Assembly (NCBI GenBank): GCA_905160935.1
Contig: CAJHZI010000435.1
Coordinates: forward strand, 205,001-269,000
Source of the DNA: Enchytraeus crypticus
Lineage: Eukaryota; Annelida; Clitellata; Enchytraeida; Enchytraeidae
Reading direction: 5' to 3'
DNA length: 64,000 nt
The translations under genes were made by a program, and so were the position numbers. The first letter of the stretch is position 1, and each line of letters starts with the position of its first letter. The notes under the pieces are model-generated. The model was not told where the DNA came from, ran no database searches, and saw only the letters and a program-made list of their open reading frames with translations. This document shows, in pieces, positions 1 through 64,000 of the stretch.

Positions 1-12
1 ACAGCTATTTAC

Positions 13-172
13 CTTTGACATGGAGCCTGGCCTTGGCGTACGCCGTGCCAGCCATGCTGATACCCTGACAGGAGTACTCTCCCCCGTCCCCCTCCGTCAC
101 CCCCTCAATGATCAGCGTGCCCTCCTCGGTCACTCGATACCTGCCCTCAGCCTGGTTCACGAACAGGTACTT
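13..172 (-). CDS. robo: Robo exon: second half of Ig4
   Basis: This exon completes the fourth immunoglobulin domain of a roundabout receptor, the transmembrane receptor for Slit ligands. The translation starts KYLFVNQAEGRYRV, runs through TEEGTLIIEGV and has the closing Ig cysteine in GEYSCQG, followed by GTAYAKARLHV, the usual last beta strand. The acceptor is TTTATGCAG ending at 173 and the donor is G|GTAAAT at 12. Length is 160 bp, starting in phase 0 and ending in phase 1. Joined to the exon at 1346-1470, the spacing from the Ig tryptophan to this strand is about three residues shorter than human ROBO1 Ig4. Third codon positions are GC-rich, unlike the intron. The transcript continues beyond the left edge. 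Confidence 0.88.
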
Positions 173-640
173 CTGCATAAAACACCACAATTTATCTCTA
201 TACCTATAAAGAGAAATAAAATCTGAAAAAAATACGCTCATTCCTTACACGTAAGTTAGTAAATAGTATCTTACTGTTACATTAATCTTTGTGACGGTAG
301 CTCGAGTGTGTCGAGTCGTCTTGAAGAGGAGCCTTGTGCTTCTGAACCTTGACGTTAAACACACTACAACTTACGCTCATTCCTCGTTCTCTTCTTTCCT
401 TTGTTGATTCTAAAGGATACAATATTTAACCGTTCGAATGTGCAGCACTGAATGTTCAGCACTGAATGTTCAACGCTGAATGTTCAGCACTGAATGTTCA
501 GCACTGAATGATCAGCACTGAATGTTCAGCACTGAATGTTCAGCACTGAATGTTCAGTGCTCCTTTAGATCTTAAAACAATATTAACACCAACCAGAAAA
601 TATTCATTCGAGGAACTCATTTAAATTCAAGATTCATTTA
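173..640. repeat. Intron with 14-bp minisatellite (436-560)
   Basis: At 436-560 a 14-bp unit, GAATGTTCAGCACT, is repeated about nine times with few differences. The rest of this stretch between the Ig4 exon and the duplicated array shows nothing I can name. Confidence 0.8.
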
Positions 641-1345
641 GACCTGTGTGTTGGGAGTGGTCCAGAACACGGCTGGACTGGGGTTGCCACTCAACTCACA
701 TCTCATCACGTGATTGATTGATTGATTGATTGATTGACTGATAGAGGTACCTGTGTGTTGGGAGTGGACCAGAACACGGATGGACTAGGGTTACCACTCA
801 TCTCACATCTCATCACGTGATTGATTGGTTGATTGATTGATTGGTTGATTGATTGATTGATTGATTGACTGATAGAGGTACCTGTGTGTTGGGAGTAGTC
901 CAGAATACGGCAGGACTGGGGTTACCACTCATCTCACATCTCATCACGTGATTGATTGATTGATTGATTGATAGAGGTACCTGTGTGTTGGGTGTGGTCC
1001 AGAACACTGCTGGACTGGGGTTACCACTCATTTCATATCTCATCACGTGATTGATTGATTGATTGGTTAGTTGATTGATTGATTGATTGATTGATAGAGG
1101 TACCTGTGTGTTGGGAGTGGTCCAGAACACGGCAGGACTGGGGTTACCACTCATCTCACATCTCATCACGTGATTGATTGATTGATTGATTAATTGGTTG
1201 GTTGCTTGATTGATTTATTGATTGATAGAGTTATCTGTGTGTTGGGGGTGATCCAGAACACTACAGGGCTGGGGTTACCACTCATCTCACATCTCATCAC
1301 ATGATTGATTGATTGACTGACTGATTGATTGATTGACAGTGGTAC
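641..1345 (-). repeat. Six tandem partial copies of the Ig4a exon tail
   Basis: Six copies of the last ~65 bp of the neighbouring Robo exon lie in the intron downstream of it, at about 641-710, 746-820, 877-951, 976-1050, 1099-1172 and 1230-1302. They are separated by 25-60 bp of GATT/GATTG repeat. Each copy begins at the same exon point (GTGATGAGATG on the minus strand) and runs to the exon end. Copies at 746, 877, 976 and 1099 keep CAG|GTACC at the donor, the one at 641 has CAG|GTCTAA, and the one at 1230 has lost GT (CAG|ATAAC). The copies translate as MRCEMSGNPSPAVFW with only a few changes (C to Y at 976, M to L at 641, A to V at 1230). No copy has a convincing acceptor, so they are not independent exons. 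Reading the exon frame into the intron meets a stop at 1192-1190. Confidence 0.88.
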
Positions 1346-1470
1346 CTGTGTGTTGGGGGTGGTCCAGAACACTGCAGGACTGGGGTTGCCACTCATCTCA
1401 CATCTCATCACGACCCTCCTGCCCTTGCCCACTGTCTTGTCGCGAGGTGTCACCACGAACGACGGGCGCG
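1346..1470 (-). CDS. robo: Robo exon: first half of Ig4
   Basis: The translation contains RPSFVVTPRDKTVGKGRRVV, then the first Ig cysteine in MRCEMSGNPSP and the core tryptophan in AVFW, ending TTPNTQ. This matches the start of Ig4 in Robo receptors, where a PRD-V-V-LGR strand and GNPQPAIFW are typical. The acceptor is GACGTTAG before 1470 and the donor is CAG|GTACCA after 1346. The 125-bp exon starts in phase 1 and ends in phase 0, matching its neighbours. I take this copy as the true exon because only it has the upstream half of the domain and an acceptor. Six partial copies of its 3' part follow it in the intron. Confidence 0.9.
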
Positions 1471-1527
1471 CTAACGTCAGTCAAACATAAACACGTCCAT
1501 GATGATATCTAAATGTTTTACTGACTG

Positions 1528-1568
<41 letters not shown>

Positions 1569-1867
1569 TATATATATAGTATATATATATATGTATTAGT
1601 ATATATGTATATATATATTAGTATATGTATATGTATTTGTATATGTATATGTATTAGTATATATGTATATGTATTAAGTATTAGTTTATGTGTAAGATTA
1701 AACGTAAATATAATCTTATCCTCATAAGAAGCGAATGCATAGTCAAACAGTCATATATCTGTTATTACATAAAGTACTGTTACCGTTAAATGATATAAAA
1801 TATATTATTAGTAACACCTATAAATTAATGATGACATTTAACATTTTTATGACCATAAGATATTCAT

Positions 1868-1950
1868 CTATGGATTGATAGGAGATGATCTATTCGTATC
1901 CCGACTCCTTTTGTTGGACTAGGATTTAAGGGAAGATGATGATGAAGGTA
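1868..1950 (-). repeat. Dispersed repeat with ATC-rich end
   Basis: On the minus strand this reads CATCATCATCTTCCCTTAAA followed by an altered middle and GGGATACGAATAGATC. The same order is seen at 4803-4860, 5460-5560, 10770-10900 and 43105-43185, so it is a dispersed family rather than chance. No coding content is visible. Confidence 0.65.
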
Positions 1951-2400
1951 TTTATCACCCGTAACTCATTACTTATCTATGAGATATATCAAACATTAGT
2001 ACTATTGCATTATGTTATCAGTTAAATATGAATAATTATATAATGGTTTCTGGTACTTCAGCTATTATAGTCACACACATGACGATATCTGGCACCTTAT
2101 TATCTTGCGCTAATAAATGGCTTGCTCGAAGATGGAATAATTAACGAATAAATGCGATTTTATACCTTTATTCTATAATTGTGCAGATGTTTTGACAGAG
2201 AATTTTGACAAAAAGCACTATTGCTCAAGTCTAAGCCTTCATACGAAATATATCAAGGTTGGGATTAAGCATCCATTTCACAGCCTTAAGAAGCGCTTAG
2301 CTCATATGCAGACATATCGCAATGATTAATCAATGGTTTGCTCGATCGATCTATTAATTGAACCAGACATAAATTAATCAATCAATCAACCAATCATTCC

Positions 2401-2538
2401 GTCAGCCAGTCAGTCAGTCGGCCAATCAATTAAGTAATAAGTATAATTGATTAATAAAAATTAAATAATTAATTATTAATTAATAATTAATTATTTATAA
2501 ATTAATTATTTGATTGGCCGACTGACTGACTGGCTGAC
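2401..2538. repeat. Inverted repeat, 29-bp perfect arms
   Basis: The arm 2401-2429 (GTCAGCCAGTCAGTCAGTCG then GCCAATCAA) is the exact reverse complement of 2510-2538. The 80-bp loop is almost pure A/T and itself rich in AATTAATT palindromes. Simple GACT/GATT tracts continue outside both arms up to the donor of the Ig3 exon. Confidence 0.85.
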
Positions 2539-2641
2539 TGATTGTTTTATTAATTGACTGACTGATTGATTGATTAATTTATTGATTGATTGATTGATTA
2601 ATTTATTGATTGATTAGCTTATATCTTATTAATTGACATAC

Positions 2642-2769
2642 ACAGCACAGTTAGCTTGGCCTCAGCCTCCTGCCATCCCACAGAGTTCTCCATTCTACAC
2701 ACATAGCGTCCCTCGTCCGTCACCTGAGCGTGCTCTATCCTTAGAGACCTGTCCTCCAGGATCTGAGAT
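2642..2769 (-). CDS. robo: Robo exon: second half of Ig3
   Basis: The codon split over the intron gives Arg, and the frame continues SQILEDRSLRIEHAQVTDEG, then the closing Ig cysteine in RYVCRMENSVGW and QEAEAKLTV. This is the end of the third Ig domain of a Robo receptor. The acceptor is CTACTTTCAG before 2769. I chose the donor T|GTATGT after 2642 because it is the stronger site and gives the phase 1 needed by the next exon. Length is 128 bp. The exon is too short to stand out as an ORF and was found by following the splice phase from 4610-4748. Confidence 0.85.
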
Positions 2770-3204
2770 CTGAAAGTAGTGAAACAATGAACTGTGTAAA
2801 CACTGAATTAATAACTAATCTGTCAAGAAAACAATTCCTGTCCTAATACACTGCTCAGAACACTAGAATTACGTTTAAATTCCTTCTCATAGCTTAATTA
2901 TTACACGATTATTTTAAAGAAGACGTCTATAATATAAATGTCATTAAATTTTGAAAAAATATCTTTAAATAAGTGTATCTAATCTCAAGTGAATTTAAAT
3001 TTGTAAAATTGCAAAGGCTTCGCAAAATTGCGAGTAAGCAGATCAACTATTTTTTTCGTACAATAAACCCCTGTATTTATTGCTGTTATTATACTAGTTA
3101 AAATAAGACTATAAAGATCCTTCTACTTTGGCTTCGCAATCCCCATGTACTATCTTAAGAAAAGGTGTTCTGTTTTCTCAAAGAATTACTATTATCTATT
3201 AACA

Positions 3205-3208
<4 letters not shown>

Positions 3209-3276
<68 letters not shown>

Positions 3277-3300
3277 GTATATGTATATATAATATATGTA
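3209..3300. repeat. TA microsatellite
   Basis: About 60 bp of pure TA is followed by GTATATGTATATG variants. Confidence 0.95.
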
Positions 3301-3449
3301 ATTGAATAATATATGTAATGTATATATGTAATTTCTGTCGAGCCATTTGTCACTGAATGTGATATCTAACAATTTTACTGAACTAAAGTCTTGTGCACAA
3401 ATCCGCATGTATAACTCCCATACATTTTATTTAACTAACAGAAACTTCG

Positions 3450-3562
3450 AGGCTGAGTCAGTAGCGATTAGTTGTTAGACTGTGGATCAGTGGGTGTGGA
3501 GTTCACATCCCATATTCGCCCCATCGCTGACATGCTTTTGAGACAGAAAACGGACGTTACAT
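3450..3562 (+). mobile_element. tRNA-derived SINE copy (shared-body family)
   Basis: A degenerate B box (GAGTTCACATCCC) precedes GCTGACATGCTTTTGAGACA and GAAAACGGACGTTA. The same order (box, then GACATCGCTTTCGAGTGAGG, then AAACTGACGTTAA) occurs at 59862-59960 and, reversed, at 11460-11560 and 14500-14590. Confidence 0.65.
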
Positions 3563-3639
3563 TATGCATTAACCTGATTGGCAAGGTGATATAGACTTCT
3601 AAATACATTTAGCTCTTGATTAAATGTTAAGGTTCTATA

Positions 3640-3765
3640 ACAATGATAACGTATAACAACAATTGGAGTGCTACTGTCATCAATGACAACGTCGAGCAAT
3701 ATTGAGACAAGTCCAAGCCGGCGGGTAAAGAGAAGGTCCAAAACCGGTTCAAATTCCAAAAGTTT
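3640..3765 (+). repeat. Dispersed repeat, copy 1
   Basis: The run from GAGTGCTACTGTCATCAATG through ACAACGTCGAGCAATATTGA to GGTCCAAAACCGGTTCAA corresponds to 56224-56318 (GAGTTCTACTGTTGTCCATG, ACAACATCGAACACTG, GGTCCAAAACGGTGCAA). Type unknown. Confidence 0.6.
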
Positions 3766-3849
3766 TCACGCATTACAAAATGCTTGTATGATATTTTAAC
3801 TAATATTTTAAAACAGTTTTTGAAATTCCACGATAATTTTCTCTCGGCT

Positions 3850-3942
3850 ACACTAGCGCCAGAACCTGCGTCCCGTACAACTCGGAGTCGATCGTTAAGA
3901 TACCTGACGCTCTAGCCACTCTGCTATAAAATACTCAACATT
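3850..3942 (-). mobile_element. Possible tRNA-derived SINE head
   Basis: The minus strand reads TAGCAGAGTGGCTAGAGCGT, a good A-box region, followed about 50 bp later by GCAGGTTCTGGCGC, a weak B box. No matching tail was found. Confidence 0.4.
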
Positions 3943-4609
3943 CAGCATTTAATTAAATTTAGTTCCTCTCAGTATTCTTGAATACCGCACTCTTCTTATT
4001 GTTCGTATCCACAGTATTCTTATTTTTTCTTTTACAATGTTCTTATATGTTGTTATGAAGTCGCGTATACAGAAGGAATGCCCAGGGAACCAATCACCAG
4101 GCCAGCTGATGGTTTCTTTAAAAGCTTAATTTTAATTGTATTCATGGCTAATTGTATGTGTAAAGGATTTAAATAATTTTTAAAAAATGAACTCCGGGGA
4201 AGGCGTAGGTGTGCGCAAAAGTATACAGGCAATGTCCAAAAAGCTTTCGGACTACTCTTAAAAATTACTCTATTCGCCACTGTTCTTATGCAAGGAATAT
4301 ACTTTTAGACGAAATCTCTTGATATTCAGCAGAAAGCCGATGGAACAGAAGAAATTTAAATTTAGAATTAAGTGATGAATCCAAATACCGTTAAAACGTG
4401 TATTGTTTAACAAAATCTTTGAATTACCAAAGTAGCATAAGAGTAGTAAGGTTACCTAGAAGTCTCTCCCAATTTGACTTTTAGCCTTTGAATAGCCTTA
4501 AGACGAACTACTGCGAAAGCATTTGCCAATAATGTTTTCATTAATCAAGAAGTCTCGTTCGCTAGAATTAGTTATAGTGTTTTAATGTAATCAGACAATG
4601 GACTCATAC

Positions 4610-4748
4610 CTCTCAGCCGGGATTTGCCCCTCGAGTTTTTTCCAGATGATGACGGGTTCAGGATCACCGGTGGCCTGACACTGAAGCAGCACGTCCTCGT
4701 TCTCCTTCACCACAGTGTCCTTGGGTGGATCAACTATCTGAGGAACCT
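4610..4748 (-). CDS. robo: Robo exon: first half of Ig3
   Basis: The frame reads EVPQIVDPPKDTVVKENEDV, then the opening Ig cysteine in LLQCQATGDPEP and the core tryptophan in VIIWKK, ending GQIPAER. This is the first half of Robo Ig3. The acceptor is TTGTTGTAG before 4748 and the donor is AG|GTATGA after 4610. Length is 139 bp, in at phase 1 and out at phase 2, completed by the exon at 2642-2769. Both halves of this domain keep the two disulphide cysteines and the buried tryptophan, so there is no sign of decay. Confidence 0.9.
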
Positions 4749-4802
4749 CTACAACAAGTAAGAGCTGGATTATTACTTCCACTCAAAAAAACTCCGGATT
4801 TA

Positions 4803-4862
4803 CTCATCTTCATCATCATCTTCCCTTGAATCCCTCTATAACTAGGGTAGGGATTAGAAAAT
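4803..4862 (+). repeat. Dispersed repeat with ATC-rich end
   Basis: TTCATCATCATCTTCCCTTG is followed by AATCCCTCTATAACTAGGGT and AGGGATTAGAAAATTT, the family described at 1868. The next 590 bp, to 5450, show nothing recognisable. Confidence 0.6.
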
Positions 4863-5454
4863 TTTGTAAATTTCTGGAGCCTAGGCGCTCACGAACCGAA
4901 TGCCCTTTTGCTGACATTGGTTTGGATCTTAGTGCTTTGTCGCCTTTTACGACACGTATAGTCCACGGTTGGTTTATTCTTCAGCAACACGGACATAACA
5001 CGCGTAACTCAACAGATATACTAAAGATTAAAATCGGTTAAAAGGTTTAAATCAAAGGTTAAAAGTTAAGAATAAACTAATCGAATACTGAACGCGTCGC
5101 GCAAAGACATGGCTAACAAAGACAGAGCAGCAAGAGAATGGTCTTATCCTGATCTCTGGTGTAACAGTTGTTGTTGATACTTACTTGTTTGAATAACTGA
5201 AGTATTATTTCTGTATTGAAATATCATTCAGGTTTGTTGTACAGTGGTGTGTCCACCCTAAATTTAATTAGCTAAGTTATATGTAAACACGAGTCATTAT
5301 CAAATTGAACACTGAGGTGGTTTTCTCATTTATTTATTGAAGAATAGGACATATAAAAACTCCCTCACACTCGCACTGTTAATAAACAGCTGTTAAACCT
5401 GCTCTAACGGCTTAATTGCTGCACCTGTCTATGACGCTTCTTCCTCTGACCTCC

Positions 5455-5565
5455 AACATCATCATCATCATCATCATCATCATCTTCTTCTTCTTCTTCG
5501 CTTAAATCCTATGTTTAACCAGGATCGGGATACGAAGAGAGTTTCTCCATTCCTCCCTGTCCCAC
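5455..5565 (+). repeat. Dispersed repeat with long ATC/TTC tract
   Basis: A (CAT)n/(CTT)n tract at 5459-5499 is followed by GCTTAAATCCTATGTTTAAC, CAGGATCGGGATACGAAGAG and TTTCTCCATTCC. It is the same family as 43105-43185. It ends about 65 bp from the Ig2 donor. Confidence 0.65.
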
Positions 5566-5629
5566 ACCATATCCTACACCTCCAACAACATTGATATCGT
5601 GATAGATCATGACATCCAGCACTACTAAC

Positions 5630-5908
5630 CTCTAACAGACAGCATGGCAGGCTGACTCTCTCTCTCCCCACCCAGGTTGAACCCCACACACACGTAGCTG
5701 CCCGAGTCTCCCCTCCCTGCCCTCCTCACGTGCAGGGTCCCCATAGCGTCTACCCCCACCCGCTCATCCAAAACCACCCCCTCTCCGTCCTTCTCCCACC
5801 TGGTCCTGGGCTCGGGCTCACCCCGAGGCGTCACACAGTGCAGGCTGGCGTCCTGCCCCACCGCCACCTCTACGCTCTGAGGCTGCACTCTGAACTCATC
5901 ACGTATCA
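5630..5908 (-). CDS. robo: Robo exon: Ig2 domain
   Basis: This 279-bp exon encodes all of Ig2. It begins VIRDEFRVQPQSVEVAVGQD, has the opening cysteine in ASLHCVTPRGEPEP, the tryptophan in TRWEKDGEG and the closing cysteine in GSYVCVGFNLGGERES, ending AMLSVRG. The CVG-N-GERES stretch and the PRGEPEP turn are close to the human ROBO Ig2 pattern and are the best family markers after Ig1. The acceptor is TTTGCTGCAG before 5908 and the donor is AG|GTTAGT after 5630, both phase 1. Codons are strongly GC-ending against an AT-rich intron. In known Robo proteins, Ig1 and Ig2 form the Slit-binding end. Confidence 0.94.
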
Positions 5909-6849
5909 CTGCAGCAAACAGGCACAAAGTGGCACATTAATTCACATATATTTAAGTATACTCAGAGGCACAAAGTAGCTCATATATTCAGTGTCACAAA
6001 GTAGCTTACATACTCACTGGCACAAAGTTGGCCTATCATATAAACTCATAATCACAAAGGAGAACATAAATACAGAGAGACAAATAGTAAATAAGAACGT
6101 TTACGTTTAAACAAAGAACGTTTACGCAGAAAACTAATTAATGAATGCAAAGTAACAAATAAGCTTCTGCTGCGCTCAAATGAAATCAAATGAATTTTTA
6201 TTTACTCTAGTAATCAACGTGAAAGTCATCATTCACAGTTGCACACTATAAAGCTTGTGAGACAAACGAGTTGTGTAAACGTAATTAGTTCTCTAACGTT
6301 CGCCAGATGACAGCATTTGAACAATTGAGCAGCTGTGAACAATTAGCGTGTGGTGTCACACGTCTTTACCAAACTCTCTAATTGTCTTTCTGTACTTGGC
6401 AGGAAATTCAATGCGAGAGGAAATGGTCTACCAAATCATCAGAAAAAACGGCCTCCAGAAATTTTCAAAAGTTAAGATATATTCTGCGAAATTGTAAACT
6501 GCATTTATGAATTCAACAGCTTCTCAAAAAAATTAATATGGAATAAATAATTTTCGTACTTGTGATAATATAGTACTATACAAGACATCGGCAAAAACTA
6601 TTAAAGTAGAACTATGTGTGTCATGTACAACTAGAATTAGTGTTGTTGTGTTGCTATTGAAATCTTGAAGAACACAAATCCTTAAATAACCAGTCGAATT
6701 ACTGTAATAATCTCTGTGTTTCAATAAAATTCAAAAACAAAAAGTGTAAGCAATTTCTATAGATTACAGACATATCAACGATATTACTAGCAGTTAGTAA
6801 AAGAGAAGAAAATATAGTAGAAAACGATGAAAAGGGATCCATATTTTAG

Positions 6850-7668
6850 GGAGGAAATTTAATCTGCAACTAACATCATGAAGAATGGGAAAGATGCCGG
6901 AATAGATTATATCCCAGCAGAATTCTTGAAATTGTTGGAAGGAGAAACATTCAATAAGTTAATGGAAGTACGTAAAGAAGCGTACAATACAGGTTTTTGG
7001 TCAGACGACTTTACCAAGTCGGTGATGATCCTAATTCCAAAAAAGCCAAAGCTGTGGAGTGTTCGAATTACAGAACAATCAGTTTAAAACCTCATGCATC
7101 GAAGATCTTATTAAAGATAATAAATAATCACATTCAGTCGAAAGCAGATACGATACTGAGAAAAACACATTTGGTTTTGGGAAAGGATGCGGCACAAGAG
7201 AAACAATAGCTGTAATTCGGCTTCCTTTCGAAAGAAGCTTAGAATATAGAAATGATGTTTTTGTATGCTTTGAAGACTTTGAGAAGGCCTTTGACAGGTT
7301 GGATTGGATAACGATGATGAATATCTTGAAAAGAATAGGAATTGACTGGAGAGATAGAAGACTAATTTAAAAATTGTACATGAATCAAAGAGCAATAATC
7401 AAAATCCAGCAACAATACTCAGAGTCAGAAGGTGAAATAGGACGTGGAGTAAGACAACGTTGTAGCATATCGCCGCTGCTTTTTATCATTTACGCTGAGG
7501 CAATGATGGAGGAAGCCGTGGAAGATATGAAAGAAGGAATAAAAGTAAGAGGAAATTTGTTACAAGATGTACGATTTGCAGATGACCAAGGAATGGTAGC
7601 GGGCAGCGAGACTGGACTGCGGAAGATAATGGATAGGCTGAATGATACGGCATTGAGATATACAAATA
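6850..7668 (+). mobile_element. Decayed LINE reverse transcriptase
   Basis: This is a non-LTR retrotransposon reverse transcriptase fragment read across several frames. In order: KNGKDAGIDYIPAEFLKLL, a stretch with SVMILIPKK and CSNYRTISL (the usual PIPK/NYRPISL region), then VCFEDFEKAFDRLDW with the motif-A aspartate, GVRQRCSISPLLF (motif B, normally GVRQGC) and VRFADDQGMVAG (motif C, catalytic Asp-Asp kept). Frameshifts occur near 7060 and 7185 and a TAA lies near 7366, so it is dead. It ends in a TA microsatellite at 7670. The clade is uncertain. It may be the same family as the GA-tailed 3' ends in this window, but no copy joins the two parts. Confidence 0.88.
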
Positions 7669-7669
7669 G

Positions 7670-7770
7670 GCATATATATACTGTATATATATATATATAT
7701 ATATACATGAATATATACATTATATATATATCTATCTATCTATCTATATATATATATATATAGATATATA

Positions 7771-7826
<56 letters not shown>

Positions 7827-7865
7827 ATATATATATATATAAAGTATATATCTATATATATATAC
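7670..7865. repeat. TA-rich microsatellite
   Basis: About 190 bp of TA repeat carries a short (TATC)n section at 7729-7745. It starts exactly where the LINE fragment stops. Confidence 0.95.
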
Positions 7866-7876
7866 GGTATATACAC

Positions 7877-7924
7877 GTATACAGTATATACACGCCGCAT
7901 AAAAGCTTCTCCCTCTCTTTTTCT

Positions 7925-7957
<33 letters not shown>

Positions 7958-7998
7958 AATGATCAGTACATACGCGTGCCTAAAAGCTTCTCTCTCTC

Positions 7999-8052
<54 letters not shown>

Positions 8053-8078
8053 CGCTTCTCTCTCTCTCTCTATAAAAG

Positions 8079-8155
<77 letters not shown>

Positions 8156-8182
8156 GAGAGAGAGAAGAAGAGAGAGAGAGAG

Positions 8183-8271
<89 letters not shown>

Positions 8272-8369
8272 CTTTTAGGCACGCGTATGTACTGATCATT
8301 GAGAGAGAGAGAGAGAGAGAAAGAAAAAGAGAGGGAGAAGCTTTTATGCGGCGTGTATATACTGTATAC
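7877..8369. repeat. 493-bp palindrome with CT/TA/GA core
   Basis: The left arm starts GTATACAGTATATACACGCC, continues GCATAAAAGCTTCTCCCTCT and, after a CT run, has CAATGATCAGTACATACGCG then TGCCTAAAAGCTTC. The right arm is its exact reverse complement from GAAGCTTTTAGGCACGCG (8269) to 8369, apart from microsatellite length. The centre, near 8123, is a TA tract flanked by CT and GA runs. Confidence 0.9.
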
Positions 8370-8399
8370 TGAGCAATGAGAGAGAGCACGCGGATTAAA

Positions 8400-8625
8400 T
8401 GAACAGATCTTGTGGAACGACGATCAACTCAGCCGCGATGATCTGTAAATCCGAGATAAGCTCGCGTTGATTGCCCTTATGAGCGGGTCGACGTCGGCCG
8501 AGGCGTCCCCGGGGCTTCCCTTGCCCACGCCCGACCGTCGTCCACGGAGCAAGCCGCCCTGTCTCCCGCCCAGTGGTCCGCGTAGCCGCCTGGTCACGCA
8601 GCCGCCCGCCATACGTCCATACGTT
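8400..8625. other. GC-rich island of unknown nature
   Basis: Between the palindrome and AT-rich intron lies about 200 bp rich in G, C and CpG, such as GCGGGTCGACGTCGGCCGAG and GGTCACGCAGCCGCCCGCC. Short open frames run on both strands (8424-8612 minus, 8467-8700 plus), but neither resembles a known domain, and open frames are expected in GC-rich DNA. Confidence 0.6.
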
Positions 8626-8924
8626 CTATGTTTTATTAAATCTCTCTCTAAGGTAAAGCTTCAAGAGAAATGTCATATTTGGATAGAAAGAATGAGCTAA
8701 CCAGATCTTTCTTAGACATTTGATTCTGTAGCTCATTTTGTGTTGCAGCACATTCGCTTGCTGAGTCACACAGATTGTCTCGGTTCTATTCAAAACTGGC
8801 CTTACGATCATCCGTATAATATTGTAGATATAAGCAGGCTGTAAGGAAGTTATTGCAAGAATGATTGAAAAGTATATTATTTATTTTTAGAAGAATTTAC
8901 AACATGTTAGTTTTAAATAATTCA

Positions 8925-8982
8925 CTTCTCTCTCTCTCTCTGTCTCTCTCTCTCTCTCTCTCTGTCTCTGTCTCTCTCTTTA
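8925..8982. repeat. CT microsatellite
   Basis: (CT)n is interrupted by TGTCTC. No LINE 3' end is recognisable next to it. Confidence 0.9.
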
Positions 8983-9407
8983 TGTCTATGTAATTAATAT
9001 TCTGTCAAACGAAAGGTTCAAGAAGTATATTTCCATACACAGTTTTCCACGATGTAGAAATAGCACTCTACTGATCAATAAGATAATCAAGTTAATGAGT
9101 CTAAGTATTATTCACTCCTTAATGTAGCCGTTAACCTGGACAAAAGCTCCATCATGGAATGTGATGACTATTCTAACAGATACTAGTACTTGAGATACAC
9201 ACTATACAGGTTAACGATTCCTCACTGATATTTTTCGTGACACATAACGGATGCTACTAACAGCTTTAACGCACTTCCAAATCTCCAATGCGTATCGGTG
9301 GATACACCATTCAAACCCTTGACGTATTCTTAACATCCGGCGTAAGAAATGCCATTTAACCGAAACGTAGTTTACGCCAGGACATAATAGGATTCGCTTC
9401 TGAAAAG

Positions 9408-9600
9408 GGTTGAGCAGGTGGCATATTGGCAAGCTATTCGACAAAATTGAAAGTGGCACAGCGAATCAGTAGGTACAAGGTTCAAATCCAGTGCTCTCTT
9501 CGTCACATACAAGCTATAGGGATGGAAAAGGACGCTAAGCTTAACTTGACGTTTTAGATTTTGCTTGGCCTTTCAGATTTTACAGCAGTCGAGAGAGCGC
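9408..9600 (+). mobile_element. tRNA-derived SINE, family A copy 1
   Basis: GAGCAGGTGGCATATTGGC matches a degenerate tRNA 5' part, and a perfect B box GGTTCAAATCC lies at 9479-9489, followed by AGTGCTCTCTTCGTCACA. The body continues GACGCTAAGCTTAACTTG and TTTTGCTTGGCCTTTCAGAT. It corresponds along its length to 23526-23720. Confidence 0.75.
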
Positions 9601-9639
9601 AGTGAGTGACTGCAACATTAGAGAGTAGAGAAGCCGCTC

Positions 9640-9735
9640 ATAGACAACAATAGTACGACTGACTATTGATCTCGTGACCTCCTGTTTCTAAGGTCAGCTT
9701 CCTATCAATAAACCATAGAACCTCTCGCGTTAGTG
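9640..9735 (-). mobile_element. Possible tRNA-derived SINE head
   Basis: The minus strand reads GGTTCTATGGTTTATTGATA (A-box-like) and then GGAGGTCACGAGATCAATAG, a worn B box. The distance is right for a tRNA-derived Pol III promoter. Confidence 0.4.
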
Positions 9736-10492
9736 GTCAAACTAATGCGCTGTAGCCTATAGTAATGAGGTGCCGACACAGTGAAATAACGTTCATAAAT
9801 GGAATAACGTTTACTCAAGATCACAAAACTTTAAACCACCATTGCAATAAATCTCCCGGAAAACTTTCTCGATACAGCGGAAATGTTTAAGTCGTTAAAC
9901 ACATGAAAGCTTTCTGTCAGTCTGTTTACAGATTGGGCGTCGCCAATTTACATTGAACTCTAACACAGAGCCGAATTACGTACTGGAGTGACAAATCGTT
10001 TCCTTTCATCAGACGCTAAATGATGTATAAACGCGTTTACCATTCCAACTGCGCATATTAAAGGCAGGAAACTAAACGCTGATAGATATCCCACGCTATA
10101 TAGTTCAAATTAGACGCTACACTCATGGAAATAACTTAATTTTATGGTCGATTCAAAGAGGCACAAAGTTTACACTCTACTCGATGCTAAATGGTACGGA
10201 AAATTAATTAAATAATTTAATTTCAAAAGTAGATTATATATTCTTTTATTCACCATTATATGGTAGACACAAATATACAAACAAACAAAACGAAACTAAA
10301 AATAAACGAAAAAAGACAGAAATTAGTCGATATGCATAAATTTAGTCTAACAGATTTGATAACATACATGTACTGTAAACCATACAATAAACAGTTCCAT
10401 GTACTAATCAAAATGAGATGTAGATTCCGTAGTTAACATTTTTTCAAAGAAGATCCACAGTTTAAATCTTATAGTAGCAACAGAATCATCAT

Positions 10493-10760
10493 TTAAATAT
10501 TATATTTCCTTTGTAATTTCTCAAACGCTAAGTAATCTAAATGATCCAAATCAATCCCTCTATTTAATTCACCGTCTTTAACTAGCTTATTTAAAAAATT
10601 CAATCTATTGTAATCATACAAAATATTTAGAGGCAAGAAACCGAAATAGTATTGTAACCACATTATTACTGCTTTGTCTGTTGTATGAAAGATCTTTGTA
10701 AAGACACTATCATATGCATTGCTAAAACTCCTTAACTCTGTCTCTCGCATTATATTATTC
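10493..10760 (-). mobile_element. Probable LINE C-terminal fragment
   Basis: An 85-codon open frame reads ELRSFSNAYDSVFTKIFHTT, then VIMWLQYYFGFLPLNILYD and NRLNFLNKL. The order of hydrophobic and basic residues (AYDSVFTKIF, then FGF-PL-LYD-RLNFL) resembles the end of CR1/Jockey-type reverse transcriptase ORFs. It lacks catalytic motifs, so the call rests on pattern memory. Another unrecognised protein is possible. Confidence 0.45.
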
Positions 10761-10769
10761 TAAGAATTT

Positions 10770-10900
10770 TCATCATCATCATCATCATCATCACCATCAT
10801 CATCATCAACACCACCATCATCATCTTCATCATCATAATCATATTCATCATCTTCCCTTGAATATTGGATTAATTAGGGTCAGGAAAATGTTTCCTTAAT
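10770..10900 (+). repeat. Dispersed repeat with ATC-rich end
   Basis: A 90-bp (CAT)n-type tract at 10770-10855 leads into CTTCCCTTGAATATTGGATT, AATTAGGGTCAGGAAAATGT. Same family as 5455-5565. Confidence 0.6.
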
Positions 10901-11114
10901 AAATTAATATAAGAAATATAGAAGACTAATCTCCAATTAAAATACATATACAGTACACGTAGACCAATATGGGCGTATATTTGATGCAATGAAAATATGG
11001 CGTCATGCTATTCCTGAGTAATAGAAACTTCTGGAAGAAACAAATCAGCAATCAATTAATAATTACATAGCTCAATTTATTATGAAATAATTCAATAAAA
11101 AGCGTTATTATATC

Positions 11115-11240
11115 TAACTGTTACTAAAAGAGTTTATATTATATTATTATTATATTATATTATTAACTATTACTAATAGAGTTTATATTATATTATTATA
11201 TTATATTATTATTAACTATTACTAATAGAGTTTATACAGA
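11115..11240. repeat. ~60-bp AT-rich tandem repeat
   Basis: AACTATTACTAATAGAGTTT plus a TATATTATTA run is present about 2.5 times with variable TTA length. Confidence 0.8.
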
Positions 11241-11459
11241 GTACCGCACAATGTGGCTCCAATAAGTTGTAGAGGAATTCAGAGTCCGCATATAAAATAT
11301 CAACCAGGACAGAAGGAACCCTTGGATTGTCCCGCATGGAAAGGATTCGTGAATGGATTTCATCGGCACACACAGAAGCGCGCAGAACTAGAATCCAGTC
11401 AAAGCGCTATTAGGAATCAAAGAAAAAGGAACTCTATATACCGAAAGAAAAGGATCAAA

Positions 11460-11562
11460 GAAGAAAATAATACCAATAATAGAGGTTTAACGTCCGTTTC
11501 CTCATAAAAGGATGATGTCAGGGACGCCCCTTCATCACAGGTCACTACAAATCGATTCATCC
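11460..11562 (-). mobile_element. SINE copy (shared-body family)
   Basis: On the minus strand it reads CCCTGACATCATCCTTTTAT, GAGGAAACGGACGTTAAACC, as in the copies at 3450 and 59862. Confidence 0.6.
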
Positions 11563-11739
11563 GAACGACCTGAGAAACATAACATAACATTACAGAGTCA
11601 GGAAGCAATTACATGCTTGTTTAAGACTCATGTGTACTGAAGAAAGAATAGAGATCATATACGGTGCGGGCCCGGAGTTAAAAAAATCGGTCAAGAAAGA
11701 TAAAATAAATCTACGGAAGGAAGAGCTGTGTTTTCTGCC

Positions 11740-11835
11740 TACTACAAAAGTGGAAATACTGAAAGATGAGTGAAGATTAGGAGGCAGAGAGTTCCAAGCA
11801 GTAGGAGAAAAAACCAGAGAAGATACTATGCTGAT
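11740..11835 (+). repeat. Worn dispersed repeat
   Basis: GGAGGCAGAGAGTTCCAAGC followed by AGTAGGAGAAAAAACCAGAG resembles 56490-56525 (GGAAGGAAGAGAATTCCAGA, TCTGTGGGAC) and 58490-58535 (AGCTCATTCCACATTTAGGG, ACCTGATACAGAATATAGCC). Low similarity, so tentative. Confidence 0.35.
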
Positions 11836-12631
11836 TACTAGTGATTAGTGAACACTGAGGAAATTTATATTAGCAGAGAGACTTAGCCAGCCTATATTTC
11901 AGAAAATTAATTACATAATTCAGGGGCGGTTACTAACTGAATCCGTATAATAAAATTGGCTAGGATTGCTTTATCTGTAGTAAATTAATTTCCAAATATC
12001 AAACAATATAAATTCTACAATGATAAATCCATTCCTCTGAAGGACTTCCAGCTGGATTACTATATGTCACTGATAGTTTAGTAAACTGAGTCTCTCATTT
12101 GAATCATCAAAGCCAGTGTCTGCTATCACGTAGCGACACAAGATAGCGTTACTATAACAAAGCGTTCATACTTGTATACTACCACAGATAGCATTACAAT
12201 AACACAGACACGCATATATAGTATAATAGATACTCTAATTACTACATCACAGACACGCATTGTTCAATAGCAGCTGATGTGGATAGTGAATATACATGTA
12301 TATAAATGTTGATCATAATTTGATATATGAATATAATATCGTATAAATGCTTTGAAATGTATGCAATACAAATTATGCAATATAATACATGTAGAGACTG
12401 ACAAGTATGACCAGTGCAAGACTAGCAGTGGTATATGACAAAGTATCACAGTAGTTCTCTTCAGCCAGTATAGTCAATCAATTTTCATAAAGAAGCCTAA
12501 ATCTCACCGTTTAATTTCATCTAAATTTACTAAAGTTATAAATACAGTATATATACATTTTCATTATATACTATATATATATTATATAGTAATTATATAA
12601 TATTATTATATAATTATACTTTTATGTTGTC

Positions 12632-12862
12632 TCTCTTAGTGCACTGCCTACTGGCAGGTCCATGGTATATAACGCCTCCACTCTTTCCTGCCTTCCGCCT
12701 TCCTCTTCATTTCCACATATGAGTGGGTCTTTAAATCATCTAACATATCTAATCTCGGCCTGCCCCTGCCTCTTTTTCCTTCCATTCTACCTTCTATGAC
12801 CTCTATTAATAGACCTTCCCCCCTTATAATGTGTCCTTTCCATCTCTTCTTCCTATTTCTTT
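12632..12862 (-). mobile_element. LINE 3' end, best-preserved copy
   Basis: On the minus strand an open frame without a break runs from about 12862 to a TAG at 12650-12648. It reads RKKRWKGHIIRGEGLLIEVI, EGRMEGKRGRGRPRLDMLDD, LKTHSYVEMKRKAEGRKEWR and RYIPWTCQ-stop. The RGRGRP basic cluster and -DR-WR end are typical of non-LTR retrotransposon ORF2 C termini. The stop is followed at once by GCAGTGCACTAAGAGAGA, so there is almost no 3' UTR. It is 5'-truncated into AT-rich intron. This is the reference copy for the GA-tailed family. Confidence 0.8.
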
Positions 12863-12964
12863 ATGTTTTATAATTATATTATTATTATACTGTTTATTTT
12901 ATTATTGTTAAATTATTATTTTATTGTTTTATATTGTTTAATTATTTTGATATTGTTTAAGTTA

Positions 12965-13039
<75 letters not shown>

Positions 13040-13134
13040 TATATAATTATATAATAATATATATATATATATATATATTATATTCTATATATATACATGT
13101 ATATATATATATATATAATATTAGATATATATAT

Positions 13135-13178
<44 letters not shown>
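12965..13178. repeat. TA microsatellite
   Basis: About 215 bp of TA with interruptions (TTCTATA, ATAATATTAG). Confidence 0.95.
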
Positions 13179-13179
<1 letters not shown>

Positions 13180-14139
13180 GTTAGTGGTTGAATCAATCTG
13201 TTCAACGATTGATGAAAGTTGATGTATCGCTTGAAGCTTTAATTAAGCAAAAAATTTACAAGAGACTATTTAGTCTGATAGTTGAACATAAAGGTGTTAA
13301 CGCAATTCTATTTAAATGACTTTTTAATGTCCTTTGTATAGAGCTCCAGAATATAGGTGCCTAAATAATTAAAAAATATAGGCCTAGTAGCCTAAATAAA
13401 TTAATTTCGTATACATGAATGTTATTTTAGTGTTTATTAGTGTTATTTTTGAGTTGAAAATTGAGTCAAGTACTCAATTAAAATGCAATCAAATCAAATG
13501 AACCACTTAAGTCAGAAGTTCTCGTAGTTTCTAGATGTGTGGGTTGTTTTCAAATATTTATTTTAAGCTGTGACAGAACCGAGATCAAACATAACTACAT
13601 ATTTAATTAAACTTAAATAGGCTTGAATTAATCTCCTAGTACGTGCAGTCATAGAGTAAAATCAGATTAAGTTAAGACTTATTTACTTATTCGGCTGTTT
13701 AATATAGTTGTAATTCAAAAGATCAAAAGCCTACGCCTGTGAATTTTTAATCATATAAGAATTGAGACAACTTAGCACCGCACAGCTAAGAATGGGAAAG
13801 TCAACGCTAAACTTAGTAAACGAAGACAACTCAGACGAATCTTAGGTTGTTTTTACATCAGACCAGAGTTTTGAAAGTTTTGCTAATAAGTTATTGAGAT
13901 AAAATTGGGACATGGAAAGCTTACAACTAAAGCCCAGGATCTGCAGATATCTAACATTTAGTTATCTTAAACTTGGCCGGTCTATAAATGCAATTCTTTA
14001 AAGCTAAAAGCCAACATCCGGTAGAGTAATTTGTGTTGAGCACGTAAAGAAAACAGAGTGGACAAGTGTATGATGAATGGGGTGATGATTAATAAGACTC
14101 GGCTTAGCATTGTGTGAGATTCTAATACGTTCAACACAT

Positions 14140-14405
14140 CCCTTGTGCTGAATCAATCAATCATCTGTAGTAATAATTAATTCTTTGATGGATCGATTGA
14201 CAGTATTAGATATTAATAAAGCGATTTACTAAGAAGTTAATTACTTGATTGATTAACTAATTATTTCATTGATTGTTTGATTGATTGAACGAATGCTTGA
14301 TTGACTGATTTCCTGATTGACTGACTGATTGATTGATTGCTTCTTTCATTCATTGATTCATTCATTGAATCATTCATTGATTCATTTTGCTTGAATTGTT
14401 GATCA
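14140..14405. repeat. GATT/GACT/CATT simple tracts
   Basis: ATCAATCAATCA, then GATTGATTG, GACTGACTG and (TTCATTGA)n give a loose tetranucleotide region like those next to the Robo exons. Confidence 0.8.
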
Positions 14406-14499
14406 TTTCTAGATTAAGTGATAAAATATCTAAAACTGATTTTGTAGCATAAAGGAAAACTTGATTTTTTTGAAAAAACAAAAACAAGTATCATAAAAG

Positions 14500-14592
14500 C
14501 CTAAGACATATCTAAAAAGGCTGGTAAAGCTAATGTTAAAATCAGTTTCCTCACTTGAAAGCGATGGCAGTGACGGGATAATGCATCGGCAC
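14500..14592 (-). mobile_element. SINE copy (shared-body family)
   Basis: The minus strand has CGTCACTGCCATCGCTTTCA, AGTGAGGAAACTGATTTTAA, CATTAGCTTTACCAGCCTTT. The last part also recurs at 17628-17675. Confidence 0.7.
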
Positions 14593-14679
14593 TTCGTAAA
14601 TCCATTGAGTCTTATAACCTAAGTTACCTAACACTCATATGAGTGTGGCGAACATTTACTAGGTTGTTTTGCTCTAATC

Positions 14680-14815
14680 CGGTTTTATCAGCTCCAATCA
14701 GCTCTTATCAGTTCTTATCAGCTATTATCAGATCTTATCAGCTCTTAGCATCTCATTTAAAATATGAAGATGTTGTCTGTCGCTCTAACCACTGAGCAAT
14801 AGAGACATCTTCATG
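14680..14815. repeat. 10-bp repeat and tRNA-like segment
   Basis: At 14680-14752 CAGCTCTTAT is repeated about seven times. At 14775-14812 the minus strand reads TCTATTGCTCAGTGGTTAGA then GCGACAGAC, which looks like a tRNA A-box region. No B box is seen in the expected place. Confidence 0.5.
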
Positions 14816-15009
14816 GAGAGGACTGGCGTGGCTGAAATATTATATGAACAGATTGGCATGGGGAGGTAATCAGCGCTCTCTCGGATTATCAATGGATTAT
14901 CAGGGGACGCTGTTTAGTAACGAACAGAACAAAGAGTCTGTGGATATCACTGATATTTAATAGAGCTGTAGTAACGCCTGTCCGCCATGTTTAAAGCTGA
15001 CATCTTGAC

Positions 15010-15145
15010 TTACTTTCTTGCTTACTTCTCTCATCTCATATCTCATCTCAGTCTTCTCATTTCATCTCGTCATGTTTATCATGTTTCATCATGTCTCATC
15101 TTATTTCATTTCATCTCATCTCATCTCATTTCATCTTATCTTATG
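15010..15145. repeat. TCATC/TCATT pyrimidine-rich repeat
   Basis: (TCATCTCAT)n and TTTCATC variants. An open frame on the plus strand here is only the repeat being read through. Confidence 0.8.
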
Positions 15146-15454
15146 TTATATTGGCTTAAAATAGAGCAATTATATGATTATATGCAATATACAGAATATG
15201 ATTGCATCTATAGTGATCGTGGTGTGGTTATAGAGGAAAATGAAGAAGATTGGATGGACTGACAAATTACAAATGAAGAAGAGCTCAACAGAATTGACAC
15301 AGTGTTATAACAGATATAAAATGCAGGAAATAGAAAGACGAGATAGGAAATGTTCTAAAGGAGGATAATTTGTTTTAAATAGAAAAAAGAATAAAGGAAT
15401 GGAGATTTAGTGAAATGTAAAATCCAGTAACGGTGTGTTAACTGATTCCACAAC

Positions 15455-15552
15455 AGATTCGAATTTTAGTATGAAAAAGAAGGCAAAGGATAGAAAAATG
15501 TTGATGAATTATAAGCCGTGGACCTGCCACTAGGCTGCACATTGCAGTACCA
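15455..15552 (+). mobile_element. LINE 3' end, GA-tailed family, worn
   Basis: The frame reads MKKKAKDRKMLMNYKPWTCH-stop, matching MKRKAEGRKEWRRYIPWTCQ-stop at 12650. The DNA continues TAGGCTGCACATTGCAG without a GA tract. Confidence 0.65.
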
Positions 15553-16114
15553 GTTGTACGGATTGATTTATTAATCACATCATACGGTTAATGTAATTTA
15601 CACATCAAGGGTACTCAAGTCCAATGCTACTCTCTGAGACATGCATTAAGACTCATTACGTTCTGATGTACTCATATCATAAAGTGCAAACACAGAGTCG
15701 TCAGAATGGTACAGTATTAAACGTGATCAGATTCAGTCAGAGACGACTGTAAGAGTTACTTCGGTAAAAGATGACAGTAATTGTGATATTAATTACTTTA
15801 TTACTTATTCAAAAGAAGATATTAATGATAAATATTAGGCCCGGGGTCGACACAAAGCTTGTAATACTTAAGAATTTAAGCCAATATTTGGACTGATTCA
15901 ATAGATTTTGGATTTTTACGCCTTTTTTGAATCCTATCGTATTTACCCATGGCTTTGGATTTGGTTCAGCAGTGTTCGATATTGTCATTGATATCATTGA
16001 ATTCACTCTATTTTGTTGTTGTTGCTGCAGGTGTTACCGTTATCAGTTTCAACTTGTATACGTAAGATATAATGTAAGTAATATAAGTAAGAAAAATAGC
16101 TACATCTCCTTTTT

Positions 16115-16515
16115 AACACCTGACAGTATCAGGCAGTCAGCTGTAATACTGACTATGACGTCAGAGTCAGGCTGTCTGCTGTGATATGGATAATGCTGAC
16201 AGAGTCAGGCAGTCAGCTGTGATATTGACAATGATGACAGAGTCAGGCTGTCTGCTGTGATATAGACAATGCTGACAGAGTCAGGCATCAGCTGTGATAT
16301 TGACAATGATGACAGAGTCAGGCTGTCTGCTGTGATATAGACAACGCTGACAGAGTCAGGCATCAGCTGTGATATTGACAATGGTGACAGAGTCAGGCTG
16401 TCTGCTGTGATATTGACAACGACGTCAAAGTCAGGCAGTCAGCTGTGATACTGACAATGATGACAGAGTCAGGCAGTCAACTATGATACTGACATTGCTG
16501 ACAGAGCAGACTGCC
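16115..16515. repeat. ~36-bp minisatellite
   Basis: GACAGAGTCAGGCAGTCAG, CTGTGATATTGACAATGAT and variants with CAGGCTGTCTGCTG occur about ten times. Two unit types (AGGCAGTCAG and AGGCTGTCTG) alternate, giving a higher-order period of about 70 bp. Confidence 0.85.
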
Positions 16516-16544
16516 TGCTGTCCCAGTGCAGACGTTGTGGCGAT

Positions 16545-16615
16545 ATCTGATAGATGGGTGAGGCAGTGATGGGTGATGAGGTGAGGCAGTGATGGGTGAT
16601 AAGGGGGGGGGGCAG
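16545..16615. repeat. Short GATGGGTGAGGCAGT repeat and G tract
   Basis: GTGAGGCAGTGATGGGTGAT is present about three times and ends in a run of about nine G at 16604. Confidence 0.7.
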
Positions 16616-17039
16616 TGCAGAACGATGAGGGGGTGCAACTTTTAGTCGTTAGCTTTACAAAAGGATGAGCATAAAATACCATTAGAGCGAAGAGACGATA
16701 AATAGTCGAACTTCAAAGACATTCGTCGATTACACACGCACTGATAAGCATACCAACAAATATACGCACATAAACAAGAAGCCACACAAGCTCAGTGCAG
16801 TTTAAATACAGATAATTGATTAAAAGCTCATAAATATATTCATGACTTGACACCTTTAGAAGTCATGCTTTGCAAGTTTATGTTAGGTTACAACTGTAGG
16901 CCGCTAAGGTGCTATTGAAAGATTAGCGTTATAATGGCTGAACTATAAAAACTGACCGCGGTTGAGTTAAAAGTTAAACACAGCTCGATACAGGTTAGAA
17001 ACAGCGTACAAAGACGCCTTCAAATTCAATATCCCTCTC

Positions 17040-17175
17040 GTATAATGTAAGACATAATCGCTTGAAAAAGAGTTTGAGAGAGAGAGCGAGAAGTATCGAT
17101 GTACCAGTAAGTTTACAAATTAAAAGTCACCATTTAAATGTGAACTATAGAGATCATTGACAAGAGAGACAGAGA

Positions 17176-17207
<32 letters not shown>

Positions 17208-17212
17208 TGTTT
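17040..17212. repeat. GA tracts
   Basis: Short GAGAGA runs at 17076-17092 and 17163-17208. No LINE end is seen beside them. Confidence 0.8.
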
Positions 17213-17784
17213 ATTAGATCGAAGCACAGCATATACCATACAAAATGAAAACAAGCACACGAAAATAGTCAAATTGAATAGAAAGCAAAATATAATAAAA
17301 GGAATATGAAAATGGGAAAAATAGCATCAATCAAATAAATTTAGCAGAAACAGAAGCAGTAGATCATCAAAGAGAACGAGATGCGTTGTATCTAGTTGAA
17401 CACTTATTTATCCAGAGTTATTAGACGAACAGAAACAAAATAGCAAAACAGTAAAGCTCAACATTATTTAGCAGCCTGAATATTATACTAGTGACTGATG
17501 AGAAAACGAGATTCGAACTGAGTACAAATGTAATACGAGAGGTATATTAAAACCAAGTACAATTGACACACACAAAAAGTGAGCATATAACTAACTTATA
17601 ATATGATTTAAATGATTTTTAAAATAAAGGAAAAGCTGGTAAAGCTAATGTTAACGTCAGCTTTCTCAAATATTTCCAAAATAGTAATGATTTAAGCTTA
17701 ATTTTCCTTCTAATTGTCCATTCAGATCGGTTAATACAATCAAATCACAATATCTCTACATGAAAACATCATAATTGATTGATC

Positions 17785-18045
17785 GAAGTCTACTTCTTTT
17801 TCTTAGCGTTAATCCCACTTTTCTGCAGGGTTAGCTTGTCGAAATACCTGCATCCATTTACCGCGTCCGTGGACGTCTTCCGAATAGATCTTTACTTGCG
17901 TATGTCCTCGATTATTTTATACAGCCAAAGCTTCTTTGGTCCCCCTGTCTGACGACGACCGTGTGGATTAGGTTCATCGCTGTGTGGATAACAGAATGGA
18001 TGTATATTCTCAAGGCATGGCCGTACCATTTGATTGCTCGTTAAT
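17785..18045 (-). mobile_element. LINE C-terminal fragment, second family
   Basis: On the minus strand the reading includes SNQMVRPCLENIHPF, NPHGRRQTGGPKKLWLYKII and EDIRK, then a stop. The GxRxxGGPKKLW--I-EDI pattern is typical of LINE ORF ends and differs from the PWTCQ family. It sits inside the Robo intron on the same strand as the gene. A tail like other SINE/LINE ends is not seen. Confidence 0.55.
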
Positions 18046-18577
18046 GAGAGACATGGTACGTTTTTAGCATTATAGTTTAATACAACTCTTAGAGAAGTGT
18101 AGGCCTACTGTAGATATTTAATTCTCAAATAAATGAGCAATTAGAAATAAATCCGTTAGAAATAATTCTCAGCCAGTTAATAATTGCAATAATAGTTACT
18201 CATTGATTTTTAATATTTAGGGTAGCACGTCTATAGACAAATATGGAACTGTAATGGAATTCTTGCAGTTCCCCTTGAGAATTAATCAGGCAAAGGAAAT
18301 AGCGTTGAATCGCTTAGGAAGCCCAGTTCAGCAAATATTCCACATGTCACGTCTTCATTAGTATTAACCGTGAATATGGACAAAGCTGTTCTCAATCTTA
18401 TTCACCAGATCAACTCTAAAATATGCATGACCGTTTTACATTGAAAAAGCCATAACATACTGATGCGTTCTCATGTTAAATTTATTTTACATTTTCAATT
18501 GAAATTTTACTAATATATTTAATAAAGATTAGACATACAGTAGAGATATAGTCTATACGAATAGTTTACTAAAAAAA

Positions 18578-18805
18578 GGCCACAAATGGAAAAATGGAAG
18601 GAATTAGAGGAAGAGGCAGACCGAGAAGAGGAATATTAGATGATTTCAGTTCCACTCATATGTGGACATGAAGATGAAAAGAGAAGATAGAGAAGAGTGG
18701 GAACAGCATCATAGAAAGAGAGATAGTGAGAGAGAAAGCAGAGACAGAGAACTCGAGTTAAGAGAGAGAGAGAGAAAGCAAGAGAGAGAGAGAGAGAGAG
18801 AAATA
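18578..18805 (+). mobile_element. LINE 3' end with GA tail
   Basis: The frame reads KMEGIRGRGRPRRGILDDF, then shifts into HSYVDMKMKREDREEWEQ, the same order as EGKRGRGRPRLDMLDDLKTH in the copy at 12650. The PWTCQ end is worn. GA-rich sequence begins at about 18715 and runs to 18802. Confidence 0.7.
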
Positions 18806-18989
18806 GAAATGAGCACTTAACAGAGTGTATCTTGCAAAAGAAAGCCGCTCAAGTCAAGAGAGCTGAGTGCGTCCATTTGCAGAAATGACGATGCATTAGG
18901 AAGGAAACGACTGAGTTAAGAGACTGCGGCAAATTCTGACTTTACAATTGATAGATAAAGTACATTTAAGAGTACTTAGCGATAGCGTG

Positions 18990-19045
<56 letters not shown>

Positions 19046-19058
19046 CGCTCTCTCTCAA
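18990..19058. repeat. CT microsatellite
   Basis: About 60 bp of nearly pure CT. Confidence 0.95.
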
Positions 19059-19355
19059 CCTTCATGACGATGTCAGATCAGTGATAGCTTTACAAGCAAA
19101 ACTGTAGGCCTATATTAAACCTTTATAATCTAATTAATAACTATTAGGCTTAAGCCTACATCCTAGTGCAAGGAAGAGGAAAATATCCGGAAAGTTATAT
19201 ACATGTAGAAGACGTGCACTGGAAACAACTATAAATTTTATATTATTGCATTTATTATGTAGATTTGACGAAAATGTACATATACTTACTGTAAAATTGT
19301 GGATGTGCCATAGCTTATCATTTTTTTTTTTTTTTACAATTTAAACAAAACGGTA

Positions 19356-19377
19356 AGAGAGGGAGAGATAGATAGCT

Positions 19378-19413
<36 letters not shown>

Positions 19414-19465
19414 CAGAGAGACAGAGAGAGACAGAGAGAGAGAGAGACAGAAAGAGAGAGAGAGG
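19356..19465. repeat. GA microsatellite
   Basis: GA repeat with GACAGAGA interruptions. Confidence 0.95.
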
Positions 19466-20224
19466 AGCATTAATAATACGCTATGTCCAATCTTTAATGA
19501 GCTAGTTATTTATTATTTTATAGCATATTGGCTAAATTAACAACGACCTCTGTGCTACAACGAGAGATCGAGGTTCCGGACCCGAGTCGTTCTGCATATA
19601 AATAAGACAATTATCTATGTAAGAAAAGTTCAACGCAAATTACTTTCTTCTTTCAGAAAGAGTTTAATATACATGTATATTCTTAATATATAAGTAAGCT
19701 TAAAACAATTTTAATACAAACGGGCGCTAAATTGGAACAACAGCCATATTGAGGATCACAGAAGTACCGGAAGTATAAAACCACGAAAGTGCCACAAATT
19801 CTCCACCTACCCCGCCCACGTGGACAAATAACTCATAACCTGAGAGCATTTCTTGGTCGCTGAGGAAGAAAATATGCTGAAGAGTTTACAATCATCTTCA
19901 TCGGTCCCTAGTGGGTGATATTAAGCCCCGGAGCGTGAACAACTTATATCAAGCGTGAAATCCTGCAAGCAATCCACTAAGTACCACCGTATTCACTGAA
20001 CCCATACATCTCCAACATTAGTGCAAACATAGGATCCGTTATAAGCTATAGAGCCAAACATTAGCACAAGCACCGGATCAGCTATAACATAAAATATGCT
20101 GCTGGCATAAGATGTATCTCTTCCTCCTGTTCAGTAAAGAGGACTCCATCGATTAATCAGTTTATCACATGGAGTGGATAAGCCTTAACCAATACTCATT
20201 ATAGCGTTTAGATGTGAAGTATAA

Positions 20225-20465
20225 AGCGTATATAGCACATACAGTAGATACTTGTATAGCATATACATGTAATTATATGGCTTGGAGATACGTGTATAGT
20301 ATATAATTATATAGAATAAAGAATTAAAGATACGTGTATATCATATAATTATATGGCATAAAGATACGTGCATAGCATATCATTATATAGCATAAAGATA
20401 CGCGCATAGCATAAAATTAGTGGCATAAAGATACGCATATACATGTAGCATGTGTAGAGCATATA
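20225..20465. repeat. ~40-bp degenerate repeat
   Basis: GGCATAAAGATACGTGTATA then GCATATAATTATAT occurs about six times with substitutions and small gaps. Confidence 0.75.
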
Positions 20466-20965
20466 GGCTGTTCAGATTACGTTTAGTTGACTTCTACTGT
20501 TCGTGCAGTATACGTATTATATATACGTATTGACTAGCTCACAACATTGCAAAGGATTATTTTATACCCCAAAGTCGTGCAAATCGTTATGATATTTTCA
20601 AATAAGACAACAAAATAAGTGCTTTGATAATCAGCAGTACATAATCCCTTATATTCTCAGTATGTTAGACATCATTGCCTGATCGTTATAATTCAAGTCT
20701 TGGACTGTTATCAGAATGAGAACTAGCCGGATGTGTTCTTTGCTTAAAGACTGCCTGTGTATGACATTTAGCGAAATAAAATAGATTCAGCGAGAAGTAG
20801 AATTTCCAGAGCAAATAGAAGTAAAGTGTCTCAGCACACAAAGCGGCTGCTAACATAATACCTGCGACGATAAAAAAGATAGAGGTCGATAGTGTCTTCT
20901 TTCCTTGTCCCCATCCATACCAGCACTTAATGGCTCTGAGTGTTTGTTTGTGTGTACGCCTAGGC

Positions 20966-21108
20966 ATGTGTATGTATGTATGTATGTATGCATGTGTGTG
21001 TATGTGTGTGTGTATGTATGTATGTATGTATGTATGTATGTATGTATGTATGTATGTATGTATGTATGTATGTATGTATGTATGTATGTATGTATGTATG
21101 TATGTATG

Positions 21109-21140
<32 letters not shown>

Positions 21141-21222
21141 TGTATGTATGTATGTATGTATGTATGTATGTATGTATGTATGCACGTATGTATGTATGCA
21201 TTTGTGTGTGTGTGTGTGATAT
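20966..21222. repeat. (TATG)n microsatellite
   Basis: About 55 TATG units with a few CATG or TGTG changes. All six reading frames are nearly open here for that reason, and none is a gene. Confidence 0.98.
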
Positions 21223-21534
21223 TGTATGGATACATGTATGTCTGCAGCTTTATTTATGTGTTATGTGTAAACATCTGCAGATAGGGTAGGCCTAATTTAT
21301 CAAATGCATTTAGATTAGCCTATTATACTTTTTTTCTGTCCTTCGGAAAAAACCAATCGATTGGTAGAGATTACGTGTGGTAGGATTGTAACAGAAATCA
21401 TACATAGAAGCGAAAAAGAACTTAAACTTTTATTTCATTTTTAGTGTGTGTTTATATTATCTTATATTCTTCAGTCTTTGTCTGCAGCTTTGAGGAAACT
21501 GCAAGAGAACGGGTGTGCTCTAGATAGTTAGCAG

Positions 21535-21633
21535 GAGAAAGCGAGAGAGAGATGGAGAAAGGGAGAGAGAGAGATAGCAAGAGAGAGCGTGAGAAGAGAA
21601 AGAGAGAGGCAGTTAAGGAGAGAGAGAGAGCAT

Positions 21634-21731
<98 letters not shown>

Positions 21732-21845
21732 TGAGAGATATAGATAGAGATAACGTGAGAGATATAGATAGGGAGAACGTGAGAGAGAAAGAGAGAGAGA
21801 AGGTAGATGGATAGATGGTAGCAGTTGTAAATAAAAAAATATTCC

Positions 21846-21881
<36 letters not shown>

Positions 21882-22054
21882 GAGAGAGAAAGAGAAAGAG
21901 AAAGAGAGAGATATAGAGAGAGTATGTGAGAAAGAATAAGAGATGTTTCAGAGGTCTCGGGTGTGTGATCCATAACCAGCCCCGTCACTCTCTCAGTCTC
22001 TCTCTTTCTTTCTCTCTCTCTCTCTCTCTCTCTCCCTCTCACACACACACTCTA

Positions 22055-22090
<36 letters not shown>
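21535..22090. repeat. Compound GA / TA / GA / CT region
   Basis: GA-rich 21535-21635, TA 21636-21687, GA 21688-21930 with AACGTGAGAGATATAGATAG repeats, then a unique gap, then CT 21990-22088. The GA and CT halves are complementary and could fold together. Confidence 0.9.
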
Positions 22091-22091
<1 letters not shown>

Positions 22092-22197
22092 ACTCCCAGA
22101 GGCTTGCTTGAGCATTCGGTATAATTCAACCAGGAAATCTTGAAGCACGAAAACTTATCCAAATCCGCTAAACCTAAGTGCTGCAGCAGGCAGTGTT

Positions 22198-22282
22198 GTA
22201 GTCTCATAGTGTCGTATCATCATAGTGTCGTATCAACATATTGTCGTACCATCATAGTGTCGTATCATCATAGTGTTGTAAT
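22198..22282. repeat. ~18-bp repeat
   Basis: CATAGTGTCGTATCAT is repeated about four or five times. Confidence 0.8.
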
Positions 22283-22492
22283 TGTAATCAAATCGCAACT
22301 GTAGTTATCTTCAGTTATATTTAAATCGCAATCTTTCAGTTATCGTTCAATTTAATTCCAGTTAAAGATTTTACTTCCCCTTATATAGAGACTCCACACG
22401 CTCAGTGTCTGCATGATTGAAGTGCAGCACTCGAGCGATAACCCCGCCATCTGTCCGCCCGTCACTTCCCATCATTCGCTTCAAGGACGTGT

Positions 22493-22585
22493 GGCAGAGC
22501 TGTGTGGTAGAGCCGTGTGATAGAGCCGTGTGGTAGAGCCGTGTGGTAGAGCCGTGTGATAGAGCCGTGTGGTATAACCGTGTAG
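22493..22585. repeat. 13-bp minisatellite
   Basis: GTAGAGCCGTGTG is repeated about six times with ATAGAGCC variants. Confidence 0.85.
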
Positions 22586-23521
22586 ACGTACAGCCAGTAG
22601 AATAGCCACACAAAGTAGTAAAAAGCTTAACAACATAGCTATCAATACACACGCCATTGCCAAATTGCTTTTCTTTCAAAATGACGTCCCCAACATCATC
22701 ACTGAATGAAGAAATGTAAGTTAAACTGTTACTATATTTAATGTGCATTTAGCATGAAAAGATTGAACTTTAACGCGTAATCTTTGTAACATTCACGCCA
22801 GACTGAAATTCAAACCTACAACTAATTGATCTGTTACGTAAAAGTAACCTGCAGCATTAGACACACTGCAACCTAATCTTTGCGTTATATAATCACTGTA
22901 AATGAACGTCACCATGTAAATTAGAGAGTTATCTAATAACTCACTTGTATCCAATAGCTTACATTACGAGAATCACAGACCTGCCTGCCGTCATGTAGTA
23001 ACTTTTATGCTATAATTTTAATTTTAAATGGCCGGAAAGGAACAAATTTTGATGTGTTTTGTTTGCTACAGCGTCATCGTTAGCCAATTCTTACATATCA
23101 CTATAAATTCCGGTGTAAATTACATGAGTACGTGCATAGGATATATAACTTTTTGAATCTGTTTAAAATTAACAGTTTGCATTTGCAGCAAAGTCCGTAA
23201 ATTAATCTAAACTACTTTTGTTAAGTAAAGTTTATTGAAAAACAACACAAATAAAAGAAGTATGAGACCAATGGATAGTCGCAATGAATTAACGAAGTAA
23301 ACTTCAAGATTATTCTTTGAACTTCCTAATAGACCCAAAATAATTTCATTCAAATATTGTGATAATCAACATTGTGCGTCATTTAAATAGAGAAAAGCAG
23401 ATAAGTAAGAACCAGTTTATAGATTGATTCACTTCCTCATGAAATCAAAACGCTATCAGCAAATCTTCAGTCAAGTTCGCTTCAGTATAGTGAGTACAAG
23501 TAAAATTAAGCCGCTATAATA

Positions 23522-23720
23522 CAATGTGAGCCGGTGGCTTGTTGGCCATTTGATCGACAGCGGATCAATACATGCAGGGTTCAAATCCAGTTCTCTCCTC
23601 GACACTCCCATGGTACTAAGCAGAAAATTCATATTAAGCTTGCCTTTAAATTTTTGCTTTGTCTTCAGCCAGGCACAGCATTACATAGCACTATTAGCAC
23701 GAAGCTAGGTGTAGAGTAAT
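23522..23720 (+). mobile_element. tRNA-derived SINE, family A copy 2
   Basis: GAGCCGGTGGCTTGTTGGCC heads the element and a perfect B box GGTTCAAATCC lies at 23578-23588, followed by AGTTCTCTCCTCGACAC. Then come AAGCTTGCCTTTAAATTT and TTGCTTTGTCTTCAGCC, matching the copy at 9408. Short open frames here are SINE sequence. Confidence 0.78.
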
Positions 23721-23754
23721 TGGAGTATATATAAACCCTTAAAAATCAGAGGAA

Positions 23755-23879
23755 GATCGAGGCCTGCGATACAGGATGATTTTATCTCTAATTCATGTGC
23801 TAATATGAAGAGAAAGGCAGAGAGTAGAACTCTACGGCTGAGCTATATCATGCCATGGACCTGCCTATAGGCAGTGCAC

Positions 23880-23942
<63 letters not shown>
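23755..23942 (+). mobile_element. LINE 3' end with pure GA tail
   Basis: The frame ends MKRKAESRTLRLSYIMPWTC, Leu, stop (TAG at 23869), then GCAGTGCACTA and directly 60 bp of (GA)n from 23881. This is the clearest case of the GA tail beginning about a dozen bases after the LINE stop codon. Confidence 0.8.
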
Positions 23943-23943
<1 letters not shown>

Positions 23944-24377
23944 ATCTGACAGCTAATACTGCGGCCTCTGTATTGGAAGGCGTCAATTCCTTCAATGCAA
24001 TCATTTCTATACACCCGGACATGGAACTCATCATAAAGTCTTTTGTGTTGATGCGGGGGTCAAACATTAATCTCAACGTTATTGAGAATATGCTAATTTA
24101 CTATCACGTCGAACCAACCATTCACACATCTGCAAGCAGGTGATAGGAGATTTCTCTAAGACTTAATTTTTATCAAATATATCTTCGATGGAACGTATAA
24201 AAGCCCGCGTGTGATCACGGGTTGATTAGCATCTTCATAGCATCAATGGAATAACGATTACTACTCACCTCTTAAGAGTTTGCTTGATTGCTTCACATTA
24301 ACACAACGATCTCGTAAAAATGTCAACAACACCATAGATAATTAAACCAGCATTACAAACCAGGCAGTATGGTAATT

Positions 24378-24378
24378 A

Positions 24379-24414
<36 letters not shown>

Positions 24415-24660
24415 ACTAGGATCAGCATATGTTTCTCTCTCTATCTATCTCTCTCTCTCTCTTCTCTCTCTGTCTCTCTCTCTCTACTAGGATCAGCATA
24501 TATCTCTCTTTCTATGTCTCTCTCTCTCTCTCTTCTCTCTCTGTCTCTCTCTCTACTAGGATCAGCATGTGTCTCTCTTTCTATGTCTCTCTCTCTCTTC
24601 TCTCTCTCTTTCTCTCTCTCTTTCTCGCTCTCTTTCTACTAGGATCAGCATATGTCTCTA
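24378..24660. repeat. ~75-bp compound CT repeat
   Basis: CTACTAGGATCAGCATATG followed by 45-65 bp of CT-rich DNA occurs four times (near 24414, 24485, 24552, 24637). Confidence 0.85.
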
Positions 24661-25299
24661 TATCTCTTGAGACGCTCAACGAGACGCGTGATCTCACAAA
24701 GCAATGCTTAAGAGATTTCATCTCCTACTATATTAAATCTCCGAGAAAGATTCTGCGCACTTCCCCCCCACACCCCCCTCCATTCCTGTCCCTCAAGACT
24801 AAATGAACAAAGAACTGGTGGAAGACATGAGGCACTGAGAGGACCATGGGACTGCTCCAGGACAAATACTTATCAGCGCTTTCACGATGACAGCAGAAGT
24901 TTTACAAGAACTGAAATAAGAAGAATCACGTTGACAGGATCTACTTCCTTCTAAGGTTTCTTTTGTTAAGAGGATTAGAATATCCGCGAGTGAATCCTAC
25001 AGTAGAATTCTTACGTGTCTCAATAAGGGAAGAGAAATAATTTATAAATATCAGAGTTTACAGACAGGCCTATTTCTTCAAGTTTCTCTCTCTCTCTCTC
25101 TTCTATATTAGAATTATTTTTCTGTTTCTCTCAATTTTCAAAAGAGTTGCTAGATATAAGCTACATATTCCTAGATAAATTTAAGCTTATCTACAGTCAA
25201 CACGCTCGATCTTTTAAATAACTGATTCCTAATCATCACACGTCAGCAAGTCTGAGAACAATTTAAATAGAAAAGTCTGACCTTTCAGGTAATTTTAAT

Positions 25300-25580
25300 G
25301 TTCCGTGATTGATTGACTGACTGCATGATTGATTAACTGACTGACTGACTGATTGATTTACTAACTGAGTTACTTAATGGCTGACTGAATGATAGAGCAT
25401 CTATCTATCGATCGATCTATTGATTAATTGAATGATCAATTGATTGATTTAGTTATATATTAATCGATCGATTTTTATCGATCGATTGATTTATTAATTG
25501 ACTGATTGATCGATTAATTTATTGATTGATTGACTTATTGACTGACTGACTATCAGCCTGACAGTCAGACTAACTTATTG
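25300..25580. repeat. GATT/GACT/ATCG tracts next to the Ig1 donor
   Basis: Loose GATTGATT, GACTGACT and ATCGATCGAT tracts run to within a few bases of the donor at 25586. Confidence 0.85.
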
Positions 25581-25586
25581 ACTTAC

Positions 25587-25919
25587 CGGCTATATCTAGC
25601 TTGGCCGCCCTGCTGACGACACTGACGCCTGTCTGAGGGTTGGTGGCGTTGCAGTAGTACTCGCCGACGTCTTGTTTGTTGTTCTTGTTGTTGACCCTGA
25701 GGAAGAAGAGCTGACCGCTGGGCAACAGCATTCTGTGTGAGGCAGGGTTCTCATTGGCTGTCACCACGGGCTGCCCCTCCCTGTACCACGTGATCAGCGG
25801 GGTGGGGTCACCGTCAGCCTTGCAGTTGAGCGTGGCGGGCTCAGTCCTCGACACGTACGTGTCCTCAGGGTGCTCCAGTATCCTCGGATTAGCTCCTCCC
25901 ACTGCTCCAGACTGCGGCT
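25587..25919 (-). CDS. robo: Robo exon: Ig1 domain
   Basis: This 333-bp exon encodes Ig1, the main Slit-binding domain of Robo receptors. The frame reads PRILEHPEDTYVSRTEP, then the opening cysteine in ATLNCKADGDPTP, the tryptophan in LITWYREGQPVV, the strongly diagnostic SHRMLLPSGQLFFLRV and the closing cysteine in GEYYCNATNPQTG, ending AAKLDIAG. The SHRMLLPSG-LFFLR run is almost the same as in human ROBO1. The acceptor is TATCTAGCAG ending at 25920 and the donor is G|GTAAGT after 25587, both phase 1. An open frame continues a little upstream into the intron, which is why I set the start by phase. No stop or frameshift is seen. Confidence 0.96.
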
Positions 25920-26159
25920 CTGCTAGATAACATCGTGAATGGTATGGGTAAAAAAGGTAAATAAGCATTATATAAAAATGATTAACTATGTTGATATCTA
26001 TTAGCCTATTAATGTAAGCAAATACCTAAAGAGTTAAGGTGATTGCTTTATATCATTCTTTTATATTCTGTATCTTCTTTTTTCTATCAAAGAATCTAAC
26101 TCTTAACTGTCGTAAGTATTCTAGCGCTTTACACGTTTTTATAATATTGAAATTGTATG

Positions 26160-26340
26160 TGTAGATTAAGTGCAGGACCGGTATGTATGTAGGGTTCGGT
26201 TAGCAGTTGACAATTTGAGAGTTCCGTTCGGTTCGTTGAAAATGAAAGTTCGGTTCGGTTCGGGTTCGGTTCGAACAAGGGTTCGGGTTCGGCTTGCTTG
26301 CCAACTCGCAAGAGTTCGATTCGAGTTCGAAATGGTTTGG
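26160..26340. repeat. (GGTTC)n-type repeat, locus 1
   Basis: GTTCGGTTCGGGTTCGGTTC-like sequence with unique insertions. The unit varies between TTCGG and TTCGGG. Confidence 0.8.
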
Positions 26341-27389
26341 TTTGGATAATGTTGCAATTGTTTAACTTTAATTATAATAATCATGGTTATGACAAACATG
26401 TTTAAATGGTTTATATACTTAAAATCCATGAAGTCATAATAGCTGCCACATTTTTTCACCTGGGTAAATATATGACAATGCAAAAAGGATAGAAGTGGTA
26501 TTTATTCCTGTACATTTCTTAAAATACTGTAAGTTAACCAACAAATGTTAATATATAGATATTTAGCTTTATTATTGCATCTTAAATATTCTCCTTGATT
26601 ATAACGAGCAAATAGAATGCTTGATCAATTTTTAAATTTTGTTTGTCACTAGAGGCCTATATATTACATACGTTTATAATTAAGTGGAAATGTCTTGGCT
26701 AAAATTTGATCCAATATTTCAGAGACAAAATGCAATTTAGTAACATAAAAATGTCAAATAAAGATGATTTGGTAAACACGTGTACTTCAATAGAAAAATG
26801 ATCATAATATACACCGTTTGCTCTCAACTGACCAGTAATAAGCTTCATAATTTACCTTAGGGTTTCAAATTTGAAACTCTCAGATCAATTATGAAGTTAC
26901 GAAAATAGTTATGAAATTATTGCATTGCTATGGTGCAAAATTATTTACTCCAGATAGTCTTAACTCATATAGAATGTCATATATATTTATTTGTAAATCT
27001 GGCTACAAAAATATTATGGTAGCACACTAAAATTTAAAAAAATTTATAATTTGAATTTAACAAGAACAAATCCACCTAGATTGAGTCAAGCATTTTCAGA
27101 TTTTTATGGAATACTCTCATCACTTTTGTCTCTTTAATGTTAATCTTACTTCCATATATCAATGTCGTATCATTCAGACTATCCATTATCTTCTGTAGGC
27201 CCGTCTCGCTTCCCGATACCATTCCTTTTTACCGCTACCATTTTAAAATTTGTGTCGGAACCAGCCTTACCTGAATATATGCTGTTAGATACTGTAAGAC
27301 ATGTAAATGCAAAATCTAATATATATTTGTATTGTTCTTACTATCTTTATTTAATGTCAGGCTGGTGAAGAAAAAAGGAACTACAAGAG

Positions 27390-27592
27390 TTTGGTTCAGT
27401 TTCGGTTTGGACGAAGTCTGGGTTCGGTTCGGGTTTGGCGAGAGTCTGGGTTCGGGTTCGGTTCGGTTCAGCTAGAGTCTGGGTTCGGGTTCGGTTCGGG
27501 TTCGGTCAGAGTCTGGGTTCGAGTTCAGTTCGGTTCGGTCAAAATTCAAGATTTTAGGATTCGATTCGGTTCGGGTTCGGTTCGATTCCCAT
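27390..27592. repeat. (GGTTC)n-type repeat, locus 2
   Basis: Same units and same strand as 26160-26340, with a higher-order motif AGAGTCTGGGTTCGGGTTCG about every 40 bp. Confidence 0.85.
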
Positions 27593-28267
27593 ATCTAATA
27601 TAAGGATATTTGTATCGTGTTAAAAATGCATATCAACAAAACCTATTAATGAAATTTCACAGACATATAAGTTGAAACAACAAGTTAAACTCCAACTATA
27701 TTCAATTCTACATTCAATTCTATATTCAATTCTAATATAGAAGATAAAGGTGTCCTGAGATTGTGATTAATTATAGCGTATAATACTTTTATCGCCACGT
27801 TTCACTACAACTGCATTTGTAATTTTTTGTGTAATCATCCACAATTCGCTTTTTTGATATCTCCTAATTCTATTTACGTCTTCCCAGTTCGTGTCTCAAA
27901 GTGAAGCGACAAAATAATCTCTAATTTATTCTTTAATATTTTAAGCTGAAACGGGAGAAATGATTTTAATAGGTTGTTCTTATCTCAGCCGTCCATCGTT
28001 GAGCCGGATGTTGTTGTTGGGGATAAGTGAACATGTGTGACGTGTTCTTAATGTCATCAGTGGCGACAGCTCTCACAGCAGATAGTGGAAATGAGATAGT
28101 CTACAAAGGTCAGAGATTTTAAAGACAGTGGCACATATGTAAAGATTCTGGTCTTGTTAACCTCACTGATAAATATCTGTAAGCACTTGATCGGAGGAAC
28201 TTCTGTTTCCCATTCCCACCATTATCTAATATAAATTTATCTTCTATTTATTGATCTTCAACATCGA

Positions 28268-28345
28268 TAAAGTGAAGTTTAACGTCTGTTTCTATGTCGC
28301 AAGGGTACTGTCAGAACGGTGCAGCTGGGATTAGTACTCAGCTGC
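28268..28345 (-). mobile_element. SINE copy (shared-body family)
   Basis: The minus strand reads CCGTTCTGACAGTACCCTTG, CGACATAGAAACAGACGTTA, AACTTC, comparable with 51845-51960. Confidence 0.5.
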
Positions 28346-28394
28346 GTTTAACTTCGACTGGGCACTTTACGTGGTATTTAGTACCTGAGTTACT

Positions 28395-28545
28395 AAGCTA
28401 AACAAATGAGCTAAACATCTGTGCACTGACTGTCCACTAACAAATGAGCTGTGCATCTAAACTTCTAAACATCTAAACTTCTGTGCACTAACTGTACACT
28501 AACAAATGAGCTGTACATCTAACTGTGCACTAACTTCACGTATTG
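28395..28545. repeat. Degenerate repeat of AAATGAGCTGTGCATCTAA
   Basis: AACAAATGAGCTGTGCATCT, CTGTGCACTAACTGTACACT occur about three times in changing order. Confidence 0.7.
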
Positions 28546-28984
28546 CCGCTAAAGCTCAGTCCTGGCTCGAGAACATAGCAGTGAATTGAGTACTGGCACT
28601 GGGTTTTAACCCTGTACCTGGTGATTTGAGGACAGAGAGTTTGCCGACATGTCACCGTTTTACCCCAGTTAAAGTCATTGTAGGGCAAAATTTTTATCAC
28701 AATAGTTTAATAAATAAATTATTTAGTGATTTGTCACTAGTGACTGATGCATCTAAAGGTACTTTGTACTCTACAACTAAGAAACTTCCGTTTCATAAAG
28801 CACTTCTTTATAAATCATTTCAAATAAACAATCACAACTCAGTAGTATCTGCATAGTTAATGCGTAGTCAACAATCCATAGTCAATAAATAGTAAACAAT
28901 CACAACTCAATATTGTATTGTCAGTAATCACAGCTCAAGACTGCATAGTCGGTAACTCATTTGGATTTAATGTACTAGACAGCG

Positions 28985-29205
28985 AATGTCCTGATTGATT
29001 CTTCCTGAAGAATATTAATGACAGACGAAACCGGCGTTAAACCCGTTGAAATATCCATTAAGGCCTATAGAAGCGCGTGTTTACAGGGCTTATAGAGGCG
29101 TGTTTACAGGGCCTATAGAAGCGTGTGTTTACAGGGCCTATAGAAGCGTGTGTTTACAGGGGCTAAAGAGACGCGTGTTTACAGGGCCTATAGAGGTGCG
29201 ATAAA
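28985..29205 (+). repeat. SINE-like start then 26-bp minisatellite
   Basis: AGACGAAACCGGCGTTAAAC at 29022-29041 resembles the shared SINE body. It is followed by five or six copies of ACAGGGCCTATAGAAGCGTG plus TGTTT. Confidence 0.65.
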
Positions 29206-29635
29206 CAGAAGCTGGTGATGTTGAGACTTTTCAGGGCCGGATGCTGACACAAAGATGCTTGAACATGGAGCAAGGATTTATTAATGATCGCTCCGCCGAA
29301 CTCTTTGTTCCTACAACAATGGAAGAGATCCGTGGTCATAGGACAAAGACTCTATGATCCGGAGATACTGGATCAGTCATGTGAGCGGATAGAGACACGG
29401 ACAGTCAGTCCAGTGGTTTATAGAAAAATCTCAATCAGCGGAAATCCGACTGTTCTTACTACTTCATTAGACCTTTGCAGTAAATGGGCTCTCGAATTGC
29501 CAACTATATATTATAGTGAAAGTCTAAATTTGATATGAAATAAGAAGTGCAAGGATTCTAACACCACAGTTTCGCACAACAATAAAAATAAGGAAACTAT
29601 TGTAGCAAAATATTAATATCGAAGAGATTTCAGCT

Positions 29636-29698
29636 TCTCTCTTTATTTTTTTCTCTCTCTCTCTGTCTATGACTCTGTCTCTCTCTCTCTCTCTCTTT
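29636..29698. repeat. CT microsatellite
   Basis: (CT)n with a GTCTATGACTCTGT interruption. Confidence 0.9.
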
Positions 29699-29737
29699 AA
29701 TGTTCTACCAAATGCTAGGTCCAAAGAACATACCCTT

Positions 29738-29855
29738 CATCACATTCTGCTTTCACGTTCCATAAAGAGCACTCATTCGCTTCTCGAGTGCTGACTCCCT
29801 TCATCAAGGCTATGCTTTCTAAACATCTTATTTATCCTATACAGGTTGGGATTCT
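29738..29855 (+). repeat. Dispersed repeat B, copy 1
   Basis: CATTCTGCTTTCACGTTCCA, TAAAGAGCACTCATTCGCTT, CAAGGCTATGC and CCTATACAGGTTGGG correspond in order to 45482-45590. Confidence 0.65.
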
Positions 29856-30005
29856 TTGGGAAGAACGTGTTAGATGGAACAGGTTGGGAACAACGTGTTA
29901 GATGGAACAGGTTGGGAACATCGTATTAGATGGAACAGGTTGGGAACAACGTGTTAGATGGAACAGGTTGGGAACAACGTGCTAGATGGAACAGGTTAGG
30001 AACAA
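29856..30005. repeat. 28-bp minisatellite
   Basis: GGTTGGGAACAACGTGTTAG plus ATGGAACA is repeated five times. It begins at the end of dispersed repeat B, whose last bases AGGTTGGG match the unit start. Confidence 0.85.
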
Positions 30006-30144
30006 CGCGCAAGTTGGTTAAATGGTTTAGTAAACGCTGTTTATATCGTAAACAATTGATAAGAGAAATGTTAAACAGAATCGTCGATACAGCGAGTGCG
30101 AGATAAAGCGCATTAGGGCATTCCATTGCACTGATATAAACGTG

Positions 30145-30196
30145 AGAGAGAGAGAGAGAGATAGAAAGAGAGATAGAGAGAGAGGAGAGAGAGAAA
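30145..30196. repeat. GA microsatellite
   Basis: Imperfect GA preceded by CCATTGCACTGATATAAACG, which may be a worn LINE end (compare GGCAATGCACTA). Confidence 0.6.
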
Positions 30197-30494
30197 ATAG
30201 TTTAGTAATCCATAACGAGAACATAACGTAGATGAGAATGGACTCCTCGTCAATTGCTTGTCAGTCTTAAAAGTTGTAAACTGATATATTTCGGATCTGC
30301 TTGAAACACTAGAGATAAATATTTTGATTGAAAGAAGGTTAAAATCCAAACAACAGCGTGGTTGACCAAAGACTCATTAGTTAAGGCACACATTTTATTG
30401 ATTGACTTTCTCCTGAGGCAGAATACATCTATACAATTTGTGCCCTGGACCTATCACACGTCTACTTATATAGAAGAGATCGATAATGAGAATG

Positions 30495-30935
30495 GTCGCT
30501 TTTAAGGAAGGTCATTTTAATGATGGTCGTTCTAAGGATGATCGTTTTTAAGGAAGGTCGTTCTAATGATGGTCGTTCTAAGGATGGTCGTTCTATGGAT
30601 GGTCGTTCTAAGGATGGTCGTTCTATGGATGTTCGTTCTAAGGATGGTCGTTCTAAGGATGGTCGTTCTAAGGAATGGTCGTTCTAATGAATGTTTGTTT
30701 TAAGAATGGTCGTTCTAAGGATGGTCGTTCTAAGGAATGGTCGTTCTAATTATGGTCGTTCTAAGGATGGTCGTTCTAATGATGGTCGTTCTAATGATGG
30801 TCGTTCTAAGGAATGGTAGTTTTAATAAATGTTCGTTCTAATGATGGTCGTTTTCTGGATGATCGTTCTATTAATGGTCGTTCTAATGATGGTCGTTCTA
30901 TGGATGGTCGTTCTAAGTATGGTCGTTAGAATATA
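30495..30935. repeat. 15-bp minisatellite, about 28 copies
   Basis: GGATGGTCGTTCTAA with ATGATGGTCGTTCTA and AGGAATGGTCGTT variants fills 440 bp. Confidence 0.92.
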
Positions 30936-30959
30936 TTTGACTTCAAAACGCGTTTGTTG

Positions 30960-31031
30960 TAAAGAGGAAAACAGAGAAAAGTGGTAAATGGAGAAGTTCT
31001 ATGAATGCCTAGGACCTACCGCTAAGCGTAT

Positions 31032-31094
<63 letters not shown>

Positions 31095-31138
31095 AAGAGA
31101 GAGAGAGAGAAGGAGAGAAAGAGAGAGAGAGATAGAGC
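30960..31138 (+). mobile_element. LINE 3' end with GA tail
   Basis: TGGAGAAGTTCTATGAATGC, CTAGGACCTACCGCTAAGCG, TATACTGAGAGAGAG follows TGGAGGCGTTATATGCCATG, GACCTGCCAGTAGGCAGTGC with small changes, then about 100 bp of GA. Confidence 0.65.
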
Positions 31139-32019
31139 AGTACTGAGTGTTCATTGAAGGTTTTGGACAAAAAATAATCATCCCTTAGAACACGCAGCGA
31201 CTTTAAATCGACGCCAAACTTTAGCCTCTCACACTCCTAGAGTGTTATTAATTTAAATGATCGTAGTAACGGCTCGGAGACTTTGAACTCTGATTGCTGC
31301 TCATCACAGTACAACACGCGAAACTTAGATCACCTAGGCTTCGGAAAAAGTAAATTGTGAATTTAAATGGAAAGCAATGCTTTTAACATTTGAGGGTGTG
31401 TTGTAAATATACATACGGCATACATGAAAACTTAATGTGCCCAATATAATTAATTTTTAATATATTATTTGAAATGTGAATCTTTTTACATACACTCTTT
31501 AGCCTTAGTTTACATTTTTCTCAGCTCGGTTCTCAGTTGGTCTATCTATCAGCAGTCTATAATAACAGAGTTGAATGTCGACAGCTCTAGGTTGTACTAC
31601 ACTGGATGTGTTTAAGGTTAACAAAGGCAAGACCGGGGAAACCGTCAATTATCTTCATCAACAGCAAAACGGTTGTAAACCATCCAGACAGTTTACATAT
31701 GCGGGTCTGTTCCCCAAAGCTTTCGACCCTGTCGATCACTTGTCTCTCTGCTCATTGTGTCTTGTCCTCACTTGCCAACTCTCATTAACTCGATCAATTA
31801 CTCGACGATAAAACTGCTAAACGCCAAGCTGGTCTGTAATTAGTGTAACATAGTCAGTTGTTATATACACCAGGGTGGTATCATTCATTCATTTCAGTAT
31901 CATTTAAAAGAAATTATTCGTGATTTCATGTGTATTCAGCCTTAAGATTCGACTATTTTTCTATTAAAAAGCATCTTCAAAAGCGCGAATTCATCTTCAA
32001 AGAGGGAATGTATAAAAAG

Positions 32020-32370
32020 GATTCAGAAGTACTAATTTATGTTAAATGATTCAGTAATGCTAATTTATGTGAAATGATTCAGAAGTGCCCATGTTTGTGA
32101 AATGACTCAGAAGTGCGGGTTTATGTGAGATAATTCAGAAGTGCGAATGTGAAATAATTACTATAAAAATAATAGACTATGTGAAATAATTCATAAGGGC
32201 AGATTTATGCGAAATGATTCAAAATTGCGATTTTAGCCTATTAATAACCTAATAATAGCCTAAAAGTTATTCAAAAATGCTGATTTATGTGAAATGATTG
32301 CCAAAATGCTGATTTGTGTGAAATGATTGCCAAAATGCTGATTTATGTGAAATGATTGCCAAAATGTTAA
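32020..32370. repeat. ~28-bp degenerate repeat
   Basis: GTGAAATGATTCAGAAGTGC, GAATTTAT variants, later GTGAAATGATTGCCAAAATG, CTGATTTAT. About ten copies drifting along the array. Confidence 0.8.
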
Positions 32371-32937
32371 TAGAACACGAAATTAGTGAAACAATAAATG
32401 TAACAATTTGTGGGAATGGCTCGGATTGCCCGGTGCTCTATGAGAAAGCACTGAGAAACGGCAAGTCCAAGGAATATATTTACAGTCAGAGTATCAAGTG
32501 TATTTAAAACACTGCTGTAGTCATTAAATAGCACACCATTGATCTGAAGGTTGATGTCACAATAAATACAAAACTTGGATTGCATCAGTTGAGCAGAATT
32601 GATATTTAACATCATGTCTTGATATTTAATCCTCTCCGACGATTGAAGTAATTTATTTGATTTTAATTAGTTGTAATTTTCTATTTATTCTTAATTGAAG
32701 AATTATTTTGATTTAACAGAGTATATATTAATAGATAAATCAGAAGAATAATTATGAGATAAATCAGATAAGTAATTATCAGATAAACCAGATAGACTTT
32801 CATCAGAAGCTGTTCAGTGTTTATATACTGCAGTGAATTAGACTTACAACCATACCAAAGATTCCCCACACAGGATGATGAAATACCTTAGAACACTGGA
32901 AGCTTTTGAGAGAACAAAGAGATAAAGAAATAGATTG

Positions 32938-33215
32938 ATATAGAGAGAGAGAGACAGAGAGACAGAGAGAGAGAGAGAGACAGATTGAGACAGAGAGACA
33001 GACAGAGAGACAGAAAGAGACAGAGAATGGGGGACGAGAGAGAATAGGAGAGAGAAAGGAGAGTGATGCTAAAAGAGCGTAAATGGTTGTTCAATGAGAC
33101 AGGTAAGAGAGAGAGAGAAAGAGAGAGAGACAAGAGAGATAGAGACAGAGAGAGTGAGACAGAGAGAGAGATACAGAGAGAGAGAGACAGAGAGAGACAG
33201 AGAGAGAGAGATAGG
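32938..33215. repeat. GA/GACA microsatellite
   Basis: GAGAGACAGAGA tracts flank a short unique piece at 33030-33105. Confidence 0.92.
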
Positions 33216-33394
33216 ATGAATGAGCGAGTATTAGATTTGATAGCCTGTCAAGTGAAAGATAAAGCTTACATTGGAGCAGATATCTTAGTACAGTCTGTAC
33301 TGTCTGCAGTATGAGCCATCATTACTCAGTATCATCGTGTAAAAACAAGCACATCTCGTCCGGTCTGTTTAAAGTAAGATAACGAAATAGCCAA

Positions 33395-33545
33395 ACTAGA
33401 CACCCCATCACACCCCATCCCACCCAGTGAAGACACCTCATCCCACCCAGTGAAGACACCCCATCCCACCCAGTGAAGACACCCATCCCACCCAGTGAAG
33501 ACACCCCATCACACCCAAGCATGATACCCCATCCACCCAGCCAAT
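33395..33545. repeat. 23-bp minisatellite
   Basis: CCCATCCCACCCAGTGAAGA plus CAC, about six copies. Confidence 0.88.
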
Positions 33546-33759
33546 ATACCAATATCTGCCACATTGCGGACTTTAGTAGTCGTTACATTTAATACTATGA
33601 ACCTAAATTTTTGGATCATCAAGGTAATCTCTGGAGTCCTCTTTAAGGAGTGTGAGAGGAGCACTGAGTAAGAATCTGTATCTTGGACATGTATCATGGC
33701 TGAACGCTTGAAGAGAGTGTGCTGCAGAAGTGTTCAGAATGCGATGTTGAGAAATAATT

Positions 33760-34092
33760 TGTCTAGGTCTGCTGCCTAGTGTCTGCTGCGTAGTGTCTGC
33801 TGCCTAATGTCTGCTGTGTATTGTCTGCTGCCTATTATCTGCTGCCTAGTGTCTGCTGTCTAGTGTCTGCTGCCTAATGTCTTCTGCCTAGTGTCTGCTT
33901 CCTAGTGTCTGCTGCCTATTATCTACTGCCTAGCTCTAGTGTCTACTGCCTAGTGTCTGCTGCCTAATATCTACTGCCTAGAGTCTGTTGCCTAGGTCTG
34001 CTGCCTAATGTATGCTGCCTAGTGTCTGCTGCCTAGGCCCTAGTGTCTGCTGCCTAATGTCTGCTGTCATATGCCAGCTGCCTGCTGCCTAG
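33760..34092. repeat. 14-bp minisatellite
   Basis: GTGTCTGCTGCCTA and variants (TTATCTGCTGCCTA, ATGTCTGCTGTCTA), about 22 copies. Confidence 0.9.
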
Positions 34093-34204
34093 TGATTGTG
34101 TCCTCTATTGGTTACCTAGTGATTGAATCAATTATTGATCGATTGAGTTTATTGAATTCTACTATTTAAAAAATATGAATCTTACACTATTAATTGACAG
34201 AATA

Positions 34205-34307
34205 CTGAAAAGAAAGAGAGAGAGAGAGAGGGAGAGAGACAGAGGAGAGGAGAGGAGAAAAGAGAGAGAAGAGAGAGAGAGAGAGAGAAGAGAAATAGAG
34301 AGAAGGT
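34205..34307. repeat. GA microsatellite
   Basis: Imperfect GA with AGGAG steps. Confidence 0.9.
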
Positions 34308-34374
34308 CTTAAGAGTCTTCATGTACAACAAATACGAAATGCAAGCGCAAGAATCATAGTTGCCGCTGAGCTCT

Positions 34375-34525
34375 TCTCACTAATCTAAACACAGGCCCCT
34401 GGCTATCAACCCGGCCACTGAGCTCAAGGTGTCGGCTTCGATCCCTGGTGCTGCCACCACTGTCAGGCTTCGAAAGTGAATCAGACAAAAATAAACACAA
34501 CCCGACACCGACTCGGTGGGGAGGT
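34375..34525 (+). mobile_element. Possible tRNA-derived SINE
   Basis: A good B box GGCTTCGATCC lies at 34434-34444 followed by CTGGTGCTGCCACCACTGTC. The upstream A box is not clear. No second copy is seen in the window. Confidence 0.4.
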
Positions 34526-34824
34526 TTTAATGGTAGTGATTGGATCAAAGTTCTATCAGATTAAAACAATCAGGCATTGACTCGTGATGGAGCTATCTTG
34601 CTTATAATGCAGGTCTGTTGTTACAGGCTTAAAGCTTAATAACACTGACTTTACTTGGCGGTGTTGGATAAATAAACATTTATGTAAATTAATTCAAATC
34701 CCAGCTGGGCAAATTTCTACACCATCATGGTTGTGTTAAGAAAAAGTATTTAAACGTTGTATTTGAGTCATTCTATTTGATTTAGACTGACTGTGATTTC
34801 AGTAACGAAGCGACAACGCAAGAA

Positions 34825-34910
34825 AGTGTGAGAGAGAGACAGAGAGATAGAGAGATAGAAAGGTAGAGAGAGAGCGAGCGAGAGAGAGAGAGAGAGAGAG
34901 GAAGGCAGAC

Positions 34911-34943
<33 letters not shown>

Positions 34944-35045
34944 CAGAGAAGTGAGCGAGCGAGACTTAGATAAGTAGACAGATAGATAGAGAGAGAGGGT
35001 GGAGTCTGTGGAGAGGGAGAGGGAGAGATGGAGGGAGTGAGAGAT
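34825..35045. repeat. GA/GACA/GATA microsatellite
   Basis: Compound purine tract with GCGAGCGAG and GACAGACAG parts. Confidence 0.92.
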
Positions 35046-35174
35046 TAATGCATCTAACCAGATCTTGAAATATTAAACTATTAGTTTTTTACATACTTCA
35101 CATCACACCCGCATTGTATAATAACACACCCATGTGCTCAACATATGCCATCACATCATACAAGTGTTGTCTGT

Positions 35175-35380
35175 GAATTTAGGCCATGCTACCACTCTTC
35201 TGAAAGTTCCTTCGTCCATGTTACCATTCTCTTGAAAATTCCACTATGCATGTTACCAGCTTCTTTAAAAATATCTTGTCCATGTTACCACTCTATTTAA
35301 AATTCTCTTGTCCAGGCTACCACTGACTTGAAATTTCTTTTGTCCATGTTGCCACTGTCTTGAAATTTCTCTTGAAGATT
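35175..35380. repeat. ~40-bp degenerate repeat
   Basis: CCATGTTACCACTCTCTTGA, AAATTTCTCTTGT variants occur about five times. Confidence 0.75.
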
Positions 35381-35982
35381 TGAATGAAGATACGTCAAAA
35401 ACTTTCTGCCGCCCTGATGTTGGGAAATAAGAATAGTTTATTTTTAACTTGTGTTTTCTAAGAGGCGACTAATTCAGACAATGAGGAAGGCAACGTCCAC
35501 ATTTATGACGCCTAAAACTAGACTTCAGGTCAGTCAGCTATAAATTAAATTATATACTGAGTATAGAAATGAAAGTGAAGATATGAGAAATATATAGATA
35601 CATAGAAAAATAGTAAAAATGCAATGCTATAAATAAATTAAAGTTTAAATATAATATAAGAAGAATAAAGTAGCAAATTACAATACCACAAATATTAAAT
35701 ACTAAATACATTAAGTACTAAATACATTAAATAGTAAAGGACAGGCAAAATACAAGAGTATTTATTTGAAATACAAGTAGTAAACTAAAATTTGAAAAAT
35801 TCAATAGAACCACAATAGGAGAATAAGAGTAGTAATTGAGCAATTGAACAAGAATTAAAGTAAAGCAAAGAGTACTCATCACTGTTGTTGTTGTCGTTGC
35901 TTACTGCATTTTTGTGATCGGTAATAATTAATGCGCAGGACTATCATGAATGTGCCCTGCATGGCAGGCAAAGATCACGAGA

Positions 35983-36342
35983 TAAGAATAGAGAGAGAGA
36001 GAGAGAGAGAAAGAGAAAGAGAGAGAGAGAGAAAGAGAGAGAGAGGGAGAGAAAGAGAGTATCAGAGGAAAGAGAAAGAGAAAAGAATAATGAAAGAGAG
36101 AGTGTACGACAAGTAGTGAAAGAGAGAAAACTAGAAAGAAAGATTGAGAAAGACAGAGAGAGAGAGCGAGAGAGAGAGAGAAACTGAGAAAGAGAGAGAG
36201 AGAGAGAGACGGGAAGTGAGAAGAAGAACAGAGAGTGAAAGAGGGAAGAAGAGAGAATGAGAGGTAGAGAGAGAGAGAGAAAGAAAGTGAAAGACGAAAG
36301 ACAAAAGAGAAGAGAAAGAGTGGGAGAGAAGAGGAAATGAAA
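35983..36342. repeat. GA-rich purine region
   Basis: About 360 bp of imperfect GAGA/GAAA. Open frames rich in Arg-Glu are the repeat. Confidence 0.92.
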
Positions 36343-37164
36343 TTCCTCAGTAGCAGTAAATCATATTCATGGACAGGAAAGAGCTGAGAATCGCTGCTTT
36401 AGTCTGTCATCAATCGAAAGATATTAACAATTGAATCTTTTCAATAAATAACTGTCCGCTCATTCATCATATTCTTCTCATTTTTCTCAGACTAACATAT
36501 CGTGAAAATTTTCTTTAGCTACAACAGCAAGACATTAATTAAACTAAACACCTGTTTTCAGAGCTAAATTACATTTTAAGAAGTGTGCGCAATAGGTTGC
36601 GTCTGTCTTGAATCTGTCATTTATATTGTAACAATACAACAGATAGCATAAACAGTATAACTGATACAGGCAGACATCTAACATAAAACTATAATATTAA
36701 ATATAAAAATAAGATAATAAATAAAAATCAATTGACGGCTTGAGGCAACTTAAACTACTTAAACTCATATAGCATCATTAAACAGTAGCAGAAAGCAATT
36801 TAAACAAATTAAAAGTTAGCTTAGTAGAAAATCGAAATTAAAGTTAATCGAATCTAGCATCATAAATTATAATAAGGGTTATAAAGTTTTTGTTACTTCT
36901 ACTGCGAAAAGTAGGAAATGAAAAATTTCTACAGATAACGTTTCTTCCAGTTGGACATGAGTGATAGGTACATGGATTCAGAAGTGAGGCAAGTAGATGG
37001 TCACTACATATAGTTTTATAGTTTTAGTTATAGTTTTTCGACTCTCACTACATATAGTTTTAAAAAGTTTATTATCAGCTGAAGCACACAAATCCTCAAA
37101 ACTGGATGTAGCGTCCCATTTTATCACTTCTGCAGTGGTAAGACTCCACCAAAATTGTGATGCA

Positions 37165-37185
37165 GAGAGGTAGAGAGGGAGATAG

Positions 37186-37244
<59 letters not shown>

Positions 37245-37268
37245 AAGAGAGAGAGAGAGAGACGCTTG
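37165..37268. repeat. GATA then GA microsatellite
   Basis: (GATA)n passes into (GA)n. Confidence 0.95.
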
Positions 37269-37794
37269 AAATACTCTCTGAAGGAGTTCATTGGATGGTC
37301 ATTTTGAGTGTAAACTGTACAATGCAAAAATATTGTTGGAGCTTGAGATTGTTTCTTTTTAATTTGAAATAGTTTCAAATCAAATGAGTATATACTGCCT
37401 AAGATAACTAGGGTGGTTAAAACTTAGTAAGTCAAAATGGAATATTTTGATGATAATTAAACTTGAAAAAATGGAATGTAAATTGTTCTATGACCCTCCT
37501 TTACTTGTAGCTGATTGTACTTCTGTTGTTGATCGTTTCAAATTTGATATTAAACATATTTCTCTCTCTCTCTCTCTTTTGCAAAGTTAAAAAGTCAACA
37601 AAGCTTTGTACAATTAAACACTAAAGCCAAAACTGGATTTTACAGGTCAAAATATGCTCAAAATTGGTTTTTAGAGGTCAAAATGTGATCAAAATTATCC
37701 ATTGCAAAGCAAAATGCAGTTAAATTTACCAAAATCTGTGAAAAGCATCAGAGAGAACAAAAATTATCGCTGTTGTCGATTTTTTACTTTCATT

Positions 37795-37978
37795 GAAATT
37801 TGTTAGTGCAATGCATGTTAGCGCCAATGTTAGTGCCAAGCATGTTAGTGTCATGCATGTTAGTGCCAATGTTAATGCCAAGCATGTTAGTGTCATGCAT
37901 GTTAGTGCCAATGTTAATGCCAAGCATGTTAGTGTCATGCATGTTAGTGCCAATGTTAGTGCCAAACATATCCTGCAA
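37795..37978. repeat. 42-bp minisatellite
   Basis: CATGTTAGTGTCATGCATGT plus TAGTGCCAATGTTAATGCCA AG, four copies. As 42 is a multiple of 3, several frames on both strands stay open; this is not coding evidence. Confidence 0.9.
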
Positions 37979-38624
37979 AAGTTTACGGGTGGATGATGAC
38001 GAAAATTAAAGAAATAAAATAAATGTATTTTGCAGATCAATGCACCTCTTGACCTATGACCTACATTCTCTCAGTGCACTAGCGTCAATCACTTGTCTAT
38101 TAGATCAATCAGGTTTATATAGGATGTCGTGCCTGAGAACCCGCATACAGACAATATATACTGTTATACAAGTCATACACGGGTTCATAGCACAAATGTA
38201 TACAGAAAGTTTCCTTAGAATAGCTAAACACTCTACCACAGCTGACCCTGTCAGAGGTAGTCCTGTCGATGACCTCCTACTTATCATCCAATATAAGCTA
38301 CTATTAAACTATTCTATGTAAACAATTACTATTACAACATAACATAAGTATGTTACTGTTAAACAAATCTATGTAAACACTTATTATAACATAATATAAA
38401 TAGGTTGCTGCTAAATAAGTGTATTTAAACCATTGTACCACCAAGCTGCACTGGTTTAGTCTCAGATAAGATAAGGTTGAAAGCATAGTCTACAATTGAC
38501 CCGCACGGATTGAACAGAATGCAGCAGACTCAACGAAAATATTCTGGATCAAATGAAGTTGGATATATGGTACTCTGTTGCATTGAACTATTCCGAATAA
38601 TTAGATAAATCGAACAGGATTGGA

Positions 38625-38952
38625 TAGAAAGGTATTACTTGGAGTAGTACTAGATAGAGTTGTACAAGGTAGAGGAGCTGTACTACATAGAATTGTACTA
38701 CATAGAGTTGTACTAGATAGAGTTGTACTAGGTAGAGTTGTACTAGGTAGAGTTGTACTAGGTAGAGCTGTACTAGGTAGAGTTGTACTAGGTAGAGTTG
38801 TACTAGGTAGAGTTGTACTAGATAGAGCTGTACTAGGTAGAGTTGTACTAGGTAGAGTTGTACTAGGTAGAGTTGTACTAGGTAGAGCTGTACTAGGTAA
38901 AGTTGTACTAGGGAGAGTTGTACTAAGTAAAGGTTGTACTAGAGTTGTATTT
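38625..38952. repeat. 15-bp minisatellite, about 20 copies
   Basis: GTTGTACTAGGTAGA with GCTGTACTAG and CATAGA variants. An open frame (repeated VVLGR) arises because 15 is a multiple of 3. Confidence 0.92.
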
Positions 38953-39049
38953 CATTTGCGAATAATATGAGCAGAATTGCAAACGTAGAACAACCATTGT
39001 AAGCAGAAAAGACTCTTAACCGATGCGAACCATGACTTAAACCAATAAC

Positions 39050-39108
39050 TTACATAACATTACATTACACTACATTACATTACATTACATTGCATTGCAT
39101 TACATTAA
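39050..39108. repeat. (CATTA)n tract
   Basis: ACATTACATTACATTACATT. Confidence 0.9.
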
Positions 39109-39467
39109 TCAACCCTACGACGTGAATGAGTTACGAAAGCTCTGATTTACATGTAAATTCATTTAAATCATTACGAGGTGTTGCCAAACGTGAATCAACC
39201 CAAAGTAGACTCCGCTTCTTAATCTATACTCCACATGAAAAATGCATAACTAACCTATAAAGCGATTCTTAAAATAAAATAAAATTTTTAATCAAACTTG
39301 TATTTTGCAGTATTACCACCATCATACGTTCGAATAGTTTAAAAATGCAGTTTGAAAGGAGTATAAGTTTTATGTAGATCTCCCGGGTTCTTCCACACAA
39401 GAAAACATCGTTCACGTGACATGTCGTCCAGCGAAGCGAAGAATTAGGTTGTCATGGCGACAAGATT

Positions 39468-39558
39468 GAGTGGTACAAGACGAGGATCATACGCTCGTGT
39501 TAATGCACAGCTCTAGGAACAAGACGAGGATCGTAGGCTCGTGTTAATGCACAGCTCT
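39468..39558. repeat. Two direct copies of 45 bp
   Basis: ACAAGACGAGGATCATACGC, TCGTGTTAATGCACAGCTCT AGG is repeated once with three or so changes. Confidence 0.85.
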
Positions 39559-40187
39559 AGGGAACGTCTCTAGCTGATGCTTTGCTATTACACCCTGTTC
39601 TATATACATGTAGGGCCTACACTGTGCCACAAATGTACAGAAGACACTGCACAAGCACTAGAGTACCCATGTGTGCTGTAATTATGTGAATCTAGAGACG
39701 TTAGCTGTAGAATTACTATTAGTATACTCTCCACGGGTAACCATAAATCTCGTTTCCTCAATATGCACAACAATTTCTAAAGTACAAATGTTACAATAAT
39801 ATTATATTTGACTAGGTTTCTCACGGCAAAATTCAGCGCTAATTGTGCAGACTTCAAATAGTAGGCTCAACTATTCTTTCAAAAGTAGAAACCGCCTTTA
39901 AACAGGCTTCAGAAATTTTACGCCTTATTTGTAACACTTTAGAAAATAATTTAATATTAATGTATAGCAGAAAAAAACCACAATCTCGGGGCTTAATCCA
40001 ATATATTAAAGTTAAAATTATAATTAGCTACGAATTGTGTACAATGCGCATGAGCCCACACAATGTATACATACTGATATTCTACTAAGATACATTAAAT
40101 TGCCACTTTGTTTCTAATAATCTACAGTAATTTTCCATGTCACGGATTTCTCTTCCACCTTAAATCCATCAATGCAATCACTCGTCA

Positions 40188-40462
40188 TCCAGCTCGTCCA
40201 TAGCAACCCGTCCATAGGAACCTGTCCTTAGCCACCCATCCAGTGGAACTCGTCCATAGCAACCCTGTCCATAGCAATTCCTCCATAGCAACCCGTCCTT
40301 AGCAACCCGTCCATAGCAACCCGTCCATAGCAGCTCGTCCATAGCAACCGACCCAATGCAACCCGTCCGTAGCAACCCGTCCATAGCAACCCGTCCGCAG
40401 TAACCCGTCCATAGCAATTCGTTCATAGCAACCCGTTCATACCAACCGGCCCAAAGCAATGG
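40188..40462. repeat. 14-bp minisatellite
   Basis: AGCAACCCGTCCAT repeated about 19 times with small length changes. Confidence 0.92.
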
Positions 40463-41871
40463 TCCTTATTATTTCTATCATTGGCGACCCGTTAGTGAAT
40501 CTCTCGTTAGAAAGAAAAGAGTAAAATTACTGTCAGTCGCGACAGGAATGACTTAAATGTTTGCGCTGATGTCCATAATACAGTGAAATAAGAAACGTTT
40601 GGCAAATATATCGTTCAAGATATATATGATGAATTTTAACTCAGAAATTGCGAGAAATAGAAAATGACACTTCTCATATAAAACATCAAGTATTACAGTA
40701 TAATAGTTATATATTCAAACCATCAGGTGTTCTAGGTACCTAATGCATTATTAAAATTATGCTGTTAAAATGCCGTATTCGCTTAATTTATTCTACAATA
40801 AAACTACAAAACGTATGGATAGTGAAGATTTAAAAACGCTGACATTGCTACAATTTACGCCTGGAACTTTGTTTAATTAATCATAGAGAGCAATCTCAGA
40901 GTCAGAGCACATCGCCATGGTTTTTATATAGCAGTAGGGCTTTTTAGATTAAACTCGAATAAAAGACCAAAAATCAACTGATTATGTGCGAGAATTTGAG
41001 AATAGCAAAATGGAACTGCTCATATTTGTAGAGGATTATACTGAGAATTTGAGAGGGGTACCTATCGATCCAAATAGCCTCAGAATCAATGTTACGTAAA
41101 ATCATGTTAAAAGTGATTTTAATCTAAATCAAAATTATAGAAAATGACAATAAAAAGAAAATCATTTTTCCTTAGCTATTAAAAATTATTTTAAAATTAA
41201 AATCATTGAGACAATTTTAAATTACAAAAAGCACAAGATAAAAACTATCAAATGAAATTCATGAGATCTCTGCAGTAAACAGCCATTCAATAGAGATACC
41301 AATCAAACAACGTCCCCTTCATTTTCATACGATACTGATACTCGCTGATGGCAACAATATATAATTTATAAAATATGACTAACGAAACTTATGACCATAA
41401 GAAAGGACTGGGATTAATTAGCAACTAATAAATCAAATAGCATAAAAGTTATTAATCGAATTTAACAGTGAAATTAAAGTAGAGATATCATTGAAGAGTT
41501 TTTAGAATTCGTGAGAGACAACTTAAACAAGTACAATTGTCACTTAAAAATAACTATCTAAAACAGAGCGACAAGACTCTTCCAAAATAAACTTGAAATT
41601 AACAAACGCATTCAAATTAACCAGAAAGCTACACATGAATTTCAAACATAAGCCGTTGAAATTTATTCAAGAATTTATTTGACGTCACTAATGTCAGTTT
41701 CTGATAGATATCGTCTGCAATTTGTTGCGCCGTGGTGGTCTCAATCAAGCCAGTTATACTGAAGAGGTGTTCTATTGTCTACTGGTGCTGAGCAAGGAAT
41801 CGCCCTGTTGTATCTGACAGTAAGTTGCTCAACAAAACCTTTAAGCCTCACATGAACCTAATGTTTTGATT

Positions 41872-42515
41872 CTAAAACTTTGCTCAACGAATTGATAGTA
41901 CTCCAAAAACGAGCAATTAGAATAATTCAACATGCAGAATTTCGTAGTCATACGAACAATATATTTAAAGAACTTAAAATTTTAAAGTTAAGTGATATTC
42001 CTAAATATTACTGTTGCGTATTTCTGTATAAACTTATCCCTAATGATATGCCTTTATGTTACAACTATTCGTTGCTATTAAATAATGTTGTAAATTCTGT
42101 TTATAAATTTCGACAAGTTTCGGAATATACTATACCATCGTTCAGAACCTTCTGTCGCGAAAAGTATATCGCTGTACAAGGCCCTAGATACTGGCTATCC
42201 CTTCCACCTAATTTATGATCATCTCTTTCCGTTAACTGTTTCAATATTAATCTTCGTCAGTACTTATTAAATAGTTATTAATGATGCTGATCTTAAATGT
42301 ATAATTATGCCTACCTAATATCATTAATTTTCTTTATTTTGAATTTCTTTATTTCAATTCTTTAATTTCTACTTTATATTTTCGTTTTAAGTTCGCCATG
42401 GTTCACATGGTATTTAATTGTGCTCACTTATTGCATTTACTTGTTTGTTTGCATTGCTTGTGAACTGTACAGGGTTGAATGACCCTTTTTGGTGATCTAA
42501 ATAAATAAATAATTA
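41872..42515 (+). mobile_element. LINE 3' end (CR1/Jockey-like)
   Basis: The frame reads LNELIVLQKRAIRIIQHAEF, SHTNNIFKELKILKLSDI, CCVFLYKLIPNDMP, then QGPRYWLSLPPNL and an in-frame TGA at about 42218. It continues past the stop as SLSVNCFNINLRQYLLNSY. The LQKRAIRII-A-SHTN-IFKELKILKL pattern is a common signature of LINE ORF2 C termini. The element ends near 42515 in AAATAAATAAATAATTAATA, a normal A-rich tail. Its 5' part is missing. Confidence 0.82.
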
Positions 42516-42911
42516 ATAAATGTTCCATAGCATGAAAATTTCAAAGTTAAAAATTTTGTTTCTAAATGAATTTGAATATAATTTTGGTTTTGGTAATTAC
42601 ACAATTTTCATTTTGAAATCCAAAACAGAAATACTCTCGTGAAATGATTTAAAAATCAAAACCATGATTTTGATTTTGTGACTTTAAAACAAACGATTTG
42701 AAATCAAACACTGCTTAAAAACCCGTTAATTTGTAGAGCGTCATTTTAAATATGAAAACCAAAAATATTTGAGATAAGATTAATATGTTGGATGCTCAAT
42801 AACGAGCGAGATGGTAGAATTTAGTAATGATTCTGTGCATTGAATCATTGAATCTGCAGCTGTGTTTTATACTTGACTAGCACAGCATAAATAATCAAAG
42901 AAATTGAGAGT

Positions 42912-43055
42912 TTAATAATAAATAAATATGATATATGAAATATGATAATAAATATGATATATGAAATATGATAATAAATATGATATATGAAATATGATAA
43001 TAAATATGATACATGAAATATGATAATAAATATGATATAAAAATATGAAATAAAT
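42912..43055. repeat. 26-bp AT-rich minisatellite
   Basis: AAATATGATAATAAATATGA plus TATATG, five copies. Confidence 0.92.
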
Positions 43056-43104
43056 AACAAATACATATGATAAAATAAACAAATAAAACTGAATTTAAAA
43101 ATAA

Positions 43105-43185
43105 AAACATCTTCATCATCATCTTCCTCCCTTAAATCCCTGTTTAAATAGGGTCGGGATACGAATAGACCTTCTCCAGTACCAT
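43105..43185 (+). repeat. Dispersed repeat with ATC-rich end, good copy
   Basis: CATCTTCATCATCATCTTCC, TCCCTTAAATCCCTGTTTAA, ATAGGGTCGGGATACGAATA, GACCTTCTCC. Best reference copy of the family in this window. Confidence 0.7.
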
Positions 43186-43579
43186 AAAAATCACAAACAA
43201 TTAAAGGTAATAACACTTCATAAAAATTAACGAAAGTGTTTAGCAGACATATAAAATTGAACTGATATACTGTATATGGCAGCATACAAGAGAATATAAG
43301 AGCAAAAGAAGAGAATCATAATATTATAATCTCTATACACAGAGTATTATAATACAACAAGATGCCGCTAGAGGTCAGGGGTTAACTAACAGCTTGCACT
43401 TAGGTGGGCGGGGCATCCCACGTGGTCACGTGTCATGTCTAGGGTCAACACACTGAAACTCTCAATCCAATATACCGGTCCAGCTGCGATCATAGTGATC
43501 TCTTAGACAACCATCCGGGGTATCCGTGATCCTGTGGACCCGATGTCATGAATATTCATGAGGAATCCGGCGAGTGGAG

Positions 43580-43600
43580 TGGAGGGGGGGGGGGGGTAGG
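43580..43600. repeat. G mononucleotide run
   Basis: About 14 consecutive G after GTGGAGTGGA. Confidence 0.95.
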
Positions 43601-43697
43601 CTCTGCTGGAGACGTTTAGCGAGAGAGAATAGAACTGGAGCAGATGTGTGAAGTTGATGAAAAGGGAATAATAAAGAGATGAAGTGAATAGACTGAG

Positions 43698-43740
43698 ATT
43701 AAAGAGAGAGAGAGAGAAAGAGAGGATAAAGACAGACAGA

Positions 43741-43787
<47 letters not shown>

Positions 43788-43855
43788 CGAGAATGAGAGA
43801 CAGAGACAGAGAAAGAGAGTGAGAGACAGAAAGTGAGAGAGAGGGAGAGAAATAA
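43698..43855. repeat. GA microsatellite
   Basis: GA and GACAGA tracts. Confidence 0.95.
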
Positions 43856-43857
43856 TA

Positions 43858-44036
43858 GTTATAATGGTTAAGAATGATTGTGGCTATAATGATTACGGTT
43901 TTATTAATGATTTCTATGAGTAATCTTTTTGTTCGTAATACAGTTATATGATATACTGATTGTGTTTATAGTGGTTAGAATGATTATGCTTATAATCGCC
44001 ATAGCGATTATCATGGTTATAATGATAATGGTTAGG
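43858..44036. repeat. Degenerate ATAATGGTTA/GATTAT repeat
   Basis: TATAATGGTTAGAATGATTA-like units (TTATAATGGTTAAGAATGAT, TATAGTGGTTAGAATGATTA) recur with period near 18-24 bp. Confidence 0.65.
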
Positions 44037-44048
44037 CAACAGAACTCA

Positions 44049-44769
44049 CAGGGTCGGATCCAGGAATTTTTTAAGGGGGGCCCGACATTTTTTTGAGAGT
44101 GTACATATTTTTTGCTTACGCCGAGCCTTCTTCTGGACATGTTACGCAACTAGAATAATGTTGTGGGGGAGGGCTAGAAATATTTTCATGACTGAGCTCG
44201 GCTCATAGAGTGAGAGTAATTACCTTATCTTACCCCACACCCACTCATCCCACTCATACCCGTACTAAAGTGAGAGGAAAACCTAATAACCTACATTTCT
44301 TGGAAAAAGTAGGTTACTTTTTCACCTCTGAAGTAACACAGCGGATCTGAACGAATTGCAAAAGTGACCTAATTTTGGCGTTAGACGGGACTTAGGCCCA
44401 GCCATAGCTGTTTGCACCATTTCTCCTTGACAGAGTTCACGTGTTTTACTTACACCCTTTTTTCCTCTTATACAGTGGTTAAAGTGAAAATTTAAAGCTA
44501 GTGAAATCATCAACATTTTTTGGGCCCCTTTCCATTATACAGGGCTCATAGGATGCCAAATATGAGCCCCTAGTGGGCCCCATATTTGATAAATATTGAG
44601 CTAGTGGAACTAAGTTCTCTCTGGTACCCCCCCCCCCTCCATTCACTGCCCTTACAAACATATTGACACAGAAATTGCCATAGAAACAATGAAAATATAG
44701 TTTTACAATTTTTATCGCCGGGCCTAAGGAGGGGGCCCGTCCCCTGGGCCCCCTCTGTATCCGCCACTG
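44049..44769. mobile_element. hAT-like non-autonomous DNA transposon
   Basis: The left end CAGGGTCGGATCCAGG then AATTTTTTAAGGGGGGCCC is mirrored by the right end, whose reverse complement is CAGTGGCGGATACAGAGGGG GCCC. CAGTGGCGGATCCAG is a terminal motif I associate with hAT elements. The 8 bp outside each end are AGAACTCA (44041-44048) and CGAGCTCA (44770-44777), matching at six of eight, as for an old 8-bp target duplication. The 721-bp interior has no transposase. Open frames inside are short. Confidence 0.65.
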
Positions 44770-45481
44770 CGAGCTCATCAAGTCTTAACTATCGCTATTT
44801 ACTGTTAGCAGTTGTATGTACCTCAGGAGATGTCCCTGACATGAGGATGAAGAACCGGACGTTTTATTAACAATACATATCCTGTGAGGTGTGAACCTTT
44901 ACTATACTGCTGATCAGTGAATGATGGATTCAAATTAAATTCCATTTTAACTGGCAATTCTGTCAGAGATTAAAATAAACTCGACTTTTAGTTCAGTCTT
45001 TTCTTATGAGAACTACGGCTAGCAATGCACTGGATCGTTCATTATGTCGCTGAAAGCAGAGTCATGAATGAACGAAGATCTATCGGCACGCGATGAAGCC
45101 ATTCATTAACACAGGCTTTCGTTCCTCGGCATAAAACTAATAAAAGAAAATGACTTGTACAAGTCTTGCGCCAAGCATAATGACCGGAGAAGCTTGTAGC
45201 ACTTGTCAGAATGCACTTGAAATTGATTAATTAACGCCACCAGAGGAATTTACATGAGTATAATGAACTGACTGCTGCTGAATGGATTATTTACTTTCAT
45301 ATAATAACTTGAAATCAATGTACAATAACACAACATCTGCTAGACCAGTTCCAATTCTTTTCATTCGAGTGCTTTAATTCCATATTTAATAATTCTAACT
45401 GCGACATACCTACCGTTTAAAGCAGGATCTGCATGTGCTTTCTTCGACTACTGTTACATTTACTCGACATTTTCCTACTCA

Positions 45482-45800
45482 CATGCTGCTTTTCACGCTC
45501 CATAAAGAGCACACCATCGTTTAAAGAGTTATCCCTTCACAAATGGCTATGCCTTATCCACACCTTAATTTAGCCTATAGATTGGGAATAATATGGCTTC
45601 TGAGGTGGTTTAGCGCTGCCTTCCTCATTTCTATTGTGTATTAACTGCCATTTAATCCTGGGGAAAAATTTCATGGTGAGGTGGGTCCACTTTGCCTTCC
45701 TCAGCTCCTGCCATAGTTGCCTCTTACGTACACGAGGGAAACTTGTTTACGGTTGTCCTATTCTACAGTGATCCCTACCATACCCGGACTCAACACGGGG
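45482..45800 (+). repeat. Dispersed repeat B, copy 2, and following piece
   Basis: CATGCTGCTTTTCACGCTCC, ATAAAGAGCACACCATCG, ATGGCTATGCC, CCTATAGATTGGG match 29738-29855. After it, GAGGTGGTTTAGCGCTGCCT TCCTCA (45600) and GAGGTGGGTCCACTTTGCCT TCCTCA (45678) form an internal pair. Confidence 0.6.
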
Positions 45801-46284
45801 TATTACATTTACGTCAATTAAATTAGTTAATTTTACATATATTTCGATACAAACATTAGTATAAACAGGTTTACTAAGCACAACACTAGACTTGTTTTAC
45901 TATGCAAGTCCTCGTTGTGTGGAGACAACTTTGAACCTTCATTTTGCTGGTTTCGTAAGAGGCATCGAAAGCAGATACTACATCTTACACGTACTAAAAA
46001 TTAAATATAGACTTTATAAGGATTTTAGGATCATTTAGCTTGTGTGACGGTATCCACTATTGTTCGATGGAGTGTACTATAAAAACTTTAATTGGAGTCC
46101 GCAAGTAGGAAAATGTGTCCTAGGCCTGCGATCTGATATCTGTTTGGGTTTAGTTCATTATTTAGAAAATGTATCTCGTTATTTATTCATAAGAACATTG
46201 GCAGCCATTCCTACTCCACTCAACTACTCTAGTACCCTACTCCATTTATCTCCACCAGTAAAACGAACCTGCGACAAAGAGTGA

Positions 46285-46286
46285 CA

Positions 46287-46360
<74 letters not shown>

Positions 46361-46745
46361 GACAGAGACAGAGAGAGAGAGACAGAGAGAGAGAGACAGA
46401 GAGAGAGACAGAGAGAGAGAAAGATAGAAAGAGAGAGAGAGACAGAGAGAGAGAGAGACAGTGAGAGAGACAAAGAGAGAGAGATGAAGTTATATTTAGA
46501 TAATAATACTCAGAGATGGAAAGAGATAGAGACCGAGAGAGACAGAGAGAAATAGACAAAAGAAGATAGAAAGAAAAAAAGAGAAAGAGAGAAGAGAAGA
46601 GAAGAGAAGGAAGAGCGATGTAGAGTGATAAATAGTACTGTGTAATAGTAACTAGAATTTAAGAACAAAAGAGAGAAAGAGAAAAAGAGAGAGAGAGAGG
46701 GAGAGAGAGAGAGAGAGAGAAGAGAGAGTGGAGAGAAAGGGAAGG
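46285..46745. repeat. GA/GACA purine region
   Basis: Long GA tract with eight GACA units at 46327-46360 and further GA runs to 46745. Confidence 0.95.
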
Positions 46746-46859
46746 AACGAGATAGAGAGATAAAAGAAGGCGGAATAGGATAGCGGAAGCTGAAGACGCC
46801 GACCTGACGCCAGGCAGGTAATTAACGAATAGCTACAGTGGACCTGTGTGCAGTCAACT

Positions 46860-47168
46860 GAGAACCTGCGCTACACACAGCAGCTGCTTCTGCTACTCCA
46901 CTGCTGTCATAGCAACGCGGCAGCTGCTCTAGCTACTCTGCAGCTGTCATAGTAACGCTGCAGCTGCTCTAGCTACTCTACTGCTGTCATAGCAACGCGG
47001 CAGCTGCTCTAGCTATACAGAAGCTGCTTTTCCAACATGGCAGCTGCTCTAACTACTCTGCTGCTACCACAATAACGCTGCAGCTGTTCTAGCTTCGCTG
47101 CTGCTGCTCAAGCTGCGCTGCTGCTGACTCAGCTCCGCTGCTGCTGTCATAGCAACGTTACAGCAGCT
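46860..47168. repeat. ~51-bp minisatellite rich in CAGCTG
   Basis: GCAGCTGCTCTAGCTACTCT, GCAGCTGTCATAGCAACGC units, about five, then degenerating to GCTGCTGCT. CAGCTG, a class of E box, occurs about ten times. Confidence 0.85.
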
Positions 47169-47254
47169 GCATTTCTGCAATTTCGAATTTTACTGACTTG
47201 AGGCATTGATCGGCTAATTTCTGACTGCGGATTGGTGTGTGATTTTACTCTCAG

Positions 47255-47346
47255 ATCAGCGCGGACGGGATTCGAACCCACGAGAGTTCTATGCACCTCA
47301 GGATCTGTAATTGCAAAGTCAATTTCGTCAACTGCTACCATCAGTT
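47255..47346 (-). mobile_element. tRNA-like sequence (SINE or old tRNA)
   Basis: The minus strand has GGTAGCAGTTGACGAAATTG as an A-box region and a perfect B box GGTTCGAATCC at 47278-47268, followed by CGTCCGCGC. Length and a long variable part recall a class II tRNA, but the acceptor ends do not pair, so a tRNA-derived element or pseudogene is more likely. Confidence 0.5.
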
Positions 47347-47869
47347 TATCATTACAACGTTACTGTATGCATTCTTTACAGGCTGACGGTGAATACTGTA
47401 GTTTTTTGCTAAGGATGTGTTGACAGAATGATGTAACGTTGTACTGGTCATAAGCTACTAACAACCCCGCACACAACATCAGAAACTATTTCCACGGGCT
47501 GATGTTAGCAGACAGGAAGCGGGCAATTAGCGTATGCTGGGACAATTAACAGATCAGCTGATTTCAAGTGATTCATACTCAATGACTTTTCAGTGTGGAA
47601 TGTTTTCAACATATTCTTTTAATAGGTAACATTTTCCGTGATAGTATGTACACTTATTATGCTTACTAGTATAGAATTTATTCAATAAGGTTAAACTTTT
47701 TAGGATAAAATGTCTCTGTCTCTCAAATACTGCTAATAAATGAGAATTTTAAATACCAGAGTAATCTTTTTGAGCATCTCATATAGTACAGAATATAAAA
47801 AATTTTCATTTTAATTTTCTCTGTAAATCCAATGGAAAGGATACGTCAGTGTGCGTATACGTTGCTAAG

Positions 47870-48125
47870 TGAACTGTGTATGTATATATGTGTGAATGAA
47901 CATGTGAATCAAAGACACACACACACGCATAGCCACGTCAATGTGTCTGTGTGTTTATGTGTACGTGTGTGTGGATGTGTGTATGTGTGGTGAACTGTCT
48001 GTGCATGTTCTCGTGTGCATGTGTCGCTGTGTTTGTAAACCTGTGTGTGCAAGTCCTCGTCCTCGTGTGTATGTGTGACTGTGTGTGTGAATATGTGTGT
48101 ACTTGTAAACGTGTGTATGCGTGCT
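47870..48125. repeat. TG/TATG-rich degenerate repeat
   Basis: GTGTGTATGTGTG-like sequence over 250 bp with many changes. Confidence 0.85.
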
Positions 48126-48208
48126 ACTAATGGATGACATCTGAACGAGTCAGCTTCAGGTACTGCAAGAGTCTCACAGAGAAATCCTTCCTGTGAAACA
48201 TGTTTATT

Positions 48209-48212
<4 letters not shown>

Positions 48213-48252
<40 letters not shown>

Positions 48253-48487
48253 CAGACAGACAGAGACAGAAACAGAGACAGAGTCAGAGAGAAAGATAGA
48301 GAGAGACAGAGATAAGGATATCATTCAAAGAAAGAAAAGAAAGAAAGAAAAAAGAAAGAAGAAAGTAACGAAAGAAAAGGAAACAAGAACGAGCGAAAGA
48401 AAGAAAGAAAAAGGTGAAACAAACAGAAAGAGAGAGAGAGAGAGAGAGCGAGCGAGAGAGATAGATAGAGAGACAGAGAGAGAAGGA
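48213..48487. repeat. GA/GACA/GAAA purine region
   Basis: GA, then GACA, then AAAGAAAGAAAG, then GA. Confidence 0.95.
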
Positions 48488-49834
48488 TAAAGACGTTGGA
48501 CTAGAGGTATCGGATGACTTGGCCATGCGTTGAAATGTATTCGTCATCAGTTCCACGGTGCGGCAGAACTCTTGTATAATTTAACACGGGTCTCACGCTC
48601 GTCGTATATCTTCCACATGGCGGCGCTGTAGCGAGAGAAAATGTCTGCCACCTTTACCCCCCTTCTCTCCCTTCATTCTCACCACCTCATCCACCTACCC
48701 TCTAGTAGAAGTCAACTTGGAGTATTATACTTAACGTCACTTTCTAGTATCAGATGCACATCGGAGAAGGACGGCACACGATTTGATCCCTCCATCTAGG
48801 ATCCTCAATCAAACCCCTAACCGATCATGTTACCTGCTCAGATCAATCTTATTGAGAGATGTATGGAATATTTAATTTCTAAACATGTGTAGGCAGTGTG
48901 GGTGTTTTAATCTTTAAAACAAGTGATACGGTATTTTCAGAGAAGCTACAATCACTCAGTTGGTTCCATGTATGTTTAGGACTACAACACGCATAATCCA
49001 GTCTCTATCGCAAAAGGAAAACAGGATTGGGAACTATATAATTGCAATGTAAATTCAAAAAATTAATTATTCCATAGATGAAACTGTGAGGCACTTAAAG
49101 TTATTGTCCAAAACAGCATCAGTCATCTTAAAGGAATTACTTAATATATTAAAATTAATATATTGAACAAACCTACGTTAAACTTGACATGTATCGTGTT
49201 GGAAATCTGGACCTAAAATGAAAATGGTTAACATAAAAAGACTAACAAGAAGAGGGAATTTGAGTGGCTAAGGTTTCGTAGAAAAAATAATTCTGATGAA
49301 ATTTACAGAAAGGATTGGCCATGCCATATATAAGAACAGTAGATTGATAGAAAATTACGGCTTTTCAGGAAGAATTTCGTTCGATGCTCATATCAGCTTT
49401 ACTGATTAAGATACATTATTAATTCTATAACATTAACCCTTATTTAACTTTCAGTGCATGCTATTAATAATTCATTTAATGAGAGTAATATCAGGATCGA
49501 AGCTGTAGCTGGTATTACTTCGTATTATTAACATCAATTAATGTCGATGAAAGTTCTCGCGTTGTGTCTGGGCCATAGCTTAATTATAAGTATTGTAAGT
49601 AATTATTATATAAGACATCCCAGGTGTCTTATATTTCTTAAAGACGTGCTTTGTTTAAGGTTTCGAAATGCGTAGACTTAATGATGCAATATGATATAGT
49701 ATTTTTATCTTTGGATCTACCATTAGGCAGAATACTACAAAAAGGTTTAATTTAAAAAATTCACTTACCAGACGAGACCGGAGTGCTCACAACTGAGATA
49801 ATCCAATAAGAGATAATATAGGCATAACTCTGCA

Positions 49835-49995
49835 TGTTATCCTCTTGTTATTCTACTCCTAATAGCAACTCTATTCGCTTGTTATCCGCTTGTTATCCTA
49901 CTCCTAATAACAATTATACTAACTAGCTACAGGCTTGTTATCCTATCCTAATAATAATTCTGTTAACTTGTTATTCGCTTATTATCCTAGTCATA
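49835..49995. repeat. ~30-bp degenerate repeat
   Basis: CTTGTTATCCTACTCCTAAT, AACAATT units, about five. Confidence 0.75.
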
Positions 49996-50352
49996 ACAAT
50001 TTCATTGACTTTGTTATCCACATTATCCGATCGAACCCGATCCTAAATGATCTGATTTCAGAATTTTCAAAATGATTGCTCTTACTACTTTCTTTATTAA
50101 CGCTTAAAATACATAGAAAACGATATACAACTACTGAAAGTGCGCTTTTTGTAATTACAATATTTCTGACCTTGCAGAGTTTGCTAGTAATTATCTCATA
50201 ATAGGTCACTGTTGTAAATTTAAATAGAAAATTAACTAAAGAACATTGAAACTTGGGAGCAGTTCCAATTCAGCATTAATGTATCCATGTAATCGCTACA
50301 TCGTCAAGGCTAAAAAACTTCTCTGATAATGTTGAGACCTAAAATATACAGA

Positions 50353-50518
50353 AACATTCAGTATTATTAGCAAATACACCTGAGATGATTCAGTATTATC
50401 AGCAAAATACAGCTGAGATGATTCAGTATTATCAGTAAATACAGCTGAGATGATTCAGTATTATCAGTAAATACAGCTGAGATGATTCAGTATTATCAGC
50501 AAATACGCCTGAGATGAA
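50353..50518. repeat. 32-bp minisatellite
   Basis: ATTCAGTATTATCAGCAAAT, ACAGCTGAGATG repeated five times. Confidence 0.9.
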
Positions 50519-50859
50519 TAAACCAATTTCATACTTTTTGTCTGGAAAACATCACGAATAAATTAAGTAACGGTAAGGACCGTCAATATGTCATCTAGAC
50601 ACACTGTCAGGGCACACACTGGCCTCATCCGCGCCGAAACGATAGAACGTTAACTAGTTTAACAGCTTTATTTATCAGTAACGAACAATTTATTTTAAGT
50701 TTAGCTATTATTTACTAACTTAATACTATAATATTAGGTAAAGTTAATGACAGTAACACAATCACATCACAAATCTACATCTTGGTGTATTGAAGCGTAC
50801 TTTTTTCGAATTTTGCTACTATGTTTACTGCACCAGTACAAAATAATTTGTTAACGTTA

Positions 50860-51132
50860 AAATGCTTACTGCACTGGTACAACATAATGCTCCTATACTA
50901 CCATGTGTACTGCACTAGTACAACATAATGCTCCTATACTACCATGTGTACTGCACTAGTACAACATAATGCTCCTATACTACCAAGTGTACTGCACTAG
51001 TACAGCATAATGCTCTTATACTACCATGTGTACTGCACTAGTACAACATAATGCTCCTATACTACCATGTGTACTGAAGCAGTACAACATAATACTCCTA
51101 TACTACCATGTGTACTGCACCAGTACAACTTC
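50860..51132. repeat. ~42-bp minisatellite
   Basis: TACTGCACTAGTACAACATA, ATGCTCCTATACTACCATGT G repeated six times. GCACTAGTAC-like parts are self-complementary. Confidence 0.9.
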
Positions 51133-51495
51133 ACAACTGAACTCTGTGCCAAACACTCGGCGACTTGACCCTCACTCAGTAGGACTTGATTGCAGCATTA
51201 GCACTAATTCAAAATTAGAGCTTGATAGTGAAAATAGCCACTTCGCCCTGTCGATACACTAGAGCAGTGGAGTAATTGACTGACGTGTATTTAGTTTAAT
51301 TTTCACAAGTCTGGTCTCCAAACCGAAACTCTTTTATGTAATATTATACTCAATTTAATATATGCAGAAAATGTTAAGTTATAAATTAAATAGATACACA
51401 TAGACGGCTTTTATCTGCATATTAACTTTAATCCGCAGCAGACAAGGAACCTACACCTTCCTATAACTTCATCTGCGCAACGTGGTATCTCTCGT

Positions 51496-51555
51496 AAGTG
51501 CTCTGCCTATTGGCATGTCCATGGCATATAGCTCTTCCACATATTTCTATCCTAT
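51496..51555 (-). mobile_element. LINE 3' end, GA-tailed family, short copy
   Basis: The minus strand ends RNMWKSYMPWTCQ-stop followed by GCAGAGCACTTACGAGAG. Only about 50 bp is recognisable and the GA tail is very short. Confidence 0.6.
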
Positions 51556-51844
51556 GCTAGAAGATAGGAAATATATAACTGGTGGTAACCAACATTTTTT
51601 CTAAAAGCAACGGTAAACCACTCCAGAGTTTTTACTTTTCTTGTAGCGCAATGAGGTCACATACAGAAAAGTCTTTGTGATGAACTTTCATCGAGACAGA
51701 GCAAGATGAGGTGATCAGTAATAAAATAAAATTCGAGGAGTTAAAATGAATTTACTACATTAAATCAGCTTCCAGCACGGAGGTAAGATATGCTCATATT
51801 ACTGACAATTCATTAGCTGAACCTTACTACTAGAGAGCAATTGA

Positions 51845-51960
51845 GTTAAGTTTAACGTCTGTTTCGCTACCCTGGTGTACAATCAGCGACTGTCCGGCTT
51901 GGTTTAGAACATATGGCCTGGTAGTTATTAGCCCAACGTGCTTCGTTTATAGCAGCCCAT
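51845..51960 (-). mobile_element. SINE copy (shared-body family)
   Basis: The minus strand contains GCGAAACAGACGTTAAACTT after CCGGACAGTCGCTGATTGTA, comparable with 28268-28345. Confidence 0.45.
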
Positions 51961-52089
51961 AAAATAGTTTTTAAATGATCTGATTATAATTGAGGCTATC
52001 GCAGCATTGATTGATAATTCTTTGAACATGTAATGAAATTATGATATAGACTATTCTCTCATTTCTCCGATTTATTGTCTCAATCTCTG

Positions 52090-52160
52090 TGTATCTCTCT
52101 CTCTCTCTCTCTCTTATCTTTCTCTCTCTTTCACTCTCTTTCTATATCTATTTCTTCTCA
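52090..52160. repeat. CT microsatellite
   Basis: (CT)n with TTATC interruptions. Confidence 0.85.
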
Positions 52161-52399
52161 CTCTCAATAATGTTCGCCGACTGATAGTCCACTCCCAAGT
52201 ACATATTCTTATCACATATATGTGTATTCCATTCACATAATAGAATTTAATCAAAACGTCAGTTCCACAACAATGGTCTTGATCTTATGACAACCGTAAA
52301 GTACATAAACTAATAAAACTGTCCAAATTCAGAAAACAGCAATTTTTTTCAAAAACATTCATTCAGCCAATGTCTACATGTTTAAATCATGGTTAACAA

Positions 52400-52404
52400 T
52401 AGAG

Positions 52405-52441
<37 letters not shown>

Positions 52442-52572
52442 GAGAGAGAGTGAGAGAGAGTGAGTGAAAAAGAGAAAGAGAGAAAGAGAGGGAGAAAGAG
52501 GCAGAGACAGAGTGAGACATATATACTGAGTGAGAGAAGAAAATAAATAGAGAGAGAGTATGTGTGTATGTA

Positions 52573-52604
<32 letters not shown>

Positions 52605-52672
52605 TGGGAGAGAGATAGAGAGACACACAGATAGAAAGATAGAGAGAGTGTGAGAGAGAGAGACTGAGAGTG

Positions 52673-52709
<37 letters not shown>

Positions 52710-52755
52710 GAGAGCGAGAGATAGAAAGAGAGATTGACAAACAGAGATGGAGAGT

Positions 52756-52798
<43 letters not shown>

Positions 52799-52803
52799 TA
52801 AAG
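52400..52803. repeat. GA microsatellite, 400 bp
   Basis: GA with GAGAGTGAGAG interruptions. Ser/Leu-rich frames on the minus strand are not genes. Confidence 0.95.
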
Positions 52804-53344
52804 GAGAGCATAAAACAACATCGATTATCCAGACATTATCCCCTGCACGTGTTTCTAGGCACGACTGTATACGAGCCTCTAACGGCTTCCGGTCTGCTGG
52901 ACAGGTAAGCTAGTAGTCTAGGTGCCTCAGCGGCTAAACATCGCTCGTCTACGGTGTGGATATACTACCTATCAGTTAAATATCGTTCGGTCACTTTGTG
53001 TATCTGCGGCTATTTTTCGTTCATTCACTTGGTAAAGTGTCACATCGGTTTAAATATCTCGATCACTAATACATCGACTATATATCGCTTGATCACATTG
53101 AGTTTTACAGTCTATATAGACCTCTCACCGGCAATCCTGCTAAATATCGCTCAATAGCAGACAGGAGAGCAGATGTAAGAGACACTTTATTTTTGTTGCG
53201 CCAACTAATTAATTAATTAATTGTTAATAATAAATGTTTAAACAAAAACAACACCAAGTAAATAATTAGTGTTTAGGAATACATGTATAAATACGACAAT
53301 TAAATTTAGTAGGAGCTACAGCAGCAAGAGAGGTTTCAAACTGT

Positions 53345-53622
53345 ATAGGATGTATGGATGGATGAATGGATGAATGGATGGATGGAAGGAAGGATGGATA
53401 AATGAATAGATAAGTGGATGGATGGATTTTTGGATGGTAGGATTGTTGGATGGATGAATGAATGAATGAATGAATGAATGAATAAATGAATGGATGGATG
53501 GATGGATGGATGTATGGATGGATGAATGAATGGATAGATGGATGGATGAATGAATGAATGGATGGATGGATGGATGGATGGATGGGAGGGATGGAGAGAT
53601 GTATGGCATCCGATGGATGGAT
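53345..53622. repeat. (GGAT)n/(GAAT)n microsatellite
   Basis: Interleaved TGGATGGATGAATGAATG over 280 bp. Confidence 0.95.
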
Positions 53623-53884
53623 GAACGGAATTAGAATAACTAATAGAGGAACAATTTATCTAGGATTGATACATGTGCTTCAGCATGCTTAGATGTTTGT
53701 ATTGAATTGCAACCGTTACAGTATTACGATCTTGCGTCAGTTTCTGGCTCGCTGCAATGTTTTGTTTAACGAAGATCTAAGGCTCATGATCACATACATA
53801 ATCTACTTCCAAATGAATCTATAAGGTCACTCAACCTACAAAATGTCGATAGCTGTATAAACCCGAACTTGTAACCTATTAATT

Positions 53885-53945
53885 AATAAACCAATGAAAA
53901 AGGGCCCTGATTAACCAATTAACTAGGGCCCTGATTAACCAATAA
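53885..53945. repeat. Direct duplication, 30 bp
   Basis: AGGGCCCTGATTAACCAAT occurs twice, 32 bp apart, within sequence rich in TTAATTAA. Confidence 0.8.
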
Positions 53946-54327
53946 ATTAAGGGGTATTTGGAAAGCAACTGTCGCTTAGGACGCCCACAGTTTATGTTTG
54001 GTGTCTTAAAAGTTGCCAGGAAAGCAATGTGGTAACTCACAACTGAGAGCTGACAACCCGAGTAACATTGAAACATCAGCATGACTACATGAATGTGTAG
54101 CCATTCGCTTGTTATTGGCCTCGTGTCGATTAGATGTAGTTCGAAATGGACAATTAACAATTCAATTTACTAATATAATTAATCTATTTAGGATTAAGTA
54201 CTGAAAATATGCGCTTCAGAACCTTCTTATATCTCTGAAATCTTTATAATTATTTAGGTAACTTCAAGCATAACTAGATTGGAGACTCAAGTGATTAGTG
54301 TATAGGGTTGAAACTATTCAAGTATAT

Positions 54328-54392
54328 ATACATGACATGTATATATACTATATATATTGTATATATATATATATATATATAATTATAATTAT
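54328..54392. repeat. TA microsatellite
   Basis: TATATA tracts with a short ACATGACATGTATATAT palindrome. Confidence 0.9.
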
Positions 54393-54567
54393 AAGAAAGG
54401 TGCAGGAAATTATAATAAACACAATAAAACTTCAAAAAGTATACAAAGTATAGCAATCCTCTCCAAATTGCTCAGGTGTCTATAAACAAATATCCAGTGG
54501 TTATAATTATAACGGTGCAGCAAATGTAAACATCAAAGAAAGAAATTGGCCTGAGGTTTATTTTCCT

Positions 54568-54708
54568 TTGACCCCCCCCCCCCCCGTTCACCGCTCGAGA
54601 TATAATATCAGGGGTGACCCTTCTATCGACCGGTTCTTCTTCGTGTCCAGGGGGTCTCCCCCTCCCCTCGAATCATGAGAAGATGAGGGGGGAGGGGGGG
54701 GGGGTCAA
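54568..54708. repeat. C run and G run facing each other
   Basis: About 14 C at 54572-54586 and GGGGGGAGGGGGGGGGG at 54687-54703, about 100 bp apart and complementary. Confidence 0.85.
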
Positions 54709-55449
54709 GAGATAGGAATATACGCTGAGAGATTTTATAGACTGCACACGTGACCAGCCTCGAGGTAAACTCTTACCACTAGCCGTTCTACTGATATAAA
54801 AAAATTCTCTGTAAATTAATGTCATCATTATATTGAGTTTTTTTTATAACAGCAGGAAATAAATTACTGCAAGCAATAACCGCATAACGAGTAGTCACAT
54901 ATAGAGGCAGAATAAAACATCGCAGTTGTGTAACATTGGTTAGTAGATAGATAGATTTTCCTATATACACGATTTGAACTTCATGGCTCAGTTGTGGTGC
55001 AGAAAAAAGTTAATGTAGAATTTTCAATTCGGTTTTAGCTTTTAGTGAAAGTATCAAAGAATTTTTTCTTACGTATAAAGTAATAAATAGACCACAGAAA
55101 TGCCAGATTCGCAGAAATCATATTGAATTCACCGAACTAGCCTCTATAATGTTCACTTGAGTTTGGTAATGCAAAGAAATAACTGCTTACATGAGCTAAT
55201 TTGAATAATTTCAATGCGTAGGCTACAGAAAATTCTCCCTCTTTCTTGCAGATTTAAATTAGGCCCTCAGATAAAATGTAAATAATTAAGATATCATTAT
55301 AATTAAGAAATCATGGTAGATTACAAAGGAATTGCTGTTGTACTGGAAATGCGGCTTGCGCAAATATTACTAAAGACCATGAAAAATTGTCTGAGATGCT
55401 TTTTGTTCCAAATCGAAGTTTACTTCAGTTGTTTAGAAGCTTTGAGCTT

Positions 55450-55590
55450 TGAATTTGTATCTCTTTCTTTCTCTTTCTCTCTCACTCTCTCTCTCTCTCT
55501 CTCTCTCTTAGTGCATTGCCTACTGGTAGGTCCATGGCACATAACGCCTCCAGTATTCTTTGTCTTCCATTTTCCTCTACATGTGTTATT
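55450..55590 (-). mobile_element. LINE 3' end with GA tail
   Basis: On the minus strand, RKMEDKEYWRRYVPWTYQ-stop is followed by GCAATGCACTAAGAGAGA and about 50 bp of GA (CT at 55455-55508 on the plus strand). The frame has one stop upstream of this part. Confidence 0.75.
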
Positions 55591-55929
55591 CAACGGTTTT
55601 GCATTCTACATAACATAGAGCATTTCGTTCATAAACTATTAACTGTACGGCAATTCATTTAGAAACATTCCACGATATTTCCATTTATTTCACGAGTGCT
55701 CGGACATAAAGAAACCCGGTAATGTATAAACTTCTGCTGGAATTTCGTTAATCGGACGATCATTTTCTTGTCAAAATAAACACCAGGTTTTATCAATCAA
55801 CAGATGTTTATAATCTGCCTGGACATTAGTTGAACTTTTCTTACAGAGCAGTAGAATGTTGTGTCATATCAATTAACGAGAGATGGATACATCAGGCTGC
55901 ATGTTTCTGCTGTATTTTTCATCAGTAGT

Positions 55930-56012
55930 TTCAGCACGATTCGGTTGTCTAGTGGTTAGAGTTGATGATTCAGCTTATATGACGGAAGCTTAACGTATTC
56001 AAACCAAACTAG
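55930..56012 (+). mobile_element. Possible tRNA-derived SINE head
   Basis: GGTTGTCTAGTGGTTAGAGT is a good tRNA A-box region and GTATTCAAACC at about the right distance is a weak B box. Confidence 0.45.
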
Positions 56013-56184
56013 TCTACAAACACAGAGTTAGCAACCTTATGAGTGACCATATACGATACTATTAAACTGAACAGATATCAGTTCAGATACAGTTAACACG
56101 TATCCAGCTCCTATTTTATTCAAACTTATTAAAACCTATAATGCTGTCTAATGTAGTTTCCGTTGCCTGGATAAGTTCTTACCT

Positions 56185-56600
56185 AACAACAACAATAACA
56201 ACAACAACAACAACAATACGAATAGAGTTCTACTGTTGTCCATGACAACATCGAACACTGTGGAACCAAATTACAACCGATGAGCAGAGTGAGGGGTCCA
56301 AAACGGTGCAAGCCAAAATCCGGGTGGTCAGTCCAAGGAAGGATACTAGCGGAATGGAGGTTTACGTGTTGGTCTCAGGTCTTGGACATTTGCTGTATAG
56401 GAGAGATCAAAGAGAAGAGCTTTCAACCGCCTATGAAACTGTTCGTGAAGTAAGAAAGGCTGATCAGGGATAGATGAGGGGGTGCGCAGATTGGAAGGAA
56501 GAGAATTCCAGATCTGTGGGACAGCATGCTGATAAGTGCATACCTAGTCGCCTCTTAAGACACGTACAATTAACGGTGGTCGTGTCCAGAACACAAGATG
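56185..56600 (+). repeat. (ACA)n tract and dispersed repeat, copy 2
   Basis: (AAC)n at 56186-56216 leads into GAGTTCTACTGTTGTCCATG, the repeat also found at 3640. Further on, GAGAATTCCAGATCTGTGGG and CGCCTCTTAAGACACGTA look like a longer worn element of unknown class. Confidence 0.55.
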
Positions 56601-56809
56601 CGAATCTTCAAATAATACTTTTATTCAATAATTGTGAAAATTATACATTGTTACATTGATGTTAGGTAAGAGATCAGAGTATAGCCCGTTGAGGGAGTAA
56701 ATTGCGACAAACTTCTAATACGTCTGTAAATAGAACAACGAGCAAGATGAAGATTGTGAGAGGACTTCAACTTGTGCTCTCACTGACATTTGGACACTTT
56801 TTGTCATTT

Positions 56810-56905
56810 TGGAGAGAAAGAGAGAAAGAGAGAGGGGACAGAAAGAGTAAGTGAGAGAGAGAGAGAGAGAGAGAGTGAAAGAAACTAAGAGAGAAAGAGA
56901 AATTA
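56810..56905. repeat. GA microsatellite
   Basis: GA and GAAAGAGA tracts. Confidence 0.9.
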
Positions 56906-57365
56906 AGGAGATTACAATAAATAATCAAAATAGTTATATCATAAAATGAGTTATTAAATTAAAAATAACGCTTCCATTTTTCCTTAACCAAAGATAATAC
57001 TACCTTAGATGCACGTCATCATGTTGTCTATTGACTCTTGGAAGAGTTAATTGCTAATTGCACGCTGTAATAACATCCAGTAGAAAATAAACAGTTAAAT
57101 TCTTTATTGTGAAGATATAAGATTCCACACAGCATAGTGTTGCCGAGCTCATTCATGACAGTTCCTGTATGACTACGACAATACTGCACACTGTACTGGA
57201 TTGATTCAATAGTTTATTGACGGTATTCAATACCGTTACAGAATGAATGAATGCAGAAATCAATCTTTCCATAGGTTACCAGTGCCGCTAGTACAGAGGA
57301 ACGTTGGACAGGCAATGTGTGCTTCTGCTTGTCTGCGTGTCTCTTTTTTCTTGTTCTGTACATAG

Positions 57366-57592
<227 letters not shown>

Positions 57593-57779
57593 GTATCGCT
57601 GTAAATTAATAGTAGATCTATGATCTGTTTACTATCGCAAGTATCGCTCTCAGTTATGATCAATTTAAGTCCTCGGCACACATGTATATCGCAGCTGTTC
57701 ACACACACTGCAGACCAAATTACTGTTTAATATGGTACATCATACAAAAGAATGGATCTCTATATTTTACAACAATTAC

Positions 57780-57995
57780 AGTAAAATTAGCTATGTACAC
57801 TGAAATGCCAACTCAAGGAAAAAGGAAACGAGGAAGACCTAGAAGTACTTGGCTTAATACGACAAGGATTTGAGAGCATTAAACATTAAACATTTCATGG
57901 TAAGACGCTGAGAAGATTGCTGATGATAGAAACGAATGGAGGAATGTTGCCGTCCTATGTTGTGTACAGAACGCAAGGAACTGATGATGATGGCA
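57780..57995 (+). mobile_element. LINE C-terminal fragment, third type
   Basis: The frame reads GKRKRGRPRSTWLNTTRI then a stop; after a shift, DDRNEWRNVAVLCCVQNARN. The RGRPR-TW and DRNEWR-VA order is a familiar end of LINE ORF2 proteins. It lacks the PWTCQ ending, so it is a different family from 12632-12862. Confidence 0.7.
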
Positions 57996-58089
57996 CTGAA
58001 ATGCACATAAGTAAGCGTAGCTATTCGCAAAGCCACAGCATTATACAATCATGTATAATACATTAATATAGCCAAAATACTAAAATCTG

Positions 58090-58400
58090 AGATATATTAG
58101 ACGGCGGGATTAGCGCACTTGGTTTGGTTGCGCGTCAATTATCGAAGTTAAGATGCATCGACCACAGTTAGTACTTTATGGGTGACCACCTTGCAAGACC
58201 GAGTGTTGGTAGAAGCTTAGGAAGGAAAAAATTCCAAGGGTGATGGAAGGTTATTCTTAAATCCGCGCCGGCTGCAATTGATGCGCCATCAAAAGGCAAC
58301 GATTACTAATAACCATGGAGAGGAAGGAGGAAATGGGTCTTAAAACAAGCATCTATGCTTCCTGACCTAGTGTGCCGTTATGTTATGTTATGTTTATTTA
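58090..58400 (+). mobile_element. 5S-rRNA-derived SINE
   Basis: GAAGTTAAGATGCATCGACC (58145-58164), AGTTAGTACTTTATGGGTGA (58166-58185) and CCACCTTGCAAGACCGAGTG follow the internal promoter half of 5S rRNA: box A AAGCTAAGC-GGTCGGGC, then GGTTAGTACTTGGATGGGTG ACC and AATACCGGGTG. The 5' part, GGCGGGATTAGCGCACTTGG TTTGG, does not match 5S and recalls a tRNA A box. A 180-bp body follows, ending in TTATGTTATGTTATG at about 58380-58392. It is too diverged to be a working 5S gene. Confidence 0.72.
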
Positions 58401-58429
58401 AAATCAATCAAAGCACAGAATTTGCAGGG

Positions 58430-58555
58430 AAAGTTTTAGATTCCTTTGAAAGCTATCAGGTGAGTGAATCGGGAGGTCTTATACAATGAGAAAGCTCATT
58501 CCACATTTAGGGACCTGATACAGAATATAGCCTGTCGCCGTAAAAATAAATATAA
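58430..58555 (+). repeat. Possible worn dispersed repeat
   Basis: AGCTCATTCCACATTTAGGG, ACCTGATACAGAATATAGCC, TGTCGCCG resembles a repeat tail I know from marine invertebrates, with weak echoes at 11740 and 56490. Confidence 0.35.
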
Positions 58556-59334
58556 CTTTCATATGTGCCTAAGGCATTATTTTTGACTAGCAATAGAATT
58601 TAATTCAAGAAGAGACCTGGATGAGTCACCACTAGCGCTGGAACAATTAACAGGTTCACAGCTTCCACCGTCATCAACGCTCACAGCTGTCGTCGACACT
58701 CTACGCTCAACAGTGTCTCTAACTGTATCTTTTCATCATACTTATAGTGTCACTGGGTATGTTTACTGTAGTCCATCTTAGCCACTTTATATGGCTTTAA
58801 AGTTCTATTGCATCCATCGTTCAATAACAGTTAACTTAAGTTGGCCAATTATCGAGAAGGAAATTTAGAGGGAAGAGAAAAGTATTTGAGTCCATGTTTT
58901 ATTCATAAAAAAATTGTCAGATATCAGAAACAATATACAAACAAACAGCATGCGCAAAATATAAAAGGTCCACTGAACCTTACGTTATTTAATTAGTTAT
59001 CCTGCATAACGGCCACCAGTGAGGTCATGGTCCTATCTTGCTGACCACCGACATGCGCAACAACTCAGTTATCAGTTTAACTCATCGAAGTTATCACAAG
59101 TGTTGATTCACAAATAAAGTTATAAAATAGTAATAATAGATAATATTAATAAGATAACAAATAAAATTATATGACATTACTGAGTAAACAGGATTATTTT
59201 CTCAGGGAATGACGCTCCTGTCCAGCAAAATGTTAGTCGAAGCTGAGAAAGCCATAGGGGGCCCAACTAGTCTTAAACAGAATCCCCCAAGAAAAAATGG
59301 TATTTCAAAAACAACGTTATACATGTTTATGATT

Positions 59335-59440
59335 TAAAGATGCACTCGTATGTGGACTTGAAGAGGAAAACCGAAGCTAAATGAGTGGAGGCATTATACA
59401 CCATGGACCTGCCAGTAGGCAATGCACTAGAAGAGACAGA
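59335..59440 (+). mobile_element. LINE 3' end, GA-tailed family
   Basis: HSYVDLKRKTEAK is followed by a frameshift, then WRHYTPWTCQ-stop and GCAATGCACTAGAAGAGACA. The GA tail is only a few units. Confidence 0.72.
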
Positions 59441-59677
59441 CAATATATTATGTTCATTTCGCAAAATGTTCATTTCGCAAAAACTAAAGTAAACTGAGTT
59501 TACGAGTTTTGCAATAAAACTCAGATTGACACGCAAAAAATGACATCATTAAAACTGGCATTATCATTAGTCAAAAATAGTTAAATCATCAAGCATTTAA
59601 TTGACTAAAATCAACAAACATTTAATTGCACTCTTCTGCTGTTACAAATTCTTATCTCGAACTCAAAAAATATATTA

Positions 59678-59681
<4 letters not shown>

Positions 59682-59732
<51 letters not shown>

Positions 59733-59733
59733 C

Positions 59734-59764
<31 letters not shown>

Positions 59765-59816
59765 TTACGATATATATATATGTATATATATATAAATATA
59801 TTACGATATATATATG

Positions 59817-59849
<33 letters not shown>

Positions 59850-59862
59850 TATATATATGCGA
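59682..59862. repeat. TA microsatellite with TTACGATA units
   Basis: TA tracts broken by ATATTACGATATATATATGT, three times. Confidence 0.92.
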
Positions 59863-59960
59863 TCAGTATGGGCGGGGTTCAAATCCTGGGCTAGGCCGTC
59901 ACTGACATCGCTTTCGAGTGAGGAAACTGACGTTAACCTTATCTTTATCAACTTTATGAA
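59862..59960 (+). mobile_element. SINE copy (shared-body family), best copy
   Basis: B box GGTTCAAATCC at 59876-59886, then CTGGGCTAGGCCGTCACTGA, CATCGCTTTCGAGTGAGGAA, ACTGACGTTAACCTTATCTT. It is the reference for copies at 3450, 11460, 14500 and 61690. Confidence 0.72.
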
Positions 59961-60007
59961 GGTGAGAATTTGTAAATATATACTTCCCGTGTTGTATCCG
60001 GGACACT

Positions 60008-60200
60008 GAAAAATATGTATCTATACATATATGTACAATATGTATCTATACATATATGTACAATATGTATCTATACATATATGTACAATATGTATCTATA
60101 CATATATGTACTATATGCATATATGCATATATGTACTATATGCATATATGCATATATGTACTATATGCATATATGTACAATTGTACATGTATATAATATA
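60008..60200. repeat. 25-bp self-complementary minisatellite
   Basis: ATGTATCTATACATATATGT ACAAT four times, then ATATGCATATATGTACTAT variants. Confidence 0.9.
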
Positions 60201-60339
60201 TACTGAACATCCATATTTTACTAAATATATATATTGACTTCTACATTACGAGAAATGTATTACTCAGTCAGCAACTTATTCTTCGCTGACGGTAGCTAGA
60301 GTTCGTCGCTTTGAAGAGAAACCTTCAGAACCTTGCTAC

Positions 60340-60615
60340 AGAGTTGTTGTTGCTGCAGCAGCTGATGATAAGCTGTAGCATACAGCTCTGCAGCAGCTGT
60401 AGCATACAACACTGCAGCAGCTGGTAATGAGTTGTAGCATACAACACTGCAGCAGCTGTAGCATATAACACTGCAGCAGCTGGTAATGAGTTGTAGCATA
60501 CAACACTGCAGCAGCTGTAGCATGCAACACTGCAGCAGCTGGTAATGAGTTGTAGCATGCAACACTGCAGCAGCTGGTATTAAGCTGTATCATACAGCAT
60601 TGCAGCTGCTGCTTC
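60340..60615. repeat. ~36-bp minisatellite rich in CAGCAGCTG
   Basis: GTAGCATACAACACTGCAGC, AGCTGGTAATGAGTT repeated about seven times. CAGCTG is present in each. Confidence 0.9.
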
Positions 60616-60627
60616 AATGAGTGACGG

Positions 60628-60646
60628 AGGGGGGGGGGGGGGGATG
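60628..60646. repeat. G mononucleotide run
   Basis: About 16 consecutive G after GTGACGGA. Confidence 0.95.
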
Positions 60647-60787
60647 TAGATTTGGCAAATTATCGAGTGCTGTAAAAAGTAGGGCGGAATGACAGTGTCA
60701 CGTGATATGTTACAGAGTCACGTTTAACTTTTAATGTTACACATCACTCGATTTCCTTCATAATTAGACAACAAGTGATAGAGCAAT

Positions 60788-60980
60788 AGATAGATAGATA
60801 GATAGATAGAGGGAGAGAGAGAGAGAGAGAGGTACAGAGGGAGGGCTGTTGTGATTGACTGATTGATTGACAGATTGATTGATTGAGTGCTTAAGTGACT
60901 GAGTGAGTGATTGAGTGATTGAGTGAGTGATTGAGTGATTGAGTGAGTGAGTGAGTGAGTGAGTGAGTTAGTGAGTGAGT
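60788..60980. repeat. GATA/GA and GATT/GAGT tracts
   Basis: (GATA)n, (GA)n, then GATTGATTG and GAGTGAGTGAGT. Confidence 0.92.
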
Positions 60981-61684
60981 ATAGAAGGAAAATAAATATG
61001 AAATTAAAAAAGAGGATCGAGTGGAATACTGAGAAAGAGAGTGAAGGTTGAGGAAGGAAAAATAGAGAGGACAACATGAACTATATCAATAAGAAGAAAT
61101 CGATTCTGGAATTGTGTCAGTTAACTAACTAATAAGTAAATAAATAAATCAACCAAGCAATCAATTAATCAATCACACAAATCAGCAATCAGGACGTAAA
61201 TTTGTTATACTATATTACTTAAGGAATACCAGATCAATCAACCATCTACTCTGGGTTTTTCTTTGACTCCTCTGAAGAAGACAGTATAGTGTATCCTGTT
61301 TACCAGTCAATAGTCAAAGTTTATACGATAATATACAGGCATATTACAGATCTCGCTTTATCTTTCTTCGTGAAGATATAGGAAAGCCTTTTCTGCTTGT
61401 GTAAATGTTTAGAAAATCAACTACTACAGACGTAATCAATCTATTGTGTGGTCCAAAATGAGTCCTCGAAATTATTGTGAAAAATTTACTAGATAAACGT
61501 TGAGTTCTGATATTGAAAACAAGGCGTTTTGCTCTTATATATTCTTAGCTGGATTCTGAGTGAAAGGTAATTGATTTGTATAAATACTGATAATGATTGA
61601 TTGATTGATCGAGTGAGGAATTTGAAGAATAACTAATACAAGACTGAATAACATTAAACAATAATAAGAGTTAAACATAAAAGT

Positions 61685-61792
61685 GAGAACAGACTTGATT
61701 TTTATGGTTGACGAAACTTCTAATCTATATGGATTTAACGGCCGGTTTTCTTCATCCTCAGACGATGTCGAGAAGGTTAGCACCTCGTCATA
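61685..61792 (-). mobile_element. SINE copy (shared-body family)
   Basis: The minus strand reads CTCGACATCGTCTGAGGATG, AAGAAAACCGGCCGTTAAAT CC, matching the body at 59905-59940. Confidence 0.55.
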
Positions 61793-61797
61793 CGCAA

Positions 61798-61960
61798 CAT
61801 AGACCAGAGAGGTAGCGATACGATGATACGATACAGTATATACAAGTGATAGGATGATACGATACAGTATATACATGTGATAGGATGATGCGATAAAGTA
61901 TATACAAGTGATAGGATGATACGATACAGTATATACATGTGATAAGATGATTTACACGTA
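61798..61960. repeat. ~37-bp minisatellite
   Basis: GATACGATACAGTATATACA, AGTGATAGGATGAT repeated four times. Confidence 0.9.
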
Positions 61961-62359
61961 TGTATATATACAATGACAAGATGGTATGTTGATAAACCTG
62001 GCAAGCGACGGTTCTAGATTTTTTTGGGACAATACTAAGGCACGATGGTACGGAGACATGCTTGATAGAGTGATACTATTACATGTAAATGTAACGTACT
62101 GTTATACTCTTTTATCGTGTTGTGTTTGGGCCGTTGAATAATATATTAACTGTAAAGTGCATGTGTCATAAGAGGCGTTTAAGCAAGAATTGAGAAATGC
62201 AAAGGGAAATCACTACAGGAGCCATATTCTCATCTAGTTATAAGCTACATTAAATATTGGAAGCCCTTCACCAACGACATAACCTTTTTGTGAGGAGATT
62301 CTACTCTAATTTTTTATCGTGTGCTCATTACTACCATTAAAGCACGCTATGAGTAGGGT

Positions 62360-62890
62360 AAATATTTAGGTCATTTGATTGATAATCATTTATGTGATGA
62401 TACTGACATTAATCGTGAAATAAGTAAAACCTTTGTCCACACTAACACGCTTTTATGACGATATTTTAATTGCTCCTGTACAGTTATAATTATTCTGTTT
62501 AAAACGTACTGTTTATGTTTTTACGATATTGCACTCTGGTCCAAGTTTAAAGTGTCTTCTTTAAATAAATTTCGTTCATGTTACAATAGATGTGCCAAAT
62601 GGTTCTTTGGTTTCAAAAGGCAGGATAGTTTATCTACCGTTTGCATTTATGTAACATTCCTAGTTTTGATACGATTATATATAACTCCAAATATGTGTAT
62701 AATCAGTGTGTTAGTAAATGTGAAAGTGCACTAATTAATTGTTTTAGGTTGTGATTTTTCCCTTTTAGAACTGTAATATCTGATTTTACGAGTGTTTACA
62801 TGATTTTATGGATGTGCTGTGTTGTGTGTCTTGTGTGCTTTGTGTGGGCCTTGCAGCCTGATTTCTAATTCTAAATAAATAAAAATTTAA
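62360..62890 (+). mobile_element. LINE 3' end (CR1/Jockey-like), one in-frame stop
   Basis: The frame reads KYLGHLIDNHLCDDTDINRE, ISKTFVHTNTLL, a TGA, then ILFKTYCLCFYDIALWSKFK, VSSLNKFRSCYNRCAKWFFG. KYLGH-I--L-DD-DI is a strong signature of LINE reverse transcriptase C-terminal parts, as is LFKTYC---Y. After the ORF, the non-coding part ends near 62890 with CTAAATAAATAAAAATT. The 5' half is missing. Confidence 0.85.
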
Positions 62891-62921
62891 AATACTTAGG
62901 ACCTGACACTTGATAGGTCAC

Positions 62922-62985
<64 letters not shown>

Positions 62986-63040
62986 CAGAGAGACAAAGAG
63001 AGACAGAGAGTGATAGAGAGAGAGAGAGAGAGAGAGATTT
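62890..63040 (+). mobile_element. Worn GA-tailed LINE end and GA tract
   Basis: TAGGACCTGACACTTGATAG, GTCACTAGAGAGAGAG looks like the family end (GGACCTGCC-GTAGGCAGTG CACTAGAGAG) after damage. GA runs from 62921 to 63037. Confidence 0.5.
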
Positions 63041-63054
63041 ATAGGACACTTCAA

Positions 63055-63390
63055 TGCGACGGTGTTTTGGTACGATGGTATTGTGGTACGATGGTATTTT
63101 GGTACGATGGAATTGTGGTGCGATGGTATTGTGGTACAATGGTATTATGGTACAATGGTACGTTGCTCCGATGGTACTATGAAAAAGTTAATACGATGAT
63201 ACGGTGGTACGGTGGTGCGATGAATAAGTTGGTATGAAGATACAATGGTACGGTGGTACTATGAATACGCTGATACGATGTATGTTGATACGATGGTACG
63301 GTGGTACGATGAATTAGTTGATACGATGGTACGGTGGTACGGGTGGTACGATGAATAAGTTGATACGACGGTACGGTGGTACGATGATTG
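63055..63390. repeat. 10-bp GTACGATGGT repeat
   Basis: GGTACGATGG, GGTATTGTGG and GATACGATGAATAAGTTG units over 330 bp. It begins right after the GA tract. Confidence 0.88.
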
Positions 63391-63585
63391 AATGGATTAA
63401 GACGCTGAACGTCTATCAGCAGGAGTTCATATCAATCGCTTTATACACACACGATTTACTCAGCGCTATTACATCAAATATTTTTTCCTCCCCCACTCAT
63501 GGGGGCGGCTTCCACCCACATGAATCCATCGATCATAGGGGGGGCGGAGCTTATGCTAGCCCTACTCAGCAACCGTGGAGAGATG

Positions 63586-63612
63586 GACAACAACAACAAC
63601 AACAACAGTTGT
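63586..63612. repeat. (CAA)n tract
   Basis: About eight CAA units. Confidence 0.95.
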
Positions 63613-63664
63613 AGTGCTTGGAATATCACAATCTAGGAGAATCATATTCTTCTTATTGAATTCG

Positions 63665-63840
63665 ATCAAAATGATTAACAACTGTGCTAAATTGCAATTT
63701 TGCAATATAACAATTGTGAAAACAAGTATGCCAGATAAAAATTGTGATAAATAGCAATTGTGCCAGATAACAATTGTGCCAAATAGCAAGCGTGCTAAAT
63801 AGCAAGTGTGCTAATTTACAATTGTTCTAAATAACAGTTC
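63665..63840. repeat. ~18-bp degenerate repeat
   Basis: GCCAGATAACAATTGTG, GCTAAATAGCAAGTGTG units, about eight. CAATTG recurs. Confidence 0.8.
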
Positions 63841-64000
63841 ATAAATTTGGTTTTTTATTTTCTTCCTTATTTTTGAAAGAATACGCATAGAAATTACAAT
63901 TATTGGCAGAGATCGCATTAAATTACAAATACACTGGCTGCTGACCTGAATTGTATCGCTGAGCTATCAACAGGTATGATGATATCAGTCAATGTTTTGC

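Follow-up and report, generated by a model that had tools for sequence, protein, structure and literature searches.

Tandem copies of a Robo exon tail with its splice donor in the following intron, and similar exon-edge arrays elsewhere in the genome

Why does the intron behind an exon of a Robo gene hold six further copies of that exon's tail, together with donor-like sites? The initial annotation of the window (the whole stretch of 64,000 nucleotides analysed) gave two possible answers, namely that the array offers competing 5' splice sites, the use of which would give a cut and possibly secreted receptor, or that a unit of exon and microsatellite has expanded neutrally. Here I argue for the second, with a probability of roughly 0.85: the array is best read as a neutral exon-boundary minisatellite (a 'mirage'), in which the exon-proximal donor is the one in use and the copies are intronic passengers.

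The Robo exon and its copies

The gene is read from the minus strand. The exon concerned (1346..1470, 125 nt, phase 1 in and phase 0 out, TTAG|CG at its start and CACACAG|GTACCA at its end) encodes the first half of the fourth Ig domain (Ig4), and the next exon (13..172, from ATGCAG|AAG to AAG|GTAAAT) encodes the second half. The joined halves match 'Roundabout homolog 2' (6iaa) at E = 2e-48 in phmmer, with the fourth Ig-like stretch of that chain as the best stretch, and the protein aligns to the fourth Ig of Robo1 and Robo2 without a gap across the 1346-172 exon join. On the same strand lie the exons for Ig1 (about 25887-25585, located with a fly Robo query), for Ig2 (about 5906-5630) and for the first and second halves of Ig3 (4743-4610 and 2642..2769), the last of which precedes the Ig4 exon. 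Elsewhere in the window, positions 6863-7763 hold open frames that resemble, by eye, fragments of a non-LTR reverse transcriptase.

The last 66 bases of the Ig4 exon are present seven times between 1411 and 644, all on the minus strand, once as the exon's own tail (T1, 1346..1411, VMRCEMSGNPSPAVFWTTPNTQ, followed after 1346 by the authentic donor GTACCA) and six times in the intron. A search with the T3 sequence as query finds copies with 0-5 substitutions from it. T2 (1235..1300) has lost the GT of its donor (CAG|ATAACT), T3 (1104..1169), T4 (981..1046, with a change of Cys to Tyr), T5 (882..947) and T6 (751..816) all end in CAG|GTACCT, and the final copy T7 (644..709) ends in CAG|GTCTAA. After each of T1-T6 come similar donor-side intron bases, of which bases 1-11 are identical in T3-T6, and then a spacer of 33-65 nt made of (TCAA)n on the transcript strand, so that the zone with spacers spans 710..1345; no (TCAA)n follows T7. 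The six extra tails, the GATT tracts between them (as read on the other strand) and the donor tally of four CAG|GTACC, one CAG|GTCTAA and one without GT had all been described correctly in the initial annotation, and the unit can now be put at 66 bases, with the intronic copies at 1300-644. Chance is excluded by Tandem Repeats Finder scores of up to 864 and by a self-BLAST of the window with E = 0. The same intron contains, downstream of T7, an array with a 14-bp period and 8.7 copies (436-557), and the preceding Robo intron contains a long imperfect inverted repeat with (TCAA)n and (TTGA)n arms (2342-2593).

Directly before the Robo copies there is no AG acceptor, the preceding bases being ..AATCAC or ..AATCAT, and mutually exclusive or cassette exons were rejected because the copies lack an acceptor in front. 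In this respect the array also differs from a Dscam-like cluster of alternative exons, in which every copy comes with a 3' splice site of its own.

Assembly of tandem arrays is difficult, and the whole array might be thought an artefact of it. However, the copies differ pairwise by 2-9 substitutions, their spacers are of unequal length, similar arrays recur on other contigs, and the window sits on a contig of 789,724 bases, which together make an artefact scarcely credible. Among the listed part of the 192 matches in the 524-Mb assembly (40 of 617 candidates scored) the Robo array is matched in full nowhere else, and most of the other listed matches fall on its (TCAA)n parts; the self-BLAST of the window showed no stray copies either. 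Rfam gave no match, and no relative was found among viral contigs.

Exon edges copied at other loci

Among the genomic hits of the Robo array were two loci (L002 and L003) with arrays whose units combine about 70 unique bases with the tetranucleotide. Nineteen stretches were taken around such hits (L009-L027, with L026 and L027 being L002 and L003 again), a sample that is accordingly biased towards (TCAA)n, and seven of them contain exon-edge arrays by reading (L010, L011, L012, L013, L016, L026 and L027). At L026 the tail of a TSP1-like exon is copied four times with its donor GTACAG, and the opposite end of that intron holds two copies of the next exon's head with its acceptor; at L027 the head of a DAXX-like exon with the acceptor TCTAG| is copied seven times; the remaining five loci show copied exon heads. 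When nine exon peptides from these edge loci were compared with Pfam, DAXX scored above the cut-off, TSP1_ADAMTS, AMP-binding, sodium:sulfate symporter and TSP1_spondin appeared below the cut-offs, and four of the nine peptides gave nothing. Two further features of these stretches are an 11-copy array of ~95 bp with a trinucleotide tract at L026 (5564-6592), which may be a further array of exon heads in that TSP1-like gene region, and an interstitial array of TTAGGG/TTAGGA-like repeats at L019 (4488-4804).

In order to reduce the microsatellite bias of this sample, I surveyed 40 partial protein-kinase exons with 800 bases on each side, in two batches of 20 that were hand-picked from 137 matches and not drawn at random by program. 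An automatic direct-repeat test of each exon region against its surroundings flagged 7 and 8 exons in the two batches (15/40). Sorting of the alignments by eye left 13 exons with a copied edge, or 13 of 80 boundaries (16%): L040, L043, L048, L050, L056, L058, L066, L070, L072, L074, L076, L077 and L078, the last with diverged copies of 69-78% identity. At the other two flagged exons, L041 and L071, the repeat consists of intron only. Minisatellites with a period of 10 or more cover 12.7% of the kinase flanks and 14.6% of the window, and exon boundaries thus seem to be copied at roughly the rate seen in the rest of the non-coding sequence, near chance in an informal comparison. The direct-repeat test was also run on the five Robo exons of the window other than 13..172, and only the Ig4 exon has a copied edge; at the preceding exon, 2642..2769, the direct-repeat test found no edge copies.

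Both kinds of splice site are involved. Copied tails, with 5' splice sites, occur in Robo, in the TSP1-like gene, at L072 and at L077, and copied heads, with 3' splice sites, at L010-L013, L016, L026, L027, L056, L066, L076 and others. The copying of exon edges is not specific to Robo: unrelated genes show it too, among them TSP1-like, DAXX-like and AMP-binding-like ones and kinases. A strand rule, by which (TCAA)n would follow donors and (GATT)n would precede acceptors, held in the first arrays and failed at the L072 tail. At L010, L013, L016 and L027 the exon resembles the microsatellite for a few bases at the end of the unit (TTGA, TGAT), possibly a cause in the form of microhomology; such bases are not obvious at L012, L056 and L066.

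Donor use, constraint and the origin of the array

I scored the donors with a generic weight matrix for 5' splice sites. T1 receives 0.10 bits, T3-T6 receive 1.72 each and T7 receives -3.74, and by this crude measure the real donor is no stronger than T3-T6; the other Robo donors score 3.40, 3.06, 3.47 and -2.35. The units also contain internal sites, GAT|GTGAGA at 1402, 1291, 1160, 938 and 807 (T1, T2, T3, T5 and T6) and GTGAGT at 700 (T7), which outscore the exon-end donors on the same matrix. Reading past the T1 donor meets its first in-frame stop, a TAA, at 1190..1192, as had been claimed, and further stops lie behind it. The accompanying claim that the downstream donors would not keep the frame holds in substance: the donors of T3, T4, T5 and T6 lie 242, 365, 464 and 595 bases from that of T1 and are all out of frame, the T2 site at 111 is in frame with its GT lost, and the T7 donor at 702 is in frame, but behind stops. 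Use of T3-T6, all four of which are behind a stop, would lengthen the exon from 125 nt to 367-720 nt. Since no other donor than the exon-proximal one after 1346 gives an intact Ig4, splicing most likely uses that donor.

Whether the splice sites of the copies are maintained was examined in 48 copies from 18 arrays, comprising 13 of the 14 arrays used for the synonymous counts below and five more kinase arrays. Counted were ungapped copies that reach the edge; one alignment with a gap and three that were short were set aside, and head A of L027 was omitted as its acceptor is unclear. (The 13 kinase edge arrays contribute nine arrays to this count and four to the synonymous count.) The splice dinucleotide is intact in 44 copies, where identity alone predicts 40.8 +/- 2.4, a retention slightly above expectation with no clear sign of maintenance. 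These counts bear on the possibility that T3-T6 act as regulated competing 5' splice sites, used at some level, with an extended exon that reaches the stop at 1192-1190 and a product that is either degraded by NMD or is a receptor cut in Ig4. Such regulation would fit the presence of four intact donors that each score above T1 on the weight matrix, and passages of PMC3087553 mention that the AG/GT signals in repeats of this type could serve as cryptic splice sites. However, T2 has no GT, the T7 donor is poor, use of T3-T6 would make the exon far longer than the real one, the dinucleotides of the copies are kept about as plain identity predicts, and similar arrays occur in kinase genes at about the background rate of minisatellites. 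In addition, the amphioxus mirages are reported without splicing disturbance in the relevant sections of PMC3087553 and PMC3902484. I thus consider regulated competition unlikely, and the cut and possibly secreted Robo proposed in the initial annotation found no positive support.

A different objection to neutrality comes from the Robo copies themselves. The seven copies contain 16 variants, 10 synonymous and 6 non-synonymous (P = 0.0022 given the mutation spectrum), fourfold sites vary far more often than zerofold sites (7/10 vs. 6/46, Fisher P = 0.0006, with identical counts when only the six intronic copies are taken), and the shortest trees require 12 synonymous and 6 non-synonymous changes. 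The four variants common to more than one copy are all synonymous, while the 12 singletons divide evenly (6 and 6, P = 0.053). Taken alone, the intronic Robo copies look coding-constrained, which counts against the neutral reading, although it is the shared variants that drive the signal. Selection on the exon is enough to raise the synonymous share if that exon seeds or converts neutral copies. Pooled over 14 arrays, the unique differences between exon and copies amount to 51 synonymous and 48 non-synonymous ones. An all-neutral model expects 26% synonymous (P = 6e-8), whereas a model with a selected exon and neutral copies expects 41% (P = 0.026), and without the two tail arrays of Robo and TSP1 the remaining 33 synonymous and 37 non-synonymous differences are close to this expectation (P = 0.195). 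Relative to the selected-exon model, the pooled data show a synonymous excess that is weak, though not zero. Further points against neutrality are the stop-free counted codons of 12 arrays, the identical intron-side bases of T3-T6, the higher scores of the four decoy donors and the slight surplus of kept splice dinucleotides.

Selection for the protein sense of the copies, or a role for them as conversion donors that maintain the exon, would account for the synonymous excess in Robo and for the 8 synonymous against 5 non-synonymous differences between the TSP1-like exon and its copies. Yet selection on the copies, as suggested by Robo alone, became a weak case once the 14 arrays were pooled: much of the signal follows from constraint on the exon itself, the other loci are near the neutral-copy expectation, and in-frame stops occur in the counted copies of two arrays (L050 and L056), with no stop in the counted codons of the other 12. 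The missing acceptor before the Robo copies also makes their splicing-in as exons unlikely. Altogether, I regard maintenance by selection as very improbable.

The neutral expansion of an exon-plus-microsatellite unit, already considered in the initial annotation, gains support from its recurrence at many sampled loci, from an edge-copy rate about equal to the minisatellite cover of the flanks, and from copies that evolve nearly as neutral copies of a selected exon. Given edge copies at about a third of the sampled coding pieces, the Robo array is most likely a harmless repeat expansion. The unit would consist of the last 66 bases of the Ig4 exon, the 5' splice site and (TCAA)n, and would have been amplified in tandem within the intron, with slippage or unequal exchange at the microsatellite as the probable mechanism. 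The donor after 1346 would remain in use, as the sole one yielding an intact Ig4, and the six copies downstream of it would be passengers, whose synonymous differences may mainly record the history of the constrained exon while it seeded or converted them. At many of the loci sampled in the genome, the same process has struck exon edges at donors and acceptors alike.

Relation to mirages and other known systems

On the mtDNA contig the genes ND5-ND4L-ND4-ND1-ND3-ND2-COX1-COX2 lie on one strand (code 5, about 11,950 of 15,205 bases), with COX1 confirmed by search and the others recognised by eye. This order looks annelid-like and not cephalochordate. In view of it, an origin from a penaeid or other decapod, first suggested by the microsatellite load, was dropped, and an amphioxus origin, suggested by the mirage literature and the genome size, found no support. 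Outside the mtDNA contig there are five partial COX1 matches (G000 contigs C361, C424, C796, C373 and C166), four of them with internal TAA or TAG, which are probably nuclear copies of mtDNA. A search for GFP gave no match, which likewise speaks against amphioxus, but only as a weak negative because no control gave a match.

Mirages are known from the amphioxus genes Adh3, the globins BflGb6/BflGb9, TnC and PGBD5, according to passages of PMC3087553 and PMC3902484, the latter of which adds PGBD5 and cites Adh and TnC. As described there, they are minisatellite-like tandem duplications of an exon/intron boundary, 5' or 3', with AG or GT in many units, just as the arrays found here. The Robo units contain an exon part, the splice junction and adjacent intron, the authentic copy is the exon-proximal one (T1 runs on unbroken from the rest of the Ig4 exon), and the boundaries affected in this genome are of both types, 5' and 3'. 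By its structure the Robo array is a mirage, a kind that is defined by structure and not by taxon. However, the hosts in the sections of PMC3087553 and PMC3902484 concerned are cephalochordates, which the present host does not resemble by mitochondrial gene order, and those sections describe single genes, whereas the present survey gives copied edges at 13 of 40 kinase exons. Unlike the amphioxus mirages, many units here carry a tetranucleotide microsatellite, partly because the loci were chosen by it. In the open-licence literature searched, I found no report of mirages outside cephalochordates. Parts of PMC3087553 further describe concerted evolution and haplotypes that differ in unit number, and propose such repeats as a route to new introns.

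Other systems share single traits with these arrays. Intron gain by tandem duplication of an AG/GT proto-splice site (Rogers; Gao and Lynch 2009; as related in portions of PMC3087553 and PMC2809761) likewise copies splice signals within a gene, but the Robo copies sit in an existing intron and no new intron is seen. The microsatellite-associated segmental duplications of insects, as outlined in part of PMC3878106, also involve repeated duplication of microsatellite pairs with the intervening sequence; in contrast to the present arrays, they are reported mostly from gene-free regions, and no link to exon edges is described there. For humans, changes of tandem repeats at exon-intron boundaries are described in PMC2812944.

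By itself the Robo array is nothing unusual in this genome. The wider pattern is unusual: exon-boundary minisatellites, described from single amphioxus genes in PMC3087553 and PMC3902484, occur in another animal, probably an annelid, at about a third of the sampled kinase exons. If the kinase sample holds, about a third of exons would be accompanied by decoy copies of an edge, most with intact splice dinucleotides. My suggestion, a tentative one, is that correct splicing would then follow a rule of exon proximity or exon definition, by which one site is chosen among up to eight near-identical ones, and that leakage from these unstable arrays could be a lasting source of truncated isoforms, sliding of boundaries and new introns. 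Such a genome would be rich in natural tests of spliceosomal choice between near-identical sites, and of the gain of introns via boundary duplication.
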